Positions 1-64,000 of a stretch of 64,000 nucleotides of DNA are shown in pieces. A model generated the notes under the pieces. It saw only the letters and a program-made list of their open reading frames with translations, ran no database searches and had not been told where the DNA came from. The first letter of the stretch is position 1, and each line of letters begins with the position of its first letter. The stretch comes from Microbacterium sp. CPCC 204701 (GTDB lineage Bacteria; Actinomycetota; Actinomycetes; Actinomycetales; Microbacteriaceae). Location of the stretch: assembly GCF_004010105.1 (NCBI RefSeq), contig NZ_RRYE01000001.1, positions 1-64,000 on the forward strand, in the 5' to 3' direction. The translations under genes and the position numbers were made by a program.

Positions 1-193
1 CACCCACGCCGCGCGATGCACAGGGCCGCGCCGTCGTCGGGTGCGATGTCGAGGAGGCGCGCGAACACACGGCAGCGCCTCGGCCGCCGCCGGCACCGGC
101 ACCGCGACCGCGTGCGCCGCGGCCGAGCGGCTGATGGCAACCCTGGAGTGACCTCCGCTGCGGGGTGACCTGCGGCGGCGCGACCGGCAGACT
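1..193. other. Unresolved edge sequence upstream of dinB
   Basis: No complete gene fits here. On the plus strand a frame is open from base 2 to a TGA at 149-151, giving an Ala/Arg/Thr-rich tail that could be the 3' end of a gene starting outside the window. On the minus strand a short open frame also runs off the left edge. Both are too short to choose between. Confidence 0.3.
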
Positions 194-1279
194 ATGCGCA
201 TGACCGGGACGCCGCGCTCGTGGGTGCTGCACGTCGACCTCGACCAGTTCATCGCTGCCGTGGAGGTGCTGCGGCGGCCCGAGCTCGCTGGGAAGCCGGT
301 CATCGTGGGCGGACGGGGCGATCCGACCGAGCGGGCGGTCGTCTCGACCGCGTCGTACGAGGCGCGTGAGTACGGCGTCGGATCCGGGATGCCGCTGCGC
401 ATCGCCGCACGAAAGGTGCCGGACGCGGTGATCCTGCCGGTCGACGCCCCTACGTACCTCGCCGCCTCGGAGGCGGTCATGACCACGCTGCGGGCGCAGC
501 CGGGAGCGGTCGTGCAGGTGCTCGGGTGGGACGAGGCGTTCGTCGGCGTCGAGACCGACGACCCGGAGGCCGACGCCCGCCGCATGCAGCAGGCAGTGCT
601 GGACCGCACTCGGCTGCACTGCAGCATCGGGATCGGCGACACCCTGGTCCGCGCCAAGGTGGCGACCGGGTTCGGAAAGCCGCGCGGCGTGTTCCGGCTC
701 ACCGCTGAGAACTGGCTCGAGGTCATGGGCGAGCGACCCACCATCGACCTGTGGGGCGTCGGCTCGAAGGTCTCGAAGCGACTCGCGGCTCTCGGCATCC
801 GCACCGTCTCAGAGCTCGCCGTCGCCGGCGACGACGAGCTGACGACCGAGTTCGGGCCCCGCATGGGCCTCTGGTACCGGCAGCTCGGCCGCGGCGACGG
901 CTCGGCGGTCGTCGATGACACGCCCTGGGTGGCGCGCGGCCACAGCAAGGAGACCACGTTCCAGACGAACATCGTCGACCCCGCCGAGATCGAGGATGCG
1001 GCGCGGCGTCTGCTCGACGAGGTGCTCGACGAGGTCGCTGCCGACGACCGGCCGGTCGTGGGGCTCGGGCTGAAGGTGCGCTACGCGCCGTTCCTCACGA
1101 AGACGTTCACGAAGAAGATCCCCTCGACGTCCGACCGTGGCACCGTGATCGCCCGGGCGATGGAGCTCGTGGCGAAGATCGAGCCGGACCGGCCCATCCG
1201 CCTGCTCGGGATGCGGGCGGAGATGGCCATGCCCGAGGATGCACGGGAGGGGCACACGCCGACACGCGGGGGGTGGTGA
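194..1279 (+). CDS. dinB: Y-family DNA polymerase IV (DinB-like)
   Basis: Error-prone translesion polymerase that extends primers across damaged or stalled template in the cytoplasm. The protein is 361 residues, normal for the family. The first catalytic motif is HVDLDQF (Asp15), followed by the YEAREYGVGSGMP fingers segment near residue 55-66 and the second carboxylate pair in GWDEAF (Asp113, Glu114), then helix-hairpin-helix and little-finger regions. The fingers motif reads STASYEAR where many family members have SCSYEAR. Two ATGs (194 and 200) are possible and neither has a strong Shine-Dalgarno site. No LexA-type box is obvious upstream. The stop overlaps the start of an AraC fragment. 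Confidence 0.93.
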   Translation: MRMTGTPRSWVLHVDLDQFIAAVEVLRRPELAGKPVIVGGRGDPTERAVVSTASYEAREYGVGSGMPLRIAARKVPDAVILPVDAPTYLAASEAVMTTLRAQPGAVVQVLGWDEAFVGVETDDPEADARRMQQAVLDRTRLHCSIGIGDTLVRAKVATGFGKPRGVFRLTAENWLEVMGERPTIDLWGVGSKVSKRLAALGIRTVSELAVAGDDELTTEFGPRMGLWYRQLGRGDGSAVVDDTPWVARGHSKETTFQTNIVDPAEIEDAARRLLDEVLDEVAADDRPVVGLGLKVRYAPFLTKTFTKKIPSTSDRGTVIARAMELVAKIEPDRPIRLLGMRAEMAMPEDAREGHTPTRGGW

Positions 1280-1887
1280 GCGGCGGTCGCCAGGGCCCCC
1301 GGCCTCTGATCGTCACCGCGGCCAGCGATGCGGATCGCGCCAAAGAACTGATGCAGCGCGCACTACCCGAACGCGTCGACGCATACATCCGCCATCACCT
1401 GCACGATCCGGATCTCAGCCCGGCGAAGATCGCGGCTGCGAACGCGATCTCAGTCCGGAAGCTCTACCGCCTGTACGAGCACCGCAGTCTCGGCCTCAAA
1501 GCGTCGATCATCGAGCAGCGGCTCCTCGGGGCGCGCTCGGCGCTGGCCTCCACCGCTGCCCGCCGCGGGTCGATCGCCGATATCGCCGCCTCCTGGGGCT
1601 TCAGCAACCCGAGTTGCTTCACCGACCGATTTCGGAGGCGATTCGGCGTCACGCCACGCGAGTGGCGCGAGAAGAGTTCGTTCTCGTTCGACGCGGCGAC
1701 CCGCGCACCAGACCTCGCCCTCGAGCCGCAGGCGACTTCAGCCGCCAGCGGGGCGAAGGTCAGGTCGACGCGACCGGGTCGCTGCCCCGCCGACCACCGA
1801 AGTCGGGGCACGCGGCGAGGACGTTGCCGATCGCCGTTGTCGTCGTGCCGCCGCCTCGGGCGTCACGCGGTCAGGCGGTGGCGATGA
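1273..1887 (+). pseudogene. AraC-family regulator, C-terminal domain remnant
   Basis: Residues of about 29-135 form an AraC-type double helix-turn-helix (ERVDAYIRHHLHDPDLSP ... SIADIAASWGFSNPSCFTDRFRRRFGVTPREWRE). Family members of this type normally carry an N-terminal sensing domain of roughly 180-200 residues. That domain is absent and the frame starts inside the end of dinB. After about base 1690 the translation turns into Arg/Ser-rich low-complexity sequence antisense to the next gene. I read this as a DNA-binding-domain remnant stranded behind dinB. A functional stand-alone HTH protein cannot be excluded. Confidence 0.7.
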
Positions 1888-2443
1888 GGGCGAGCACGCC
1901 GGTAGCCACGAGGGTGGTGAGACCGGTCCAGATGACGATGGCGATGCCCTGCCACAGCAGCACCCAGCGCCTGCTCACTCCGGACGCGACGAGCATGGCC
2001 GAGGTGAACTGCGTCGGCAGGGCGAGGGGCCCCAGGAGGCTGGCCCCGGGGACGCCGAAGCGAACGAGAAAGCGGCGGAAGCGCTGGCGACCCTTCGACT
2101 CGGGTTTCGCCGGCTCGCCGGCGACGGAGTCCGGCTGCTCCTGGACCAAGACCGCGCCCCCGGACGCGACCGGAGCCTTTGCACGCGCTCGGCGCGCGAT
2201 GATCGCCTCACGGGCGCGAGACCCGAACGTGACGACGGCGAACACCGACAGGAAATTGCCGGCGGCGGCGACGGCGAACGCGGCGACCGGGTTGAAGCCG
2301 GCCCAGACGCCGAGTGTGGCGGCGAGCTCACCCTCGAGGAACGGGACCATCGCGACGGCTCCGACGATGAGGAATTGGACGAGGTCGGGCACCTGCACGA
2401 TCAGGTCCTGCAGGCTTTCGATGAAGTTGGATGTGGAGTTCAT
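1871..2443 (-). CDS. Small multidrug-export-type membrane protein
   Basis: 190-residue membrane protein resembling the small multidrug export family (COG2426 type). A pair of hydrophobic helices with an acidic residue between them (VGAVAMVPFLEGELAATLG) sits near the N-terminus, then another segment, a Lys/Arg/Glu-rich cytosolic loop, and a C-terminal half with GASLLGPLALPTQF and two more helices. The start at 2443 was chosen over an upstream frame extension because GAAGGA lies 4 bases before it. It starts 11 bases after the stop of the GPP34 gene, so the two are probably co-transcribed. Transport substrate is unknown. Confidence 0.78.
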   Translation of the reverse strand: MNSTSNFIESLQDLIVQVPDLVQFLIVGAVAMVPFLEGELAATLGVWAGFNPVAAFAVAAAGNFLSVFAVVTFGSRAREAIIARRARAKAPVASGGAVLVQEQPDSVAGEPAKPESKGRQRFRRFLVRFGVPGASLLGPLALPTQFTSAMLVASGVSRRWVLLWQGIAIVIWTGLTTLVATGVLALIATA

Positions 2444-2454
2444 GATTCCTTCGT

Positions 2455-3189
2455 TCAGCTGCGAGGCAGCACGACGGCAGCCACGATGGCGTTGGTGATG
2501 ACCGCGGTCATCGTTCGGGTGACGGCGGCGGCTGCCGCCTCGGCGCCCCATTCACCGCGCTCGAACTGCTTCGCGCGGGTGATGACAGGCGTGGTCCACG
2601 GGATCTCACGGTGCAGCGTCGGCATCGCGCCGCTCGCCGAGATCAGGGCGATGAGCGCTGCGGTGCGGGGGTCGGGTTCGGCGCGGTCGACGAGCACTGC
2701 GCGCGCTGCGGCGATGAGCTCCCCACGTCGAGCCGAACCGGGCGCGAGCGCCGTCGAGGGGATGAAGCCCAGCATCTTGTGATGCTGGCGCCGGATGTCC
2801 CCGCGCGCGACGAGCCGGTCGAGAACCGGCTGACGCAGCGAGGGACCGACGGCGGCGAGCACGGTCTGGACGTCGCGAGGCTTCTTCGCGATGTAGTCCC
2901 ACGCTCCGCGAAGCAGGTCGTCGGCGGGCGGCGTCGCGTCGGCGCGGACGACGACGGACGCTATGCCTGATTCGTCGACGCCGACCTCGCCGCGCTGAGC
3001 GAGCTCGGCGAGCGCTGACGCCGCAAGCACGTAGAACAAGGTGTTCTCGCCCGAGATCGTGCCGGAATCCGGCTGAAACAGCATGAGCATGAGATCTTCG
3101 GCCAGAAGCGGACCCTCGGTCGCGGGGGTCGGCTTCGCCGCGATGGATGCCGGATCCTCGGCGTACTGCGATGGGTCGTGGTTCGACAT
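2455..3189 (-). CDS. GPP34 (GOLPH3/Vps74-like) family protein
   Basis: 244 residues. The segment LLAEDLMLMLFQPDSGTISGENTLFYVLAASALAELAQRG is the hallmark N-terminal helix of the GPP34 fold, which in eukaryotes binds phosphoinositides. Bacterial members are common in Actinobacteria and their role is not established. The start at 3189 follows a GAGAGG Shine-Dalgarno site, in preference to an upstream in-frame codon. First gene of a two-gene unit with the downstream membrane protein and divergent from a TetR gene, so it is a likely TetR target. Confidence 0.85.
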   Translation of the reverse strand: MSNHDPSQYAEDPASIAAKPTPATEGPLLAEDLMLMLFQPDSGTISGENTLFYVLAASALAELAQRGEVGVDESGIASVVVRADATPPADDLLRGAWDYIAKKPRDVQTVLAAVGPSLRQPVLDRLVARGDIRRQHHKMLGFIPSTALAPGSARRGELIAAARAVLVDRAEPDPRTAALIALISASGAMPTLHREIPWTTPVITRAKQFERGEWGAEAAAAAVTRTMTAVITNAIVAAVVLPRS

Positions 3190-3242
3190 GACTGCCTCTC
3201 GATAGGAGTTGACTGCCAGCACCGTTGCCTGATGAGAACGAT

Positions 3243-3281
3243 TAGTACGATGTGCTAGTACGGTGTACCAACACAGTGTGC
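3243..3281. promoter_or_regulatory. Tandem 13-bp repeats, probable TetR operator
   Basis: TAGTACGATGTGC (3243-3255) is directly followed by TAGTACGGTGTAC (3256-3268), with 11 of 13 bases identical, and by a weaker third unit CAACACAGTGTGC (3269-3281). The block lies between the divergent GPP34 and TetR genes, where an autoregulatory operator would sit. Binding is inferred, not shown. Confidence 0.55.
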
Positions 3282-3919
3282 CAATAGGCTATTCCCGTCA
3301 GATCCGTCCCAGTCAAGGGAGGTGCGCCATCGACACCCGCACTCGCATCCTCAGGGCGGCGACCGAGATCCTTTACGAAGGCAACGGCGAAAGGCCCAGC
3401 GTGCGGGCAGTCGCCGCGCGCGCCGGGATCGGCGCCAGCACCCTACGGCACTACTTCCCCAGTCAACGCGCGCTCATGGACGCTCTGCTCACAGCCGTGT
3501 ACGACGAGTCACTTTCCGACGAGCGCATCCGAGACACCTCAGCGCCCGCGCGTCGGCGGCTCATCGACTCGCTGTGGAGCATCCTCGACCCCGTCGCTTC
3601 GGTCACTGATGCTCGCGCGGTCTGGGACAGTGTGTTCTCGGCATTCATCGGGCCTTCTGCATCGGATCAATCCCGCGCGGGCTATCTCGTGCTCGAGCGC
3701 GAGGCCCTCCAACGCATCGAGGCATGGCTGGCGATTCTCGAAGCCGAAGGTGCGCTGAAGCCGGGCGACAACGCCGCCCGCGCCCGCTTCCTCCTCACCG
3801 TCGTCGACGGCCTGTCGATCGAGCGCGCGCTCGCAGCCTCGGGCTCACGAATCGAGGGTGAGCGCGCGACGCTCGCGTTCGCCGTCGACGCCGTCTTCGG
3901 GAACGCCGCTCCCGCCTGA
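3263..3919 (+). CDS. TetR/AcrR-family transcriptional regulator
   Basis: The N-terminal HTH is clear (TRTRILRAATEILYEGNGERPSVRAVAARAGIGASTLRHYFPSQRALMDALL) with a helical ligand-binding C-terminal domain, about 200 residues. It is divergent from the GPP34/export pair, the usual arrangement for local repression. The start is uncertain. The first legal codons are GTG 3263 and GTG 3278, but both lie inside the tandem-repeat operator and lack a Shine-Dalgarno site. A very good site (AAGGGAGG, ending 3323) precedes an ATC at 3329 exactly where homologues would begin (ATC GAC ACC CGC). The listed start is the earliest legal one. Confidence 0.85.
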   Translation: MYQHSVPIGYSRQIRPSQGRCAIDTRTRILRAATEILYEGNGERPSVRAVAARAGIGASTLRHYFPSQRALMDALLTAVYDESLSDERIRDTSAPARRRLIDSLWSILDPVASVTDARAVWDSVFSAFIGPSASDQSRAGYLVLEREALQRIEAWLAILEAEGALKPGDNAARARFLLTVVDGLSIERALAASGSRIEGERATLAFAVDAVFGNAAPA

Positions 3920-4083
3920 GGTCTGCGTCGGCTGCCGACGCAGACGCGCCTGCGCCGAAGTGGGTTGCGTGGGCGCCGCGCCGGATCGTTCGTTCCAGAG
4001 ACTCTTGCGCGCCGGGTGGATGCCGAAGCAGGAGGGAGCCGAAACCATGGGCTCAGGCGCTGGGGGTGTCAGCGGGTTCGCCC

Positions 4084-5053
4084 TCAGGTCATCTCTGAGC
4101 ACGTCGTCCAGCCAGTCGAAGGCGCGCTGGCTGAACAAGGCGGCCGCACCCGCTTCGTCGTGCTCACCGGCTCCCTGCGCGTTTTCGAATTGGATGTACT
4201 CCTTCGGCGCAGCGAGAGCGTCGAACAGGTTCTGAGCGTCCGCGTTCCGGGGATCGTTCTCCCCAGTCGCCAGCAGCACCGGGCAGCGGATGTCCGCCGC
4301 GATACCCTCCAGCGTGAATGGCTTTGAGCTGCGCAGGTACTCCAGGGGAGTATCGCACCCGTGGGTCAGCATCCCGCGATCGAGGATGAAGGCCAGCTCC
4401 GGCGACGCGGCCATCTCCGCCCTCAGCGCCTTGTTCAGCGTTGCAGGCGATGTTCAGCGGTGGCGGCACGAGGGGCGAGGTACCCGCCCCAACTCCGTCC
4501 GAGGAGGGCGACGCGTCCGGCGTCTACGTCCGGCCGTGCCGTGAGCCAATCGACCTGCGGGGGTGACGACCGCTTCCCAGTCCGGCCGGAAGTACAGCCC
4601 GTGTTCGACGAGGGCTCCACCCCGCCCGGGTCCGTCCATCATCAGCACCGCGTAACCGCGACGCAGAGCGGCCGCACCGCCGGCGAAGTACATCTCCTCC
4701 ATGGTGCCGTCGTATCCGCCGATCAGAATGAGCGTCGGAAAAGGTCCCGCCCCGTCAGGCTTGATGAAGTACGCGTCCAGGGGTGTTCCGTCAACGGAGA
4801 TCCTGGTGCTCTCCGCGGGCCACTCCAGCAGATCTGCGGCTTTGCGGAACGCATCCCGCTGCCTTTCGTAGGCACTCACGAACCGCGGGTCCATGGGTGA
4901 GGCGAACATGAATATGCCCGCCGTCCGGTAATAAGTCACCGCGCGCAGGAACCCTTCGCGCGCGCTCACGGTTCGCCCCGCGGCGAGGCTTGCGAGGTCA
5001 AGGCGGAGGCGATCGGTGTCCGCTCGGCGTTGGAGTCCTCCGGTCTGGATCAC
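4084..5053 (-). pseudogene. Broken alpha/beta hydrolase (dipeptidyl-peptidase/DHPON-hydrolase-like)
   Basis: Three consecutive minus-strand frames spell one serine hydrolase. Frame one (5053 to about 4560) carries the cap region and FPTLILIGGYDGTMEEMYFAGG. Frame two (about 4560-4435) carries WLTARPDVDAGRVALLGRSW, ending in the nucleophile elbow GRSWGGY. Frame three (from about 4414) carries GENDPRNAD (acid) and GEHDEAG (histidine). Two frameshifts are needed, one near a G-run at 4556-4562 and one near 4420-4445. The N-terminus is cut by an IS481-like fragment and homology ends near FDWLDDVLR (about 4084). The full catalytic triad is still legible, so the decay is recent or the breaks are sequencing errors. 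Confidence 0.8.
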
Positions 5054-5412
5054 GGACCGATTCAGCGTGCGCGAGAAAATGCGCTCCCTCGGGCTGGAGG
5101 CCCCGTCGGTAGCGTCGTTGGCGCGGATCTTCCGTGATGCGACGTGGCCCGGGCGGAGCCACGGAAGCCGCGGGCGTCGTCCGGCGGTTTGTGTATCCGG
5201 CGCCGAACGCGTGCTGGCAACTGCACGCGACCGAGTACGTCCGCGCCGGTGGTCGGAAGTGTGTGATCTTCCAGCTCATCGACGATCACTCCCGATACGC
5301 CGTGGCTTCCCACGTGGCCTGGGGTGAGACTTCCAAGGGCGCCATCAGCGTCGTGAAGAAGGCGATCGCCGCGCACGGCGTCCCGCAACCCCTGCTGTCC
5401 GACAACGGTCTC
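5040..5412 (+). pseudogene. IS481-like transposase fragment
   Basis: SVREKMRSLGLEAPSVASLA (about 5074-5130) is the helix-turn-helix linker of IS481-type transposases. In a second frame RRFVYPAPNACWQL and KCVIFQLIDDHSRYAVASHV (about 5183-5310) give the start of the DDE integrase core. The sequence stops at LLSDNGL (about 5410), exactly where the methyltransferase fragment begins. At least one frameshift separates the two blocks, no terminal inverted repeats are evident, and the catalytic core is incomplete. Immobile. Confidence 0.75.
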
Positions 5413-6030
5413 GTGCGGAACCCGTCACGTCGAGGCGTGCTTCCTCCAGTTCCGCGTGACTCCACTCTCTGTCGACCGCGTCACCGCGGGTCGCGCACCA
5501 CGCCTCCAAACGGTCCGTCGCCTCCGCCAGTGGAAAGTCGTAGACCACATCCCACAGCCGGAGCAGTCCGCCCGGCCTGAGCAGCCGGCGCATCCGCTGC
5601 AGAGCGACCGCCTTCCACACGTCGGGAAGGTGATGAAGGGCAAACCGGGAATAGATGATGTCCACCGACGCATCCGCACCGTCGTACCCGAGAAATCCCG
5701 CCTCCACGATGACTACATTGCGCAGACCGGCAGTCTTACGCGCGAGCAGGCGCAGCATCGGCGGGGACGCATCGGCCGCGATCACTCTGCCGACGTATGG
5801 GGCGACTGCGATCGTGAATTGGCCCGTCCCGGGACCGAGCTCGAGCACCACCGACGCCCTTGGTCATTCCCAATGAGCACAACAACTCGACCTCGGCAAC
5901 GGGGTCCGCGTCCATTTTTCCGTCGTACCGGGCAACGTGCTGCTCGTCGGATTCTCCCGCCCCGCATGGGAAACCTCATCGGGCATCCACGAGGCGGTAT
6001 CCCTGCCCGCACCGGTTCCAATCCTCATTG
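5413..6030 (-). pseudogene. SAM-dependent methyltransferase remnant
   Basis: The minus strand shows class I methyltransferase motif I (VLELGPGTGQF), the acidic turn of motif II (VIAADASPPML) and DIIYSRFALHHLPD. Upstream, the natural N-terminal run (VARYDGKMDADPVAEVELL) is in a different frame, with a shift near 5851, and a further shift lies near 5950. The C-terminus is cut by the IS481-like fragment at about 5412. The substrate cannot be told. Confidence 0.75.
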
Positions 6031-6117
6031 ATAAGGGGCGGCGCCGAAGCACGCTCACCCTCGCTGGACGTAGCTGTCTGCTACGGGCTGTGATGAAACG
6101 ACGCCCTACGCGTGAGC

Positions 6118-6519
6118 TTACGGCCGCGGGGTTAAGTGCGGCGGGCGGAACGGTCGCCCACCTGCGACGGAGAGGTCGGACAGCGCCACGGTGTTGAGCG
6201 CGATGAAGACGTCCTCGGGATCGATATGCGCATTTCGGTCGAGGTTGTGTGCGATGGCTCTGTACAAGGCGTGCTTGATGAGCTCGGGGCGTTCTTTACC
6301 GACGGTGATCCGCACCATCACGAACCCATCGGATCTCGGTCCGCCAAGGAACGTGCGGTCGTAGATGAGTTCGTCACGCTGCTTCTGATGGACGATCTGA
6401 AATCGATCGTCGGTCGGGACGCCAAAGTGCTCGACGAGCGCATCGTGAACGCCGTCAGCGATTGCGCGGATGACCTCCGGCGAGCGTCCGTCAATCAGGG
6501 TGATATCAACTATGGGCAT
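6118..6519 (-). CDS. Tautomerase-superfamily protein
   Basis: 133 residues starting MPIVDITLIDGRSPE, so Pro would become the N-terminal catalytic base after Met removal, as in 4-oxalocrotonate tautomerase/MIF-fold enzymes. The length and the DRFQIVHQ and NTVALSDLSVAGG segments fit the longer Tautomerase_2-type subgroup. It is the last gene of the BKACE operon, 45 bases after the transporter. A role in keto-enol isomerisation of the imported or processed keto acid is inference. Confidence 0.85.
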   Translation of the reverse strand: MPIVDITLIDGRSPEVIRAIADGVHDALVEHFGVPTDDRFQIVHQKQRDELIYDRTFLGGPRSDGFVMVRITVGKERPELIKHALYRAIAHNLDRNAHIDPEDVFIALNTVALSDLSVAGGRPFRPPHLTPRP

Positions 6520-6564
6520 CGAGGCTCCTCATTTCCTGCACGTCGGACCGGAACCGCGCTGCGA

Positions 6565-7875
6565 TCATCGAGAGGTTCCAATTTCATCTAGTGGCACGCC
6601 CTTGGTCTCCTTGATGACGAAGGCCGCGATGATTGCCAGCGCGCCGAGGCCCATCAGGTAGACGTGGAAGATCCATTCAAGCCCGATGGAACTAAACCAG
6701 GTGTTCAAGTACGGGGCCGTACCTCCGAACAGAGCCGCGGACATTGAGGAGACCAGACCCACGGTACGGGCGCGAGCAAAGGTGGGCACTTGCTCCGAGA
6801 GTATCGCCGGAAACATGCCCACGATCAGGCACCAAACCAACAGACCGATCAGCTGTGAGACGAACAGTGTCCAGGGTTGAGCGCCGAGGATCATACTGAC
6901 TGGGATCACTGCCAGGACCACTCCGACGCCATAGATGGCGAGCATTCGTTTGCGGCCGAACTTGTCCGCCATGAGCCCACATATCGGTATCCAGAAGACC
7001 GCGATAGCCTGAGCGAGAAGGCTGGCGATATACGCGCCCTGGGGGTCCATGCCTTTGGCGGCGATCGCGAATGCCGGGGGGAAAGCAACCCACATGTAGA
7101 ACCCGACTTGCGCGAAGGCGGCGATCATGACGATGCGCGCGGAGATACGAAGAATCTCGCGACGGGTCATCGCACGCACCTCCGGTCCAACCCCCGTGAA
7201 TACTTTCTCAAAGACGTCGCTCTCGCCGGCGCGGCGCCGCAGGATCATTGCGTATATGCCCAGCACACCACCGATCGCGAAGCCTACCCGCCATCCCCAG
7301 GTCTCCATGTCCTCAGTGCTCAACACCGATGTCAGCACCGCCGCAAGTCCGGTTGCAGCCATGACCCCGATCAGCACGCTGACGAAGATTGAGCTGGACC
7401 AAAAGGCGCGCTTCTCCGGCGGCGCGAGTTCGGCGCTATAGGTGTACGCAACCCCGGTCTCGCCGCCGTAGGCAAGCCCTTGGAGCAAGCGCCAGAGCAG
7501 CAGAAGCGCTGATGCCCAGACGCCGATGGCCTCGAAACTGGGAGTCGCCGCGATCGCAACGGACGTGAACGCGAGCAACAGCATGGTGGCTACCATTGCG
7601 ACCTTGCGGCCGCGACGATCCCCGAGCCAGCCGAAAAACCACCCGCCAAGCGGGCGCATCAGGAACCCGACCGCGAAGATTGCGAACGTTGACAGCAGCG
7701 CCGAGGTCGCATCGCTGGAGTCGAAGAGCTGCAACGCCAGGTAGGCGGAGAAAGTAGTGTACAACGTCCAGTCGAACCACTCGAGCGCGTTCCCGATTGC
7801 CGTTGCCCGCAAGGATCTGCGGCGTTCGGCGAGGGTGTGCGCGACGTTCGTAGATGGTGACAACTTTGTCATCAT
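6565..7875 (-). CDS. MFS transporter, metabolite:H+ symporter (MHS) type
   Basis: 436 residues with about 12 membrane helices. The N-terminal GNALEWFDWTLY and the loop 2-3 motif GWLGDRRGRKVA are characteristic of the MHS family that carries alpha-ketoglutarate, citrate, shikimate, proline/betaine and similar organic acids. The start is the first of two adjacent ATGs (7875), behind AAAGGA. It lies 40 bases downstream of the CoA-transferase gene, so it is likely the uptake system for the substrate of the operon. The substrate itself cannot be read from sequence. Confidence 0.9.
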   Translation of the reverse strand: MMTKLSPSTNVAHTLAERRRSLRATAIGNALEWFDWTLYTTFSAYLALQLFDSSDATSALLSTFAIFAVGFLMRPLGGWFFGWLGDRRGRKVAMVATMLLLAFTSVAIAATPSFEAIGVWASALLLLWRLLQGLAYGGETGVAYTYSAELAPPEKRAFWSSSIFVSVLIGVMAATGLAAVLTSVLSTEDMETWGWRVGFAIGGVLGIYAMILRRRAGESDVFEKVFTGVGPEVRAMTRREILRISARIVMIAAFAQVGFYMWVAFPPAFAIAAKGMDPQGAYIASLLAQAIAVFWIPICGLMADKFGRKRMLAIYGVGVVLAVIPVSMILGAQPWTLFVSQLIGLLVWCLIVGMFPAILSEQVPTFARARTVGLVSSMSAALFGGTAPYLNTWFSSIGLEWIFHVYLMGLGALAIIAAFVIKETKGVPLDEIGTSR

Positions 7876-7915
7876 ATTCCTTTCAGAGGTTTACAGTGGT
7901 CGTGGAGTTTGAGTG

Positions 7916-9202
7916 TTATGTCGCGGGTTCGGTCGTAGAAGAACCAGCGGACATATTCAGCTGAGGATCGTCACGCCGTCCTCGGCCAGCAATCGGTTCG
8001 GCGAAGACAAGCGCCCCCGACTCGATATACTGAGCGATCGTGTCTGAGGAGTAACCGAGTTCGAGCAGAACGCTTTGGTTGTGTTCCCCGCGATATGCCA
8101 CCACCTGGCTGCCGTCTTCGACGATCTGTTCGTCAAATTTCCAGGGGCGCCCTGGAATGCTGATCTGCTCGCCTTTGCGGTCTAGGACGTGACGGATAAC
8201 CGGCCAGTTCTTCGCCCAGGCGGTTCCCGCAAATTCCCGCAATGTCCGCACCTGTCCGCTCGCGATTCGCGCTTCATCGAGTTGCGCATCCAGCGCGGCC
8301 ATGTTGGGGAACGTGCGAATCCAGTCTTGGACAATACGGTGCAGATCGGGGAAGTGCTGCTCACGGAGTTCCGGTGTGCGGAAGCGAGGATCTTCCGCAA
8401 GGTCTGGGCGACGCATGGCGGCGACATAGAAGGGGAAGGTGGCACTTCCCACCAAGCTCATCGGACTCGCGAAACGCTCGCCGCCGGGCCCACTGAAGAA
8501 TGGGCCATCCGTCGCTCCCAGAATCGGTCGTTCCGCGCCTAGGTCGACATCCGACAGGTCCGCGTGGACACGCTCATTGATCGAGACCATCACGGCAGCC
8601 ATCGCGATGTCGATATAGCGGCCCCGACCGGTTCGTTCGCGATCAGCTAATCCTGCGAGGATGGCGATGGTTGCATGCAGACCTGCATAGATATCTGCGT
8701 GAGAAAGCGCATCGCTGACGTCGGAGAGGCCGAACTGGGCGGCGGCGTTTGCTGTAATGCCTGTCTCGGCCTGGATCGTGGGCGCGTAAGCGGATCGGCT
8801 ACGCCAGGGGCCATGCTGGCCGTATCCACTGATAGACGCGTAGACAACGCGCGGGTTGCGCGTAGCGACAGTGTTGTAGTCGAGGTCGAATGCTCCGAGC
8901 GCTCCGGGACGAAAGTTCTCGATGATCACGTCCGCTCGCTCGCAGAGATCTCCAGCGATCTGCCGCGCTCCGGGAACGTTGAGGTCGATACTGATGTTGC
9001 GTTTGCCAGCGTTCTGCTGAGCGTAGTATCCGGAGATCTCGCCGTCACCAGGAAAGGCTTTGCGCGAAAGATCGCCGCTGGGTGGTTCGATCTTTATAAC
9101 GTCGGCTCCCAGATCGCGGAGAGTCATCGCGCAATGTGGGCCAGCGAGAACGCGGGAGAAGTCGACGACGCGGATCCCTGTCAAAGGAAGTTCGTGGGTC
9201 AT
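7916..9202 (-). CDS. CaiB/BaiF-type (family III) CoA-transferase
   Basis: 428 residues. The N-terminus GIRVVDFSRVLAGPHCAMTLRDLGADVIKIEPPSGD, followed by NAGKRNISIDL and ADVIIENFRPGA, is diagnostic of family III CoA-transferases, which exchange CoA between a thioester and a carboxylic acid. It begins 2 bases after the enoyl-CoA hydratase stop and probably activates or recycles the pathway acid as its CoA ester. Neither donor nor acceptor can be identified. Confidence 0.92.
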   Translation of the reverse strand: MTHELPLTGIRVVDFSRVLAGPHCAMTLRDLGADVIKIEPPSGDLSRKAFPGDGEISGYYAQQNAGKRNISIDLNVPGARQIAGDLCERADVIIENFRPGALGAFDLDYNTVATRNPRVVYASISGYGQHGPWRSRSAYAPTIQAETGITANAAAQFGLSDVSDALSHADIYAGLHATIAILAGLADRERTGRGRYIDIAMAAVMVSINERVHADLSDVDLGAERPILGATDGPFFSGPGGERFASPMSLVGSATFPFYVAAMRRPDLAEDPRFRTPELREQHFPDLHRIVQDWIRTFPNMAALDAQLDEARIASGQVRTLREFAGTAWAKNWPVIRHVLDRKGEQISIPGRPWKFDEQIVEDGSQVVAYRGEHNQSVLLELGYSSDTIAQYIESGALVFAEPIAGRGRRDDPQLNMSAGSSTTEPAT

Positions 9203-9204
9203 GG

Positions 9205-9996
9205 TTAACGTCCTTCGAACTTGGCCTGGCCAATGCCGTTGTCCCGGTACGAGATGACACCGGTGACGAAGTCATCCGAACGGAAGACAGCCCGCTGCGC
9301 CTCCGCCATGCCGCGGTCTGCCGCAGCGATGCCCTCATTGACGGCAAGGTTCACGAGGTGCTTCGTGGCCGTGTTCGCGAGTGCGGGGCCATGGGCGAGT
9401 TCTTGAGCGATGACCGAAACCGTGGTATCCAGCTCTTCTTCCGGGACGACCCTGTTGATCACATTCCACCTCTCGAGAGTCTCCGCGTCGTACCGACGCC
9501 CAAGAAGTGTGATCTCTTTGGCTCGAGTGGCTCCCGCGCGTTGAGTCAAACGCTGGACGGCACCCATCAACGGCTGCAGACCCACCGTCACCTCAACGGA
9601 CCCGATCTTCGCGGATGAGGAAGCGACGATCAGATCACAAGCCAAGGCTAATTCGAAACCCCCGCCGACTGCCGTGCCGTTGACGGCGGCGACGATCGGA
9701 GCAGGATGCTGTTCGAATGCTCCGAGTAGCTCGATAAGGGGCCACTCCAACGTCTCGCTCTCGCGCGTGTCGGCGAGCATTGCATCTAAGTCTGCGCCAG
9801 CCGAGAAATGACGCAGGTCGCTGCGAAGGATGACCGCACGGGCACCGCCAGCTCGTGCCTCATCGAGAGCCGCGATGAGCGCTAGCATGAGGGGCCTATC
9901 GAGAAGGTTGTAAGGGCGGGCCTTCATCGACAGCACCGCGACCGCACCGTCGAAGGTCACCGAGACCAGCTCATCCGCAAGGTGGGAAGAAATCAT
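9205..9996 (-). CDS. Enoyl-CoA hydratase/isomerase family protein
   Basis: 263 residues with crotonase-fold signatures: LRHFSAGADLDAM (CoA binding and oxyanion hole), AAVNGTAVGGGFELALACDL (second oxyanion glycine) and GLQPLMGAVQRLTQRAG. It lies between the BKACE and CoA-transferase genes, suggesting hydration or isomerisation of a CoA thioester in the same catabolic route. The exact reaction of crotonase-fold enzymes cannot be assigned from family alone. Confidence 0.92.
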   Translation of the reverse strand: MISSHLADELVSVTFDGAVAVLSMKARPYNLLDRPLMLALIAALDEARAGGARAVILRSDLRHFSAGADLDAMLADTRESETLEWPLIELLGAFEQHPAPIVAAVNGTAVGGGFELALACDLIVASSSAKIGSVEVTVGLQPLMGAVQRLTQRAGATRAKEITLLGRRYDAETLERWNVINRVVPEEELDTTVSVIAQELAHGPALANTATKHLVNLAVNEGIAAADRGMAEAQRAVFRSDDFVTGVISYRDNGIGQAKFEGR

Positions 9997-10017
9997 AGTG
10001 GTCCTATCAATCGAAAT

Positions 10018-10836
10018 TCACTGGGAGGGAAGATTCAGGAGGGCTTCGGTCTCCGTAACTGAGGCAAGACTGAGACCAAGAGAGTCAGCCAACCCCACCG
10101 TGCGTTCCACGAGCGGGAGGTTGCCTTCGCTGAGCAGTCCGCGCTGGAGATAGAGTGTGTCTTCGAGACCTGCTCGGGCATTCCCTCCGAGCGCCAAACC
10201 AATCGCGGTAAGTTCCCTGTTCGCGCGACCGATAGCGATTACCTGCCAGACCGCGCCGTCGGGGATGCGCCGGACCATGGTCAGGAGGTTGTCGGCAGTC
10301 GCCGCCATCCCGCCTTGGACGCCGAGAACAATCGAGAACTGCATCGGCGTGTCGTCGAGCAGCCCCTTGTCTCGCAGACGCAGGCATGCATCCAGATGTC
10401 CGGTGTCATAGATCTCGAGTTCCGGCTTCACCCCGAGTTCCCGCATTCGTGCTGCGAGACGCTCGACATCGGCGGGAGGGTTTCGGAACTCCGCTCCGCC
10501 AAAACTCATCGAGCAGGGATTCAGGGTCGCCATTCGTGGGCGCAACTCCACCAGCGCCTCCCTCGCTTCAAAAGGGACATCCAGCCCAACCCCGGTCGAT
10601 ACCTGGATCAGGATCGGACACCGCTCGCTGATTAGGTCCATGGTTTGCCGCGCGACACCCAAGTCCGCAGTCGGACGGTCAGAAGAATCCCGGAAGTGCA
10701 AATGCGCGACGGCCGCACCAGCCTGGTATGCCCTATGAACCTCGTCAGCGATTTCCTCTGGCTGAATCGGCAAGTGCGGATTGTCCTTCTTGGTGGCGAT
10801 CGGCCCGGTAGGGGCCACTGTCAGCACGATTCCCAA
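10018..10836 (-). CDS. BKACE family (DUF849) beta-keto acid cleavage enzyme
   Basis: 272 residues. MGIVLTVAPTGPIATKKDNPHLP, AVAHLHFRDSSDRPT, ATLNPCSMSFGG and PELEIYDTGHLDA are the conserved metal- and substrate-binding segments of the TIM-barrel beta-keto acid cleavage enzymes. These condense a beta-keto acid with acetyl-CoA to give acetoacetate and a new acyl-CoA. First gene of a five-gene minus-strand operon and divergent from a GntR gene over a short region holding a palindrome. The substrate (for example dehydrocarnitine or 3-keto-5-aminohexanoate in characterised members) is not predictable here. Confidence 0.9.
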   Translation of the reverse strand: MGIVLTVAPTGPIATKKDNPHLPIQPEEIADEVHRAYQAGAAVAHLHFRDSSDRPTADLGVARQTMDLISERCPILIQVSTGVGLDVPFEAREALVELRPRMATLNPCSMSFGGAEFRNPPADVERLAARMRELGVKPELEIYDTGHLDACLRLRDKGLLDDTPMQFSIVLGVQGGMAATADNLLTMVRRIPDGAVWQVIAIGRANRELTAIGLALGGNARAGLEDTLYLQRGLLSEGNLPLVERTVGLADSLGLSLASVTETEALLNLPSQ

Positions 10837-10935
10837 TACTGCGCCTTTCTAATCGACTCTGATCAGAGTGCATCTTCACCGCTTGCTCAGCCGGTCTCCT
10901 GCGACCATAAGTGCTCTCAAACCGGAAGTCAACAA

Positions 10936-10947
10936 AATCTATAGATT
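10936..10947. promoter_or_regulatory. 12-bp palindrome, probable GntR operator
   Basis: AATCTATAGATT is a perfect palindrome, 7 bases before the preferred GntR start (10955) and about 100 bases upstream of the divergent BKACE operon. FCD-type GntR proteins usually bind short A/T-flanked palindromes next to their own gene. Confidence 0.6.
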
Positions 10948-10954
10948 CTCTAAG

Positions 10955-11731
10955 ATGGTGTCTGGCAGAATCGGAGGTGTGACCACGAAAAAAACCTCGG
11001 CCTCTCACGCGGACACCGTCGAGACGGCCCTGCGCCACGCCATCATCGCGGCGGAGTACGAGCCAGGACAACGGTTGTCCGCGGAGGCGCTGGCCGTGAG
11101 GTTTCAGGTCAGTGCGACACCGGTTCGAGAGGCCCTCGCGCGGCTAGCGGGCGACGGCCTGGTCACATCTCAGCCACAGCGCGGAGTACGCGTCGCCTCG
11201 CTGTCACTGTCGGAGATGGAGGAGATCTATGAGGTGCGTTCACTGATCGAACCCCTTGCGATCGAGCGTTCCGTGCAGCACATGGATGAGGATGCGAAGG
11301 CCGAGGTCGTTTCACGGTACGAACGCATGATACAGAGGGGCGACAGCAGAACTAGGGAGCTGGATGCAGGGCAGTACGCAGCTTACGAAGAGGCCCACCT
11401 GGCTTTTCACCACGCCACGCTCAGCAGATGCGGATCATCGTGGCTGCTGCGTCTGTCCAGACTCCTAAGCGACCATTCGCTACGCTACCGATACGCCTCT
11501 ACTCAGTCGTTGCAACGATACGAGACGATCACCGAGGAACATGCGGAAATCCTCGCAGGGTGCCTCGCCTCAGATGCCGATCGCGCACGAGAAGCTCAGC
11601 AAACGCACCTCGATAACACTCGAATCGCCCTACGCCAACTTCTCGCTTCCGAAGGCCCCTTCTCTGCGGTGTCGCCCAATGAGCCGACGAACAACACCAG
11701 GGGGACTGCCGCACGGATAGGTGACACCTGA
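10955..11731 (+). CDS. GntR-family regulator with FCD domain
   Basis: About 258 residues. Winged HTH at about 20-83 (ALRHAIIAAEYEPGQRLSAE, then FQVSATPVREALARLAGDGL), then an all-helical FCD ligand domain (EIYEVRSLIEPLAIERS ... ITEEHAEILAGCLASDADRA). It probably represses the divergent BKACE operon until the substrate or an intermediate binds. ATG 10955 is preferred because an operator-like palindrome lies just before it. GTG 10979 is possible, but GGAGGT directly abuts it, too close for normal initiation. An upstream extension to 10868 would read through the operator. Confidence 0.9.
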   Translation: MVSGRIGGVTTKKTSASHADTVETALRHAIIAAEYEPGQRLSAEALAVRFQVSATPVREALARLAGDGLVTSQPQRGVRVASLSLSEMEEIYEVRSLIEPLAIERSVQHMDEDAKAEVVSRYERMIQRGDSRTRELDAGQYAAYEEAHLAFHHATLSRCGSSWLLRLSRLLSDHSLRYRYASTQSLQRYETITEEHAEILAGCLASDADRAREAQQTHLDNTRIALRQLLASEGPFSAVSPNEPTNNTRGTAARIGDT

Positions 11732-12000
11732 GTTGGCTTGCCTGGGAGGGCGGCCTGGAAGGATGTCATCGTGCCCAAGCCTTATCCCCGTGAGTTCCGT
11801 GACGATGTGGTGCGCGTCGCTTGGAACCGTGAGCCTCGTGTGACGGTCGAGAAGATCGCGACCGATTTCGGTGTGCACCCGATGACGTTGCGGAAGTGGT
11901 TGCAGCGCGCGGCCGTGGACGATGGATTCAAGCCTGGACTGAGCGGCACCGAGTCGGCGGAGCTGCGGGAGGCGCGTTAGCGGATCCGTTTTCTCCCGGC
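11728..12000 (+). mobile_element. IS3-family orfA remnant
   Basis: A left-end-like stretch (about 11728-11770) is followed by a GTG at 11771 and PKPYPREFRDDVVRVAWNRE, then TVEKIATDFGVHPMTLRKWL, the HTH of IS3 orfA. In place of the usual Lys codon after ELREAR a TAG stop occurs at 11978-11980, and the normal continuation (KRIRFL) is out of use. No orfB or right inverted repeat follows before the hydrolase gene. The 165 bases after it, up to the hydrolase stop, hold nothing recognisable. Confidence 0.75.
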
Positions 12001-12165
12001 TGAACGGCATGAAGAATGCCACGGATGCCGGCGTTGTCACCCAAGACGACTTCGTCCGGGCGCCGACCGCCGGGCGGTGCGGCGTCCCTCCTCTATGGCC
12101 GGTCTCCTCTCTAAGGCCGGTCTCCTCGGAAGCGATCGCTCGCAACGCTTGCTGGCGGTTGGGCT

Positions 12166-13422
12166 TCAGCCCCGCACTAGGGCGAGGACCGTCCGGAGGA
12201 GCACGCTCGCCCCCCGCACCACATCGTCATCGCGGGTGTACTCGGCAGGGCTATGGCTGCGCCCCCCGACGCTCGGAACGAAGATCATCCCCGTCGGCGC
12301 GATCAAGGCCATGTTCTGAGCGTCGTGGCCCGCACCGGATCGGATGTCGATCGCATCCAGGCCAAGGCCCGCGGCGGCACCTGCAATCGCCCCACGCACG
12401 GCGTCGTTCATCCGCGCTCCCGGCACCGTCTCCTCGAATTCGATCTCCACGCCGACTCCCCGCCGCGAGGCGATCTCCGATGCCGACGCGGCGATCCGAT
12501 TTCCGAGATCGATGGCCCGTTCGAGCTCCACGTCGCGAAAGTCGACAGACACCTCGGCGCCGCCCGGGACGATGTTCGAGCCGGCTGGGTCAAAGCGCAT
12601 GATGCCCGTGGTCACCACCGCATCGGCGCTTGTCGCGCTCGCGAGCGCGGGAAGCGCGACGGCGAACTCCGACGCAGCCAGCCCGGCGTCCTGACGCCGA
12701 TCGAGCGGAGTCGTCCCGGCGTGGTCGGCACGCCCCCTGAACCGCACTGTGCCGCCGCCGATTGCGACGATGCCCGTCACGACTCCGATCGGCACACCGC
12801 TCGCTTCGAGGAGTGAACCCTGCTCGATGTGCAGCTCGACGTACGCCGCCACACCCTCGGGCGGGGGGCCTACGGCAGCGGCATCCGCGAGCGACACCGT
12901 GAGCGCCGATGGAAGGGCCTCGGCGAGCCGCGCGCCGTCCCGGCCGATCATGGCTTCGAGCTGGTCGACTCCGAACCCACGCGCGATCGCGCTCGATCCG
13001 AAGAGATGCGCGAAGCTGCCCTCCTCATCGGAGAATGACACAGCGCGAACCGGGCGCGTGAGTCCAGTGCCCGCCTCGTGAAGAGTCCGCAGCACCTCGA
13101 TCGCGGCGATGACGCCCAGCGCGCCGTCGAACGCGCCGCCGTCCGGGACGGCGTCGATGTGCGATCCCGTCCAGACTGCAGGGTGATGTGCGATGCCCTC
13201 CTCCAGTCGGGGCGAGGAGACGAAGATGTTGCCGACGGCGTCGGTCATCACCTCCAGCCCCGCCTCAGCGCACCGGCCGGCGAGCCATTCCCGAGCGGTC
13301 GCATCCGCGGCCGAGAATGACGCGCGGTCGATGCCGCCGCCGGCGTTCCGCCCGAAGACGGAGAGGTCGCGGAGGTCGGCGAGGAGGCGCTCCGCGTTCA
13401 CAACGAGGTCGTGAAACGTCAT
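12166..13422 (-). CDS. M20-family Zn hydrolase (N-carbamoylase/allantoate amidohydrolase type)
   Basis: 418 residues. Metal-binding segments are GSHIDAV (His88), AFDGALG (Asp99) and SDEEGS (Glu133/134), and the dimerisation-domain signature FRGRADHAGTTPLDRRQDA is that of N-carbamoyl-L-amino-acid hydrolases and ureidoglycolate/allantoate amidohydrolases. ATG 13422 overlaps the upstream stop as ATGA; an in-frame extension upstream is not supported. Last gene of the peptide-type ABC operon, so cleavage of an imported amide- or carbamoyl-blocked amino acid is likely but inferred. Confidence 0.88.
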   Translation of the reverse strand: MTFHDLVVNAERLLADLRDLSVFGRNAGGGIDRASFSAADATAREWLAGRCAEAGLEVMTDAVGNIFVSSPRLEEGIAHHPAVWTGSHIDAVPDGGAFDGALGVIAAIEVLRTLHEAGTGLTRPVRAVSFSDEEGSFAHLFGSSAIARGFGVDQLEAMIGRDGARLAEALPSALTVSLADAAAVGPPPEGVAAYVELHIEQGSLLEASGVPIGVVTGIVAIGGGTVRFRGRADHAGTTPLDRRQDAGLAASEFAVALPALASATSADAVVTTGIMRFDPAGSNIVPGGAEVSVDFRDVELERAIDLGNRIAASASEIASRRGVGVEIEFEETVPGARMNDAVRGAIAGAAAGLGLDAIDIRSGAGHDAQNMALIAPTGMIFVPSVGGRSHSPAEYTRDDDVVRGASVLLRTVLALVRG

Positions 13423-14339
13423 CCCTTCACCAGCGCCGGGACCTTCGCACGGTCGAGGAAGCCGGCGTCGGCGACCGCGTCGAGGTAGGACCGCCAATGC
13501 GACTGCGCCTCGAAGACTGCCGCGAGACGCTCACGCGCTTCGCCGTCCCGGCCGGCGCGTGCAAGAAGCACGCCGTTCCAGAACGCGGCCTCGAGGTTGT
13601 CACCGAGGACGTCCTGCGCGGCGTCGAGTGCTGCCACGGCCGCTGCGAGCTCGGCATCCGTCACATCGACATAGTCGCCGATCATGATGCGCGGCGCGAA
13701 CATCACCGAGCCGATCCGGTCGAATGCGCCACTGAGCTCGGCGAGGCGGGTGATTTCGGTGACGGGGTCGGGATGATCGTCGACGCGCAGGTCGAGAGAC
13801 GTCTCCTCCCACAGCGGGCCCCGGCGGCCGGACACGATCTTGAGGACGGCCGACTGTGATCCGCGGGCGTCGCCCCCGGCATCCTCCCCCGCGCGCAGCG
13901 CGATCAGCAGGCGCCGCGCGAACGGTTCACCCGCGGCCCTCTGGTACGCCGCGAGGATTGCGGGCACGACGTCGTCGTTCGCGAGCATGTTGCCCTGCAC
14001 TGACACCTGGTCGCCGGTCAGGGCGCCTGCGGAGCGTACGCACTTGTCGCCCGTGAAGTTGCCGACGACGCCGTTGGCGTCGATCGCCGCGACCTGGCGG
14101 AAGCCGGGCTGGTCGTCATCGGAGATGAGTGCGCGCACGGCATCGTCTGCCGCGACGCCGTCCCGCAGCAGGGCGAGCCCCCGCGGACCGAGGCCGACGT
14201 TCACGAACGCCTGCGTCGCGACGGCACCGACGCCCGGCTCGAGCCAGCCGACGAGGCGACCGACGCCGAAGAAGTGCGTCTCGCAGGCGAGGCCGAAGGC
14301 CCCCGATTCGGGGTCGCGGGCGATGATCGAGTAGGTCAT
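13419..14339 (-). CDS. DUF1028 family protein
   Basis: 306 residues starting MTYSIIARDPESGAFGLACETHFFGVGRLVGW, the Ntn-hydrolase-like DUF1028 core (GAVATQAFVNVGLGPRGLALL, IDANGVVGNFTGDKC, QGNMLAND), plus a C-terminal helical region. The biochemical role of DUF1028 is not established. It is repeatedly found with amidohydrolases and peptide transporters, as here. Both ends overlap neighbours by ATGA, indicating translational coupling. Confidence 0.85.
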   Translation of the reverse strand: MTYSIIARDPESGAFGLACETHFFGVGRLVGWLEPGVGAVATQAFVNVGLGPRGLALLRDGVAADDAVRALISDDDQPGFRQVAAIDANGVVGNFTGDKCVRSAGALTGDQVSVQGNMLANDDVVPAILAAYQRAAGEPFARRLLIALRAGEDAGGDARGSQSAVLKIVSGRRGPLWEETSLDLRVDDHPDPVTEITRLAELSGAFDRIGSVMFAPRIMIGDYVDVTDAELAAAVAALDAAQDVLGDNLEAAFWNGVLLARAGRDGEARERLAAVFEAQSHWRSYLDAVADAGFLDRAKVPALVKG

Positions 14340-15574
14340 GCGTGAGCTCCTGTGGTGTGCGCTCCGACGAGCTCGCGCTCCGGCAGCTCGTCACGGTACA
14401 GTTCGCCGCCCTTGGCGACGAACATGATGCTCTTGAGAGCGGTGATGTCGGCGGTGGGGTCGCCATCGACGACGAGCAAGTCCGCGCTCTTGCCGACCTC
14501 GAGAGTGCCCGTGACGTCGAGGACGTCGGCGTTGACGGCGCCGTCCCGCGTCGCTGACAGCAGCGCGCGCGTCGGTGTCAGGCCGATCTGCACCATCTCG
14601 ATGAGTTCATCGACCAGCCCGTCGTGCGGATTGAACGGCGTACCGGAGTCCGTTCCCGCCGCGATGTGCATGCCGGCCTGAACGGCGGCCCGGAACATCG
14701 TTCGGCTGCGCTCCATCTCGGTGCCGGCCTTGTCGACGATCCACGCGGGGGTGCCGCCGGCCTCGCCCTCGGTCACAATCCCGCCGACGGCGGAAAGGGT
14801 CGGGACAAGGAAGGTGCCGCGTTCGATGGCGAGGGCGAAGAGCTCTTCGTCGAGGTGGAAGCCGTGCTCGATCGTGTCGACGCCAGCGAGAATCGCGTTC
14901 TCGATCCCTTCGCGGCCGATCGCATGCGTGGAAACCCGCCGTCCGGCATGGTGCGCCTCCTCGACGATCACGGCGAGCTCCTCCCGGAGGAGCGCCGTCT
15001 GCGTCGGCTTGACGCCCGAAGTCAGCACGCCGCCGGTCGCCATGGCTTTGATGAACTTCGCACCCCGCTTGAGCTCACCGCGCACGGCGGCACGCACGGC
15101 GTCGACCCCGTCGGCCTCGACGCCCATGAAGTAACCGTGTCCGCCGGTCATCGTGATGACGCGACCTGCCGCCACGACGTGCGGTCCGGGCACGACGCCC
15201 GCATCGATCGCCCGGCCCAGGTCGATCACGACGTTGTCGGACGCGCCGCAGTCCTTCACCGTCGTGATGCCCGCACGCAGCGAGATGAGCGCATTCGCCG
15301 ACGCCCGCAGCGCCGCCGTGGTCGTCGAGTCATCGCGCACCTGCGCCGCGAGATCCGCGGCGCCGTCATTGGCGAGGTGGACGTGAGCGTTGATGAGGCC
15401 CGGCATGACGGTCCGGCCGGCGGCATCGCGAACGACATCCGCATTCGGAGCCGCCTCGTCGGGGCCGATCCATGCGAGGCGACCGCCGTCGACGAGCACC
15501 GACCACGCTCCGGTGCGGAGGTTGCCGTCGACGCCGTCGAAGAGGCGCGCGTTGCGCAGCAGCCAGCTAGTCAT
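14336..15574 (-). CDS. Metal-dependent amidohydrolase (imidazolonepropionase/prolidase-like)
   Basis: 412 residues. Motifs in order: MPGLINAHVHL (His64, His66), AKFIKAMATGG (bridging lysine), RRVSTHAIGREG, DTIEHGFHLDEE and HIAAGTDSGTPFN (catalytic Asp). This pattern fits the amidohydrolase subgroup that hydrolyses dipeptides or cyclic amides. It overlaps both neighbours by ATGA. Probably acts on a compound taken up by the linked ABC transporter. Confidence 0.9.
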   Translation of the reverse strand: MTSWLLRNARLFDGVDGNLRTGAWSVLVDGGRLAWIGPDEAAPNADVVRDAAGRTVMPGLINAHVHLANDGAADLAAQVRDDSTTTAALRASANALISLRAGITTVKDCGASDNVVIDLGRAIDAGVVPGPHVVAAGRVITMTGGHGYFMGVEADGVDAVRAAVRGELKRGAKFIKAMATGGVLTSGVKPTQTALLREELAVIVEEAHHAGRRVSTHAIGREGIENAILAGVDTIEHGFHLDEELFALAIERGTFLVPTLSAVGGIVTEGEAGGTPAWIVDKAGTEMERSRTMFRAAVQAGMHIAAGTDSGTPFNPHDGLVDELIEMVQIGLTPTRALLSATRDGAVNADVLDVTGTLEVGKSADLLVVDGDPTADITALKSIMFVAKGGELYRDELPERELVGAHTTGAHA

Positions 15575-16428
15575 GCGCGGATGAAGTCCGACACGACGTC
15601 GAGGTAGGCCTGCTGCTCCTCGCGGGCGAAGGGTTCGTGACCGCTCTCCTCGAACAGAACGAATTTCGCGTTCGAGATGGCGGCGGCGATCCGCTCACCC
15701 TGGCTCGGCGGCGTCACCCAATCGTAGGTGCTGGAGAGGACGAGGGTAGGAACGTCGATCTGAGCCAGACCGGCCAGCGCGTCGTACTTCGGGATCTCGT
15801 TGGCCATCATGTACTGGGAGACCTCGAACTTGCCGCGGCTGCGCGCCGACAGCTGGTCGAGAACCTCCTGATCGGGGTTGCGGAAGTAGAGGGGGTAGCA
15901 GCGCTTCCACCAAGCCTCGTACTCCTCCTGGTTGGTTATGCCGCCCTCGAAGAGCTCGCGGAACACCTCCTTCTGCTCCGGCGTCGCGATGCGCATCGCA
16001 ATCTCCTGCGCCTCCTCCCAGAAGCCGTAGTCGGGAGCCGTGTGCGACAGGATGAGCTTGGACAGCGACTTCGGGTGCCGCTGGGCGTAGACCTGCCCCA
16101 CCATGCCGCCGAATGAATGTCCGAGGAACATGATTCTGCCGAGACCCAGGTAGTGACGCAGCGCCTCGACGTCGTCGGCGATCTGTTCGATCGTGTAGGT
16201 CTCCAGTGGTGCGGTCGAGGAGAAGCCGGTGCCGCGGTGGTCGATGAAGACGACCTGCGCGACTTCCCCGAGTGGGTCGAGCCAGGGGCGGAAGTAACTG
16301 TGGTCGGCGCCCGGACCGCCGTGCTGGACGAACAGGACCGGCTTCTCCCGGTCACCGGCGAAGTCGACGGAAAGCCCGGACGAGATGACGTCGAAATAGA
16401 GGTCGACGCCGTTCACGTTTGCATACAT
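15571..16428 (-). CDS. Alpha/beta hydrolase, proline iminopeptidase-like
   Basis: 285 residues. The oxyanion motif is HGGPG (36-40), the nucleophile elbow GHSFGG (Ser105), the acid in STYDWVTPP and the histidine in ESGHEPF. The HGGPG arrangement is typical of proline iminopeptidases and related amidases (S33). It starts 27 bases after the ATPase gene and fits a role releasing N-terminal residues from imported peptides. A different small amide or ester is possible. Confidence 0.88.
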   Translation of the reverse strand: MYANVNGVDLYFDVISSGLSVDFAGDREKPVLFVQHGGPGADHSYFRPWLDPLGEVAQVVFIDHRGTGFSSTAPLETYTIEQIADDVEALRHYLGLGRIMFLGHSFGGMVGQVYAQRHPKSLSKLILSHTAPDYGFWEEAQEIAMRIATPEQKEVFRELFEGGITNQEEYEAWWKRCYPLYFRNPDQEVLDQLSARSRGKFEVSQYMMANEIPKYDALAGLAQIDVPTLVLSSTYDWVTPPSQGERIAAAISNAKFVLFEESGHEPFAREEQQAYLDVVSDFIRA

Positions 16429-16455
16429 GAGACTCCTTGTGTGGGGGTTCGGGTA

Positions 16456-17289
16456 TCAGGAGGCGACCGGCGCCTCGTAGGCGGAGGGCGCCCGCAGGAA
16501 CTCGCCTGCGGGGTCGGGAACGCTCCCGACGAGCAGCCGGGTATAGGGATCGGTGGGTGCCGCGAGCATGGCGATCGGTCCCTGCTCGACGACGCGGCCG
16601 GCGCGCATGACCGTGATGTCGTCGCACATGCGTGCGGCGACGCCGAGGTTGTGGGTGATGAAGACGCAGCCGAACCCGATCTCCTGCTGGAGCCGGTCGA
16701 GAAGATCGAGAATCTCGAACTGGATCGACGCGTCCAGCGCGGACGTGACCTCATCGGCGACAAGCAGGGCGGGCCGGACCGCGATGGCGCGTGCGATAGC
16801 GATTCGCTGGCGCTGACCGCCCGAGAACTCGTGCGGTCGCCGGCGCGCGGCGTCCGGCTCGAGGGCGACGAGCCTCAGGAGCTCCTCGATCTGCTGGCGG
16901 TGGTCAGCGGAGGCCGTTTCCCGCCGTGGTGCGAGAGCCTCGAGCAGCGTGCGCCCGATCGTCATGCGGGGGTCCAGCGAGGCGTACGGGTCTTGCGGTA
17001 TCAGCTGCACCCGGCGACGAAGGCTCCGGCGCTGCGCACCCTTGGCCGCGGCAACATCCGTGCCGTCGACCTCGACGGTCCCGGCCGAGATGTGCACGAG
17101 TCCCACGACGACCTTCGCGAGAGTCGACTTCCCCGACCCGGACTCGCCCACGACGCCCATGGTTCTGCCGGGCGCGACGCGAAGCGAGACGTCGCGGATG
17201 ACGGGGGCGGCACGCCGGCCGAAGCCGTATGTCGCCGAGACTCCGGCGAGGCGGAGGGCGGGACGCTCCGTCCCTGTCGAGCTGCTCAT
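16456..17289 (-). CDS. Peptide-type ABC transporter ATPase (DppF/OppF-like)
   Basis: 277 residues. Walker A GESGSGKS (48-55), Q-loop IPQDP (97-101), signature FSGGQ (155-159) and Walker B LLVADE (Asp179, Glu180), with a C-terminal oligopeptide-transporter extension (PYTRLLVGSVPDP). Pairs with the ATPase half of the upstream fusion protein. Start overlaps the fusion's stop by ATGA. Confidence 0.93.
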   Translation of the reverse strand: MSSSTGTERPALRLAGVSATYGFGRRAAPVIRDVSLRVAPGRTMGVVGESGSGKSTLAKVVVGLVHISAGTVEVDGTDVAAAKGAQRRSLRRRVQLIPQDPYASLDPRMTIGRTLLEALAPRRETASADHRQQIEELLRLVALEPDAARRRPHEFSGGQRQRIAIARAIAVRPALLVADEVTSALDASIQFEILDLLDRLQQEIGFGCVFITHNLGVAARMCDDITVMRAGRVVEQGPIAMLAAPTDPYTRLLVGSVPDPAGEFLRAPSAYEAPVAS

Positions 17290-19037
17290 GCGGTGCTCCC
17301 TTCAGGCTGGGACGCACCGACGAGGGTGCTCTCGAGTGCCGTTCTCGAGGACGCCTCGAGGAGGCGGCGCGTGTACTCCTGGGTGACCTCACGCTGACGC
17401 AGCTGCTCAGACGTGAGGTGCTCGACGATCTCGCCGCGGTACATGACATAGACCCGGTCACACATCGCAGCGATAACGTCGATGTCGTGCGAGATGAGCA
17501 GCACCGACATGTCGTGGTCGTCGTTGATCTGGCGGATCAGGCGCAGCACGTCGGCCTGCACCGTCACGTCGAGCGCCGTCGTCGGCTCGTCCGCGACGAG
17601 GAGCTTCGGCGTCGCGAGGAGTGCCATCGCGATCATGGCGCGCTGGCGCATGCCCCCCGAGAGCTCGTGCGGATACTGATGCATCCGCCGCTCCGGTTCG
17701 GTGACGCGCGCTTCGCGGAGCTTCTCGATGGCGAGCCGGTTGGCCTCCGCCCGGCTCACCCCACGATGCACGCGGATCGCCTCGGTGAGCTGCGGGCCGA
17801 GTCGCCTGGCCGGGTTGAAACACGAGGACGGATCCTGGAAGACGATCCCAAGGTCGAGTGCGAATGATCTCGGCGGCGCGGTGTCGGGCTCCATCCTCGT
17901 TCCCGCAACCTCCAGCTTCTTCCCCTCCCACACGAGTTCTGGCGGCAGAAGACGGGCGGCAGTCATGGCGGTGATGCTCTTTCCCGAGCCGGACTCACCG
18001 ACCAGCCCCACGATCTCCCCCTGCCCTACGCGCAGCGACACCCCCCGCACGAGCTCTGCTCCGCCGTCGATGCCGACGCGCACGTGCAGGTCCTCTACGA
18101 CGAGCGAGTCGCGCCTCTCGTCAATCCGATGCGGCGCCGCGGCATCCGTCGTCTTCGCACTCTTGACGCGCGCGCGGCGACGGAGCACCGCGCGGCGCGG
18201 TTCGCTCAAGGTCACCAGGCCGTCGCCGACCAGGCTGGCCGACAGTCCCGTGAACACGATCGCGATCGAAGGGGCGATCGCTCCACTGGGGTTCTGATAG
18301 ATGTCGCGCAGGCCGCTCGCCAAGAGCTGACCCCAGTCGATCGCCGGCGGCTGCACACCCAGCCCGATGAAGCTGAGCCCTGACATCGTGACGATCGCCG
18401 TCGACAGGCAGACCGACGTGAGGACAAGGACGGGCGACGCGATGTTCGGAATGATGTGCCGCGTCAGGACGCTCGGCCCGGGAACTCCGAGCAAATGCGA
18501 GGTGGTGACGAACTCACGCTGCCCGACCGCCGTCGCGAGCGTGTTGGTCAGCCGAGCGAACTGGGGCGAGAACGCGATGGCGATCGCGATGACGACGGTC
18601 ACCTCGCCGGGCATGAAGATCGCGGTGACCGCGAGCGCCACGATGATGGGCGGCAGCGCGAGCCAGAGGTCGATCGTGCGCGCGCCGAACCACGTTACGC
18701 GTGGCCCCGACACGACGAGAAGGGTGCCGAGCAGTCCGCCGGCGATGACGGCGCCCGCAGTCGCGAGAAAGCCCATGACGAGGGTCAGCCGCGTTGCAAC
18801 GAGCGTGCGCGCCAGCACGTCACGGCCCTGGGAGTCGGTGCCGAACAGATGCTCGGCCGAGGGCCCCGCACGCAACTCGCTGGAGCCGGCCATCGCGGCG
18901 TCGCCCCAGATGATCGGGGCGATGACCGCCAGGATGACGACGATGCCCAGCCCGATGAGCCCGACGACCAGCGATGCGGGTGGTCTGCGGCGGACGGGAG
19001 GCGCGACGATGGCCTTGACGGGGAGTGCGATGGCCAT
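17286..19037 (-). CDS. Fused ABC permease-ATPase (DppC-DppD-like)
   Basis: 583 residues that combine two subunits. Residues about 20-275 form a DppC-type permease ([48 protein letters not shown]). After a charged linker of about 35 residues, residues 311-583 form a DppD-type ATPase with Walker A GESGSGKS (347-354), signature ELSGGMRQR and Walker [13 protein letters not shown]. Such permease-ATPase fusions are known in actinobacterial peptide/nickel-type systems. Its start overlaps the DppB-like stop by one base (TGATG). Confidence 0.93.
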
Positions 19038-20068
19038 CAGGCTGCCTTGCTCTTCGTCAGGACTCGGGGGTCGAGGACCCCGAGGAGGATGTCGACGGCC
19101 AGGTTGACCAGAGCCGCGAGGAGGCCGAGCGTGAGGATGATGCCCTGGATCGCGGGGTAGTCGCTCGAGAGGATGGATTGCACGATCTGGGTTCCGAGTC
19201 CGGGGATGTTGAAAACGTTCTCGACGATGACGGTGCCGCCGAGGAGGGCGACGAGGAGGATCCCGCCCATCGTCAGCGAGCTGGTGGCGATGTTAGGCAG
19301 CGCATGGCCGAAGAGAAGCCGTCCTTCCGAGATGCGTTTGCTCCGAGCAGTCGCGATGTACTCCTGTCCCAGAACGGAGCGGGTCTCATTGCGCGCGATG
19401 CGCGACATCACGGCGGCCGGCGCGAGGCCGACCGCGATCGCCGGCAGGATGAGGCCGTTGAAGCCCTGGCCGCCCTGCGCCGGCAGCCACTGCAGCGTCA
19501 GCGCGAAGACCATGACAAGGATCGTGCCCGTGATGTACTCCGGGATCGCCCCGAGGAACCCAGCGGCTGCGTTGTAGGCGCCGGCGATCACCTTGCTCCC
19601 ACCCCGCCGCTCCGCGAAGGCCACCGCGATGCCGACGGGAAAGCCGACGATGAGGACGACGACGAGCCCGCCGACCGCGACCGCCGCCGTGAGCGGAAGT
19701 CGCTGGCCGATGAGTTCGACGATCGGCTGCTGCGTGACGAAGGAATTTCCGAGGTCTCCGCCTAGGAGGCCCGACACGTAGTTCCACGCCTGAAGGAGGA
19801 ACGGGTCGTTCAGGCCCAGCCGCTCGCGGACGACCTCGACCTGTTCCTGGGTCGCGGTCACTCCGACGATGTTGCGGGCGGGATCGCCCGGCACGAACTG
19901 GATCAGCAGAAAGGTGATCGCCAGCAGCGCGACGACGACCCCCAGGAGCCCGCCGAGCCGCCCGAGTATGTAGCGCGTCCAGAGGTGGGTCGCGCTGCGC
20001 TTCCCCCTCCGGGGCTCGGCCGAGAGGCCGGATGTCTGGATGTCCGGTGCCACCACCAGGTTGGTCAT
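19037..20068 (-). CDS. Peptide-type ABC transporter permease (DppB-like)
   Basis: 343 residues. An N-terminal helix (LGGLLGVVVALLAITFLLIQF) with VPGDPARNIVG is followed by a permease domain of about five helices and the EAA-type loop VLGQEYIATARSKR. ATG 20068 follows GAGAGGA; an upstream in-frame codon lacks a site. Lies 37 bases after the binding-protein gene. Confidence 0.92.
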   Translation of the reverse strand: MTNLVVAPDIQTSGLSAEPRRGKRSATHLWTRYILGRLGGLLGVVVALLAITFLLIQFVPGDPARNIVGVTATQEQVEVVRERLGLNDPFLLQAWNYVSGLLGGDLGNSFVTQQPIVELIGQRLPLTAAVAVGGLVVVLIVGFPVGIAVAFAERRGGSKVIAGAYNAAAGFLGAIPEYITGTILVMVFALTLQWLPAQGGQGFNGLILPAIAVGLAPAAVMSRIARNETRSVLGQEYIATARSKRISEGRLLFGHALPNIATSSLTMGGILLVALLGGTVIVENVFNIPGLGTQIVQSILSSDYPAIQGIILTLGLLAALVNLAVDILLGVLDPRVLTKSKAA

Positions 20069-20105
20069 GGTCGTCCTCTCAGCCGAGCCGTCCAAGGTCC
20101 GTCAG

Positions 20106-21671
20106 TCAGTCCGCGATCCGGATGGTTCCGGCGCGGACGAAGCCTTTCGACACCATGGCGGTCACGCCGGGCGCGAAGACAACCGTCGCCGGGGCGGTCG
20201 CGAGCGGCAGGACGTCCATGTTCTCCAGGAGGAGCTGCTGGTACTGCGCCATGGCGGCGCAGCTCTCCCCACCGGTGGTCGCGCGGGCTACGGCGAGCGC
20301 GGCGTCGGCCTCCGGGTTCGAGACGGCCGACAGATTCTGTCCGTTCGGCGGTACCGAGCCCGTGAAGAAGTTCGCTCCCGACAGGAGGTTGGAGGAGGTG
20401 TTCGCGAAGACGAGGATCGTGACGTCCCAGTCGTTCAGCGGAGTGAACAGCCCCGAAACCCACTGCTGGTTGTTGAGGTTCTGGAACGACACGTCGGCTC
20501 CAGCCTCCTGCAACGCGGACTGCACGTACGCGTTGCCGTCGCCGCCCGCGAGGAGCGTGGTCCCGTTGACCGCGAGCGAGAGACCCTCGAGGACCTTGGA
20601 TGCCGCGTCCGGGTCGTATGCGGGGTACAGGTCGGCGAGCGACTCGTCGTAGCACTCGTAGGTCGGGTCGCCCAGGTTCGTGATGAGCTCGCCCGCGCCA
20701 TAGCTCTGCACGTCGTTGAGACGCGAGATATCCAGCGCCTGCGCGATCGCGCGGCGGACTGCGGGATCCGCAGTGGGATGCCCCTCGGTGTGGTTGAACA
20801 TGAGGAAGGTGTCGGACTGGTTCGACACGGTCTTCGTCCAGTCAGCTTGACCAGCGGCGCGCTCCCACGCGTCGGTCGTGTACGCGGCGATCTGCATGTC
20901 GCCGGTCGTCTGCAGATTGGCGCGAGTGTTCTCGTCCTCGACGACCTCCATGACAAGCGTCGCAGGCCGCGCTCCCTCCGTCGGGACGCCTGCGAACTCG
21001 GGTCCCCACTCGTAGTCGTCGCGACGTGTGAACGTGTAGCTCGCGCCCGCGATCTGCGAGTCGGCGACGAAGCCACCCGTGCCGTTCGAGCCCGTCGTGA
21101 GCGCGCTCGGGTCATCCGTGCCGGCGGAGCAGACGATGCCTGTGTAGCCGACGGTGAGCCCGGAGAGGAGGCCCGAGAAGGGTGCATCAAGCTGGATCGT
21201 CACCGTCTGACCGTCGGCCGTCGCCGTCGCCGTGTTGCCCGCCCCGATGACGTTCGAGAGGAAAGGCGCGGCGGTTTCCGGCGCAAAGAAGCGGTTGAGC
21301 GAGTTCGCTACGACCTCGCCGGTGAGCTCCTCGCCGTCGGAGCACGTCACGCCGTCACGGATCGTGAAGAGACCGGAGTCAGCCGTGACGTCCCAGTCAG
21401 TCGCGAGCCCCGGGACAACAGTGCCGTCCGCGTCGAGTGCGACGAGGGTGTCGTACATCGACCACATTACGACGACGTCCTGGAAGGAGGCGCCCAGCGC
21501 GGGGTCGTACGATGTGACGGGACCGTCGAGCTGCATCGTGAGAGTGTCGCTTGCGGTCGAGCCCGCGCTATCGCCCGGTGTGCAGGCGGTGAGAGCGAGC
21601 GCGGCAGCCGCGCTCATTGCGATAAGGCCTGCGCCGGTGCGTGTGCGAAAGGTGGAGCGCCGTGAGATCAT
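20106..21671 (-). CDS. ABC transporter substrate-binding lipoprotein (SBP_bac_5 type)
   Basis: 521 residues. Lipoprotein signal with lipobox LTAC (Cys30), so anchored outside the membrane. The body is a family 5 peptide-type binding protein (YDTLVALDADGTVVPGLATD, FTIRDGVTCSDGEEL, AVRRAIAQALDISRL). ATG 21671 lies 5 bases after GAAGGA. First gene of an eight-gene minus-strand operon. The ligand is probably a peptide or peptide-like amide given the linked hydrolases. Confidence 0.93.
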   Translation of the reverse strand: MISRRSTFRTRTGAGLIAMSAAAALALTACTPGDSAGSTASDTLTMQLDGPVTSYDPALGASFQDVVVMWSMYDTLVALDADGTVVPGLATDWDVTADSGLFTIRDGVTCSDGEELTGEVVANSLNRFFAPETAAPFLSNVIGAGNTATATADGQTVTIQLDAPFSGLLSGLTVGYTGIVCSAGTDDPSALTTGSNGTGGFVADSQIAGASYTFTRRDDYEWGPEFAGVPTEGARPATLVMEVVEDENTRANLQTTGDMQIAAYTTDAWERAAGQADWTKTVSNQSDTFLMFNHTEGHPTADPAVRRAIAQALDISRLNDVQSYGAGELITNLGDPTYECYDESLADLYPAYDPDAASKVLEGLSLAVNGTTLLAGGDGNAYVQSALQEAGADVSFQNLNNQQWVSGLFTPLNDWDVTILVFANTSSNLLSGANFFTGSVPPNGQNLSAVSNPEADAALAVARATTGGESCAAMAQYQQLLLENMDVLPLATAPATVVFAPGVTAMVSKGFVRAGTIRIAD

Positions 21672-21721
21672 GTGATTCCTTCGGGTGAGGACCACGACGA
21701 ACTGGATGCCGAGGTTCAACG

Positions 21722-21755
21722 GGACAACATCTTCATTAAATTGAAGATGTTGTCC
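21722..21755. promoter_or_regulatory. 34-bp inverted repeat upstream of the peptide-ABC operon
   Basis: Perfect 14-base arms GGACAACATCTTCA and TGAAGATGTTGTCC are separated by TTAAAT. The repeat begins 50 bases before the binding-protein start. A TATAAG-like -10 (minus strand) adjoins its distal arm, so a bound protein would block transcription. The neighbouring XRE-cupin protein is the natural candidate. An RNA hairpin in the leader is an alternative. Confidence 0.7.
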
Positions 21756-21855
21756 TTATACTGAACCCCCCTCGTTTCAGGCAGCGGCGCCGTCTTGTTT
21801 CGGGTGCGTTAACACCGCCGGCCCGGGCTGCAGCGGGCGATGAGCTCCGGCCAAG

Positions 21856-22467
21856 TCAGAACGACGGCGGAGTCATCGCGCCGATGAGGACAGCGAGACG
21901 CCCCGTGGTATTCGCGTACCAGTGCGGCACGGAAGCGTCGTACGTGAGCGAGTCCCCCTCTTCGAGCCCGTACCGCTCACCCGAGACCACCACGAGGAGC
22001 GACCCCTCGACCACGATGATGCACTCCTCGCCCTCGTGCACATAAGGAACGGTCTCGTTGCTCCACCCGGCAGCGATCTGGGCGCGGATCATGCCGAGCT
22101 TCCCGTTCATGCTCGGCGTGAGCAGCTCGTAGACCATGTCGTGCTCCGAGAGGAGCAGACGGCGGCGCGACCCCGCGCGAACAACCTCTGCTGCCTTCTG
22201 CTCCGGCTCCTGCCCCCCGAAGAACTCGCCGACCTTCACACCGAGTGAGTGCGCGAGCTTGATGAGGGTGTTATAGGACGGGTTCCCCTGACCGCGCTCG
22301 ATCTGGCTGATGAGACCGATGCTGACGTCGGCGGCCCCGGCGAGCTCTGCGAGAGTAAGGCCGGCATCCGCCCGAAGCGCTCGCAGGAGCTGCCCTAGCT
22401 GCCGCATGGGCAGCTCATCGACCTGATCTACGCTCGCAGAGGCGCCATGCGAATCCGCGGAGGTCAT
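21856..22467 (-). CDS. XRE-family regulator with cupin domain
   Basis: 203 residues. HTH at about 23-78 (LGQLLRALRADAGLTLAELA, then VSIGLISQIERGQGNPSYNT), then a C-terminal cupin (WSNETVPYVHEGEECIIVVEG, YGLEEGDSLTYDASVPHWYAN). This class (PuuR/SutR-like) senses small metabolites and controls adjacent transport and catabolic operons. ATG 22467 is preferred over 22473 because GGAAGG sits 6 bases before it. It lies just upstream of the peptide-ABC operon on the same strand. Confidence 0.9.
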   Translation of the reverse strand: MTSADSHGASASVDQVDELPMRQLGQLLRALRADAGLTLAELAGAADVSIGLISQIERGQGNPSYNTLIKLAHSLGVKVGEFFGGQEPEQKAAEVVRAGSRRRLLLSEHDMVYELLTPSMNGKLGMIRAQIAAGWSNETVPYVHEGEECIIVVEGSLLVVVSGERYGLEEGDSLTYDASVPHWYANTTGRLAVLIGAMTPPSF

Positions 22468-22473
22468 ACCCAT

Positions 22474-22794
22474 CCTTCCGAGCCGGGACGCTCAACTGGC
22501 ATCGGCGGTCCGTTTTGCCCGCTCGCCCAATTCTGCATCATGACGCGTCTGAGGGTCGGATGAAGGTCCGTGGCCCATGTCGGATGCTGGTTGCGTGCGA
22601 TTCCGCCACTCAAATACAACCGGAACATCAAGCACCGCGTCCGGGTCGACCGTGTTAACAGTGACTTGGAGAGCTCGGAGCCTGACCCGGTTCCCGGACG
22701 TTCTTGTGACTTGAGCGTGCCGCGATGTGTGCGACGGACTGAAGGGCTCCGTAATCGGCGGTGCTGAGGTCCGCCGGCTGGTGTGCGAGCGGCG
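22474..22794. other. Intergenic stretch without a recognisable gene
   Basis: About 320 bases between the XRE regulator and an IS3 fragment. Open frames here have no recognisable domains or convincing start sites. It probably carries the XRE promoter and insertion-sequence debris. Confidence 0.4.
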
Positions 22795-22926
22795 CTAGTC
22801 ATAGAAGCCCTCGATCCACTCGACCATGACCGATGCGAGCTGAACCCTTGAGCCCCAGACGGAGCGGTCGAGGAGTTCGCGATCCATGGTCGACCAGAAG
22901 CTCGCGACGAGCGCGTTTGTCAACGC
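22795..22926 (-). mobile_element. IS3-family orfB C-terminal fragment
   Basis: The minus strand encodes LTNALVASFWSTMDRELLDR and VMVEWIEGFYD, then a stop. This matches the end of IS3 orfB integrases (FWSTMQRELLD ... EWIEGFYNP). The catalytic residues and the rest of the element are missing, and the stop comes just before the usual NPxRRH tail. Confidence 0.7.
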
Positions 22927-23164
22927 TGGAGGTGACTCTGCCCATGGACCCGACGAGTCCGGCTTGGCGTAGCCGGCGCCCGAGCCAGCCAGTGTGTTGC
23001 GCTGCGACGGGGACGTGACACCCGAGCCGCGAACTACACGCGCCCAGGTACGTCGCCGACTGACGATCCGCGTGATACCGCTGACCCGCAACCCTCCAAA
23101 ACTTCAGGTACCTTTCGACTGCCAGCACCGCTGCGTTGCTCAGGCGGCTTCACTCGACAGCGAT

Positions 23165-23930
23165 TGGACAGGTTGCCTCGGCGATCGCAATCAGCGGACC
23201 TTCGACGCTGCCGCCGGTTTGGACGAGTTCCTCCGCCGCGCGAGCGACGATCTCGAAACGGGGCGCCAGTGGCGAGTCATAATTCTGGCATCCCGGGCGC
23301 CGTCGCGGGCTTCGCATGCGTCGAGGAACTCGCGGTGCTCGGCGAGACCCTCATCGTGACGTTCTCTCACCCGCGCGAAGGCCATCGGCAAATATGATGG
23401 GGTGGAGTCGTGAATGCTCCGGAGCATGTTGGCCAGTCGCGGTGAGCGCGCGCACTCGTACAGATAGGAATGGAATGCACGATTCAGCGAGAAGTACGTC
23501 TCGAAATCGACGGCTTCCATCTCACTCTGCAACCGCCGCGCCTCGACGAGCTCGTCCTCGGTAATGCGCTCGGCGACCAGCCGGGCGCAGTGGGGCTCGA
23601 GCAATTCGCACAGCTCCGCCATTTCCCGGACCTCGTCAGGGTCGATCCGCCGGACTGTATCGCCTTTGCGCGGACTCAGCTTCAGCAGACCCTCGGAATG
23701 CAGGTCGCGCATAGCTTCACGCACCGGGGTCGGACTGACGTTCAGCAGCTATCCCTCGGCAACCTTTTTCGCAGCAGCGAGTGTGCAGGTGAGGCTAGCT
23801 AGTCCGCGGTACTGGCGACTTTCGGAGCCCCACCAGGCGTTGCGATCCCGGGTGGTGATGTAGAAATACGCCGGTACGATCCTCGAAAGCTGCTCATCCC
23901 GAAACTCCCGGTAACTAACAGGCTCCACGT
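23165..23930 (-). pseudogene. GntR-FCD regulator, disrupted
   Basis: VSPTPVREAMRDLHSEGLLK (recognition helix and wing) and an FCD domain (ELCELLEPHCARLVAERI, LNRAFHSYLYECARSPRLAN, LAEHREFLDACEARDG) are clear. An amber codon at 23749-23751 lies just upstream of the recognition helix, and a frameshift near 23264 changes the C-terminus; the other frame reads FEIVARAAEELVQ. Upstream of the amber the same frame stays open to a GTG near 23931, but that stretch (VEPVSYREFRDEQLSRIVPA) does not resemble a GntR N-terminus and may come from another gene. Non-functional regulator. Confidence 0.75.
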
Positions 23931-24113
23931 TGATCCCCTCGCCAGCAGACTATCGATACCGAGTATCGGAGGGCGGTCGCCGCGAGGGCTCGGTGGGAGT
24001 TCAGTGCGCTTCTCGATGCAGGTGTTCGCAGATTCTTCGCAAATCGCGGGTCTTCGAGAAAGCTATGGCCCGCGATCCCAGTGTTTTCAAGGGATCGAGG
24101 GCCACGGACCAGA

Positions 24114-24135
24114 GCGGAGACGGAGGGATTTGAAC
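24114..24135 (-). other. tRNA 3'-end relic, candidate attachment site
   Basis: On the minus strand, TTCAAATCCCTCCGTCTCCG is the T-loop, 3' half of the T-stem, 3' acceptor strand and discriminator of a tRNA (serine-like ending). The T-stem 5' half does not pair properly and there is no anticodon arm or 5' acceptor strand. Such fragments are left at the distal end of elements integrated into tRNA genes. By its orientation the element would lie at higher coordinates, where cargo and conjugation genes are found. Confidence 0.55.
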
Positions 24136-24643
24136 TCCGTATGCTGCTACTTTGCTCCGCCACGTTCGAGTGCGTTCGCTTTGTTATGACGCGATCGCGA
24201 GCCCCGCTGGACCACGTTCAGCAGGACTCAAAGACGCTCAGGTTTACGCGATTCTTACGCAGGCGAGAGACGCCTCAGGGCTTCGAAGAAGCGGAAGCGA
24301 CGCGACACGCCTGTGCGCATGGCCCCCCGGAACGGGCACCTTGCGCGGGCGCGGTTTACGGGCATGCTAGACCTGAGCGGGCCGGAGGGCTCCTCAAGGA
24401 CGAACGTCCGAACGCTCAGCGACCCTCTCGCGAACACGGTCGGTGCCCGCAGTTAGACCGATCTGAGCGGTCGCGTCGAATGACACGGATGAACTGATAG
24501 ACACATCAGTCGGCCCTCGAATGGGCGCTCACTGTGGGGAGACGCGAGTTCGGGGAGGCTGGCGTACCCGAGCACCGGACCGCAATGTCGGACCCCCTTC
24601 GTAGACTGCAAAGGCCAGCCCGACCGAAGCGGAGCACGCCCCG
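24136..24643. other. Non-coding region before the CBASS operon
   Basis: No convincing gene. It holds a small dyad ACTGAT-AGACAC-ATCAGT (24493-24510), about 130 bases before the first CBASS gene, that could mark the operon promoter. The Shine-Dalgarno region of the CD-NTase gene (AAGCGGAGC, about 24627-24635) is modest. Confidence 0.4.
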
Positions 24644-25651
24644 ATGGCTCACCTGAAACAGCAGTTCAAGGATGCGTTGAGCTCCATCGAGCCCGGCGAT
24701 GACAAAGCCAATGCACCGGAGGCGCATCGGTTAGTCCGCGAAGCGCTCGTGGGTGACGCCAAGCTCGCCGAGTACGGGGTGAACCCAGTGCTGATCGGGT
24801 CCTACAAGCGAAGCGTGTCTATCAAGCGGGTGAAAGACGTTGACGTGTTCGTCCGTCTCCCCGATCTGCCGAGCGACGTCACGTCGAATGAAATCCTCGA
24901 CCGGGTCTTTACCGTCCTCCATGCCGAGTTCGGGCGTGATGACGACGGGCATCAGCGGACCAAGCGACAGGATCGAAGTCTGCAGGTCTCGTTCCCCGAC
25001 TACGACCTCTACGTCGATGCCGTTCCCGCGCGCCCCCATTGGGATGGCGAGACGTGGGAGATCCCGCAGAAGGGCGATGACAACCAGTGGGTGCGCACCA
25101 ACCCCGAATCGCTGACGTCTCTGTCGACCGCGATGAACACCGCGCACGACGGCTACTACGTCCCGACGGTGAAGCTGCTCCGCCAGACCCGGCGCTCTCT
25201 TCTCGGCAAGAAGAAGCCGGGGGGATTCTTCTTTGAGGTCGCCACATACCAGGCCTTCGCCTCGGGTCTGGTGACGGGGAGCGATCACGCGGAGTACTAC
25301 GTCTCGGCGCTCGACGAGGTGAGCAAGATCGTCGAGAACTTCGTCACTTACGGCATCGCGGTCAGCGACCCCACGCTCCCCGGGCACGCCATCAGCATCC
25401 GCGCGACCGATGATGAACTGGAGGCAGCTCGGAGTCGATTCATCGACGCCGCCGCCGACGCGCGGGACGCGCTCGGTGAGGAGGATGAGGGCAAAGCTGC
25501 GCTCGCGTTCCAGAAGCTGCTCGGCAAGAACGGCGACGACGACACCGTCTTCCCGATGCCGCCGGGCTTCAACGACGACGGATCGAAGCGGGAGTTCGCG
25601 ATTTCCGCTGGTGAACGAGTCGTGCCGGCGGGCGCCAGGACCTTCGGTTGA
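24644..25651 (+). CDS. CBASS CD-NTase (cyclic oligonucleotide synthase)
   Basis: 335 residues. The nucleotidyltransferase core is complete: GSYKRS (Gly52-Ser53), then KDVDVF (Asp65, Asp67), and the third carboxylate in LYVDAV (Asp125). Together with the downstream ligase, JAB, TIR and SAVED modules this identifies a cGAS/DncV-like nucleotidyltransferase that makes a cyclic nucleotide on phage infection. The C-terminus ends ...GARTFG. A terminal glycine is what a Cap2-type ligase would adenylate and conjugate. The subclade and the nucleotide made cannot be read from sequence. Stop overlaps the next start (TTGA). Confidence 0.92.
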   Translation: MAHLKQQFKDALSSIEPGDDKANAPEAHRLVREALVGDAKLAEYGVNPVLIGSYKRSVSIKRVKDVDVFVRLPDLPSDVTSNEILDRVFTVLHAEFGRDDDGHQRTKRQDRSLQVSFPDYDLYVDAVPARPHWDGETWEIPQKGDDNQWVRTNPESLTSLSTAMNTAHDGYYVPTVKLLRQTRRSLLGKKKPGGFFFEVATYQAFASGLVTGSDHAEYYVSALDEVSKIVENFVTYGIAVSDPTLPGHAISIRATDDELEAARSRFIDAAADARDALGEEDEGKAALAFQKLLGKNGDDDTVFPMPPGFNDDGSKREFAISAGERVVPAGARTFG

Positions 25652-27111
25652 CAATCACCGAGTACGACGAGTACGTCGCATACTCTCGTCAGCATTTCGA
25701 GGAAGGCCTGATTCGCGCGGGCTTCATCGAAGGCGACACCGGGTGGCGAGGTGCAATCACACATCCGGGCAAGTCGACAGAGGTCGTGATCTCATTTCGC
25801 GCCCGCTTTCCGTTCCAGCCGCCTCGCGTCGTTCCCGTCGACCCGGACAGCGTCGCGTGGTCCTGGCATCGAGAACTGGACGGCGCGCTCTGTTTGGTCG
25901 CGGAAGACGACCACGACGATCTGTGGTGGACAGAAGCGTCGGCCTTCCTGGAGCACGTGACCGCCTGGTTCGAGCAGGCGGATGCCGGGTGGCCCGATGA
26001 TCGGCCCGATCTGGATCTCGAGCGATATTTCCACCCGTCCGAGGACGAGCGTCTGTATCTCTACGACGACCTCGCCGGTTACCCGAACGGCTTCGTGCGA
26101 TTTCGCCCGAGTAGCAACAACACCATGCGTATCGGGAGCGGTACGCGCCCGCCGAAGGCGTCCAAGCACAGCAAGGACCGCTTTGGCTATGTCGCCGATC
26201 TCGGCGACATAGACGTTCCACCGAGATCCTGGCAGGACGTCGCGGCACGCATCGCCCCCGACGTGGACTTGGACCGCCGGATCCGGAACCACCTCGTCGA
26301 CATCGTGTTGCTTATCTACCGGCGCGGCATCCATGACGGTGCGATCCTCCTCGAGGTATCGCCGACGATAGACGGGGGTATGGCCGTTCGGCGCCTCTGT
26401 GCGGCAGCCGACACCAGTGCGGCGAAGACGGCTCGCGCGGGAGTGGTTGCGCCTCTGCTCCACGAATCTCGGGTCGCGATCGTCGGCGTGGGCGCGCTTG
26501 GCTCCTTCACGGCCGACCTGCTCGTGCGTGCCGGCATCCGACACCTGACGCTCGTCGACGACGACATCGTCATGCCCGGCAACCTCATCCGCCACCTCGT
26601 CGGACCGGAGATGGTCGGGTTGCCAAAGGTCACTGCGGTCAAACGACATCTGGTCGCCCGGCATGAGATCGCCGCAGACGACGTCGAGGAGCTCGGCGAA
26701 GCCGTCTCGTCCGGTGACGTCGCCATGCAGCTTCTGACGAGTCACGATCTCGTCGTGGATACCAGCGCCGACTTCGCCACGACCGCACTCCTGCATGTTG
26801 TGGCCAGGTCCGCGCGGAAGCGGATCATCTATGCCTCAATTCAGAACGACGGTGCCACCTTCCGCGTCGACCTACTCCCGCCACTCGATGGCGCCGACCA
26901 GCTGCCGAGCTCGAGGTTCGACGTCGATCAGCAGCCGCCCGCAGTGTTCGAAGCCGGGTGCGGCAGCCCGATCTCGCCAACACCACCCCACGTGGCCGTC
27001 GAAGCGGCATCCGCGACCGTCCGTCACGTCATCGGTCTCCTCATCGAAAGTCCCGTCCACCCATCAGGGGAAGTGCGAAACGTCGTCGACCCAGCAAGGA
27101 CTGCCCAATGA
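25648..27111 (+). CDS. CBASS Cap2-like E2-E1 fusion ligase
   Basis: 487 residues. The N-terminal E2 fold (about 1-130) has the active-site cysteine in DGALCLVAED (Cys82). The C-terminal ThiF/E1 adenylation domain (about 265-487) has VAIVGVGALGS (Gly280, 282, 285), the LVDDD acidic turn (304-306), GNLIRH and a catalytic-cysteine loop EAGCGSP (Cys438). In characterised type II CBASS this protein links the CD-NTase C-terminus to a target and primes its activity. It is shorter than typical Cap2 (about 600 residues). The start is TTG 25648, overlapping the CD-NTase stop, which suggests tight coupling and damped expression. Confidence 0.9.
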   Translation: MTITEYDEYVAYSRQHFEEGLIRAGFIEGDTGWRGAITHPGKSTEVVISFRARFPFQPPRVVPVDPDSVAWSWHRELDGALCLVAEDDHDDLWWTEASAFLEHVTAWFEQADAGWPDDRPDLDLERYFHPSEDERLYLYDDLAGYPNGFVRFRPSSNNTMRIGSGTRPPKASKHSKDRFGYVADLGDIDVPPRSWQDVAARIAPDVDLDRRIRNHLVDIVLLIYRRGIHDGAILLEVSPTIDGGMAVRRLCAAADTSAAKTARAGVVAPLLHESRVAIVGVGALGSFTADLLVRAGIRHLTLVDDDIVMPGNLIRHLVGPEMVGLPKVTAVKRHLVARHEIAADDVEELGEAVSSGDVAMQLLTSHDLVVDTSADFATTALLHVVARSARKRIIYASIQNDGATFRVDLLPPLDGADQLPSSRFDVDQQPPAVFEAGCGSPISPTPPHVAVEAASATVRHVIGLLIESPVHPSGEVRNVVDPARTAQ

Positions 27112-28880
27112 CTCGATCCGCTCCGAGCATCGACGTGCGTGCTGACGCCCACGAGACGATCGCATCCGAGACAGCGAAACGGCTACCATTCGAAACCGGC
27201 GGCATCCTTCTCGGGTACCGCGAGATCGACAACGTTGTGATCACTCACGCACTCGTGGTTGATGGCGGTGGCGCGACAAAGGACCGATACGTCCGCGACG
27301 ACATTCGAGCGAACGAGCGCCTCGCAGAGTTCCTCTCGGACAGAGCAGAGGACGACCCAATCGGCTACGTCGGAGAGTGGCACAGCCATCCCGCACCGTC
27401 CGGCCCGAGCACAATCGACCGCAACGCAATGCGCGCCGCGGCCAAAGCCGCTGACGGACCCGTCGCGCTCCTCGTATGCACGCCCGGCGACACTGGCACG
27501 TACTTCGGCCTGATCGCACGACGTCAGCGACTCGGCCGAGTCGTCACGCGAGACGCGAGCGTGACCGTCCCCCCGCCACGATTCGGTCAGCTCGGCCCGC
27601 TGCCCGATGGCGCAGCCCGCTCTGACGGCCCCGTGTTCATCTCGTACCGCCAGTCCGACGGGACACAGCAAGCGGAGTCCTTGGAGAACTTGCTCAGAGC
27701 CGCTGGCATCGTCGTATGGAGGGACCGCGTCGACCTGCGACCAGGGACGACCACCGACCGCCTCGAGCAGGCGCTCACCGAAGGGCTTTCGGCAGGCGTG
27801 CTCGTCGTGACGCCCGACATCGTCGACAGCGAGATCGTCCGCGAACGCGAACTCCCCCGACTGCTCCAGCTCGACAAGGACCCCGCGTTCAGCCTGTGCA
27901 TCGCCAACAAGATCGCACGGACGGGAAGCGAGTCGAAAAGCGACTACGACGCCCCCGACCGACTGCTGCGACTCGCGCCGGCACGAACCCTCGCCGACAA
28001 GAAGCAAGCCAACGTGCTCGACCCCGCAGGCGAGCTCGAAATCGTTCGCGACCTCCTCATGCACCGCATCGAACAACGCCGACCTGAGATCCGCGCAGAG
28101 GGCCGAGATTTCACCATTCGAGTTCAGAGCCGCCCTGCCCCGTTCGCCGTAGATGCCGACGACGACGACCTTCAGATGCGGATCAAGGAGGGCGCCGAAG
28201 GACGGCTCCCGTCGCCCGACGGCCTCGAACTCCTCCGGCGGACGCTCCCGCTCACCGGTGATGCAGTGTTCGCGGCAGGCGCGAAGCGCGTGCAGATCTC
28301 CGGCGGCGCACACCTCTCGATCGGACTCGCACTCGGGGCAGCATTGCCCGACACCAAGATCGGCAACGTCGCGGTCCTCGATGTGCAGAACAACGCTTGG
28401 GAGTCCACACCAACGAGCAACGATCCGGGGGTCACCGAACTCAACGTCGAGGCGCGCCCCACCGAGGTCACCCAGCCGAGCAGCACTGCGAACAGAGTCG
28501 CGGTCTTCGTGAAACTCACCGTAGACCCAGACCTCAGCGCGTTCGAGCGCCTCGTGCGGGAATTCGCAGACGGCTTAGCCAACGTGGAGATCGTCTCCGT
28601 CACGAATTCCAATCGGATCGATCCACGGGAAGCGGGCCGCCTCGGCCAAGCCGTCGCCCAGCACATCAAGCACCTGTCCGCAGATCACGGGCGCGCGGAA
28701 GTACATCTCGCCTTCCACGGCCCCTTCCCCATGGCCGTGCTCGTAGGGCGGTACCTGAACACGCTCCGCACCATCGCCTACGAATGGGACGGCGACACGA
28801 TCAACGGCTCCCGGTACCGGCCAGCGATCGCTCTCGAGCCCGGCGTCGCCGGTGGCCCGATAACCGAGGTACTCCTGTAG
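27108..28880 (+). CDS. JAB-TIR-SAVED tri-domain CBASS protein (Cap3 plus effector fusion)
   Basis: 590 residues in one uninterrupted frame. Residues about 10-140 are a JAB/JAMM isopeptidase: catalytic Glu29 in FETGGILLG and zinc motif EWHSHP ... STID (His92, His94, Ser101, Asp104). Residues about 174-300 are a TIR domain (GPVFISYRQSDG ... VLVVTPDIVDSEIVREREL) with Glu248 as the likely NADase glutamate. Residues about 330-590 are a SAVED cyclic-nucleotide sensor (KRVQISGGAHLSIGLALGAA, RAEVHLAFHGPFPMAVLVGR). ATG 27108 overlaps the Cap2 stop as ATGA; upstream in-frame codons read through Cap2. Expected role: deconjugate the CD-NTase, and destroy NAD+ when SAVED binds its signal. Cap3 is normally a separate protein. 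Confidence 0.92.
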   Translation: MTRSAPSIDVRADAHETIASETAKRLPFETGGILLGYREIDNVVITHALVVDGGGATKDRYVRDDIRANERLAEFLSDRAEDDPIGYVGEWHSHPAPSGPSTIDRNAMRAAAKAADGPVALLVCTPGDTGTYFGLIARRQRLGRVVTRDASVTVPPPRFGQLGPLPDGAARSDGPVFISYRQSDGTQQAESLENLLRAAGIVVWRDRVDLRPGTTTDRLEQALTEGLSAGVLVVTPDIVDSEIVRERELPRLLQLDKDPAFSLCIANKIARTGSESKSDYDAPDRLLRLAPARTLADKKQANVLDPAGELEIVRDLLMHRIEQRRPEIRAEGRDFTIRVQSRPAPFAVDADDDDLQMRIKEGAEGRLPSPDGLELLRRTLPLTGDAVFAAGAKRVQISGGAHLSIGLALGAALPDTKIGNVAVLDVQNNAWESTPTSNDPGVTELNVEARPTEVTQPSSTANRVAVFVKLTVDPDLSAFERLVREFADGLANVEIVSVTNSNRIDPREAGRLGQAVAQHIKHLSADHGRAEVHLAFHGPFPMAVLVGRYLNTLRTIAYEWDGDTINGSRYRPAIALEPGVAGGPITEVLL

Positions 28881-28998
28881 GACAAAACCGGGGACCGTGC
28901 GATCCGGGAGGCTCTACGGTCGTCGCTCGTAGGAGGACCGAATCACGACGCGGTGACGACATCAAGCAGGATGTCTCCAGGCCGCGAAAAAGGACGCT

Positions 28999-29456
28999 CG
29001 TGGAGAGCCTTAGTGTGTTCGTTGGCGCGGCGGCGGTGCTCCTGGGCGCGCTCATCGCCGGCGGATTCAGTCTCCTCATCCCAACCCTTCAGACCAGGAG
29101 AGACCACCAACGATGGGTTCGCTAATCACGTCTAGAACGCGCAAGGAGAATACCTTGCATCGATCGACCTCTGGATGGAAGCGTCGACGACCAGGTGGCT
29201 GGAACACCGACTCGGCGCCCCGGGGATGGATCGGGGCGCTTACGCGCTTCGACTCAGCGAACTAGAAGACGCAATCGCGCGTTCGCAATCGCGGGTGTCC
29301 CTCGTCGGTCCCGATCCGGTGAGAATCGTCGCCTCGGAGTACCACCGTGCTGGTCTATATCGCATCGAGGTGACCGAGACAGCTGAATCGCTTGACGCGG
29401 CAGCCCGAATCGATCGCGAGCCGTTACGCGAGGCCCGAGGATTACTCGCGGGGTAA
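28999..29456 (+). pseudogene. Frameshifted small membrane-anchored protein after CBASS
   Basis: A GTG near 28999 begins VESLSVFVGAAAVLLGALIA, a single transmembrane segment, and the frame stops at RRDHQRWVR (29125). About 20 bases on, another frame continues NAQGEYLASIDLWMEASTTR and runs to 29456. The two halves read like one membrane-anchored protein with a cytosolic helical tail, split by a frameshift near 29120-29140. Family unknown. It may be a decayed accessory gene of the CBASS locus. Confidence 0.4.
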
Positions 29457-29775
29457 TGAACCGCGTGCTCGGGATTCCTCCCGTCTGACGCGATGATGTC
29501 TCGGCGCACGCCGCCCGATTTCGGTCTGCTGACTTCGCGCATTTGACGATACCGAAGAGATGTGCGCCGCACCCCCAAGCCCCTCCAGCGTTCAACGCCC
29601 GGATAAGGATGCGCTCAGGAGCATGACGACGATGATCGCGGTCGGTGCACCCGTAACCGCCTCGAGCTCAAGGATATCGATGAACGGCGGCCGAGATCAC
29701 CGGGGAGTCCTGGTCGGGGGATGGCAAGGCGTCTCTCAGCGCGGAGGGAGCCGTTGAGTCAGTTCACGTTCGCCG
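29457..29775. other. Intergenic stretch, no gene seen
   Basis: About 320 bases between convergent genes. Frames are short and without recognisable domains. No strong hairpin-plus-T terminator is visible. Confidence 0.4.
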
Positions 29776-29928
29776 CTATTGGGAAGTTGCGTCCGATCCA
29801 CCAGACGTTCCGGTAGGCGGTTTGATCGGTCGCTGCGGTCGCTCAGCTGGTCTGGCGCCTTCCTCAACGTGCCGGGGACCCGCCCCGCCAGTTATTGAAC
29901 TTGGGCGCCGTTTCTCGTCATCACTCAT
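29776..29928 (-). CDS. Small coupled protein downstream of DUF6338 gene
   Basis: 50 residues starting MSDDEKRRPSSITGGAGPRH, followed by a proline/arginine-rich tail (PAERPQRPIKPPTGTSGG). Its ATG overlaps the DUF6338 stop as ATGA, which is the main evidence that it is real. Low-complexity and probably disordered. Function unknown; a small partner of the DUF6338 membrane protein is plausible. Confidence 0.6.
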   Translation of the reverse strand: MSDDEKRRPSSITGGAGPRHVEEGARPAERPQRPIKPPTGTSGGSDATSQ

Positions 29929-30638
29929 TCTGATCCGCCTTGATTGTTGGGTTCCCCGTCGATCCATTCGACGACGGCCGTATCCGGTATAGCCAACCAG
30001 ACACCAAGTGAGCGCTCTACTTCTCGCAAAAACCGCCCCTTGTCGTCGAGTTCCCATTGTTCCTCGATGAAGATGTCCCTGCCATGCGGGTACGTGCTCA
30101 CGTACGAACGGTTGCCAAAGAGGCCACCAAAGTACACGCCCTTCTCGAGGCGCACTCGAACCCACCTAACTGTGATGCCCTCGTAGGCAGCCATGTCCCA
30201 TCCTGTGGGAAAGGACTCTGGCCTGTTGACTAGTCGCTTCTTAGTCTTCGTTTCGACCGAGCCGTCTTTCTTACGCTTCTTGAGTTCGTATTTGACGGTG
30301 CGTCGGTTCACAAAGTACGAGGCGACCCCTGGCACCACCACGAGCAAGGCGAGCACGGCTAGCGAGATCGCCCAGGACGGCCACTCTTTGTAAGCGAGGT
30401 CGACGACGCCTCGGGCTACCTCGAGCGAGTAATCGCCGACGAAGATTAATAGGCCGGCCACGCTGTAGATCACGAGGAACACCGCACTGATGAACAGCGC
30501 GTCCAGGATGCGGGCACCCGTCCCATAGTCTGGGTCGCGGATACCCACAAGCCAGGTCTTCACAACTGCCCACGTCAGCCCCGGAACAAGCATCAGCACG
30601 AACGCCGCGATCTGTGGCAGCGATTCGGGTATGTTCAC
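29925..30638 (-). CDS. DUF6338 family membrane protein
   Basis: 237 residues with about three membrane helices (at about 9-29, 46-68, 88-110), then a basic segment (KKRKKDG) and a cytosolic C-terminal domain (WVRVRLEKGVYFGGLFGNRS, STYPHGRDIFIEEQWELDD). This is the DUF6338 pattern found in many actinobacterial and proteobacterial accessory regions. Function unknown. Upstream of and coupled to a 50-residue protein. Confidence 0.75.
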   Translation of the reverse strand: MNIPESLPQIAAFVLMLVPGLTWAVVKTWLVGIRDPDYGTGARILDALFISAVFLVIYSVAGLLIFVGDYSLEVARGVVDLAYKEWPSWAISLAVLALLVVVPGVASYFVNRRTVKYELKKRKKDGSVETKTKKRLVNRPESFPTGWDMAAYEGITVRWVRVRLEKGVYFGGLFGNRSYVSTYPHGRDIFIEEQWELDDKGRFLREVERSLGVWLAIPDTAVVEWIDGEPNNQGGSE

Positions 30639-30647
30639 GGGCCCACC

Positions 30648-30908
30648 TTAGGGGCAACCTGGGCTACTCCGCGTGCCTGCTTGCTCCTGCCTGGGAAATC
30701 TGCTCCCCGACATACCTATTGAGCACTCCACAGGCCCTTCGTGCGATTCGATAGCGCAGAACTCAAACGCAACGACTTGGTCGTTCTCTCGACCGGTTGT
30801 CACCGTCTGGACGCCGTCCGGCGTGGAGTGCAGTAGGAACCTTTCGATCGGACATACTCGGGCCGACACGAGCCGAATCGCAGCGTAGGCGAGGTGCGAG
30901 TGCTCCAT
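30648..30908 (-). CDS. Hypothetical protein
   Basis: 86 residues from an ATG at 30908 preceded by AGGA at good spacing. The middle (RFLLHSTPDGVQTVTTGREN, VVAFEFCAIESHEGPV) reads like a folded beta-rich protein; the last 25 residues look disordered. It ends 9 bases before the DUF6338 start, so may be in the same transcript. No family recognised. Confidence 0.45.
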   Translation of the reverse strand: MEHSHLAYAAIRLVSARVCPIERFLLHSTPDGVQTVTTGRENDQVVAFEFCAIESHEGPVECSIGMSGSRFPRQEQAGTRSSPGCP

Positions 30909-31204
30909 CTCATTCCTAAGCGATCGTGCCGTCTCGCGGCCAGACTCTCGCACACTCGCCGTGCCAGAGAACTAGTCGTACGTGGGCCGACACGGACTGC
31001 ACGTCAGCCCGCCATGCGCGCACCACCCGCTTCGGGATCGCTTCAGCGGCTGCTCGAAGCTGAACCAAGTCTGCTGTATTCGGATCAAATGCCCGCTGAT
31101 GCGCCGCGTACGGTCATCGCCCGAATGGGGACCCTCGATCGAGCAACGCGTTGGCGGAAAAGAACGCTGACGCCAGGACGATCACGCCCAACGAAATACC
31201 AGGC

Positions 31205-31582
31205 TCAGAGTCGGTTCCCGAAGAGCGGCAGATCTAACGCTGCCCGACTAAGGGAGTAGGTCACGATGAGGAGCACTGCGGTCAGGAGAATTCCGATCAC
31301 GGGGAACCAGATCGCCACTCGTGACCGATGCCGAAACACGAAGATGCCCCCGGCCGCAGCAACAAGAAGGACGGCCACACCGACGTTGAAAATCTGGATG
31401 AGAAGCGCGAACTGCGCGTAGTCGCATGAAGTTGGTGTACAGCTCGCGATGCTCAGCCGCGACAGGAACATGTGAACGTAAGCGAGAACAGCCAGCACGA
31501 GCTGCGCAATCCACCACCCCAACGCAGTCCCGATACGGCCAGAGGATGCCGCGTCGCGCGGGTCCTGCATTGCGTCGTCCAT
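31205..31582 (-). CDS. Small hypothetical membrane protein (three helices)
   Basis: 125 residues with hydrophobic segments at about 21-42, 56-81 and 90-111, and a CTPTSCDY extracytoplasmic loop with two cysteines that could form a disulfide. No family recognised. Coding potential on this strand is better than on the other. Confidence 0.6.
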   Translation of the reverse strand: MDDAMQDPRDAASSGRIGTALGWWIAQLVLAVLAYVHMFLSRLSIASCTPTSCDYAQFALLIQIFNVGVAVLLVAAAGGIFVFRHRSRVAIWFPVIGILLTAVLLIVTYSLSRAALDLPLFGNRL

Positions 31583-31637
31583 GCGTCGGACTCTAGTCGT
31601 GGCCGGCGTCCGCTTGCGGGACCGGACGCGGGCGTCG

Positions 31638-31925
31638 CTAGGGGATGTCGAGGGTGACCGGCGATGCGGTCGACTTGTTGTCGCAACCCGCCCCGTTCGG
31701 TTCCGTTGTCTCTTGCCAATCCACGGTCAACTGCCGGGATGCGAGTTTCGCGCCAGCGGCGTGTGACGCGGTCACAAGGGGCTTCCCGGGAGCGTCCACG
31801 AAGATCTCGAAGATCCATCTCTCTTGCGAGTCGGTCCGCACTCCGTCGACGCATCCGTCATCTGTGCAGCGTCTCATAGAGGCGACGTCAGAACGCTCGC
31901 TTCCCGTAACAACGACTTCAAGCAC
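31638..31925 (-). CDS. Hypothetical protein, possibly N-terminally truncated
   Basis: 95 residues (VRRCTDDGC-like core: RRCTDDGCVDGVRTDSQERW, ASRQLTVDWQETTEPNGAGC). The cysteine spacing resembles exported actinobacterial proteins of about 130-150 residues that begin with a lipoprotein signal. Here the frame is closed by a stop just upstream of the only start (GTG 31925) and no signal peptide is present, so a 5' truncation is likely. Confidence 0.4.
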   Translation of the reverse strand: MLEVVVTGSERSDVASMRRCTDDGCVDGVRTDSQERWIFEIFVDAPGKPLVTASHAAGAKLASRQLTVDWQETTEPNGAGCDNKSTASPVTLDIP

Positions 31926-32182
31926 GTCGTGTAGCCGGCCTCAGTGCAAGCGAGAGCGCTGGAAGATCAAGTAGCGCTAGGACGGCTGAACTCGTTCTGC
32001 TTCGCGCAGTGGTACGAACCCGTGGTGACGATGTTGGGAGAACCGGTCATCGCTCCTGGAGTGGCTGCGTTCTTCCAACCGCTGCTCGCCAAGCTGTAGG
32101 CGCCCGGAGAACCCTCTTCGAAGGCGGAGCGTCCGGAAGCGACACCGCCCAGACTTGCGGCCTCGAGGTGCCCGGTCCGCCG

Positions 32183-32944
32183 TTAGGGGCCGTGCACTTC
32201 GAAGTCGCCGATGCGTGTGGTGCCGTCTGATTCGTACACGGGGATGATGTGCACCGCGCCGGCGTTGTGTTCTTGCCAGCGGAGGCCGTCTTCGGGGCTG
32301 GTGAAGCCCTTGGAAGCGGTCGTGCCGTCGGCGTCTTCGAGGTCGCTGCGGTGCACGTACCCTTGCTGGCCGTTGGTGGCAATCACGGCGATGAGGTCCG
32401 GGGTGCCGTTGGCGTTGATGACCCCGTAGCTCTGGCCGGAGTCGTTGATGGCCCAATCGGTAGTTTCTTCAGTGACGTAGCCGGCAGTGAGAGTCCACGC
32501 TGCGTCTTCGCTGGTGGTGATGGTGACGCCGCCGTTGACGGCGCTGAGTGGGAGCACATACGTGGCCGGGTGGCTACTGTCGTCCGTCGTAGTGCAGGTG
32601 ACGCTGGCGCCGTCGTCGAACTCGAACGACCCGGGCGTGAGGCAGGTGAGGGACATCGCCACGCCGGTCGCCGTTTCCGGCGCGGGCCCGAGCTCGAGCG
32701 TGTCGGTGCCGGTGAAGGTGCCGGATCGGGTGGTGGCGACCGGAGTCACCTCCGTGCCGCCGGGGAGCGTGAACAGTCCTGCTGCTGCGGCTGCAACAGT
32801 GCCGCCGAGGACGAGTGCGAGCGCGGTCGCTGTCCCGAGAAGCGCGCGACGATGGCGGCCTGGCTGGTTTGTCTCGGCGATGTGATCGATGAATTTGCTG
32901 CGAAAGGCCGTAGCGAACTGGTCGCTCATTCGTGGAGTGCTCAT
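32183..32944 (-). CDS. Single-pass membrane protein coupled to ECF sigma factor
   Basis: 253 residues. A short cytosolic N-terminus (MSTPRMSDQFATAFRSKFID) is followed by one membrane segment (ALLGTATALALVLGGTVAAAAAG) and an exported Thr/Gly-rich domain. It overlaps the ECF sigma gene by ATGA. Position and topology suggest an anti-sigma factor or the sensory partner, but no zinc-binding anti-sigma motif is visible. The 200 bases after it (31977-32182) carry no recognisable gene. Confidence 0.7.
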   Translation of the reverse strand: MSTPRMSDQFATAFRSKFIDHIAETNQPGRHRRALLGTATALALVLGGTVAAAAAGLFTLPGGTEVTPVATTRSGTFTGTDTLELGPAPETATGVAMSLTCLTPGSFEFDDGASVTCTTTDDSSHPATYVLPLSAVNGGVTITTSEDAAWTLTAGYVTEETTDWAINDSGQSYGVINANGTPDLIAVIATNGQQGYVHRSDLEDADGTTASKGFTSPEDGLRWQEHNAGAVHIIPVYESDGTTRIGDFEVHGP

Positions 32945-33528
32945 GTCGCCTCCGTGGTGAGGTAGCTGACGAGCGTGTCGTGCCCGAGTTTGCGTTGAAG
33001 GGTGGCCCTGATTCGGTGCAGGCGGGTGCGTGCGGCTCCGGGAGAGATTCCTAAGGCGCGGGCTGCGTCGCTGACCGAGTAGTCCTCCATCGCGACCAAC
33101 GAGAACAGGTGCGCGTCGCGAGGGGTGAGTTCGCGCAGCGCAACCATGACATCAGCGTTGGGCGTCAGATCGAGAAGAATGTCCTCCGCCGAGGGGTGAG
33201 ATTCGCCGTGCGGGAGCGACTCAAGTAGGCGCCGGTACCGGCGTCGAGAGCGGTCCAGGTTCCGGCATGAATTCGTCGTGGTAACCAGCAGCCACGGTAG
33301 GACTGACCCGTCAACGACTCGTACGTGCCATCGTCGGCGCCACAGCTCGAGGAAGGACACCGCGGCGGCGTCCTCGGCGTCGGCCTGGTTCTGCAGGATG
33401 CGGAACGCGTGGCGGAACACACGGTCGCGGTGCAGATCGAACAGAAACCCGAATGCTCTCGCATCGCCGGCGAGTCCGCGCTGCCACCACGCCTCCTCCG
33501 CGTCCTTACCACCGCTCACACTCTGCAT
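32941..33528 (-). CDS. ECF-type RNA polymerase sigma factor
   Basis: 195 residues. Region 2 is FGFLFDLHRDRVFRHAFRIL with QADAEDAAAVSFLELWRRRW, and region 4 is LRELTPRDAHLFSLVAMEDY with SVSDAARALGISPGAARTRLHRIR. It directs transcription of a small regulon, most likely including its own operon. ATG 33528 is preferred; 33546 is an alternative. Confidence 0.88.
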   Translation of the reverse strand: MQSVSGGKDAEEAWWQRGLAGDARAFGFLFDLHRDRVFRHAFRILQNQADAEDAAAVSFLELWRRRWHVRVVDGSVLPWLLVTTTNSCRNLDRSRRRYRRLLESLPHGESHPSAEDILLDLTPNADVMVALRELTPRDAHLFSLVAMEDYSVSDAARALGISPGAARTRLHRIRATLQRKLGHDTLVSYLTTEAT

Positions 33529-33595
33529 TGTCCGCCACTTCGGCAACCGTTACAGACGACGCACGAGACGGTCCTTCTGCGCACCCGAGTCGGAA

Positions 33596-33691
33596 ATGGT
33601 GCCTCCTTTCAACCCCCTTCTGTCGGTAGCAGCGGCGACCGCAGTCATCGGCAGCATGGCCGGCTGCGCGACAGCGGCTCCTCCGCGATGA
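33596..33691 (+). pseudogene. Lipoprotein signal-peptide stub
   Basis: ATG 33596 starts a 31-residue frame (MVPPFNPLLSVAAATAVIGS, then MAGCATAAPPR) with a lipobox SMAGC, followed at once by a stop. This is a complete lipoprotein signal with no mature domain, so probably a truncated gene. The remaining bases to 33926 hold no recognisable gene. Confidence 0.35.
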
Positions 33692-33926
33692 GCCGCCTAA
33701 GAGCGTCACGCGCTCCGGAGAACGACACGACGGCTAAGGCGTCATGCTCGACGACTGCTGTGGTCGCCAACCACGATCGATGAGGTTCACCCGGGCGATT
33801 GTTCAAAGACTCAGACCATTCAAGTTCAGACACGTGAGCGCTCAATCGCATTCCTGACTAGCTGGGAAGCGCCAGCACCTGGTTCGCGACGGTTCGCGGC
33901 CTCCGAACGCCGCGAGCGCCCGCAAT

Positions 33927-34450
33927 GGGACCCTCATACGAGTCGTCACGAGAAGGTCCTGGGGCGGCGTAACGGCTTGATCTCGAAGTCGAGAGTGTCG
34001 CATGCCGATGCGATAAGAAGTGAGCGTGTTGTCGATTGAGCCTCGGCGAGTGGTGAGCATTGCGGCGGTCGGACTGGCAATGTTCTGCGTGACGGGATGT
34101 GCCTCACAGTCCTCGGGAGCGTGTGTCGCTCCAGAGGCGACCGCGTCACCGGCGACCGGCGCACCTGCTCAGTCCATAACCATCGATGGGCAGTACTGGC
34201 AGCCGTGCAATGACACCAACCACTCCACAGAAAGCCCCTGGCCCAGCGCATCGATCGAATGGGCCCAGTCGGACGAAGCGGTCCCAGTTGGAACCATCCC
34301 TATCGAGGACGGTGCATTCAGCGGCGAGGTTGAGATCCCTGCGGCAGCGGTGCCTGGCGATGCGGTGTTGCGAATCAGCGCCGGATACTACGAACTCGAA
34401 CTGCCGATCACAGTGTCCGAACCGTAAAGTACGCACGCCAGTCGACCGGC
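33927..34450 (+). repeat. Direct duplication, copy 1 (lipoprotein gene and flanks)
   Basis: This block reappears at about 44166-44690 in the same orientation with about 95 percent identity over roughly 525 bases, including about 90 bases upstream of the lipoprotein gene. Similarity ends abruptly on both sides. Offset is 10,239-10,240 bases, with a one-base indel near 33955. Confidence 0.9.
34020..34427 (+). CDS. Small lipoprotein (copy 1)
   Basis: 135 residues with lipobox VTGC (RRVVSIAAVGLAMFCVTGCA). The mature part (ITIDGQYWQPCNDTNHSTES, IPIEDGAFSGEVEIPAAAVP, VLRISAGYYELELPITV) looks like a beta-sandwich of the kind seen in exported actinobacterial proteins. GTG 34020 is the listed start; a GTG about 30 bases later is possible. 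It differs from copy 2 at a few positions (for example Gln/Arg and Gly/Arg changes), so both copies are probably expressed or recently were. Confidence 0.75.
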   Translation: MSVLSIEPRRVVSIAAVGLAMFCVTGCASQSSGACVAPEATASPATGAPAQSITIDGQYWQPCNDTNHSTESPWPSASIEWAQSDEAVPVGTIPIEDGAFSGEVEIPAAAVPGDAVLRISAGYYELELPITVSEP

Positions 34451-34542
34451 TAGCGACCGAGGTGGTCTCGGTTCAAGGGCTCCCCACAATCGGCACGAGT
34501 GACCGGGACTTTTTGAACGACGCGCGTCCGGCAACAGAATGA

Positions 34543-35595
34543 TTGTGCGCGTCGGCGCGACTCGCCCTCAGGACGAAGGTCATCCCGGTAGCGTCGGACG
34601 GTGTGGGCAACGTGGATACGGACGCGACCGCACCGTCGTGGCCGGGGGATCAGTTCACACAACTCGCCCTCGCCACAATCAGCGGGGCCGCAAGCATTGC
34701 GCTTGAACACTCACGGTTCGTCGTCGACTCCCGCGACCTGGCGTCAGCGCTCGCCGAGCTTGACTCAGGTACCGCCTTCGAGGCGCTCGCACCGGAATTG
34801 ACGCGGGCGCACCACCGGAACCCGGACGCCTCACGCCCGGTATCGCCACAGAGTCATCCCATCGTTCTCCATCCGCGAGCTCTCGAAATCGCCCCTCCAA
34901 CGGTGGCGTCAGATTTCGCGGATGCCGTCCTTGCTGCCCTCCAGTATGCCGATGCGCGGGGGTCGAGGTCTGTCTTCACCGCCGACCTGCTCATGGGGGT
35001 TCTCGAGCATCAGCGATGCAGCGGTGCGCGAATGCTGGCCTCGGCGCGACCGCGACGGCGCCGGTTGCGGAACTCGGCATGGGCCACACTGATCACTGCA
35101 AGAGATTCCGGTGCAAACGAGGTTGTACCCGAACGCCCGCTCCGTGTGGAGGCGAGCACGCTGATTCCACGGCCCCAGGAGGCGGTGTGGGAGGCCGTCA
35201 CAAACCCGGAGAAGTTCGCTGCTCGGATGGAAGGGGCGGATGTCATCCAGGTGCGGACGACATTTCGACCAGACGGGTACGCGCAGCAGATCCACCTTGA
35301 CGGTCATTACGCCAGCCGAGAATGTTCTTTCGTCTTCACAACCCTCGTCGCCGACCCGCCACGACGCTGGTCCGTGCAAGCAGTTCCGCAGCCCGGTGAC
35401 CACCCTCGAAACGACTACACACTTACGTATGAGCTCGTCACGGTGTCGGCCGGCACTCACCTGACGGTCTGTCAATCCGGCATGTTGCCAAGCCCGTCCC
35501 CTCAACGCCACGCGGAGCGCGAGCAAAGCCTTCAGGCGGCGCTGATCGACGAACTCACCCAAATCCAATCGTCACTACCGATCGGGACGGAGTGA
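34543..35595 (+). CDS. Clp-N-like and SRPBCC domain protein
   Basis: 350 residues. The N-terminal half resembles the double Clp-N repeat (FTQLALATISGAASIALEHS ... FADAVLAALQYADARGSRSV ... TADLLMGVLEHQRC). The C-terminal half is an SRPBCC/START-like ligand-binding domain (LRVEASTLIPRPQEAVWEAV, then DPPRRWSVQAVPQPGDH). TTG 34543 is the listed start; GTG 34603 is an alternative. Function unknown. The domain pairing is uncommon and could bind a hydrophobic ligand. Confidence 0.65.
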   Translation: MCASARLALRTKVIPVASDGVGNVDTDATAPSWPGDQFTQLALATISGAASIALEHSRFVVDSRDLASALAELDSGTAFEALAPELTRAHHRNPDASRPVSPQSHPIVLHPRALEIAPPTVASDFADAVLAALQYADARGSRSVFTADLLMGVLEHQRCSGARMLASARPRRRRLRNSAWATLITARDSGANEVVPERPLRVEASTLIPRPQEAVWEAVTNPEKFAARMEGADVIQVRTTFRPDGYAQQIHLDGHYASRECSFVFTTLVADPPRRWSVQAVPQPGDHPRNDYTLTYELVTVSAGTHLTVCQSGMLPSPSPQRHAEREQSLQAALIDELTQIQSSLPIGTE

Positions 35596-35677
35596 ACCAA
35601 TCCTCATGCGACTTCGTGCCCGCGCAGCCACCGGCCAGCGCGCACCATTTTCGAGACGCGCCTCCTAGAGTGGTCGG

Positions 35678-36268
35678 ATGCGCCACCGCCTCGCCTTCGC
35701 CGCATCGCTTCTGGCCGCCCTCGCCCTAACCGGATGCGCGACCGGTCAGACACCTGCGGGTGCGCCCGCCCCGGCAGCCGCAACAACGCCCGAGCCGACA
35801 CCATCTCCCTCTGGTGTCATCGCGTCTGGAAGCGACGACGAGCAGGCACAGGCGCGGGCGCAGGCATGGCTCGACGACATCTCCCTCCCGCCCGGTACGA
35901 CTGCCGCCACTTCGACTGTCGCCTCGTTCCTGTCCTACACGGGCTGGCCGTGCGGGCCGGTATCCGAGCTTGAGGCGTTCTGGCTGGTCCCCGACGCCAC
36001 ACTCAGCGATACCGCCGATTGGCTCGACGAACACCCCGCCGGTGGTCTCGTGTCCGTATGGGGAGAGCACCGGCCCGACGGCATGAACAGTGACGGGATG
36101 ACCCTCGGGTACATCCCAGAGCCGGGCGCTCAGGAAGGAATCGTGTACACCCTCAGGATTGTTCCGGAGGGCGTCGCTGTGCGTGCGGAGATCGCAGCCC
36201 AGACCGCTGACGCTTCTTGCCCGGAACTGCCAGATGGAGCCAAGTATGGAGCACCCGGCATGGGGTGA
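35678..36268 (+). CDS. Lipoprotein
   Basis: 196 residues with a strong signal and lipobox LTGC (MRHRLAFAASLLAALALTGC), a Pro/Thr/Ala linker and an exported domain (WLDDISLPPGTTAATS, YTGWPCGPVSELEAFW). The mature domain resembles a family of actinobacterial secreted hypotheticals. No catalytic motif is visible. Confidence 0.75.
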   Translation: MRHRLAFAASLLAALALTGCATGQTPAGAPAPAAATTPEPTPSPSGVIASGSDDEQAQARAQAWLDDISLPPGTTAATSTVASFLSYTGWPCGPVSELEAFWLVPDATLSDTADWLDEHPAGGLVSVWGEHRPDGMNSDGMTLGYIPEPGAQEGIVYTLRIVPEGVAVRAEIAAQTADASCPELPDGAKYGAPGMG

Positions 36269-36392
36269 GACCCCAGCCGAAAGCGTGGTCTAGGTACACA
36301 GTGCATTGCGATCGGAATTGCGCGTCGCGGTTCCGCTAACGCTCGGCGCCCGCGTAAGGACCCGCCTTCGGGCCGAAAGTTATGCTCACTGT

Positions 36393-37004
36393 ATGGGTGC
36401 CCCCGTCGTCGTCGACTACGTCCCCGCGTGGCCTGTGGTCGCGGACCATTGGATCCATCGCATTGCCACGGCTGTACGCCACCTTCCCGACGGCGCCTCC
36501 TGTGAACTCGACCACATCGGTTCGACGGCCGTTCCCGGTCTTGCGGCCAAGCCGATCGTCGATCTTCAACTGCTGGCGCCGCAGCTTCCCAGCGAAAGCG
36601 GCCTCATCGATGCGCTGGCTCCGCTCGGCTTCGAACTGGCCCGAGGATCACGACCCGACTCTCCCGGAGTTCGGTCCGACATTCCGCGTCCGTCCGATTC
36701 CGTCGCCGACCCGGCAAAGCACATCAAGCTGCTATTCCACCGTCCGCAAAACGCAAACGATCTCGAGATGATCCTTCACGTGCGGCTCGCCGATTCGCCG
36801 TTCGCCGATTTCGTACTGGCCTTTCGGAACTGGCTCCGCGACAGCAGCGAAAACGTCCGCCGGTACGAAGCGCTCAAACGCGCCCTTGCGGCCGAATATG
36901 CGGACGCGAAGGACTACGACGACTACACCCGCGCCAAGACGGAGTTCATGGATCTCGCTCAAACCGAGATGGGCTGGCCATCGCCGAAGAACCCGCGCGG
37001 CTAG
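36393..37004 (+). CDS. GrpB-family (UPF0157) protein, copy A
   Basis: 203 residues. CELDHIGSTAVPGLAAKPIV is the GrpB/UPF0157 nucleotidyltransferase-like signature, followed by HVRLADSPFADFVLAFRNWL and a helical tail (YEALKRALAAEYADAKDYDD). ATG 36393 is preferred to an upstream extension, because the upstream sequence is not conserved in kind. Role unknown; the fold is related to nucleotidyltransferases. Confidence 0.85.
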   Translation: MGAPVVVDYVPAWPVVADHWIHRIATAVRHLPDGASCELDHIGSTAVPGLAAKPIVDLQLLAPQLPSESGLIDALAPLGFELARGSRPDSPGVRSDIPRPSDSVADPAKHIKLLFHRPQNANDLEMILHVRLADSPFADFVLAFRNWLRDSSENVRRYEALKRALAAEYADAKDYDDYTRAKTEFMDLAQTEMGWPSPKNPRG

Positions 37005-37165
37005 CGACCCGGCAAGAAATCCCAGGCGGAGTCGGGCTTCAACCTCGACAAGCGAAAGCACAACTAATGCTGAGGAAGCGCAGTACCGGATTTCTCGCTA
37101 AGTGCCGGCGTATGCAATGGCCTCGCGTCGCATGCTATGGGGTATCTGGCAGCACCGGGCAGATG

Positions 37166-37693
37166 CTACTTGTCCCACGCTGTAGTCGGGAGGAGCCCGC
37201 GTGCCGCGCGTTCCTCGTTCAGCAATTCTTGGATCAGTGCTCGTTTCGCGAGGGTGTAAGCGCGGCCGTCAAGTGCTGACGCGAGCGAGATCTTGAGGGC
37301 GGCATAACGGCGTCGCGCCTCCGGATCATGACGAAGCTTGTCACGGAACAGCCGCTGATTGCAGGTCTCCCAGTCTTCGGCGGTGAACACATGGAGGATG
37401 TGCGAGCGCCGTCCGTCCTGATGACGGACGTAGACAGCATGATTCTTCGGCCCCATCGTGTGCGGCGCGTACCCGATCCTGTCCAACAAAGCATCCAGCG
37501 AGAACGGATCAACCGCGGAGGCAGCTCGCCCTGCGAGATCGATGATGGGCTTCGCAACCAGCCCGGGGACCGACGTGCTTCCGATGTGCTCCACCGCATC
37601 AAGGTGCCCCGCTGTCGCCGCAAGCACCCGGCTGGCCTCGAGTCGGAACTCCTCTGCCCATCTAGGCGTGTGTGGCTGAAGGTCGACCATCAC
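37166..37693 (-). CDS. GrpB-family (UPF0157) protein, copy B
   Basis: 175 residues with AVEHIGSTSVPGLVAKPIID and HILHVFTAEDWETCNQRLFR, the same fold as the convergent gene at 36393-37004. The two proteins are clearly different in sequence, so this is not a recent duplication. Confidence 0.85.
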   Translation of the reverse strand: MMVDLQPHTPRWAEEFRLEASRVLAATAGHLDAVEHIGSTSVPGLVAKPIIDLAGRAASAVDPFSLDALLDRIGYAPHTMGPKNHAVYVRHQDGRRSHILHVFTAEDWETCNQRLFRDKLRHDPEARRRYAALKISLASALDGRAYTLAKRALIQELLNEERAARGLLPTTAWDK

Positions 37694-37851
37694 TACGACC
37701 GTACCGCCCGCAGGAGTGCGTTCGCACTCCGCCCTGCTCGCGCTACGCCTTCGTCTTGACGCGACCTAGCGCGAGCACAAGGAGAGCCAGCCGCTCCACC
37801 TAGCGCGAGGGTCGTCGGGATCAGGGAGAGCGACCACGGGGCACTAGCCCA

Positions 37852-38211
37852 TCAGAGGCTGAGGCTTACTAGAAGCGAGCCGCCGGCGAAGCTGATCGCG
37901 TTGAGTTGCCAGGGAACGACGAGCAGCGCAATGAACGCGAAGATGGTGACCGTCGAAAATGTTCCTCGCCGGATGATCCGATCGATCAGCAAGCCTAGGA
38001 CCGAAGCGATGGCGATGGTTGCCTCCGCGACAGTGGCGAAGAGTTGTCCTGGAGGAGTTTCGCATGCGACGCCAGCCACGGCGTACGAGCTGACGTCCGC
38101 CGGCGAGCCCAGCCCTGAGACAACAGCCACGAGCACATCCCCGTGGCCGCTGCCCTGCACGCCGTTGACGCCCAGAGCATTGACCGCCTCAATCGGATCA
38201 TCGAACGGCAC
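37852..38211 (-). CDS. Hypothetical membrane protein
   Basis: 119 residues from GTG 38211, preceded by CGGAG. An N-terminal polar region (DPIEAVNALGVNGVQGSGHG) is followed by two or three hydrophobic segments (ATVAEATIAIASVLGLLIDR, FSTVTIFAFIALLVVPWQLN). No family recognised. A longer in-frame extension upstream has non-coding character. Confidence 0.5.
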   Translation of the reverse strand: MPFDDPIEAVNALGVNGVQGSGHGDVLVAVVSGLGSPADVSSYAVAGVACETPPGQLFATVAEATIAIASVLGLLIDRIIRRGTFSTVTIFAFIALLVVPWQLNAISFAGGSLLVSLSL

Positions 38212-38479
38212 GACATGCTCCGTACCGGTCGACGCTCTAGTCGCCGGGCGGCCCGCACGAGGACCGTGCTGCGGGCGAGTGAGCGACTCCTTCAAGGCGT
38301 CATAGCTTCTTTCCGTGGGCGCGAGCGGACCGCGGCGTGACGTCCTCCCGTGAACGCGCTGCCGAACGGTACGCGATCTTCCTGACTCGTCGTCATGGTC
38401 ACCTTCATGCGCGGTGACGTGTGCACCGCTGTGACATCGCTGCCACGGGATGTCACCAAAGCCCACTACTGTCTGCGTC

Positions 38480-39427
38480 GTGGTGTTCTCATGGCTGATG
38501 GCTGAGGAGTTAGCGACCGCTCACATGCGCGGGCTCGGATTCACCGACGCGCGTCGCACGGGAGCTGGTGCAGACAGAGGAGTTGATGTCACAGCCTCGG
38601 ACGCTGTCGCACAGGTGAAGTACCTGTCCTCCCCGGTGGGTAGCCCTGACATCCAACGGTTCCGCGGTGCTGCTCACCTGGTACGAAACGCGCTGTTCTA
38701 CTCATGGTCGGGCTACACCCGAGCGGCGCACACCGCCGCTGACGAGCTCGGCGTCGCGCTGTTCGAGGTCGACGAACACAACCACGTGCAGTCGGTCAAC
38801 CATGCGGGCAACGTCATCGTCGCACCGCCCCCGCTCCCGCCGGCCCGGGAGCGGACGCTGGAAGAGCGCGATGAGGATGCCCTCCTCGCCGAAGTCCACC
38901 GGACCCGCTTCATCACTTGGGCGTGGAGGTCGATGTCCGCGCGGGGCAGGACCAAGTACTGGGACAACGCGTATGTCACCCCGGACCGTGCCGACCTCGA
39001 ACTGCCAGACTTGCTCGACCGGCTTCCGCTCGAGGAATCCCGGGATTCCGTGGTCGCAGCGATCCGCGAGACCCAGGCTGTGTCGAAGGGGCTCCTGAAC
39101 GTGCAGCATGCCATCAAAGACCGCGCCCGCCACCGGGACTGGACGGTGAAGAAAGTCGAGTGGAAGGTATCGATTGCGCAGTACATAGCGGAGAATCCGG
39201 GATGGCAGCCGCCGGAGTACACGTATGTCGAGATGCCTGACCTGCGGCGGACCTTCGGAGAGCTTGCCGGCAGATTGGCTGCGCTGCAGCGCGACCTGAT
39301 CGCGGCGACCTCGCAGCCTGCCGAGCTTCGGCGCCTGGTCCTCAACGAAGCGAGGGCGTTGCTTCGCGAGGAGATAGATGACTTCCACGAGAGAGGGTAC
39401 CCGCCGAGCCTGGCCTGGCCCGCGTAG
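38480..39427 (+). CDS. Mrr-like restriction endonuclease-domain protein
   Basis: About 315 residues. The N-terminal domain is a PD-(D/E)XK nuclease of the Mrr_cat type: AEELATAHMRGLGFTDARRT, then GADRGVDVTASDAVAQVKYL, giving Glu9/10, Asp36 and Gln45-x-Lys47. A helical C-terminal region of unknown type follows (about 110-315). Stand-alone Mrr-like proteins commonly restrict modified foreign DNA. No methylase is nearby. Start choice (GTG 38480, GTG 38483 or ATG 38450) is uncertain. Likely defence cargo. Confidence 0.75.
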   Translation: MVFSWLMAEELATAHMRGLGFTDARRTGAGADRGVDVTASDAVAQVKYLSSPVGSPDIQRFRGAAHLVRNALFYSWSGYTRAAHTAADELGVALFEVDEHNHVQSVNHAGNVIVAPPPLPPARERTLEERDEDALLAEVHRTRFITWAWRSMSARGRTKYWDNAYVTPDRADLELPDLLDRLPLEESRDSVVAAIRETQAVSKGLLNVQHAIKDRARHRDWTVKKVEWKVSIAQYIAENPGWQPPEYTYVEMPDLRRTFGELAGRLAALQRDLIAATSQPAELRRLVLNEARALLREEIDDFHERGYPPSLAWPA

Positions 39428-39791
39428 GCCTGACACGCTCGTCGACGTAGAGGACGTTGCTGACGTTCCCTCGCTCTTGCCACCGCATTCAACTAAGGCC
39501 AGGTCGTGCCCCGGTCACATCCCGTGCCACGTTTCGGAATAGCGTTCCGCGGCGAGATCCCGAAGCGCGGCGAGCTCATCCGTGAGACCAGTGACTTCCC
39601 TGGCGCTCACTGGGTTCAAGCGTGGATCGTGAAGGACGGCGTCGCCGTCGCCACCGCCACCCAGGACGTCATCATCATGTCTCGCTGACCCGAGGGATGC
39701 GCTCGCGTGGCTGGACGTGCGATGGCGCGAGCTACCGCCTGGCCACATGGTCGGGCATTGGATGAGTCGTCGATGCAGAAAGGGCCGAAAG

Positions 39792-40196
39792 GTGAAGCCG
39801 ACGAAGGATCAGCAGGTCAAGAAGGTCGTGACCGGCATGGCGCTCGGGGTGCTTGCCCAGGGCGTCGACGCGGTGACGGGCGGCAAGATGGCGTTGGAGT
39901 TCGCCTTCAACTTCGCCTGGCGCCGATGGCCGCAAGCGGACGAGTTCCCCATCATCCGTGGCCACGATCTAGGCAATCTGTTCTGGATCGGAATGGGCAA
40001 GTCCGAGAGACGGCAAGGAGTTGTCGCCGCGTGGGAAAGCGGTCAGTGGGCCGCACCCTACGTCGCATATCCGGGCTGGAGCGCCGACGAGGCTCTCGAC
40101 TTGCATGCGGACTCGGACGTGTCGGCCGAGGACTGGATCCAGCTGGGCGCGCTGTTTGTCGAGTACTTCAAGCCCGAGGAAGTCCGGCGCGCCTGA
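39792..40196 (+). CDS. Hypothetical protein
   Basis: 134 residues from GTG 39792, preceded by GAAAG. Sequence VKKVVTGMALGVLAQGVDAV, FNFAWRRWPQADEFPIIRGH and DVSAEDWIQLGALFVEYFKP looks like a folded globular protein. No family recognised. Lies 72 bases upstream of the AlbA_2 gene on the same strand. Confidence 0.55.
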   Translation: MKPTKDQQVKKVVTGMALGVLAQGVDAVTGGKMALEFAFNFAWRRWPQADEFPIIRGHDLGNLFWIGMGKSERRQGVVAAWESGQWAAPYVAYPGWSADEALDLHADSDVSAEDWIQLGALFVEYFKPEEVRRA

Positions 40197-40268
40197 CGCC
40201 GAGCGTGAATCTCCACCCTTCGGCGGCACGTTCGTCGCCGCGAGAATGTCGAACGGTAGCGTAAGAGT

Positions 40269-41849
40269 ATGCCGCAGCCTGGTGACGTGGTCGCCGATGG
40301 TCGTGTCGACCGCGAGAAGCTCATCGAGCTGTTGACGCTCGGTGCGGAGCAGGAAGCGCTGGACTTCAAAGCGACGCTCGACTTCTCGAATCCCAAGCAC
40401 CAGGTGGAGCATGTCAAGGACCTCCTAGCGCTGATGTCTCTCCCTGCGGGCGGATACATCGTGGTCGGTGTCCGCAACGACGGGTCGCTGGCCACAGATC
40501 AGCCGGAGATCGTGGAGGCTCACTTCGACCAGGCTGTCCTTCACGCCAAGGTCGCCGGATACGTTGACGGAAGGCTGGATCTGCGCAGCGCAGTTCACGT
40601 CTTGACGGCGGATGACGGATCACGACGAGTGGCCATTATCTACGCCGGGCCGCCACCGGACCTGTTCCCCCTCGTGATCCGGAGGTCCGGTGAATACACG
40701 AGGGACAGCGGCGGGCAGGAGGTCGTGTTTCGGGTGGGTCAGATCCTCGTCAGGGAGGGAACGGCCACTGTCGCACTCGCCCCGAGGCACTGGAGCGTTC
40801 TCCTATCCCGCTACACGGAACAGGTGAAGGCAGAGGCGCGGAAGGACGTGGACGCCCTCGTCAGCCGTGTCGTCGCGCTGCTCGAGCAGTCCGAAAGTGG
40901 CGGCACTGCCGCTCCGACGCCCATAGACCTCGGGATGAACCTCAGCACCTTCACCATCGCTGCGAACGCCATCACCGAGTCCAGGAGCGCCTCGCGACTG
41001 GACGATGCCCTGCGAGAGGTCGCGTCTGCGCTGGTGTCCGATGATGGCTCGACAGACGATGCGCTGGACCGAGCGTTCGTGCTCGCGCTCTCGACGATGC
41101 TCTACGGTGATGAAGCTCAGTTCGCGCGGGTCATCGAGGTCATCGCGGACTACTACGACTCGGTCCCTGCGATCCAGGATGCGACAAGCAACACGTCACC
41201 GCGCGAGCGCACGAGCGCGACCGCATGGCGAGAAGTCGCCGTCCGCCTCTACCTGCTGGGTGCCGAAGCGGTGCGCCGGCGTCGTTGGCCGCAGCTGCGC
41301 CTCCTAACCCTTCACCCGTACGACATGTCCGACTCGTATGGATACTCCTCTTGGATCCGTCACGCTTTGACGAGCGCCGCCCGGGCCAACGTTCTCGACG
41401 CCGAGGAGACGCAGTCGGGTCAGACGGCGGCGCTCATCTCCCGAGCGCTCAACCTGGCGACCACTGCACCCGACCTTGTCCCGGATTTTCCCTATCCCGC
41501 CATCGCGGTGCCATCGGTTCTCGACGACAACCCGGTCCTGGATGCACTGTGCCAGTTCGACATCCTGTGGTGTTTGGTCGCGTTCGTCGAGGGAAATGCA
41601 GGCCATCACTTCTTCCCCAGCAGTGCGGCATACGACCAGCGGCATTCGTACCCCGCATTCGAGCTTGTGGCAACGGACGCGGCGGTCCGTCATGCACTCT
41701 TCCCCGACTCCACCGACGCGGACGTTGCGCAGGCCATAGAGGTGGTCGCTGATATGGGCAGGCGACAGTCTCAGCACAACCCCGGATTCAACTGGTGGGA
41801 CGACCTTCCGGATAGCGTCACGCGCTGGATGGCACAGGCGAGCCGATAG
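40269..41849 (+). CDS. AlbA_2/Schlafen-type putative DNA-binding protein
   Basis: 526 residues. Residues about 15-150 match the AlbA_2 (Schlafen) domain: LTLGAEQEALDFKATLDFSN, KDLLALMSLPAGGYIVVGVR. The remaining 370 residues are helical and unrecognised (TSATAWREVAVRLYLLGAEA, HALTSAARANVLDAEETQ). AlbA_2 proteins are frequent in defence islands and some are regulators or nucleases. The specific role here is unknown. Confidence 0.75.
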   Translation: MPQPGDVVADGRVDREKLIELLTLGAEQEALDFKATLDFSNPKHQVEHVKDLLALMSLPAGGYIVVGVRNDGSLATDQPEIVEAHFDQAVLHAKVAGYVDGRLDLRSAVHVLTADDGSRRVAIIYAGPPPDLFPLVIRRSGEYTRDSGGQEVVFRVGQILVREGTATVALAPRHWSVLLSRYTEQVKAEARKDVDALVSRVVALLEQSESGGTAAPTPIDLGMNLSTFTIAANAITESRSASRLDDALREVASALVSDDGSTDDALDRAFVLALSTMLYGDEAQFARVIEVIADYYDSVPAIQDATSNTSPRERTSATAWREVAVRLYLLGAEAVRRRRWPQLRLLTLHPYDMSDSYGYSSWIRHALTSAARANVLDAEETQSGQTAALISRALNLATTAPDLVPDFPYPAIAVPSVLDDNPVLDALCQFDILWCLVAFVEGNAGHHFFPSSAAYDQRHSYPAFELVATDAAVRHALFPDSTDADVAQAIEVVADMGRRQSQHNPGFNWWDDLPDSVTRWMAQASR

Positions 41850-42164
41850 CGACCCGATGGACTACTCGGGCGTCATCGCACCTGCCTAGACCCGGCCCCT
41901 CACCTCCTCGCCTCCGACGTGAGAGCTCGCCCGATGGCCACGTCGCTCTACGTCACGACGACGCCGCGCACCGGTAGCGGGTTCGGACCGAGCCTGATCC
42001 CATGCGCGGCACGGCTTGGGCTCCGGTCCCCGGCTACCGGGAGCTCGGCCGCTCGATTAGGTGCGCGCTGGGGGCACCCCGGGTCGACGTACGCAAGGGG
42101 ATCCACTTACGTACAGCGCACGCATGCGGATCGCCTCGCCGTCGGCAAGGGGTCGACGCCGCCG
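41850..42164. other. Intergenic stretch, no gene seen
   Basis: About 315 bases between convergent genes. Open frames continue from neighbours as shadows. No domain, repeat or clear terminator found. Confidence 0.4.
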
Positions 42165-42566
42165 CTATCGGTCGAGCGACAACGCAGCTTCCAGCGCCGC
42201 GATGCCCTCTTCGCGACCACGTTCGATGAGGTGTTGGGCATCGCGGATACGCATAGCCACGCCGGGCGCCAGGGACTCCGACTCGAGCGCCCGATATGCA
42301 CTGTTGAGCAACCCTCTCGCATAGAGACTCAGGGTGAATTCGCCGTCAACATGAACGATATGCCTGAAGTTCGATACCGCGTCGATCGCGGCGGTGAGGA
42401 CGTGCGCCGCGGCGGGGTCACCGTCGCGCGCCAAGCCGAGCCCGCGCGCGAGTTCGTCCGACAGGTCGCTGCGCGTTGAGGGAGAGCGGCGAAGCGCCTC
42501 AGCGCGGGCAACGATCTCGGGATCAGTTGACCCTCGACCCGGGAAGTCAGGTGTTCGGTCTGTCAT
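42165..42566 (-). CDS. Hypothetical helical protein
   Basis: 133 residues, mostly helical (RSDLSDELARGLGLARDGDP, GVAMRIRDAQHLIERGREEG). Start overlaps the upstream gene's stop by ATGA, so the two are translationally coupled. No family recognised. Could be the small partner of the nuclease-like protein upstream. Confidence 0.65.
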   Translation of the reverse strand: MTDRTPDFPGRGSTDPEIVARAEALRRSPSTRSDLSDELARGLGLARDGDPAAAHVLTAAIDAVSNFRHIVHVDGEFTLSLYARGLLNSAYRALESESLAPGVAMRIRDAQHLIERGREEGIAALEAALSLDR

Positions 42567-43009
42567 CGGAACTGCACAGTTTGCGCCGTACGGAGAGTAT
42601 CGACCGTCGCGTCATCGAGATTCACGCGGACAACCTCGACCCCCAGGTCGATCAGTGCCTGCGTCAGCCATGCCTTCGGCCTCTGAAGGTAGGACTCGAC
42701 CTCTTGGTCGGCCACTGCGAGGATCTTTCTCTTCGCCTTGACCTGACGACCGATCCACGTCAGCTTCAGCGCATCGGTCGCGAGCTTCTTTGGCTGACTG
42801 CCACGAAGCGTTCCTTGGTGCGCATAGGCCTCGACGAGAATGCTGAGATCGCCGGTGGCGCCATCGAGTTCGACGCGGCCACCGTTGCCAGTCGGAACCG
42901 ACGTCTTCGCGAGCGGCTGACCTAGCCGCGCACTGAGAGCGGCGATGATCGCCACCTCTGCTTCTCGCTGCGCTCGCGAGTCGGAAGGATGCGCTTCATC
43001 GATGGCCAC
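42563..43009 (-). CDS. Hypothetical protein, possibly nuclease-fold
   Basis: 148 residues from GTG 43009, preceded by GGGAGG at 9 bases. The core GDLSILVEAYAHQGTLRGSQ followed by KKLATDALKLTWIGRQVKAK has an acidic-strand then Gln/Lys pattern reminiscent of PD-(D/E)XK folds, and DQEVESYLQRPKAWLTQALI is a closing helix. This reading is weak. Coupled to the downstream helical protein. Confidence 0.6.
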   Translation of the reverse strand: MAIDEAHPSDSRAQREAEVAIIAALSARLGQPLAKTSVPTGNGGRVELDGATGDLSILVEAYAHQGTLRGSQPKKLATDALKLTWIGRQVKAKRKILAVADQEVESYLQRPKAWLTQALIDLGVEVVRVNLDDATVDTLRTAQTVQFR

Positions 43010-43245
43010 AATGACGAGCCTCCCATGCTCACCCACGACCCCGCACGCCGAGATCCGTCCTACGCACACCGCTCGCGAGTGGGTCAACTAGGGCCGGCTC
43101 GACCGACGACTCCGCAGTACGCACGGTCTGGTCCAGCGCCGCAAGGGCGCTGTGGGCGGACGTTCCGGGATTCACTTGGACCACATAGAGAACGTATCGG
43201 CTTCAACTCGGCAGCGGGTTCACATCGCCGGGGTCCGCCTGCGGA

Positions 43246-43989
43246 CTAGTGTGCGGGAGCCGCCGCGCGATTCCGGATCAACTCGAAGACGTTGTCTACG
43301 TAGGCATCCTTCACGCGGAGTTTGACGCCCTTCTGCATCTCCGTGATCAGCTTCGTGATCGACTCCGCGTGGCGGAACGTTCCGCCCGCCGCAAAGTACG
43401 CCCGAAGCCACGTGTCGAGATCCAGCGCGTACCCGTGGCGCTGGAAAGCCCGGACGAGCTGAACGACGGCATCCTTGCCTCGCCCTGACTCGAGTCCGTT
43501 GTACTCCTCATTGATCATCATCCGCGCCGCTTCCATCATGAGCGCGTCGGGCGGCGTCGCGTTGAGTCCTGTGTGCAGATCAAGCGCTCCGTGGGCGTCC
43601 AACCAAGTCTTGATCACCTCAGTTCGTGACCAGATCATGACGAAGAGGCGACCGAGCTTGCCCCTGAGGATGACTTCGCGCAGGATCTCGAGGTCCTGCG
43701 TCTTGAAGGGGTGGAGCACGATGATGGCTTGCTCCAGCGTCTTGTCTTGGTCGAGGATCTGCGCGAGATCGGCGATCTTGAAGACGCGACGGTTTACGCC
43801 GTCCGGGGCTAGCAAATCCGCGGCCTCCACATCCCCACCCCGCCCATGTCGGCTGAACTTGGCGGTATCGGTGACCGTGAGGAAGTAGGGCGGCGCGCCA
43901 ACCCAGTCCCGGATGACGACGCTATTCGGCACCATTGCGGTACCCCGCTGCGCCCAATCGGCGCGCACCATGTAGGCAAGTTCTCCCAT
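43246..43989 (-). CDS. Hypothetical protein
   Basis: 247 residues with consistent codon bias and no low-complexity sequence. Segments include VVIRDWVGAPPYFLTVTDTA, IIVLHPFKTQDLEILREVIL and GLESGRGKDAVVQLVRAFQR. No family recognised. It is the last gene before duplication copy 2 and is transcribed away from it. Confidence 0.65.
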   Translation of the reverse strand: MGELAYMVRADWAQRGTAMVPNSVVIRDWVGAPPYFLTVTDTAKFSRHGRGGDVEAADLLAPDGVNRRVFKIADLAQILDQDKTLEQAIIVLHPFKTQDLEILREVILRGKLGRLFVMIWSRTEVIKTWLDAHGALDLHTGLNATPPDALMMEAARMMINEEYNGLESGRGKDAVVQLVRAFQRHGYALDLDTWLRAYFAAGGTFRHAESITKLITEMQKGVKLRVKDAYVDNVFELIRNRAAAPAH

Positions 43990-44165
43990 CTGATTACACT
44001 CGCAGGAGCCTCCGACATTGCCGTGGGACAGCTTCCGATGGGTGCGCGATCGTCGGACGCAGCGCTGTTGGACCGCTCGCCAAGAGGTGCCGTTTGCGCG
44101 CAGTGGCCGGTCGAGTGTCCATATCGGCCGCCCGCCGGGCTCCCTGATTCGGGCGCCGCCGCATA

Positions 44166-44690
44166 GGGATCCTCATACGAGTCGTCACGAGACAAGTGCT
44201 GGGGCGGCGTAACGGCTTGATCTCGAAGTCAAGAGTGTCGCATGCGGATGGGGTAGGAAGTGAGCGTGTTGTCGATTGAGCCTCGGCGGGTGGTGAGCAT
44301 TGCGGCGGTCGGACTGGCAATGTTCTGCGTGATGGGATGTGCCTCACAGTCCTCGGGAGCGTGTGTCGCTCCAGAGGCGACCGCGTCACCGGCGACCGGC
44401 GCACCGGCTCAGTCCATAACCATCGATGGGCGGTACTGGCAGCCGTGCAATGACACCAATCACTCCACAGAAAGCCCCTGGCCCAGCGCATCGATCGAAT
44501 GGGCCCAGTCGGACGAAGCGGTCCCAGTTCGAACCATCCCTATCGAGGACGGTGCATTCAGCGGCGACGTTGAGATCCCTGCGGCAGCGGTGCCTGGCGA
44601 TGCGGTGTTGCGAATCAGTGCCGGATACTACGAACTTGAACTGCCGATCACAGTGTCCGAACGGTGAAGCGCGCACGCTAGTCGACCGGT
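44166..44690 (+). repeat. Direct duplication, copy 2
   Basis: Second copy of the block at about 33927-34450, same orientation. The flanking sequences differ completely from those of copy 1, so the duplicated unit is limited to the lipoprotein gene and about 90 bases upstream of it. Confidence 0.9.
44260..44667 (+). CDS. Small lipoprotein (copy 2)
   Basis: 135 residues with lipobox VMGC, otherwise near-identical to the protein at 34020-34427. Differences are VMGC for VTGC, Arg for Gln in ITIDGRYW, Arg for Gly in VPVRTIP, Asp for Glu in FSGDVEI and the final Arg. Most differences are conservative, and the frame is intact, which argues against decay of either copy. Confidence 0.75.
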   Translation: MSVLSIEPRRVVSIAAVGLAMFCVMGCASQSSGACVAPEATASPATGAPAQSITIDGRYWQPCNDTNHSTESPWPSASIEWAQSDEAVPVRTIPIEDGAFSGDVEIPAAAVPGDAVLRISAGYYELELPITVSER

Positions 44691-44723
44691 GAGCGGACAG
44701 GTGAGCTTCCGGTGGCCAATCAG

Positions 44724-44876
44724 TCATGGAGACTCGACAGTGAGCCTGTCGGGTTTGCCGTGCTCGTCGAAGCCGAACGCTCCTTGGCGGCTGCGGTAGG
44801 AACACAAGAGTAGGCGCGCCGGGGCGGCACGCTCGGCATCCTGGCACGCACGATGATGACGTACGAAGCCGTTCAC
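44724..44876 (-). CDS. Possible very small hypothetical protein
   Basis: A 50-codon minus-strand frame starting at GTG 44874-44876 (VNGFVRHHRACQDAERAAPA, then SRQGAFGFDEHGKPDRLTVE). The sequence reads more like protein than the other frames and the open frame extends about 15 codons upstream without a start. It could be the 3' end of a truncated gene. Confidence 0.25.
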   Translation of the reverse strand: MNGFVRHHRACQDAERAAPARLLLCSYRSRQGAFGFDEHGKPDRLTVESP

Positions 44877-44991
44877 GCGCTGGATGACGTAGGCCTCACT
44901 GGTCGTCGCGACAACTGCTCATCCTGCACCAACAGTCCAACATCGACCACCCCCTTCCTCGCAGGACTGCCGCGCAACTACCTTGTGCCGC

Positions 44992-45243
44992 ATGGCGAAC
45001 AATGACGAGGACCGGTACGTAGTCCCCAACAGAGAACGCGGCGGCTGGGACGTCGTCAAAGAAGACCACCAGCGCGCATCTGCTCACTTCTCCACCCAAG
45101 CGGAGGCAATTGCCCGGGCGCGGGAGATCGTCGAGAACTCCGGAGGCGGCCGCGGCGACGTGCGCATCCAGGGCAGAGATGGACAGTTCCGCGACTCCGA
45201 CTCGGGCATCAAGAACGAGACGAAGGCGAAGGATCGCCGCTGA
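44992..45243 (+). CDS. DUF2188 family protein
   Basis: 83 residues (MANNDEDRYVVPNRERGGWD, then AHFSTQAEAIARAREIVENS and GDVRIQGRDGQFRDSDSG). This is the compact DUF2188 fold of small bacterial proteins with unknown role. Directly upstream of the DNA ligase gene with the ligase frame opening at its stop, so the two form a unit. Confidence 0.8.
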   Translation: MANNDEDRYVVPNRERGGWDVVKEDHQRASAHFSTQAEAIARAREIVENSGGGRGDVRIQGRDGQFRDSDSGIKNETKAKDRR

Positions 45244-45257
45244 TCCCTCTCCCGCCA

Positions 45258-46223
45258 GTGCTCGCGCTGGCACGATCGCGCGACACAATCCCAGGTGCGG
45301 ACGCGCTGCCTGGAGGGTCAAGGTACGAACCCAAGTGGGACGGCTACCGAGCAGCAATCGCCCGCACGGACGCCGCCCACATTTGGTCGCGCCGTGGCAC
45401 GGACATGACGGCCGCGTTCCCAGAGCTCGCGGCCAGCATCCTGATGCTGCCTCCGGGCACCGCGCTCGACGGTGAGATCGTGGCCTGGGTGAACGGGCGA
45501 TTGGACTTCGACGCATTGCAGCAGCGGCTGAGCGCCGGAGCGAAACGTCGCGCCGCCCTGGTCCGGGAGCTGCCCGCGTCCCTCGTCCTGTTCGACCTTC
45601 TGACTATCGACGGCCGGGACATCCGCCAGGAGCCCTTCGACCGCCGCCGGCAGCTGCTCGAAGAGCTCGCCAGAAATTGGCAGCCGCCACTCGAGCTGTC
45701 TCCCATGACCGACGACGAGGCGGTCGCGTCGGACTGGTTCGAGGACATGAGCGCCGCGGGTATCGAGGGTCTCATCGTCAAAGGAGCCAGTCAGCCGTAC
45801 GTGCGCGGCGAGCGGATCTGGATCAAGGTCAAGCACCGCCGAACCCTCGACGTCGTCGTCGGCGCCGTCATCGGGCCGATGCGGCAGCCGGAGGCGGTCG
45901 TCGTCGGCTTTCCGGATGACGATGAACTCAGAATCGTGGGGCGGTCCACTCCGCTCAAACCGGCCGTGGCTCGTGCACTCGGATCGTTGCTCCGCGCTCC
46001 GGGCGGCACCCACCCGTGGCCCGAGGTCGTCTCGCCCGGCGCGGTTGACCGATTCAACGCCGGCCGAGACCCGGTCCAGCTCACGCTGGTACATCCGACC
46101 ATGGCTGAGGTCTCCGCAGATGTCGCCCTCACGCGAGGCGCATTCCGGCATGGCGTTCGCTACCTCAGGCTGAGGCCGGATCTCGACGTGCCCGTCAGCT
46201 GGCTCCCGCAGGTCTCCCGCTGA
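45258..46223 (+). CDS. ATP-dependent DNA ligase (LigC/LigD-ligase type)
   Basis: 321 residues. The adenylation lysine is in EPKWDGYRA (Lys26), followed by ALDGEIVAW (motif III region), GIEGLIVKGASQPY (motif IV) and WIKVKHRR (motif V), with an OB-fold C-terminus. It has no polymerase or nuclease domain, as in LigC. GTG 45258 is the listed start, although residues just upstream (LIPLPP) also resemble family N-termini and could be included by an unusual start. Likely joins nicks during element replication or repair. Confidence 0.88.
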   Translation: MLALARSRDTIPGADALPGGSRYEPKWDGYRAAIARTDAAHIWSRRGTDMTAAFPELAASILMLPPGTALDGEIVAWVNGRLDFDALQQRLSAGAKRRAALVRELPASLVLFDLLTIDGRDIRQEPFDRRRQLLEELARNWQPPLELSPMTDDEAVASDWFEDMSAAGIEGLIVKGASQPYVRGERIWIKVKHRRTLDVVVGAVIGPMRQPEAVVVGFPDDDELRIVGRSTPLKPAVARALGSLLRAPGGTHPWPEVVSPGAVDRFNAGRDPVQLTLVHPTMAEVSADVALTRGAFRHGVRYLRLRPDLDVPVSWLPQVSR

Positions 46224-46276
46224 GCACTCGCCTGGAAAGTCCTGCCGTGCGGACTTCGGCGGCGTAGCCTCGACGG

Positions 46277-46408
46277 ATGGACCCCGTCGAGGATGTCGTG
46301 CAGCCCACTTGCCCGAACTGCGGGACGGTTCTCCACGACGCCGGTCACGGGTTGTGGTGCCGCGGGTGCAGGCTCGTCTATCTCCCTAACGTCGACGCGC
46401 CCGCGTAA
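46277..46408 (+). CDS. Small zinc-ribbon protein
   Basis: 43 residues (MDPVEDVVQPTCPNCGTVLH, then GHGLWCRGCRLVYLPN). Two CxxC pairs, CPNC and CRGC, 16 residues apart, define a zinc ribbon. ATG 46277 to TAA 46406-46408. It lies 53 bases after the ligase stop. Small ribbon proteins of this kind are common in actinobacterial accessory DNA; role unknown. Confidence 0.6.
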   Translation: MDPVEDVVQPTCPNCGTVLHDAGHGLWCRGCRLVYLPNVDAPA

Positions 46409-46501
46409 TCCCGAGGCGCGCTCGCTCGGGTCTGAGGGCCGTCGACGACGCCGGCGCCAACCCGTTCCGGCCTCTTCGGGTTCTCATGCGAGAATCCCTG
46501 T

Positions 46502-46780
46502 GTGGTGCGCGATGTGTCTGTTGACCTGCATGTTCTGCAGGAATCCGGACGTGCCGTGCTCGACGCGGCGACCTCACTTTCAGCGACTGGCGAGCCGGGG
46601 CCTGTAAGCGAAGCGGCGGTCGGCTCGGCCGAGGTGGCGGCTGTTCTCGCGCAGGTCAGCCTCGAACAGGCGACACGCGCCGAGACCGCGGCGACGACCC
46701 TTGGTGTTGCCGGGCGCAAGCCCGGTGGTGCCGCGCATGCCGTGGATGCGCTCGACCGCGGCATCGTTGGTGCCGTCTAG
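46502..46780 (+). CDS. Small helical protein upstream of WXG/DUF1023 protein
   Basis: 92 residues, Ala/Val-rich and helical (VDLHVLQESGRAVLDAATSL, VGSAEVAAVLAQVSLEQATR). The stop shares a base with the next start (TAGTG). Size and position fit an ESX/WXG100-like partner or chaperone for the following protein, but no WXG motif is present. Inferred. Confidence 0.65.
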   Translation: MVRDVSVDLHVLQESGRAVLDAATSLSATGEPGPVSEAAVGSAEVAAVLAQVSLEQATRAETAATTLGVAGRKPGGAAHAVDALDRGIVGAV

Positions 46781-48561
46781 TGGCTGACCTGAAGGACCCC
46801 GGCGCCGGCGACCCGTGGACGCTTCGCGCGGCGGGCTGGGAGCGGCAGTTCAAGGCTGCCGCCGTCACTGCGATGTCCACGAGCGTCGTGTCCGCTGCGT
46901 CGGCAGCGTCCGGCGCGTCGTGGACCGGTCAGGCGCAGGTCGCCTTCCAGGCGTCGGTGGACGTTGTCGTCCCGGACCTCACCTCGCTCGCTGAGTCTCT
47001 CGCGGCCACTGGCGCGGCACTCGTTGTGTACGCCGACGGTGTCGCACGCATCAAAGACAAGCAGGAAGCCCTCGAGCGCCGTCGGGCGCGGCTGCAGGAT
47101 GAATACGACGAACTCGAGGCCGCGTGGCGGCGGGCAAGCGCTGCTGCCGATGGCCACTACGTCACGAATGAAGAGCAAGCCCACCGCGCGGACGAGCTCA
47201 GCGACGAGCTCCATGTCGTGGGCGGCTACCTGGACGCGGTCCGAGAGGATTGGGGCGCGCTCGTTCGCGAACGGGAGGCGCTGGATGACGCGTTCATCGC
47301 GGCACTGACGACCCGAGCCGTGCGGGGCGCGCTTTACGACTTCGTCCAGGACCGCGACTGCCTGACCGCCGCAGAGATGCTGCTCGCGCTTTCGACCCTG
47401 TCGGCTGCCGACATGAAGGCACTGGCTGCGGCGCACCCGGAGCTGTTGGAACAGGTCCTTCGCGAATCGACACCAGAGCAAGTCGCGGCATGGTGGGGAG
47501 AGCTTCCTGGCGGTCAGCAGCAATCGCTCATCGCGAACTTGCCCGGCCTGGTCGGCGCGCTCGGCGGTGTTCCTGCTCTCGCTCGTGTCGCAGCCAACAA
47601 GCTGGTCGCGGCCGAGCGTTTGAAGACGTTGCGTTCATCTCTTCGTGCTCTCAGGGAGCGCGGGGTTGGCGACTACGACACGAACCAGCCGTATGCAGCC
47701 GAGTCGGCAGTGGCAAACTACCTCGAGAAGGTCCAGGCTCTGGAGGCCGAGGTGGGGTTCCTCGAGCGAGTCGCATCAGGTGATGCGCAGCTGTATCTCT
47801 ACGACCCCGCGGGTAGTCGAATCATCGAGATGTTCGGCAATCCAGACACGGCGAACGTTGTCATGTCGTTCCTGCCGGGGACGAACACGACCATGGAGTC
47901 GTTTTACGACTCTAAAGGCATAACCGCGTTCACGCGTATGCAAGTCGAAACCCCCCTAGGCGGAACGAACGTGGCGGGTCTCGTCGTCATGCTGGGTCCG
48001 TTTCCCAACATCGAGGACCTCTGGTCCGAGGGCCCGCAGCACAACTGGTATGCCGACGTCCTCGGCCGTCGCTATGCCGGGTTTAGCCGTGAACTCGGCG
48101 TCATCACTGGGGACAAGCCGGTCGTGTCGGTCGAGCACAGCTTCGGCTCGGCGGTCGGCGGCGTCGCCGAGACGACGGGAGCCCACTTCGACGCGCGATA
48201 CATGCTCGCGGGCATCGGCATGCGAGCGGGCTGGGAACGTCAGGATGGCACGGCCTACTACGCCGCGCAGGGGCCAGGCGACGTGAACCGGTATCTTGAC
48301 GGCATGGAGCTGAACGGCCTGGGCTACGCCGTGACCCCGAGCGAGGCGAACGGCGTCGACGAGCGGCCGTCCGGCTATGGCGTGCCGGACGTGTGGCCAC
48401 ACGCGCTCTTCGGCCCCGGTCCGGTCCTCGTCGAGATGGGCTCCGAGGCTCTCGTGCAGCACAACGACATCCTCAGCGACGACCCTAAGGTGAACGAAGT
48501 AGTTCAGGCTGACGTGCGCCTCGTCTTGCGGGACGTGGCCATCAAAGAAGACACGCGATGA
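46780..48561 (+). CDS. WXG-like and DUF1023 alpha/beta-hydrolase protein
   Basis: 593 residues. The N-terminus has a WXG-type turn (ASWTGQAQVAFQ, Trp48-Gly50) between helices, followed by a long coiled coil (about 85-175). AWWGELPGGQQQSLIANLPG and LGGVPALARVAANK are the conserved DUF1023 lead-in. An alpha/beta-hydrolase domain follows, with FLPGTNT and nucleophile SVEHSFGS (Ser454). Proteins of this layout are linked to type VII-like secretion in Actinobacteria and may be exported esterases. It overlaps a downstream lipoprotein gene by ATGA. Confidence 0.85.
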   Translation: MADLKDPGAGDPWTLRAAGWERQFKAAAVTAMSTSVVSAASAASGASWTGQAQVAFQASVDVVVPDLTSLAESLAATGAALVVYADGVARIKDKQEALERRRARLQDEYDELEAAWRRASAAADGHYVTNEEQAHRADELSDELHVVGGYLDAVREDWGALVREREALDDAFIAALTTRAVRGALYDFVQDRDCLTAAEMLLALSTLSAADMKALAAAHPELLEQVLRESTPEQVAAWWGELPGGQQQSLIANLPGLVGALGGVPALARVAANKLVAAERLKTLRSSLRALRERGVGDYDTNQPYAAESAVANYLEKVQALEAEVGFLERVASGDAQLYLYDPAGSRIIEMFGNPDTANVVMSFLPGTNTTMESFYDSKGITAFTRMQVETPLGGTNVAGLVVMLGPFPNIEDLWSEGPQHNWYADVLGRRYAGFSRELGVITGDKPVVSVEHSFGSAVGGVAETTGAHFDARYMLAGIGMRAGWERQDGTAYYAAQGPGDVNRYLDGMELNGLGYAVTPSEANGVDERPSGYGVPDVWPHALFGPGPVLVEMGSEALVQHNDILSDDPKVNEVVQADVRLVLRDVAIKEDTR

Positions 48562-49037
48562 AGCGGGCACTGACCGCCGTCGTCGCAATCGCCCTTGTAG
48601 TAACGCTATCGGCGTGCATGGGCACGCCCGCCCCCACCTACGACGAAGTGCACGACGAGGCTGTCGACGCAATGAAGCGAATCGCTGACACATTGCCAGG
48701 TGGGACCGAGATCGATGATCGATCACGGGATCCCGACGCGTGCGAACTGGGAAGCGACGTGTTGCTCTCGGGCGATGGTCTCTACTTCACCGGGCACTGG
48801 GTTGCACAACCCGGAAGTGACTTCGACAGCCAGAAGTTCATCGACGAACTGCCCGACAAGCTCGGCGATGACTTCTTGGTCGATGACACTGCCGTCGATG
48901 TCAGCTTCCCGGCGGTGCGGTTACGCCCGACCAACAGCCCAGACGTTCTCATCGACGTCGCTGGCAGTACGCCGTCCGAGGAGCCCTTCATCGACATCCT
49001 CGTCATCTCGCGCTGCGGCGCTTCGCCGGCATCGTAG
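48558..49037 (+). CDS. Lipoprotein coupled to DUF1023 hydrolase
   Basis: 159 residues with lipobox LSAC (MKRALTAVVAIALVVTLSAC). The mature part (EAVDAMKRIADTLPGGTEID, FDSQKFIDELPDKLGDDFLV) is a small alpha/beta domain. Start overlaps the hydrolase stop by ATGA. The pairing of a putatively exported hydrolase with a coupled surface lipoprotein is the expected layout of an effector-immunity pair, though this is inference. Confidence 0.8.
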   Translation: MKRALTAVVAIALVVTLSACMGTPAPTYDEVHDEAVDAMKRIADTLPGGTEIDDRSRDPDACELGSDVLLSGDGLYFTGHWVAQPGSDFDSQKFIDELPDKLGDDFLVDDTAVDVSFPAVRLRPTNSPDVLIDVAGSTPSEEPFIDILVISRCGASPAS

Positions 49038-49074
49038 GTCGGCCTCGCGGCGCCGGCGCTCACAGCGGACACGA

Positions 49075-49113
49075 GCGACCCTCCCGCGCGTGTGTCTCGT
49101 CCGGGAGGGTCGC
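49075..49113 (+). terminator. Strong hairpin after the DUF1023/lipoprotein operon
   Basis: Perfect 12-base arms GCGACCCTCCCG (49075-49086) and CGGGAGGGTCGC (49102-49113) with a 15-base loop, 38 bases after the lipoprotein stop. No T-tract follows, as is usual in high-GC Actinobacteria. Confidence 0.65.
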
Positions 49114-49248
49114 CCAGCGAGCGTACACCGCTGCATCGCGAGGGATAGATTCCCCCGGTCCCAGCGCAAACGAACCCGTCAGGTCCGCGGAAACACGGGC
49201 GAGTCTTCCACGGGCGGGAGCGACGCGGGGCGATATGCGTAAAGAATC

Positions 49249-49725
49249 TTGCGCGGACCTTACGCAGGAAGGGCCGATCCGACACGAGAGCCGCTAGATC
49301 CAATCCTTACTGCGTGCCTTGACGACGAGACGTCGTATCGCTTGCTTGAAGCGGCGGGCGCTTCGACGAGCGATCTTCTCCGATCCCGAGGACAGCTCCC
49401 TACTGTGAGTCAGGAGCAGATTCGTCTCCACTTCGTCTTTCGTGAACCACCGAGCGACTGGCGTCAGGCACGAGATCCGAATTCCTGGAGCGACGCCTTC
49501 CTAGTGAGCTTCGCCATGATCGGGAAGCTGGCTGCAGTGGCGTGGAACAACGCACATGCCCTTGGGGAGTCGCTGGACGAATACACGCCCGAGGTCGTCG
49601 TGCAAGTGGCGGCCGCATCACTCGGGTGGGGCAGCGTTGACAACGAGGCACTGGCGAACGTTTCCGAGCCCCACCGCTCCGCAATCGTATCCATCCTGTC
49701 AGCGGACTGGCCCACTCGCACATAG
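49249..49725 (+). CDS. Hypothetical protein
   Basis: 158 residues (ILTACLDDETSYRLLEAAGA, IRLHFVFREPPSDWRQARDP, EYTPEVVVQVAAASLGWGSV). The body looks globular. The first 15 residues are doubtful and the true start may be internal. No family recognised. Confidence 0.5.
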   Translation: MRGPYAGRADPTREPLDPILTACLDDETSYRLLEAAGASTSDLLRSRGQLPTVSQEQIRLHFVFREPPSDWRQARDPNSWSDAFLVSFAMIGKLAAVAWNNAHALGESLDEYTPEVVVQVAAASLGWGSVDNEALANVSEPHRSAIVSILSADWPTRT

Positions 49726-50581
49726 CATCACCTGGTACCCGGGATGACATCCGAGCTTCTGCCGCCTTTCACGAATCACGTGCAACGCAGGGTGTGAATT
49801 TCCAACTTCGGCATGTGGACGCACGCCATTGTGCCCGTTCGGCTCCATACCCGAGTAGGGATGGCCTTCCGGTCGATTGCGTCGCGGGTCTAGGTCCCGT
49901 TGTTCTCGCCAGACACGACGCGCTCGACCACCGCGCTAGGAGCGGCCGGGTGGGCATAGAACAGATTTAGTTCCCGACGACGATGTTGTCGATTGCGAAC
50001 TGTTGGCGCTGGAGGTCGATCGCGTCAGGACTGGTGGCCCCAGAGATCAACGAGCACCCCGTCGGCGACTTCCGCCACTCCAACGCCTGGACTGCCCCAG
50101 TTGGAGATCATGAGTTCACGCCCGGTCCCATCACCCTGGCCGAAACCCTCTCCGACGCCCGGGATCATGACGGCGATCGAGTAGTACTTGACCACTACAG
50201 CGGGCAGCCGGGCGTTGTAGTGCGGTTCGGCACCGAGTACCAGGACGATCTGCGCCAGGTCAATCGGCGTGCGACAGAACGCGAACTTCGAAGCGCGCGT
50301 GAGAAGCGCCGCGAACGAGGCGAGGTGGGTCGCCCTCGTCCGGGGCGAGGCCGGGTTCGCTCCGAAGTGACTGGGAAGTGTGGCTATTCCCGGGCCCCCG
50401 AGGGTCGCCGCCGCCGCTCCCGGACGAGCTACCGAGCAGCAAGCGTACGAGGCGCTACAGATGTGGCGTCAGGCATCTCACTACGCGAGGGGCAAAGATG
50501 GCCAGAAGTCGAGCGGCGCAAGCTTGAGCAGATCGTGAGCGTCTGGCATGCCACTTATCGACGTGTGTTCCTGGGGCCAAT
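49726..50581. other. Degenerate region without an intact gene
   Basis: About 850 bases in which protein-like stretches occur in different frames but none makes a full gene. On the plus strand, VPDDDVVDCELLALEVDRVR (about 49972-50031) and, in another frame, SNAWTAPVGDHEFTPGPITL with GQPGVVVRFGTEYQDDLRQV (about 50070-50270) look like pieces of one decayed gene. On the minus strand a short frame (TRDAIDRKAIPTRVW) is interrupted by a stop. Confidence 0.4.
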
Positions 50582-50764
50582 ATGGCGAAGAAGACCGGCG
50601 ACGGCTACCGGAAGGGTCAAGTGACTGACCGCTACAAGGTTTACAACGAGCGCACTGACAGGTGGGACAAGTACGACGGCGGCGCGAACTACGTGGATTC
50701 CAACGTGACCGAGGGTCCGTGGAACAGTATCGAGAAGAAAGAAGCCCGGAAGCCGCCTCGCTGA
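50582..50764 (+). CDS. Small conserved hypothetical protein
   Basis: 60 residues beginning MAKKTGDGYRKGQVTDRYKV, then YNERTDRWDKYDGGANYVDS. Short proteins with this MxKKxGDGYRKGxVxxRxxVYNxxT pattern recur across bacteria. Function unknown. ATG 50582 is the only sensible start. Confidence 0.65.
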   Translation: MAKKTGDGYRKGQVTDRYKVYNERTDRWDKYDGGANYVDSNVTEGPWNSIEKKEARKPPR

Positions 50765-50880
50765 GATCCGCTACCCACAGGTCGTGAAACGCCGGAGTAT
50801 CGCGCGGGCACCCGTGACTAAGTAAACCCAACAACACCCGCGAAGCCGATACGCCTGAGTCCCGCTACTCTCGCTTCACC

Positions 50881-51414
50881 CTAGGCGGGCAGCCAAGCGA
50901 AAACGGGTGCGTTCGGATCGTCCAGCCTGGCAAGAGCGGCAGTGATTCGCTCGCGCATCCACTCGTCGGGGGCGGCCTCGAGCAATCCCATCAAATGTTC
51001 CCGAAGCGCTCTTCGGTAGTCGCGCTCGAAGTCACGGAGTTCCGAGATTCGAGCCTCCAATTGCTGACGCTGGAACTGGGCCTCCACCAGTGCGAACTCA
51101 TGGGCGACCCGCTCCTGCGCTTCGCGAATAGTCGCTTGCTCCTGCTCGCTTGCGCGGGCTAAATCGACTTCACGCTTCACTCTCTGCCGGCTCTTCAGTC
51201 GCCACTTCTTTCCGCGGTCCTGCAGCCCAGGCTCGCGAACGTCCCCCCCGACAACATCAACCGGGGATTCCACGCGGCCCGGCCGAGCGTCAGACTCGGT
51301 GCCGAGGGCAGAAGCGGCTACACGGGTCTCGTCGGCCTCGACGGTCTCGCCGAGGTCCGACTGGTAGTCCGCCTTCAAGAGCATCAGACTATTGACGAGA
51401 TCTGATCGTTTCAT
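50881..51414 (-). CDS. Coiled-coil hypothetical protein
   Basis: 177 residues. A polar N-terminal part is followed by a long heptad-rich helix (LARASEQEQATIREAQERVA, FALVEAQFQRQQLEARISEL) and a small C-terminal helical domain. Its start overlaps the upstream membrane-protein stop by ATGA. No family recognised. Confidence 0.65.
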   Translation of the reverse strand: MKRSDLVNSLMLLKADYQSDLGETVEADETRVAASALGTESDARPGRVESPVDVVGGDVREPGLQDRGKKWRLKSRQRVKREVDLARASEQEQATIREAQERVAHEFALVEAQFQRQQLEARISELRDFERDYRRALREHLMGLLEAAPDEWMRERITAALARLDDPNAPVFAWLPA

Positions 51415-51794
51415 GAGGCACCACCTCCCAGCGCTGCAATGCAGTAGTCAATTGCGTCGACGATCATTCTACGATCCGAAACATCGAGCCAGCGAGAAGA
51501 GCGAATCGCCTGGAGCATGATCAACGCCTGCTGTATGCGCGCCTCCTCCCCGCTGTAGGCGTGATTCATGGCCAGGATCAAGCGCTCTGACAGCCGTTCG
51601 CGCTCGCTGACACGTTCGGTTTCGCGCAGGCTTTCGCTGTGGCGACTGCCTTGGTTCTTCTCCGCTGCCCGAAATCGCCAACCGTTGAACCACATCGCCA
51701 GCAACGTGCCGATGAGCGCGATTAGCGCAGCCGTCACGGCTCCGTCGAATGGCCACCAGGGTAGCCCGAAGACGTAGACCTGCTCGTCTGCCAT
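51411..51794 (-). CDS. Single-pass membrane protein
   Basis: 127 residues with one N-terminal membrane helix (AVTAALIALIGTLLAMWFNG) and a cytosolic, charged helical tail (RHSESLRETERVSERERLSE). It is coupled by ATGA to the coiled-coil protein downstream, suggesting a membrane-tethered complex. ATG 51794 is preferred to GTG 51803. No family recognised. Confidence 0.6.
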   Translation of the reverse strand: MADEQVYVFGLPWWPFDGAVTAALIALIGTLLAMWFNGWRFRAAEKNQGSRHSESLRETERVSERERLSERLILAMNHAYSGEEARIQQALIMLQAIRSSRWLDVSDRRMIVDAIDYCIAALGGGAS

Positions 51795-52115
51795 TTGTCT
51801 CACGCCGTCAGGGTAGCGGTCGCCTCAACGGAAGTCGTAGTCCGCATCGTGGCCACCATCTTCGTGGATCTCCTCGGCCCGTCAATGAGAGGCTGTCATC
51901 ATCACTGCTGTCGTCTCGGTCATCCGGCCAAGGACCGTCGATGTGGGTCCCACCTTCCATGCACCGGCAGGGCCTGTTGTCCTGGTGAAACTCACCGTTT
52001 ACTCGCGGCGTCGATGCGCTTCGGCAGCCCTGCTGCGGGGACCCCGAGTGCGGCAATCCGGGTGACTTCAATCGGCAGTTCAGGTCACGGTCAAGTCGCT
52101 CGCAGTCCGACTGGA
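51795..52115. other. Intergenic stretch, no gene seen
   Basis: About 320 bases upstream of the membrane-protein gene. Possible promoter region. No domain or notable repeat found. Confidence 0.4.
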
Positions 52116-52487
52116 TCAACGCCGCTTACCCAGGCCGGGCAGACCGCCACTACTCGATCGAACGCTCGAGAGACTTCCAAACTCGTCGTGCGCGCGGGCT
52201 CGCGCGAGTGCAGAGTCAGCCCGATCTCGGGCCGTGGCGGCGCGGCGCTCCTCCAGGTCAGCCATCCGCTGCGCGCGATCCTCAGCCGCCAACCGCCGAT
52301 TGCTCTCTGCCTTCTTCCGCGCGGCCGCCCTGCTTACGGGCTCCGTCACCGCGCCGGCGGGTTTTCCGATCGTTGGGCACTGGCTCTTTGACGCACCGTG
52401 CCTCGGTACGCGCCCCGTCGCTTCGCCGATCACGACAAGAAGACCGCACACCTTGCAGATCCGGTTGCCTGAAACTCGCCTGCCCAC
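52116..52487 (-). CDS. Small zinc-finger-like protein with basic helix
   Basis: About 123 residues from GTG 52487. The N-terminal part RRVSGNRICKVCGLLVVIGE, then VPRHGASKSQCP, has a Cys-x2-Cys ... His ... Cys pattern that could bind zinc. The rest is a charged helix (AARKKAESNRRLAAEDRAQR). No family recognised. A longer upstream extension of the frame looks non-coding. Confidence 0.5.
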   Translation of the reverse strand: MGRRVSGNRICKVCGLLVVIGEATGRVPRHGASKSQCPTIGKPAGAVTEPVSRAAARKKAESNRRLAAEDRAQRMADLEERRAATARDRADSALARARAHDEFGSLSSVRSSSGGLPGLGKRR

Positions 52488-52681
52488 GCCCGTCCGCTCG
52501 CTAGGGGCGGGTCTTGGACCGACCGCCCTATGTCTCACAGTTCTACATGCTTCCGGCGACACTGTGCCGGATGACAAGGCGTACGCGTCCCGGCTGAGCC
52601 TTTCGTGGTTTCTGCGTCTGTGCACCGTTCGCCACAACGGGCGACATGAGCGATGGAACCATCACTGTCAGGGCCACGATG

Positions 52682-53884
52682 CTATGACGTCTGCGCGTCG
52701 CTCTGCGAGACATACAAGTGAGCCTGCTTGAGCCTGTCGCGGTGCTCGCGCGTGGTTCTGGGGCTGAACTGAACCCTCGATACGATCTCCCAGACGTTCG
52801 CGGGGAGCGCCCGGGTGCTCTGTAACTCAAGGAGAGCCTCCACAGCAGTCGCAGCATCTTCAATCACGGCGCCCCAGGTTGCCAGCGCGACAAGGATCGC
52901 GTTCCTTGTTTCATCATCGTTGTCGCGGAGTCGCAGGAGTTCTTCGACGATTCGAAACGCCACTTTCGAACTGCTGACGCCCAGTGGGCAGACCGCAACT
53001 GAACGGTGCACGGGCCAGACCTCGTATTCCGACTCCGTGTCGATAGTCGTGGTATGTCTCAAGTCGATGACCCACTCGGGAGGGTCGACCGCTGCGCGAA
53101 CGAATACTGCGTGGTCGTCTTCTCCTCGCCAATTGAGATGGATGCCGAACTCGGGTGTCGCGTTCAGGAGCACTCGGTCGCTGTCGATGATGTTCTTACC
53201 CAGTCGACGCACGCCGACGCCCGCAGTGACCCCGAACGCCGCACACAACTCTCCTTCCGGCGTTGTCGCGAATCCCCTGCGATACCAATCCTCTTCCTCG
53301 AGATATAGTTCCCAGGCCTCGGGATCTTGCATCCCCGCGCGCGGACGACCCAATTCGGCGAGGGTCAGCCCTCCTCGCCACTCCGGCGAGTCAGAGTCCG
53401 GCGATCGCTCCGCCTGTTCAGCCGCCTCGATGATTTCGCCGCGTGGAGCGCCTTCCGCGGACGTCTCTTCTGCGTCGGCGGTCTCCGTCGTCAGTGGCCC
53501 GACTGTGAGCGCTTGAGGGGCGTGTGTCAACGCGGCAACGAGCGACATCGTGCCGCCGTTCGACATCAACCCCAGGTCCTGACGCTCAGGCGTCAAGTTG
53601 AGCGCGGAGATGAAGCGGTCCGTCTCGCTACCGCCGATCTTGAACCGCTCCAGTTGGTCCTGCGTGAGCGACACACCCCAGAAATGCCCTTGACACCGAT
53701 AGATGCCGGCGCTGCCGCGCCCCGGGATTGTCACTCCGGGCCCGTAGTGCCACTCGTGGACGATGTGGCACGGGAGTCGCAACTCGTCCACCCCGATGTG
53801 CGGCGCGTACAGCCCGATCTCCGCGATTAGCTGTCCCATCACACGCCCTTCTGACCGGTGTGCCATGCGCTTGAGCATCCCCAT
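52682..53884 (-). CDS. Hypothetical protein
   Basis: About 400 residues from ATG 53884 (53878 is also possible). The N-terminal region (MGQLIAEIGLYAPHIGVDEL, CHIVHEWHYGPGVTIPGRGS) and the C-terminal part (KVAFRIVEELLRLRDNDDET, NVWEIVSRVQFSPRTTREHR) look globular, with an acidic, probably disordered stretch between (TADAEETSAEGAPRGEI). No family recognised. Confidence 0.65.
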   Translation of the reverse strand: MGMLKRMAHRSEGRVMGQLIAEIGLYAPHIGVDELRLPCHIVHEWHYGPGVTIPGRGSAGIYRCQGHFWGVSLTQDQLERFKIGGSETDRFISALNLTPERQDLGLMSNGGTMSLVAALTHAPQALTVGPLTTETADAEETSAEGAPRGEIIEAAEQAERSPDSDSPEWRGGLTLAELGRPRAGMQDPEAWELYLEEEDWYRRGFATTPEGELCAAFGVTAGVGVRRLGKNIIDSDRVLLNATPEFGIHLNWRGEDDHAVFVRAAVDPPEWVIDLRHTTTIDTESEYEVWPVHRSVAVCPLGVSSSKVAFRIVEELLRLRDNDDETRNAILVALATWGAVIEDAATAVEALLELQSTRALPANVWEIVSRVQFSPRTTREHRDRLKQAHLYVSQSDAQTS

Positions 53885-54150
53885 GCCCGGGACCCTACAG
53901 GGGCCGGGGTTCCGGTGCACACAACTTGTGCTGAAGGGCGCGCGCGAACGATTACGGTGGACAGCCGGCCGAGGATGGGCTGGGGATAGTCGCGGCCTCC
54001 CCCCAACTCTTTGGTCGCAATCCTGATGGATCTTGTTCACTAATGCGATCGATGGGGTCTCGCCGTTCACTGCGCGCAGCGTCACGGCAACTGCGCAGAG
54101 GTAGCGATGCGCGTAGCTCGCCTCGATGTCGGATGGAGCTGAACGGTTCG

Positions 54151-55347
54151 TTAGTTGGGGCCGGCCATTTTGGCGGCTTTGGAGGTCGCGTCGGCGCCCT
54201 TCGCGATGACGTCCACAATCTGGTTGAGCTGCTCGTTGGTCGGTCCAGCATGCTTCGCGGCATCGCGGCTACTGAAGCGCGAGAGCGTGTTCTTGATGAA
54301 GACGGTGTCGCCCAGGACACGACGCACTTCCGTGCGCTCGTCATCGCTCGCGCCGGCGTAGAACGGCTCGAGGGCAGCGAGTGCGAGCTTCACGTCTTCC
54401 GCACTGTCGGCCTCGCGAAAGTGCCGGCGCGCCTCGATGGTTAGGAACGAGCCGACCCCGGCGAGAGCGAGCACCAGAGCGCCACGAAGAATACCGTCCC
54501 CGACAGTGAGCGTGAGATTCTTCTCGATCGCCACCCACAGCACCCAAGCACCAACGACCACCGCGAGGGCGAAGAACACGAACGAGGCCCACCGAAGGCC
54601 GTGAGCATTCCAGCGCTCGCGCTTCGCTCGTCCGGCCCAGTCTGCGGCGGTGAGGTGGCCAGCAGCCTGCTCGACCAACCGGCGGCCGGTCAGCGCCGCC
54701 GTTGACAGCAACTGGACGTGGGTGGCCATCTCCTTGTCCAGTTCACCATTACGCGCCTCACGCTCCTGCCTCCAGGTCGCGAGATCGGCTTCCCATTCTC
54801 GGCGAAGCTGCTCGTCAGCGGTACTGACGACCTGACTGATCGTCGCGGCGTCGGCGGTGAGCTTCTCGTGCTGAGCGTCCACTTTCTTCGTAAGGGCAGC
54901 GACTTCTTTAGTCTTCGCGATCACCTCGTCGTTCAGAGCCGACACGGAGGCTCGAAGGTCGTTGAGTTCCTGTTGCCGAACTGCGATCGCGGTGTCGAAG
55001 GCTGCGAGGTAGGACTCGTTAACCTGTCGCGGCGGCGGGCCGGGCAAGTCGCGCACCCGCGCACGGAGATCATTCATATACGACTGCTGGGACCAAGACC
55101 GGAACGAATGCTCGTCGGCGGAGAGTTGGTTCAGTATGTCCCGGATTACGTTGAGCGTGTCGTCATAAAGTGTCGGCTGCGGGTTGGACTTCGACCGCGC
55201 AGCGGCTTCCAGCACGGTGATGACCTCGAGACGGTATTCCTCGAACGGACGCTGGGAGTACTTCACCGTCTCGAGGGCTCCGCGCTTCAGTTCGATCAGC
55301 CCCCACACTTCGTGCTGTCGGTACCGCTCGATCGGAGTCTGCGTCAT
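54151..55347 (-). CDS. Coiled-coil membrane protein
   Basis: 398 residues. An N-terminal cytosolic helical domain and a long coiled coil (AVRQQELNDLRASVSALNDE, AALTKKVDAQHEKLTADAAT) precede two membrane helices (LRWASFVFFALAVVVGAWVL, GILRGALVLALAGVGSFLTI) and a C-terminal helical tail. Function unknown. Coiled-coil/TM proteins of this build occur in defence loci, but nothing specific ties this one to such a role. Confidence 0.7.
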   Translation of the reverse strand: MTQTPIERYRQHEVWGLIELKRGALETVKYSQRPFEEYRLEVITVLEAAARSKSNPQPTLYDDTLNVIRDILNQLSADEHSFRSWSQQSYMNDLRARVRDLPGPPPRQVNESYLAAFDTAIAVRQQELNDLRASVSALNDEVIAKTKEVAALTKKVDAQHEKLTADAATISQVVSTADEQLRREWEADLATWRQEREARNGELDKEMATHVQLLSTAALTGRRLVEQAAGHLTAADWAGRAKRERWNAHGLRWASFVFFALAVVVGAWVLWVAIEKNLTLTVGDGILRGALVLALAGVGSFLTIEARRHFREADSAEDVKLALAALEPFYAGASDDERTEVRRVLGDTVFIKNTLSRFSSRDAAKHAGPTNEQLNQIVDVIAKGADATSKAAKMAGPN

Positions 55348-55483
55348 GAGTGGAATGTATCCGTGGGAGGCGACACTCCTGGTTCCGACCTGCGGTGAGC
55401 TGGGAAGGCACTGGTTGCCGGGGTTAGTGCGTCCTCATATCGAAGAGCGAGTCACATCACGCCGAGCGCCGAGCGCCCAAACC

Positions 55484-56656
55484 CTACGCATGATCAGGCG
55501 CACTGACCCACACGTCATGCGAGCCGGTCAGACAACTTTCGACAACGCTCCGCCAGCGGATCGGGTCGACGTTCCACGACAGAGTATGCGTGGCATGAAA
55601 TGCAGCGAGCCGCGCCCCGCGCGGGCGAAGCTCGCCGAGACGCCTCGCGATCTCAAACGGTGCCGACTCGTCCTCGACGCCGTGGAGGATCAAGGTTGGC
55701 ACGGATCGTTCGCTGGTGCGCTTGAGCCAGCCGAACTCATCGAGCGGAACCTTCGACGACAGCCCGGCCACTCTCGCGAGCGACCGGTTCTGCAGCCACG
55801 GACGGGCGAAGACCCCTGACCACGAAGGCAACCCTGCTCGAGCACAGTTCGCATTGATCGTCGCCTGCCAGTCGAGCACGGGCGAGTCGAGGACAAGCCG
55901 GTCGACGACGCCGTCGAACTCGGCATCAGCCGCAAGTTGGAGCGCGATCGCCGCGCCCATCGACCAGCCGAACAGGGTGATGCGCCGGGCACCGCGGAGC
56001 AGCGCGAACCGGAGCGCGGCGCGGACGTCGTCCGTCTCGGTGGCGCCGAGCGTCGATCGGCCGGATCCCACAGTCGGACCCTCACCGTCGTTCCGATACG
56101 TGACGACCAGCGACGTGAGGCCCGCTTCGGATGCGACCTGGACGCCGCGCAGCGTGCCGGCGCGAGAGCTTCCGAGTCCGTGAATGTGGATGGCCCAGTG
56201 GTCGCCGTCGCCGCCCGCGCCCGGGATCAGCCAGGCCGACGCCGGGCCCACCGGGGTGTCGACGACCACCTCCTCGGCGGCCACGCCAGCGTCCGCGGGA
56301 TCGCGAAAGTAGACGCCGCTCCACGACGCGCGATCGCCACGGTGGAGGCTACCGTCGGGGATGACCGCGGTCACGATCCGGGTGACGGTGGCGGCATCCT
56401 CGGCGACGATCGTACCCAGACGAACCCATCCCCCGCCCTCGAGCCAGAGGTTGTATAGCCCCGGCGCTGTTGTCCGCGCGGTCCGATCAAGGACGACCGC
56501 CTCCTCATCTGCGTGCCGGACGATGTCCCGAACGACGAGGTCGTAAGCCCGACCAGTCACTGGTGCAGTCAAGCGACGCGCAATGACGAACCCGAGTCCG
56601 GCAACCGCAGCAGCGGCAACACCTACCGCGGCCGCGGCAAACCCCAACACCCTCAC
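55484..56656 (-). CDS. Membrane-anchored alpha/beta hydrolase
   Basis: 390 residues. One N-terminal membrane anchor (VGVAAAAVAGLGFVIARRLT), then a serine hydrolase domain with oxyanion loop HIHGLGSSRA, nucleophile elbow GWSMGAA, acid HGVEDESAPF and histidine FHATHTLSWN. It is last in a four-gene minus-strand cassette and overlaps the membrane-protein stop by ATGA. Likely a lipase or esterase acting at the cell surface; substrate unknown. Confidence 0.85.
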   Translation of the reverse strand: MRVLGFAAAAVGVAAAAVAGLGFVIARRLTAPVTGRAYDLVVRDIVRHADEEAVVLDRTARTTAPGLYNLWLEGGGWVRLGTIVAEDAATVTRIVTAVIPDGSLHRGDRASWSGVYFRDPADAGVAAEEVVVDTPVGPASAWLIPGAGGDGDHWAIHIHGLGSSRAGTLRGVQVASEAGLTSLVVTYRNDGEGPTVGSGRSTLGATETDDVRAALRFALLRGARRITLFGWSMGAAIALQLAADAEFDGVVDRLVLDSPVLDWQATINANCARAGLPSWSGVFARPWLQNRSLARVAGLSSKVPLDEFGWLKRTSERSVPTLILHGVEDESAPFEIARRLGELRPRGARLAAFHATHTLSWNVDPIRWRSVVESCLTGSHDVWVSAPDHA

Positions 56657-57666
56657 TGCGCGGGCCTCGGCCGCGCCGGGCGAGGCGAGACCTCGCCGCC
56701 ACCCGTGCCAGCGCCACTCCCGATCAGATGCGCCTCCGCTTCGTCGACCACCACACGCTCACCGTCGCTTAACTCGAAGGTGACGCGCGGGTCGATGACA
56801 GCATCCCGAATCTCGACGACCTGCCTGTGCAGCTGCGTCTCGGCGTCCTCGGCACCGAGCCCCTCGCCGAATTGACTCAAGCCGGGGCGTACCCTGTTCG
56901 CCCGCTCCCAGATCGGGGTCACGCGATCGACGAAACCGCGAGTCGCTCGAGCGCGGGATCGTGCCCGCGCCCACCGAAGAGCAGGCTGCCCGGCCAGGCC
57001 CAGACACAGGAAGACGAAGGTCGAAAGGAAGAGTGGGTCGTAGGCCGCGCTGAGTCCGAACATCAGCTCCAGGTTCCCGGCGACGTGCGCGAGGTCCATC
57101 GTGATGATCTCGATCGACAGCACGAACCCTGAGACGCTTCCGATGAGCAATGACACTGCCGGCAGGCGATTAGACCCCCTACTCAGTCCGATCTGCTGCG
57201 CAGCGGTAGCCGCCATTGCGATCATGATCACGCCGTCGTACGCGAACTGGATGATCGAGTACGCCGCCGCAGCCGGCTGCGCCCCCAGGTCGAGCATGAA
57301 CGTCGTCGTGGTCGAACCTCGATCGATGAGTGCGAAGGATGCCGCAACGCCCACGAGTGCGATCGCGAGGAGCGCTCGGCCCAGTGCAATGCGGACAATG
57401 CGGGTCGCGCCCCGGGTCGCCTTCGCCACGCCTCGGCCGAGAAAGAAGATCCCGACCATCAGGGCGAGGTCGGCGAGCAGCGTCGCGACGTTGGTGCCAC
57501 CCAGGATGCCGTCCACCCAGATGTAGGCGGCGTCGATGTTGAGCGTCATCGCGACCGCGATCGTCACGGCCGAATAGGCGATGCTCCGGTCAGCCCGACG
57601 TCGCCGGAGGATGAGGAGCACCGCGACGAGCGTCCACATCAGCACCGAGACGAGGACCGGCGTCAC
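56653..57666 (-). CDS. MAB_1171c-like multi-helix membrane protein
   Basis: 337 residues with seven or so membrane helices in the first 240 residues and a cytosolic C-terminal domain (LSQFGEGLGAEDAETQLHRQ, VEIRDAVIDPRVTFELSDGE). Layout and neighbours (XRE regulator, ImmA-like protein) match the MAB_1171c putative-transporter/DUF6545 group of Actinobacteria. Both ends overlap neighbours by ATGA. Substrate and role unknown. Confidence 0.75.
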   Translation of the reverse strand: MTPVLVSVLMWTLVAVLLILRRRRADRSIAYSAVTIAVAMTLNIDAAYIWVDGILGGTNVATLLADLALMVGIFFLGRGVAKATRGATRIVRIALGRALLAIALVGVAASFALIDRGSTTTTFMLDLGAQPAAAAYSIIQFAYDGVIMIAMAATAAQQIGLSRGSNRLPAVSLLIGSVSGFVLSIEIITMDLAHVAGNLELMFGLSAAYDPLFLSTFVFLCLGLAGQPALRWARARSRARATRGFVDRVTPIWERANRVRPGLSQFGEGLGAEDAETQLHRQVVEIRDAVIDPRVTFELSDGERVVVDEAEAHLIGSGAGTGGGEVSPRPARPRPAQ

Positions 57667-58127
57667 CCGAAGATCTCCAGGAAGCGGGACTCGTGAAACG
57701 CGGAGCCGCGGATCGCCGCGGCGAGATGATCGGCGAGCGCCTCTGCCAGGATCTCGTGCTCGGTGACGAGATCCTGGCGGCCGAGCAGGCGCCGCCTTGT
57801 CGCCTCCGGGATGTCGGGCAGCAGCAAGTCAGGAGCTTCCACGGTCTGGTCATCCCCGTGGTCGAGGATCATGTGCGCAAGCTCGGGCAGCACGAACTGC
57901 TGCCGATGTAGCGCCGATTCGCTGTGAGCGTGCAGCACGAGATCCTCGGTCTCGGTCTCAAGCCACAGCGCGCAGATGCCGTCCTGGTCGTTCAGGTCTG
58001 CGAGCTCGACGATTCGGAGCGGGCGCCGCCTACGGTGCTGCATCGCGTCGAGGAGGTCGTCGAACGAGAAGGCCTCACCGAGGCTCAACTCATCCATGGC
58101 CGTCGACACGGTCGCTTCGATGTTCAC
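57663..58127 (-). CDS. ImmA/IrrE-like protein with altered metal site
   Basis: 154 residues. The central helix FVLPELAHMILDHG aligns with the HExxH zinc helix of ImmA/IrrE-type metallopeptidases, but the first His is Pro81, leaving PELAH. Glu82, His85 and His90 remain. A pseudo-enzyme or altered metal site is likely. GTG 58127 is preferred because GGGAGGAAG precedes it; GTG 58160 is possible. It sits between the XRE regulator and the MAB_1171c-like gene, the usual place for the regulator's protease partner. Confidence 0.7.
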   Translation of the reverse strand: MNIEATVSTAMDELSLGEAFSFDDLLDAMQHRRRRPLRIVELADLNDQDGICALWLETETEDLVLHAHSESALHRQQFVLPELAHMILDHGDDQTVEAPDLLLPDIPEATRRRLLGRQDLVTEHEILAEALADHLAAAIRGSAFHESRFLEIFG

Positions 58128-58196
58128 GGTGTCATCACTTCCTCCCGCAACCACCTGCACCCTTGTCTCGGCCAGCCGACCGACCAGGGACTGCAG

Positions 58197-58631
58197 CTAC
58201 GTATGGGCCACTTCCTCGTCCAGGAACCTGCTGATCGCTGCGAGTGCCTCGGGCGAGATATCACCCAGGGTGCGCGCCGCGTACGACTTCACCTTCGCGG
58301 CTCTCATCGCGCGCACGAGATCGAGCTGCGCCCTGACCTTCGCCGGCATGGGTGCGTCCTCCTCCGCGATAAGGAAGGCGGCATCAACACCGAAGAACTC
58401 CGCGAGACCCTCGAACAGAGCGCGATCTCGCACGTACCGATGACCGTTCACGATGTAGGTCCACCGCGAGCGAGAGAGATTGACTCCACGCTCCCGCAGG
58501 AAGCTTGCGATCTGGGTGAAGGTCGGCTCGATGCCGTCCTCGGCGATCGCGACATCCAGCAGCAGACGTAGGCGTCTCGCTAGGTCTGCTGCTGCTTCCT
58601 TGCTTTCGTATTCCGTGATGTCCATGACCAT
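58197..58631 (-). CDS. XRE-like regulator of the ImmA-like cassette
   Basis: 144 residues. The HTH is TFTQIASFLRERGVNLSRSR with WTYIVNGHRYVRDRALFEGL, a Cro-like domain typical of regulators paired with ImmA/IrrE. ATG 58631 (or 58625) follows GAGG; upstream in-frame codons lie in the operator region. Probably binds the TTGAGCATGCTCAA-type sites just upstream and represses its own operon. Confidence 0.8.
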   Translation of the reverse strand: MVMDITEYESKEAAADLARRLRLLLDVAIAEDGIEPTFTQIASFLRERGVNLSRSRWTYIVNGHRYVRDRALFEGLAEFFGVDAAFLIAEEDAPMPAKVRAQLDLVRAMRAAKVKSYAARTLGDISPEALAAISRFLDEEVAHT

Positions 58632-58665
58632 TCCTATGCCCTCGGGTAAGGCAAGGCGTCTTCGA

Positions 58666-58793
58666 TTGGGCATGCCTAACGACGCCGCATGATTGCTCAA
58701 TGTACGCGTTGGTCATGCTCAACTCAACCATTGCGGGATGGCGCGCGATGGTGCAAGGCTGGTCGCCACCGCATTGTTTGAGCATGCTCAAAC
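58666..58793. promoter_or_regulatory. Three TTGAGCATGCTCAA-type operators
   Basis: Sites at 58666-58679 (TTGGGCATGCCTAA), 58709-58722 (TTGGTCATGCTCAA) and 58778-58791 (TTGAGCATGCTCAA, inside the perfect 18-bp palindrome GTTTGAGCATGCTCAAAC at 58776-58793). They lie in the divergent-looking gap upstream of the XRE gene. The strongest site is the farthest from it. Start-to-start spacing is 43 and 69 bases. Confidence 0.8.
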
Positions 58794-58887
58794 TTCGCCG
58801 GCGCCGCCAGGACCAGGGCGGGAGGAGATCGAGATGCCAGTGACGACGCGGTACACGACGGCCTTTAGACCGAAGGATGCCGAGCCC

Positions 58888-59205
58888 CTAGAACTCCCCC
58901 AGCACCTGCCCGAGCCGCATCATCATCTCGGTGACCTGCGCGTCGTCGACGATGTAGCGCACGCGCTGTCCGCGCACCGCGACGTCACGCGGCGGATCGG
59001 CGATGACGAGTCCCGCATCGAGGAGCTTCTCGAGACCATTGAGAACGGTCATCTTCGGGATCTCGAGGGCGTCGGCGATCTCACCCCGGGTTTGGCCGGG
59101 GTTCTTGCGCAGGTAGCCGATGATGCTCGCTTGCATCATGTTCCCGAGAGCCTTGATGGGATCCTCCGCGTACTCGCTGTTCGCGGGGCGTGTATAGCGG
59201 GGCAC
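58888..59205 (-). CDS. Winged-helix regulator next to the conjugation operon
   Basis: 105 residues. MMQASIIGYLRKNPGQTRGE with IADALEIPKMTVLNGLEKLL is an ArsR/MarR-like winged helix, and RGQRVRYIVDDAQV is the wing. No metal-binding cysteines. GTG 59205 is preferred; a GTG at 59223 is possible. It is divergent from the conjugation genes, with two dyads between, and probably represses transfer genes. Confidence 0.8.
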   Translation of the reverse strand: MPRYTRPANSEYAEDPIKALGNMMQASIIGYLRKNPGQTRGEIADALEIPKMTVLNGLEKLLDAGLVIADPPRDVAVRGQRVRYIVDDAQVTEMMMRLGQVLGEF

Positions 59206-59247
59206 AGCCCCAGTCTCTCGCACGCCCGCATACTCGTCCAGAGAACA

Positions 59248-59293
59248 GAAGCACTAAATGCTTCACAAAGGAAGTGTATTGTTATACGCTTCC
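59248..59293. promoter_or_regulatory. Two dyads in the conjugation-operon promoter region
   Basis: GAAGCA-CTAAA-TGCTTC (59248-59264, perfect 6-base arms) and GGAAGTGTAT-TGTT-ATACGCTTCC (59270-59293, 9 of 10 paired). Both share a GAAG...CTTC half-site and lie between the divergent winged-helix gene and the first transfer gene. An A/T-rich TTGTTATACG within the second dyad could supply the -10. Confidence 0.65.
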
Positions 59294-59334
59294 CTCATGT
59301 CAAGACCGGCAGCGCTGAGAGTCCGGGGAGGTAG

Positions 59335-60081
59335 ATGATGATGTCTGCGCCCCGCAGCAAGGCCGCGCGTCGAGGGATGGTCTGGGCCTTCGTGGGCGGG
59401 CTGATCGTGGTCGGGGCCATCGTGGCGATCGTCATCTCGTCGATCTTGAGCCAGACGCCGACCACTGATCCGACTCCGACAGGTTCGGCCGCCCACACCA
59501 CGGCACCTGACGCCACGACCGCTCCCGAGAGCGAGTTCGTCGATGCCGACGTTGCGGAGCGCGGGTGGGTTCCGGAGCCGATCACTACCGACCCCGACGT
59601 CTATGTACGCGGAGCATTGGCTGCGGCATCCACTTTCGACACCCAACTCAGCACGCGTCAGGAGTGGATCGCGTATCTCGACACGTGGTTCACGCCCGAC
59701 ATGCGCTACACCTCCGAGCAGGACCGCAAAGACGACATGCAGGCCGCACAGCTCGAGCTGCGGCAGGGCGTCGTCCTGCCGGAGGATGAATGGAACTCGC
59801 TCGCGAACGAGAACGGGCGCGTGACGGCAGCGGTGCCGGGCGACATCTCATATCAAGCAGTTCCGGATGACGCGTCCGGCGACATGCGCATCGGGACGGC
59901 CGACGTCGTACTCACCTACACCCGTGCCGACGATTCGGGCACCGAGTCGTCGTACGACGAGACGGTACGCGTGAGCGTGCAGGTGCTGTGCGAAGACGGC
60001 TCGATCCCCACACCGGACAGCGCGCAGCAGCCCGGAGACTGCAAGGTCGTCCGCTACTTCTCGGGGTCATTGGAGGGCTGA
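59335..60081 (+). CDS. Conjugation-associated single-pass membrane protein
   Basis: 248 residues. One membrane helix (WAFVGGLIVVGAIVAIVISS), a Thr/Pro-rich exported linker, and a globular exterior domain (FDTQLSTRQEWIAYLDTWFT, GDISYQAVPDDASGDMRIGT) that in size and topology resembles VirB8/TcpC-like scaffold proteins of type IV secretion. First gene of the operon, behind a good GGGGAGG site at three consecutive ATGs (59335 preferred). Confidence 0.75.
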   Translation: MMMSAPRSKAARRGMVWAFVGGLIVVGAIVAIVISSILSQTPTTDPTPTGSAAHTTAPDATTAPESEFVDADVAERGWVPEPITTDPDVYVRGALAAASTFDTQLSTRQEWIAYLDTWFTPDMRYTSEQDRKDDMQAAQLELRQGVVLPEDEWNSLANENGRVTAAVPGDISYQAVPDDASGDMRIGTADVVLTYTRADDSGTESSYDETVRVSVQVLCEDGSIPTPDSAQQPGDCKVVRYFSGSLEG

Positions 60082-60082
60082 C

Positions 60083-60694
60083 ATGGGCGCCCCGGTCGCT
60101 GCCGCAGCAGCTCTCGCGAACACCAAGACCGGGCGCAGAATCGTATCGGGGGCGTTGCTGTTCGTCGTGCTCGCAGTAGGGCTACTGCTGACGCCGCTCA
60201 TCGCGATTCCGTTCGCCGTAGGCGGTCAATCAGCGGCGAGTGCGATCGCGAATCGCCCGGCCCTCGTCGCGAGCGGCGCGTGGGGCTACCCACTCGCCGG
60301 CGACTACTGGAAGGGGCGCGGCTTCGGGTACAACCCTGTCGTCGGGTGCAGCTACTGCTCCACGAATCACCTGGGTTACGACATGGCGCAGTCGTGCGGC
60401 GCGACGATCTTCGCGTCCGGACCGGGCCGCGTCATCACTGCCGGCTCGTACTTCGGGTGGGGAAACACTGTCCGCATCGACCACGGCGACGGCCTCGTCA
60501 CGCTCTACGGGCACATGCAGTGGGACTCGATTCGCGTGTCCGTCGGAGACACCGTTGACGGCGGTACGCCGCTGGGAGCGGAGGGCAACACCGGTCGATC
60601 CTTCGGCTGCCACCTGCACTTCGAGGTCCAGCGCGATGGCGTGCCGATCGACCCACAACCGTTCATGGCCGCGCTCGGCCTTCCGCTCAAGTGA
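60083..60694 (+). CDS. M23 (LytM-like) peptidase of the conjugation operon
   Basis: 203 residues. One membrane helix (about 21-45) then a LytM domain with zinc ligands His96 and Asp100 (NHLGYD) and His179 in CHLHFEV, plus His144 in LYGHM. Cuts peptidoglycan cross-links to let the transfer channel cross the wall. ATG 60083 lies one base after the previous stop. Confidence 0.9.
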   Translation: MGAPVAAAAALANTKTGRRIVSGALLFVVLAVGLLLTPLIAIPFAVGGQSAASAIANRPALVASGAWGYPLAGDYWKGRGFGYNPVVGCSYCSTNHLGYDMAQSCGATIFASGPGRVITAGSYFGWGNTVRIDHGDGLVTLYGHMQWDSIRVSVGDTVDGGTPLGAEGNTGRSFGCHLHFEVQRDGVPIDPQPFMAALGLPLK

Positions 60695-60714
60695 ACCAAC
60701 CGAGGGAGCAAGAC

Positions 60715-61014
60715 ATGCGAACAGCACTCACCGCGCCGGCAGACGTCGACGTTCCCGACATCGAGCCCGACTTCTCGGCGCCGTTCTTCCAGGGCTTCCA
60801 GGTCATCGCGTCCTACATCCTGGCGGGCGCCATGATCGTCGTTCTCATCATGCTGATCATCGCCGGTGCCGCTCTCGCGTTCCGCGGCCTGGCCTCGGAC
60901 CGTGTGCGCACGTGGGCCGGCGAGAACATCCTCTGGATCTTCATCGCCGCCGCAGTGCTCGGCGCCGCGAGCGGACTGTTCCAATGGTTCGTCAACTTCG
61001 ACTTCGGGTTCTGA
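60715..61014 (+). CDS. VirB2/TrbC-like small membrane protein
   Basis: 99 residues with two membrane helices (VIASYILAGAMIVVLIMLII, ENILWIFIAAAVLGAASGLF) joined by a short basic loop, the layout of pilin-like or coupling subunits in Gram-positive type IV systems. ATG 60715 is preferred over GTG 60691 because GAGGGAG precedes it. Stop overlaps the next start (TGATG). Confidence 0.75.
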   Translation: MRTALTAPADVDVPDIEPDFSAPFFQGFQVIASYILAGAMIVVLIMLIIAGAALAFRGLASDRVRTWAGENILWIFIAAAVLGAASGLFQWFVNFDFGF

Positions 61015-62495
61015 TGGCCCGGCTGCGTCCGGGCCTTCTCGGTGCGGCGCTGGGCCTCGGAATCGCGTTGACCGCGGTCGTGCCCGCAAGCGCGGCGGAA
61101 GCCGGTCGCGCAACAACCGCGGCATCCGTCGCCGTCGCATCTGCCGCGACGAACGCGACGCCCGTGTCCGGCGAACCCTGGTCATCGCCCGCGTATCCCG
61201 TCGACTGTTTCCGCGTCGACGAGCAGGTCACCTGCACGCCGCAGAACACCGCAGACATCAAGCCGCAGCAGTGCTTCATCAACGTCTTCGTCGACGGGGC
61301 GAAGGCCACTGTCTGCACGACTGACGAAGCGCATGTGTCGGCCATCAAGACCAGCGGCGGCAAGCCCCTGCTCGTCGAGTACGGCTGCTCGATCGGCGAC
61401 GTCGTCTGCGTGACGTTCGAGAACGCGGGACGAGGGATGGCACTCTCGGCAACGTCGATGATGCTCGCCGTCGCACAGAACATGCGCTTCGATACGTCGT
61501 CGCTGCTGTGGACCGCCTCGACCAAGGAATGGTCGTTCTGGCAATGGGCCGTGCTCGCGATCCTTTTCGGCGCGATGGTCTGGGCGGTCGCCGCGGCCAT
61601 CGTCTCGGGTGATCGGGCCGAGCTCGTCGGCGCGATCGTGCGCAGCTTCATTGCGATCCCGGCTACGGCAATCAGCCTCTGGGCGACCGGGCACCTGCTC
61701 AACGCGGTCGACGACCTGACCTGGTACGTCATGAACCGCGACGGGTCGGGCGGATTGTTCTCGACGCTGCAGTCGGTCATGTGGGCAGGTGGGCAGGCGA
61801 ACTACTTCTTCGCGTTCGTCATCCACGGCTTGCTGATGATCGGGATGCTGCTTCTCATGCTCGTCTTCGCCTTCCGCAACATCGTGCTCGCGGCATTGAT
61901 CGCGGTGGGGCCGATCGCATGGATGCTGTACCCCGTGCGAGCGGTCGGGCCGCAATGGGTCGTCCGATACGTCTCGGCCGTCGTAGTGCTGCTGCTCACC
62001 GGGCCGCTCACGATCGGCTTCGTGACGCTCATCATCAATGGCCTCGCGAGAGTGCGGACGATCTGGGATCCACAGTCTTGGCCGCTCTTGATCGGGCTGA
62101 TTCTCGTCACCTTCGCGCCCTTCGCCGTCTTTGGCCTCTTCAGCTTCGTCGGCGCGGTTGCGGCCGATTCGATCGGTTCGCGGATCGGCTCGGGAGCTGG
62201 TCAGGCCGCATCTAGAGCGGCGCGATCGGCGTCCCACGTGCCGAGTCGGATCACGGCGCTGCCCGCGGGCATCGGCACCCGGGCAGCAAGCAGATCCCGC
62301 GGGAGCGGCCCGACTTCAGGCTCCTCGCCGTCTGGTACTTCGGGCAAGGCGCCGGCTGGTCAATCGAACTCCCCCTCGGCGCCGTCAAACTCCGCCACGC
62401 CGACACCCTCGGCCCAGACGACACCCTCGGCCCAGACGACACCCCCAGCGCCGACGAACACCCCTGCACGCACCCGCACTGAGAGGACAGCGTGA
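61014..62495 (+). CDS. VirB6/TrbL-like polytopic membrane protein
   Basis: 493 residues. Signal peptide (RLRPGLLGAALGLGIALTAV ... PASAAEA), an exported cysteine-bearing loop, five or six membrane helices (about 150-370) and a Ser/Thr/Pro/Ala-rich C-terminal tail with a repeated segment. This is the usual architecture of the channel protein in actinobacterial type IV transfer systems. Start at ATG 61014 overlaps the previous stop; a long in-frame extension upstream is antisense noise. Confidence 0.85.
   Translation: MARLRPGLLGAALGLGIALTAVVPASAAEAGRATTAASVAVASAATNATPVSGEPWSSPAYPVDCFRVDEQVTCTPQNTADIKPQQCFINVFVDGAKATVCTTDEAHVSAIKTSGGKPLLVEYGCSIGDVVCVTFENAGRGMALSATSMMLAVAQNMRFDTSSLLWTASTKEWSFWQWAVLAILFGAMVWAVAAAIVSGDRAELVGAIVRSFIAIPATAISLWATGHLLNAVDDLTWYVMNRDGSGGLFSTLQSVMWAGGQANYFFAFVIHGLLMIGMLLLMLVFAFRNIVLAALIAVGPIAWMLYPVRAVGPQWVVRYVSAVVVLLLTGPLTIGFVTLIINGLARVRTIWDPQSWPLLIGLILVTFAPFAVFGLFSFVGAVAADSIGSRIGSGAGQAASRAARSASHVPSRITALPAGIGTRAASRSRGSGPTSGSSPSGTSGKAPAGQSNSPSAPSNSATPTPSAQTTPSAQTTPPAPTNTPARTRTERTA
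62403..62438 (+). repeat. Tandem 18-bp repeat in the TrbL-like tail
   Basis: Two exact copies of ACACCCTCGGCCCAGACG (62403-62420 and 62421-62438) followed by a partial third encode TPSAQT repeats. Copy number may vary by slippage and would only change tail length, since 18 is a multiple of three. Confidence 0.85.
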
Positions 62496-63985
62496 TGACC
62501 ACACACGACCTGGCACGCCCCGTCCGCCTTCCCCGACGTTCACGGCAGGGCGTCGTGATGGGCATGGACGGTTGGCAGCTGACATGCATCACGATCGCGG
62601 CGATCGCGCTGCTGGCGAGCGTCAACCGCTTCGGCCCTCCGGGACTGCTCTACGCGGCGCCGCTCTATCTGCCGGTCGGAGGGTTCGCGTTCGTCATGAT
62701 CCATGGCGACTCGGCGCCGCGACAGGTCGCCCTCTGGCTCATGAAGCAAGCAAGGCACATCGCCCGCGCGACACGCCACGTCTATCGCCCCGAGCGTGCG
62801 CAACTCGCGGGCACGCTGAACCTTCCCGGCATTCGCGCGTCGATCCAACTGTGGGACGTCGACGGCGTCGCGTGCGCGTACAACCCGCACGACCGGTCAG
62901 TCTCCGTCACCGCCGAAGTCGAGGTGCAAGGGTTCCTGATGAAGGATCTCGCCGAGCGCTACGACCTCGCGCAGCAGTGGTCGCCCGTGCTCGCGTCGTT
63001 CACGCAGCGACCCGGGATCAAGCGCGCGGTGCTCCAGGAGCGCACGATCCCGACGACGATCCGGGCGGCTCACGATCACTACGAATCCACTCGGCGTCGG
63101 CGCGGGCTCGACGAGGCCTCACCGGTCTCTCGCAACTACGACGAGGTCATGGACCGGTCCGAGGCGTTCGCGGTGTCGCACCGCAACTATCTGACGTTCA
63201 CGCTCGACCTGATCGCCCTGGGGCCGCAGCTCAAAGCCCTCGGCGGCGGCGAGGGTGCCGTCAAGGCCCTCGCTTCCCTCGAGGCGCGCAATCTCGCCGA
63301 CGCTCTGAATGCGGCGCGCATCCGAGTGCGGAGCTGGCTGACGGTGCGGGATGTCGCGGCCCTTGCTCGCATCGGATTCGACCCCGAGTTCGCGGCCAAC
63401 GTGCAGAACCGCGACGACGCGCAGCGGGGCGTCGATCCCATCGCGATCGGACCGATGTACCTCGAGGAGCCCCGAGGCTCGAACGGCATCGTCTACAGCG
63501 ACTCGGCCGTGCACACGACGATGTGGATCCACGAATGGCCTCGGTCCGATGCCGCCGTCGGGTTCGTCGAGTCGATCGTGTTCGCCCGGATGCCGTCGAC
63601 CGGCGAAGCGATCACGCACATCCTGTCGATTGTCCTCACGCCGGTCTCGGTGAAGAAGGCGATGCGCCGCATCGAGGACGACAAGAAGGTGTGGCGAGGC
63701 AACGAGAAGCTGCGTGCCAAGCGCGGCGTCGACGGCTCAGCTGCGGACGCGGCCGATTGGGAGGCACTCGAGCGGCAAGAAGAGGAGATCGTCGCCGGTC
63801 ACGGCGAGTTCCGGTACGGCGCCTACCTGACCGTCACGGCTCCCAATGAGCAGAAGCTCGAGCAAGCGATCGCCGGCATGCGCAACGCGCTCGCACGAGC
63901 GGGCATGGAGCCGCAAGTCCTCTACTGTCAGCAGGCCGAAGCGCTCATGGTCAATGCGCTTCCGCTGGGTCTGGGGATGAAGTGA
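62495..63985 (+). CDS. SCO6880-type conjugation protein
   Basis: 496 residues. Two N-terminal hydrophobic segments (about 26-45, 50-70) and a large cytosolic domain (LNLPGIRASIQLWDVDGVAC, RNYLTFTLDLIALGPQLKAL, GSNGIVYSDSAVHTTMWIHE). This is the SCO6880 family, found upstream of the VirB4-like ATPase in actinobacterial mobile elements; it takes a PrgI/VirB3-like position. ATG 62495 overlaps the previous stop by one base and the gene ends at the next start. Confidence 0.88.
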   Translation: MTTHDLARPVRLPRRSRQGVVMGMDGWQLTCITIAAIALLASVNRFGPPGLLYAAPLYLPVGGFAFVMIHGDSAPRQVALWLMKQARHIARATRHVYRPERAQLAGTLNLPGIRASIQLWDVDGVACAYNPHDRSVSVTAEVEVQGFLMKDLAERYDLAQQWSPVLASFTQRPGIKRAVLQERTIPTTIRAAHDHYESTRRRRGLDEASPVSRNYDEVMDRSEAFAVSHRNYLTFTLDLIALGPQLKALGGGEGAVKALASLEARNLADALNAARIRVRSWLTVRDVAALARIGFDPEFAANVQNRDDAQRGVDPIAIGPMYLEEPRGSNGIVYSDSAVHTTMWIHEWPRSDAAVGFVESIVFARMPSTGEAITHILSIVLTPVSVKKAMRRIEDDKKVWRGNEKLRAKRGVDGSAADAADWEALERQEEEIVAGHGEFRYGAYLTVTAPNEQKLEQAIAGMRNALARAGMEPQVLYCQQAEALMVNALPLGLGMK

Positions 63986-64000
63986 TGGCACGTCCCTTCG
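63985..64000 (+). CDS. Start of the next transfer gene (cut by window end)
   Basis: ATG at 63985 overlaps the previous stop as TGATG and begins MARPF. In this gene order the next gene is usually the VirB4/TraC-like ATPase. Only five codons are visible. Confidence 0.6.

Follow-up and report, generated by a model that had tools for sequence, protein, structure and literature searches.

The 22 bases at positions 24114-24135 of the window, by which we mean the whole 64,000-nt stretch of DNA that was analysed, are very likely the attR-side core of a 91,982-bp ICE (element A) that resides in a tRNA-Ser(GCT) gene and lies beside the remnant of an older element (element B). Element A carries two antiviral defence systems, a CBASS next to this end and a Dpd DNA-modification system, and its other end is found on a second contig of the same assembly. 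A 23-bp palindrome in the remnant of element B recurs at the tRNA-proximal ends of many integrative elements in the genus.

An orphan tRNA end and its intact counterpart

The orphan 22-mer (GTTCAAATCCCTCCGTCTCCGC, minus strand), located exactly where the initial annotation had reported it, is 100% identical to bases 69-90 of the 92-base tRNA-Ser(GCT) gene, which bears out the view that it corresponds to the part of a tRNA from the T-loop to the discriminator. It was the only match in the window when up to 3 mismatches were allowed, and none of 100 dinucleotide shuffles of the window contained any such match, by which a chance origin of the fragment was ruled out. As had also been stated, no tRNA body accompanies it: the body is absent upstream of the 22 bases, ARAGORN detected no tRNA in the window, and an Rfam search of the window at the gathering threshold gave no match.

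Because the tRNA 3' end points to the left, the element was expected to lie to the right, with an intact tRNA closing its far side. The window's contig (C1) ends at 69373, inside the conjugation operon, and belongs to a draft assembly of 641 contigs (3.62 Mb, 1.64% contamination). Throughout this assembly, the 20-mer core was found at three places with at most 2 mismatches. The only exact copies are the orphan in the window and C334:46870-46889, the latter being the 3' end of an intact tRNA-Ser(GCT) gene (C334:46867-46958, minus strand). A tmRNA called by ARAGORN on C334 overlaps this tRNA gene and was treated as false. The third place, with 2 mismatches, is on contig C112. An orphan tRNA 3' end of the tRNA-Ser(CGA) type, again without a tRNA body, is present at C112:45694-45719 (TTCAAATCCCACCGTCACCGCCA) and is probably the edge of another island.

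The last 146 bases of C1 are identical to the first 146 bases of C334, and among the loose candidates that were scored (40 of 109) this sequence was found in the genome only at these two contig ends. Upon joining the contigs through this overlap, which is a single one in a 641-contig draft, the two cores would be 91,982 bp apart (20-mer core at joined positions 24115 and 116097). Element A would then occupy positions 24114-64000 of the window and continue through C1:64001-69373 and C334:1-46868 up to the intact tRNA. The gene order across the join was compared in 17 loci fetched with the C1 coupling protein (14 from Microbacterium, 2 from Actinomycetes MAGs and 1 from a Planctomycetota MAG). 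In all 17, homologs of the first two C334 genes, encoding a 118-aa protein and an SSB, directly follow the coupling protein, and the relaxase comes next in 14, some of the loci ending early. The G+C content of element A is 64.2%, versus 70.3% to the right of the tRNA. An intact tRNA with the same 3' end and an adjacent integrase had been predicted beyond the window, and both are indeed present on C334, in agreement with the proposed placement of the element to the right. The proposal of an element larger than 40 kb that holds the CBASS and a type IV transfer operon likewise holds, both being located within the 92 kb.

Close to the R end, at 24242-24263 (minus strand), there is a pair of direct repeats with an 11-bp period (TGCGTAAGAATCGCGTAAAC). 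When read outward from the tRNA, the repeat pair of the C334 end (TGCGTAAGGAACGCGTAAACGT) and that of the C1 end (TGCGTAAGAATCGCGTAAACCT) match at 19 of 22 positions, the maximum in 60 shuffles being 17. These paired repeats near both ends are probable integrase arm-type sites. A further set of sites was chosen by integrase similarity: of the 30 best matches, the 21 whose stretch contains a tRNA were retained and C334 was added by hand, giving 22 integrase-anchored sites, and the other eight were dropped. In 20 of them, pairs of 6-mer repeats with an 11- or 12-bp period begin between +69 and +74 relative to the tRNA end; arm-type repeats at a fixed distance from the core are also a feature of a lambda-type attP.

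Gene content and relatives of element A

The tRNA end of element A carries an intact gene for a 375-aa tyrosine integrase (C334:44221-45348; PF00589, E 1.5e-21) that is convergent with the tRNA, a nearby gene for an 82-aa HTH_17 protein (Pfam) that probably represents the excisionase, and a zeta-toxin-like gene. Immediately upstream of the gene for the integrase, C334:43626-44228 encodes a 200-aa protein without a match in Pfam or NCBIfam; all six relatives included in the comparison have a homolog of it, with 49-85% identity. The conjugation operon starts within the window (59338-63985, plus strand) with genes that include those for an M23 peptidase (60083-60694) and an SCO6880-family protein (62495-63985). 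Beyond the window it continues with a VirB4-like ATPase, an AAA/ParA-like protein and a TraG/VirD4-type coupling protein (C1:66920-68716; PF12696, E 8.5e-26; PF02534, E 1.1e-20). The ATPase matched VirB4 models (E-values between 3e-13 and 8e-7) but fell far short of the curated NCBIfam cut-offs. C334, which encodes the SSB, also carries the relaxase gene (C334:6430-9441), whose product combines a TrwC domain (PF08751, E 1.1e-29) with a helicase domain and scores 85 bits against NCBIfam MobF, the cut-off being 100. With this gene content, element A is probably a self-transferring ICE, which would be capable of excision and conjugation.

A type II CBASS (24644-28880, plus strand) adjoins the orphan end, and the CD-NTase, E1/E2 and JAB proteins and the effector by which such a system is recognised are all present. 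It comprises a nucleotidyltransferase of the SMODS/cyclase type (24644-25651; PF18144, E 2e-13; PADLOC Cyclase, E 8e-157), an E1-E2 fusion (25648-27111; ThiF PF00899; PADLOC E1-E2, E 2e-205) and a JAB-TIR-SAVED effector fusion (27108-28880; PADLOC SAVED5 SAVED_TIR_JAB, E 4.6e-300). Between the integrase end and the relaxase gene, C334 carries a Dpd 7-deazaguanine system, for which PADLOC reported DpdD, DpdE, DpdF, DpdH, DpdJ, two DpdB proteins and, weakly, DpdG, while DpdA was found by a separate check. Both the preQ0-synthesis and the restriction genes expected of a Dpd system are present. QueC and FolE2 were recognised by Pfam, and QueD and QueE are putative assignments made by position, QueE also having a radical SAM match. 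All diagnostic proteins of the JAB-TIR-SAVED CBASS and of the Dpd system match PADLOC families, and compared with known systems there is nothing unusual except for the presence of both on one ICE and the two DpdB genes.

Other cargo includes a gene with an Mrr-type restriction endonuclease domain (38480-39427), possibly the third defence gene on element A, and a protein with an ATP-dependent DNA ligase domain (45258-46223). A segment of about 530 bp is duplicated within the element with 95% identity, the copies being about 10 kb apart and each containing a small lipoprotein-like ORF (34050-34427 and 44266-44667).

Relatives of the integrase (E≤1e-70) occur in 136 of 295 genomes of the genus, including this one. 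A relative of element A in genome G018 lies on a single contig together with tRNA-Ser(GCT) and encodes a 74% identical integrase, a relaxase, a coupling protein and a T4SS in the same order. It ends in a 24-base orphan core 75.5 kb from the tRNA, and its R end aligns with that of element A over 58 nt (76%, E 9e-7). Four kb past this orphan, at G018:C7:25994-26085, there is a second full-length tRNA-Ser(GCT)-like copy with 90% identity. More generally, the T4SS-type ICEs of the genus (G140, G018, G330 and G048) resemble element A in having a T4SS, a coupling protein, an SSB, a relaxase and an integrase beside a tRNA-Ser in the same order. Relatives with the same transfer genes are thus bounded by a tRNA, and an exact core is limited to two places in the assembly; neither observation conflicts with the boundary proposed by the initial annotation, which would have been called into question by relatives lacking such a boundary or by copies of the fragment at many unrelated places. 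The arm repeats differ between the elements of the genus, and so does the cargo: among six compared stretches only G330 has CBASS homologs, and Dpd genes were found in none of them. The related ICE of G330 (G330:C1, loci L178-L179) encodes homologs of all three CBASS proteins with 25-42% identity, located beyond the relaxase and not at the far end as in element A.

As described in PMC3218068, AICEs of actinobacteria have a tyrosine integrase, integrate in a tRNA gene and are flanked by att repeats, and tandem insertion at one tRNA is known for Frankia and Streptomyces elements; element A is similar in all these respects. However, AICEs transfer by means of a single FtsK/SpoIIIE-like protein, whereas in element A a coupling protein of the TraG type, a VirB4-like ATPase and a TrwC relaxase are present. 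Element A also resembles ICEKp1 of Klebsiella (PMC13023037) in being an ICE at a tRNA gene and in the stem-loops found between the tRNA and the integrase gene. It differs in that its integrase gene is convergent with the tRNA, whereas int of ICEKp1 is co-transcribed with the tRNA, and in that the hairpin of the present elements is a conserved 23-mer. Element A can be regarded as a new ICE of an already known kind, the palindrome being the only part that may be new.

The junction to the left of the orphan

The left side of the window was said to consist of metabolic operons. These are indeed present, but the bases directly beside the orphan belong to the end of a second integrative element. Positions 24023-24104 (minus strand) match the tRNA-proximal end of the G140 ICE over 82 nt with 95% identity (E 5e-35); past these 82 nt, no further match was found in the 400 nt compared. 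The matching segment holds a 23-bp palindrome (GATCCCTTGAAAACACTGGGATC, 24074-24096, minus strand), 18 nt past the discriminator of the orphan, which marks the L end of element B, and a direct-repeat pair (TGCGAAGAATCTGCGAAC, 24024-24041, minus strand), which according to the repeat comparison forms arm-type sites of element B that are unlike those of element A. The edge is therefore a junction of two elements rather than one between an element and native chromosome, and the match implies that element A was inserted between the tRNA and the end of the older element.

Further to the left (1280-24022; G+C 61.6-68.2% in four blocks) are catabolic and transport operons with genes for a CoA-transferase, an enoyl-CoA hydratase, BKACE, an amidohydrolase and oligopeptide-type ABC transport, together with traces of transposases, among them a transposase fragment. 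A GntR-type (FCD) regulator gene at 23191-23928, which appears to be interrupted, adjoins the element B remnant, with transposase-like pieces close by. Comparison of the left 24 kb with six relatives revealed no ICE backbone genes, so that the search for backbone remains of element B in this region was negative. A second orphan further left was not convincingly detected (best match 16 of 24 bases), and the far end of element B was not located. At the very left, a Y-family DNA polymerase gene (dinB-like; 194-1279, plus strand; Pfam IMS) was considered as a candidate chromosomal flank gene of the hotspot. In G028, 15.7 kb separate dinB from tRNA-Ser(GCT), and the two genes are oriented relative to each other as they are here. 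However, the distance exceeds 180 kb in nine other genomes that have both on one contig, and dinB is therefore a weak anchor for the left flank. The sequences downstream of tRNA-Ser(GCT) vary from genome to genome: in 19 relatives these stretches have little in common with C1, and none of them proved to be an empty site that shares the left flank. The idea of a simple empty site in the relatives was consequently abandoned. Extra partial copies of tRNA-Ser(GCT) on the same contig were observed in 7 of the 34 other genomes of the genus that were compared (G003, G013, G017, G018, G025, G033 and G034), which indicates that tandem accretion at this tRNA is common.

Could the left side nevertheless be native chromosome, with the palindrome and repeats representing the native tRNA terminator? 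We consider this very unlikely. It is true that native tRNA-Ser(GCT) sites of several relatives also have a terminator-like hairpin at this position and that the left flank carries ordinary metabolic operons. However, the 23-mer is missing from the native hairpins examined, the G018 ICE shows no palindrome outside its R junction, and the distribution of the 23-mer across the genus is patchy (69 of 295 genomes, counting this one). Above all, a native left flank at the edge had to be rejected in view of the 82-nt match to an ICE end, arm repeats included. The tendency of the hotspot to build arrays, as judged from the partial tRNA copies in 7 of 34 other genomes of the genus, and the mosaic gene content of element A would also fit with a view in which the 92 kb represent two or more elements side by side. 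This is highly unlikely, since the assembly contains no third exact core, there is a single set of integrase, relaxase and T4SS, and a self-comparison revealed no duplicated transfer gene. An extremely improbable explanation would see the orphan as a tRNA-like fragment that arose by chance, or as an old tRNA pseudogene, without connection to any element, and C1 and C334 as unrelated contigs of a mixed assembly. The draft of 641 contigs with its contamination of 1.64% and the failure of ARAGORN to call a tRNA at the orphan might point in this direction, but such a view is contradicted by the exact 22-mer on the right strand and in the right place, the exact 146-bp overlap, the gene order that is kept across the join in all 17 loci and the matching arm repeats of both ends.

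Ordinary recombination by a tyrosine integrase that targets a tRNA gene accounts best for the presence of element A at this site. We infer the following history. The integrase would have catalysed recombination between the copies of the tRNA 3' end on the element and on the chromosome, leaving the tRNA whole at the integrase end on C334 and the 22-bp copy at the far end (24114-24135). Before element A arrived, the tRNA would have been followed directly by the sequence now to the left of the orphan. This sequence would then have formed the tRNA-proximal end of element B, an older relative that is still recognisable over about 80 bp. Without element A, the site would thus read tRNA-Ser(GCT), then TCTGGTCCGTGG, then the palindrome.

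A palindrome at tRNA-proximal element ends

The 23-bp palindrome GATCCCTTGNAAACACTGGGATC is present both on C334 and to the left of the orphan. It occurs at the tRNA-proximal ends of many integrative elements, in most cases with a spacing of 17-18 nt to the tRNA (loci L081-L110 and L132-L159). With at most 1 mismatch it was found in the 69 genomes of the genus mentioned above, the reversed control giving 0; in a sample of the order, allowing up to 2 mismatches, it was present in 8 of 18 genomes of the same genus, in 2 of 16 from elsewhere in the family and in 1 of the remaining 362. Among 38 distinct sites, 19 are separated by 17 or 18 nt from the discriminator of an intact tRNA, with 12 at Ser-CGA, 3 at Ser-GCT, 2 at Met and 1 each at Glu and Ser-GGA (3 of the 19 reversed), and 7 are reversed and 5-7 nt from tRNA-Ser(GGA). 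Another 6 lie beside orphan tRNA ends, five of them at 16-18 nt, with 18 nt for the one in the window, and one at 6 nt. The remaining 6 fell outside the classes used by the script; one of these is a tmRNA end and one abuts the 5' side of a tRNA-Gly. In the integrase-anchored set, 12 of the 22 sites have the 23-mer with no more than 1 mismatch, and there it stands between the core and the arm repeats; it had 4 mismatches in 2 sites and was absent (6 or more mismatches) from 8. A strict test for arm-type repeats was passed by only 10 of 22 motif-anchored tRNA sites versus 119 of 2200 random windows, and by 3 of 22 other tRNA-Ser(GCT) sites; the reversed Ser(GGA) group failed this test.

An Rfam search of the C334 site gave nothing but the tRNA above threshold, so that the palindrome has no Rfam family there. 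Its core had no exact match in viral_contigs, and a literature search with the motif letters and for attachment sites in Microbacteriaceae, in which most subscription journals were outside the coverage, yielded no description of it.

Two readings of the palindrome can be envisaged, which are not mutually exclusive. It may be a terminator that takes over from the one displaced upon insertion, by analogy to ICEKp1, where the native terminator of the tRNA gene ends up on the far side of the inserted element (PMC13023037). This would be consistent with the hairpins found at the same place in native sites and with the long stems and T-runs of many element sites, which are like those of intrinsic terminators. 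Alternatively or in addition, the palindrome might be a putative protein site of the recombination complex, a tentative reading that we regard as possible but rather unlikely. It would fit with the fixed spacing from the tRNA, the distances of 17-18 and 5-7 nt being about one helical turn apart, and with the finding that the loop and one half-site are conserved. In the 57 one-mismatch sites listed, the changes affect the left stem 28 times, the loop 27 times and the right stem only twice (13, 21 and 2 distinct sequences, respectively), leaving the right half nearly invariant; such an asymmetry would not be predicted for a plain RNA stem, with the proviso that shared descent inflates the counts. 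In the attP of phage lambda, the IHF H' site is located between the core and arm sites, which is also the position of the palindrome. In its boldest form, and with equally limited confidence, this reading would view GATCCCTTGNAAACACTGGGATC as a sequence-specific accessory site, more than a terminator, that is common to integrative elements of Microbacteriaceae with different integrases and tRNA targets, placed at a fixed helical phase and bound by one common host or element factor controlling integration or excision. What speaks against a protein site is its absence from 8 of the 22 integrase-anchored sites, as well as the differences between close tRNA-Met integrases, where L143 has the 23-mer, L147 has it with 4 mismatches and L150 lacks it. 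On the integrase tree, the palindrome label requires 4 changes, a number as low as this being reached in 6 of 500 shuffles, and its presence is therefore clustered by descent. The modest outcome of the strict repeat test and the terminator-like appearance of many sites also count against the boldest form of this reading.

Altogether, our analysis places this CBASS and a complete Dpd system as cargo on a 92-kb ICE whose backbone is widespread in the genus, and identifies the host tRNA as a hotspot that gathers elements in tandem. The 23-bp palindrome provides a simple marker of tRNA-proximal element ends even where the integrase has been lost, and it raises the question of whether many different integrases share one common accessory DNA site.
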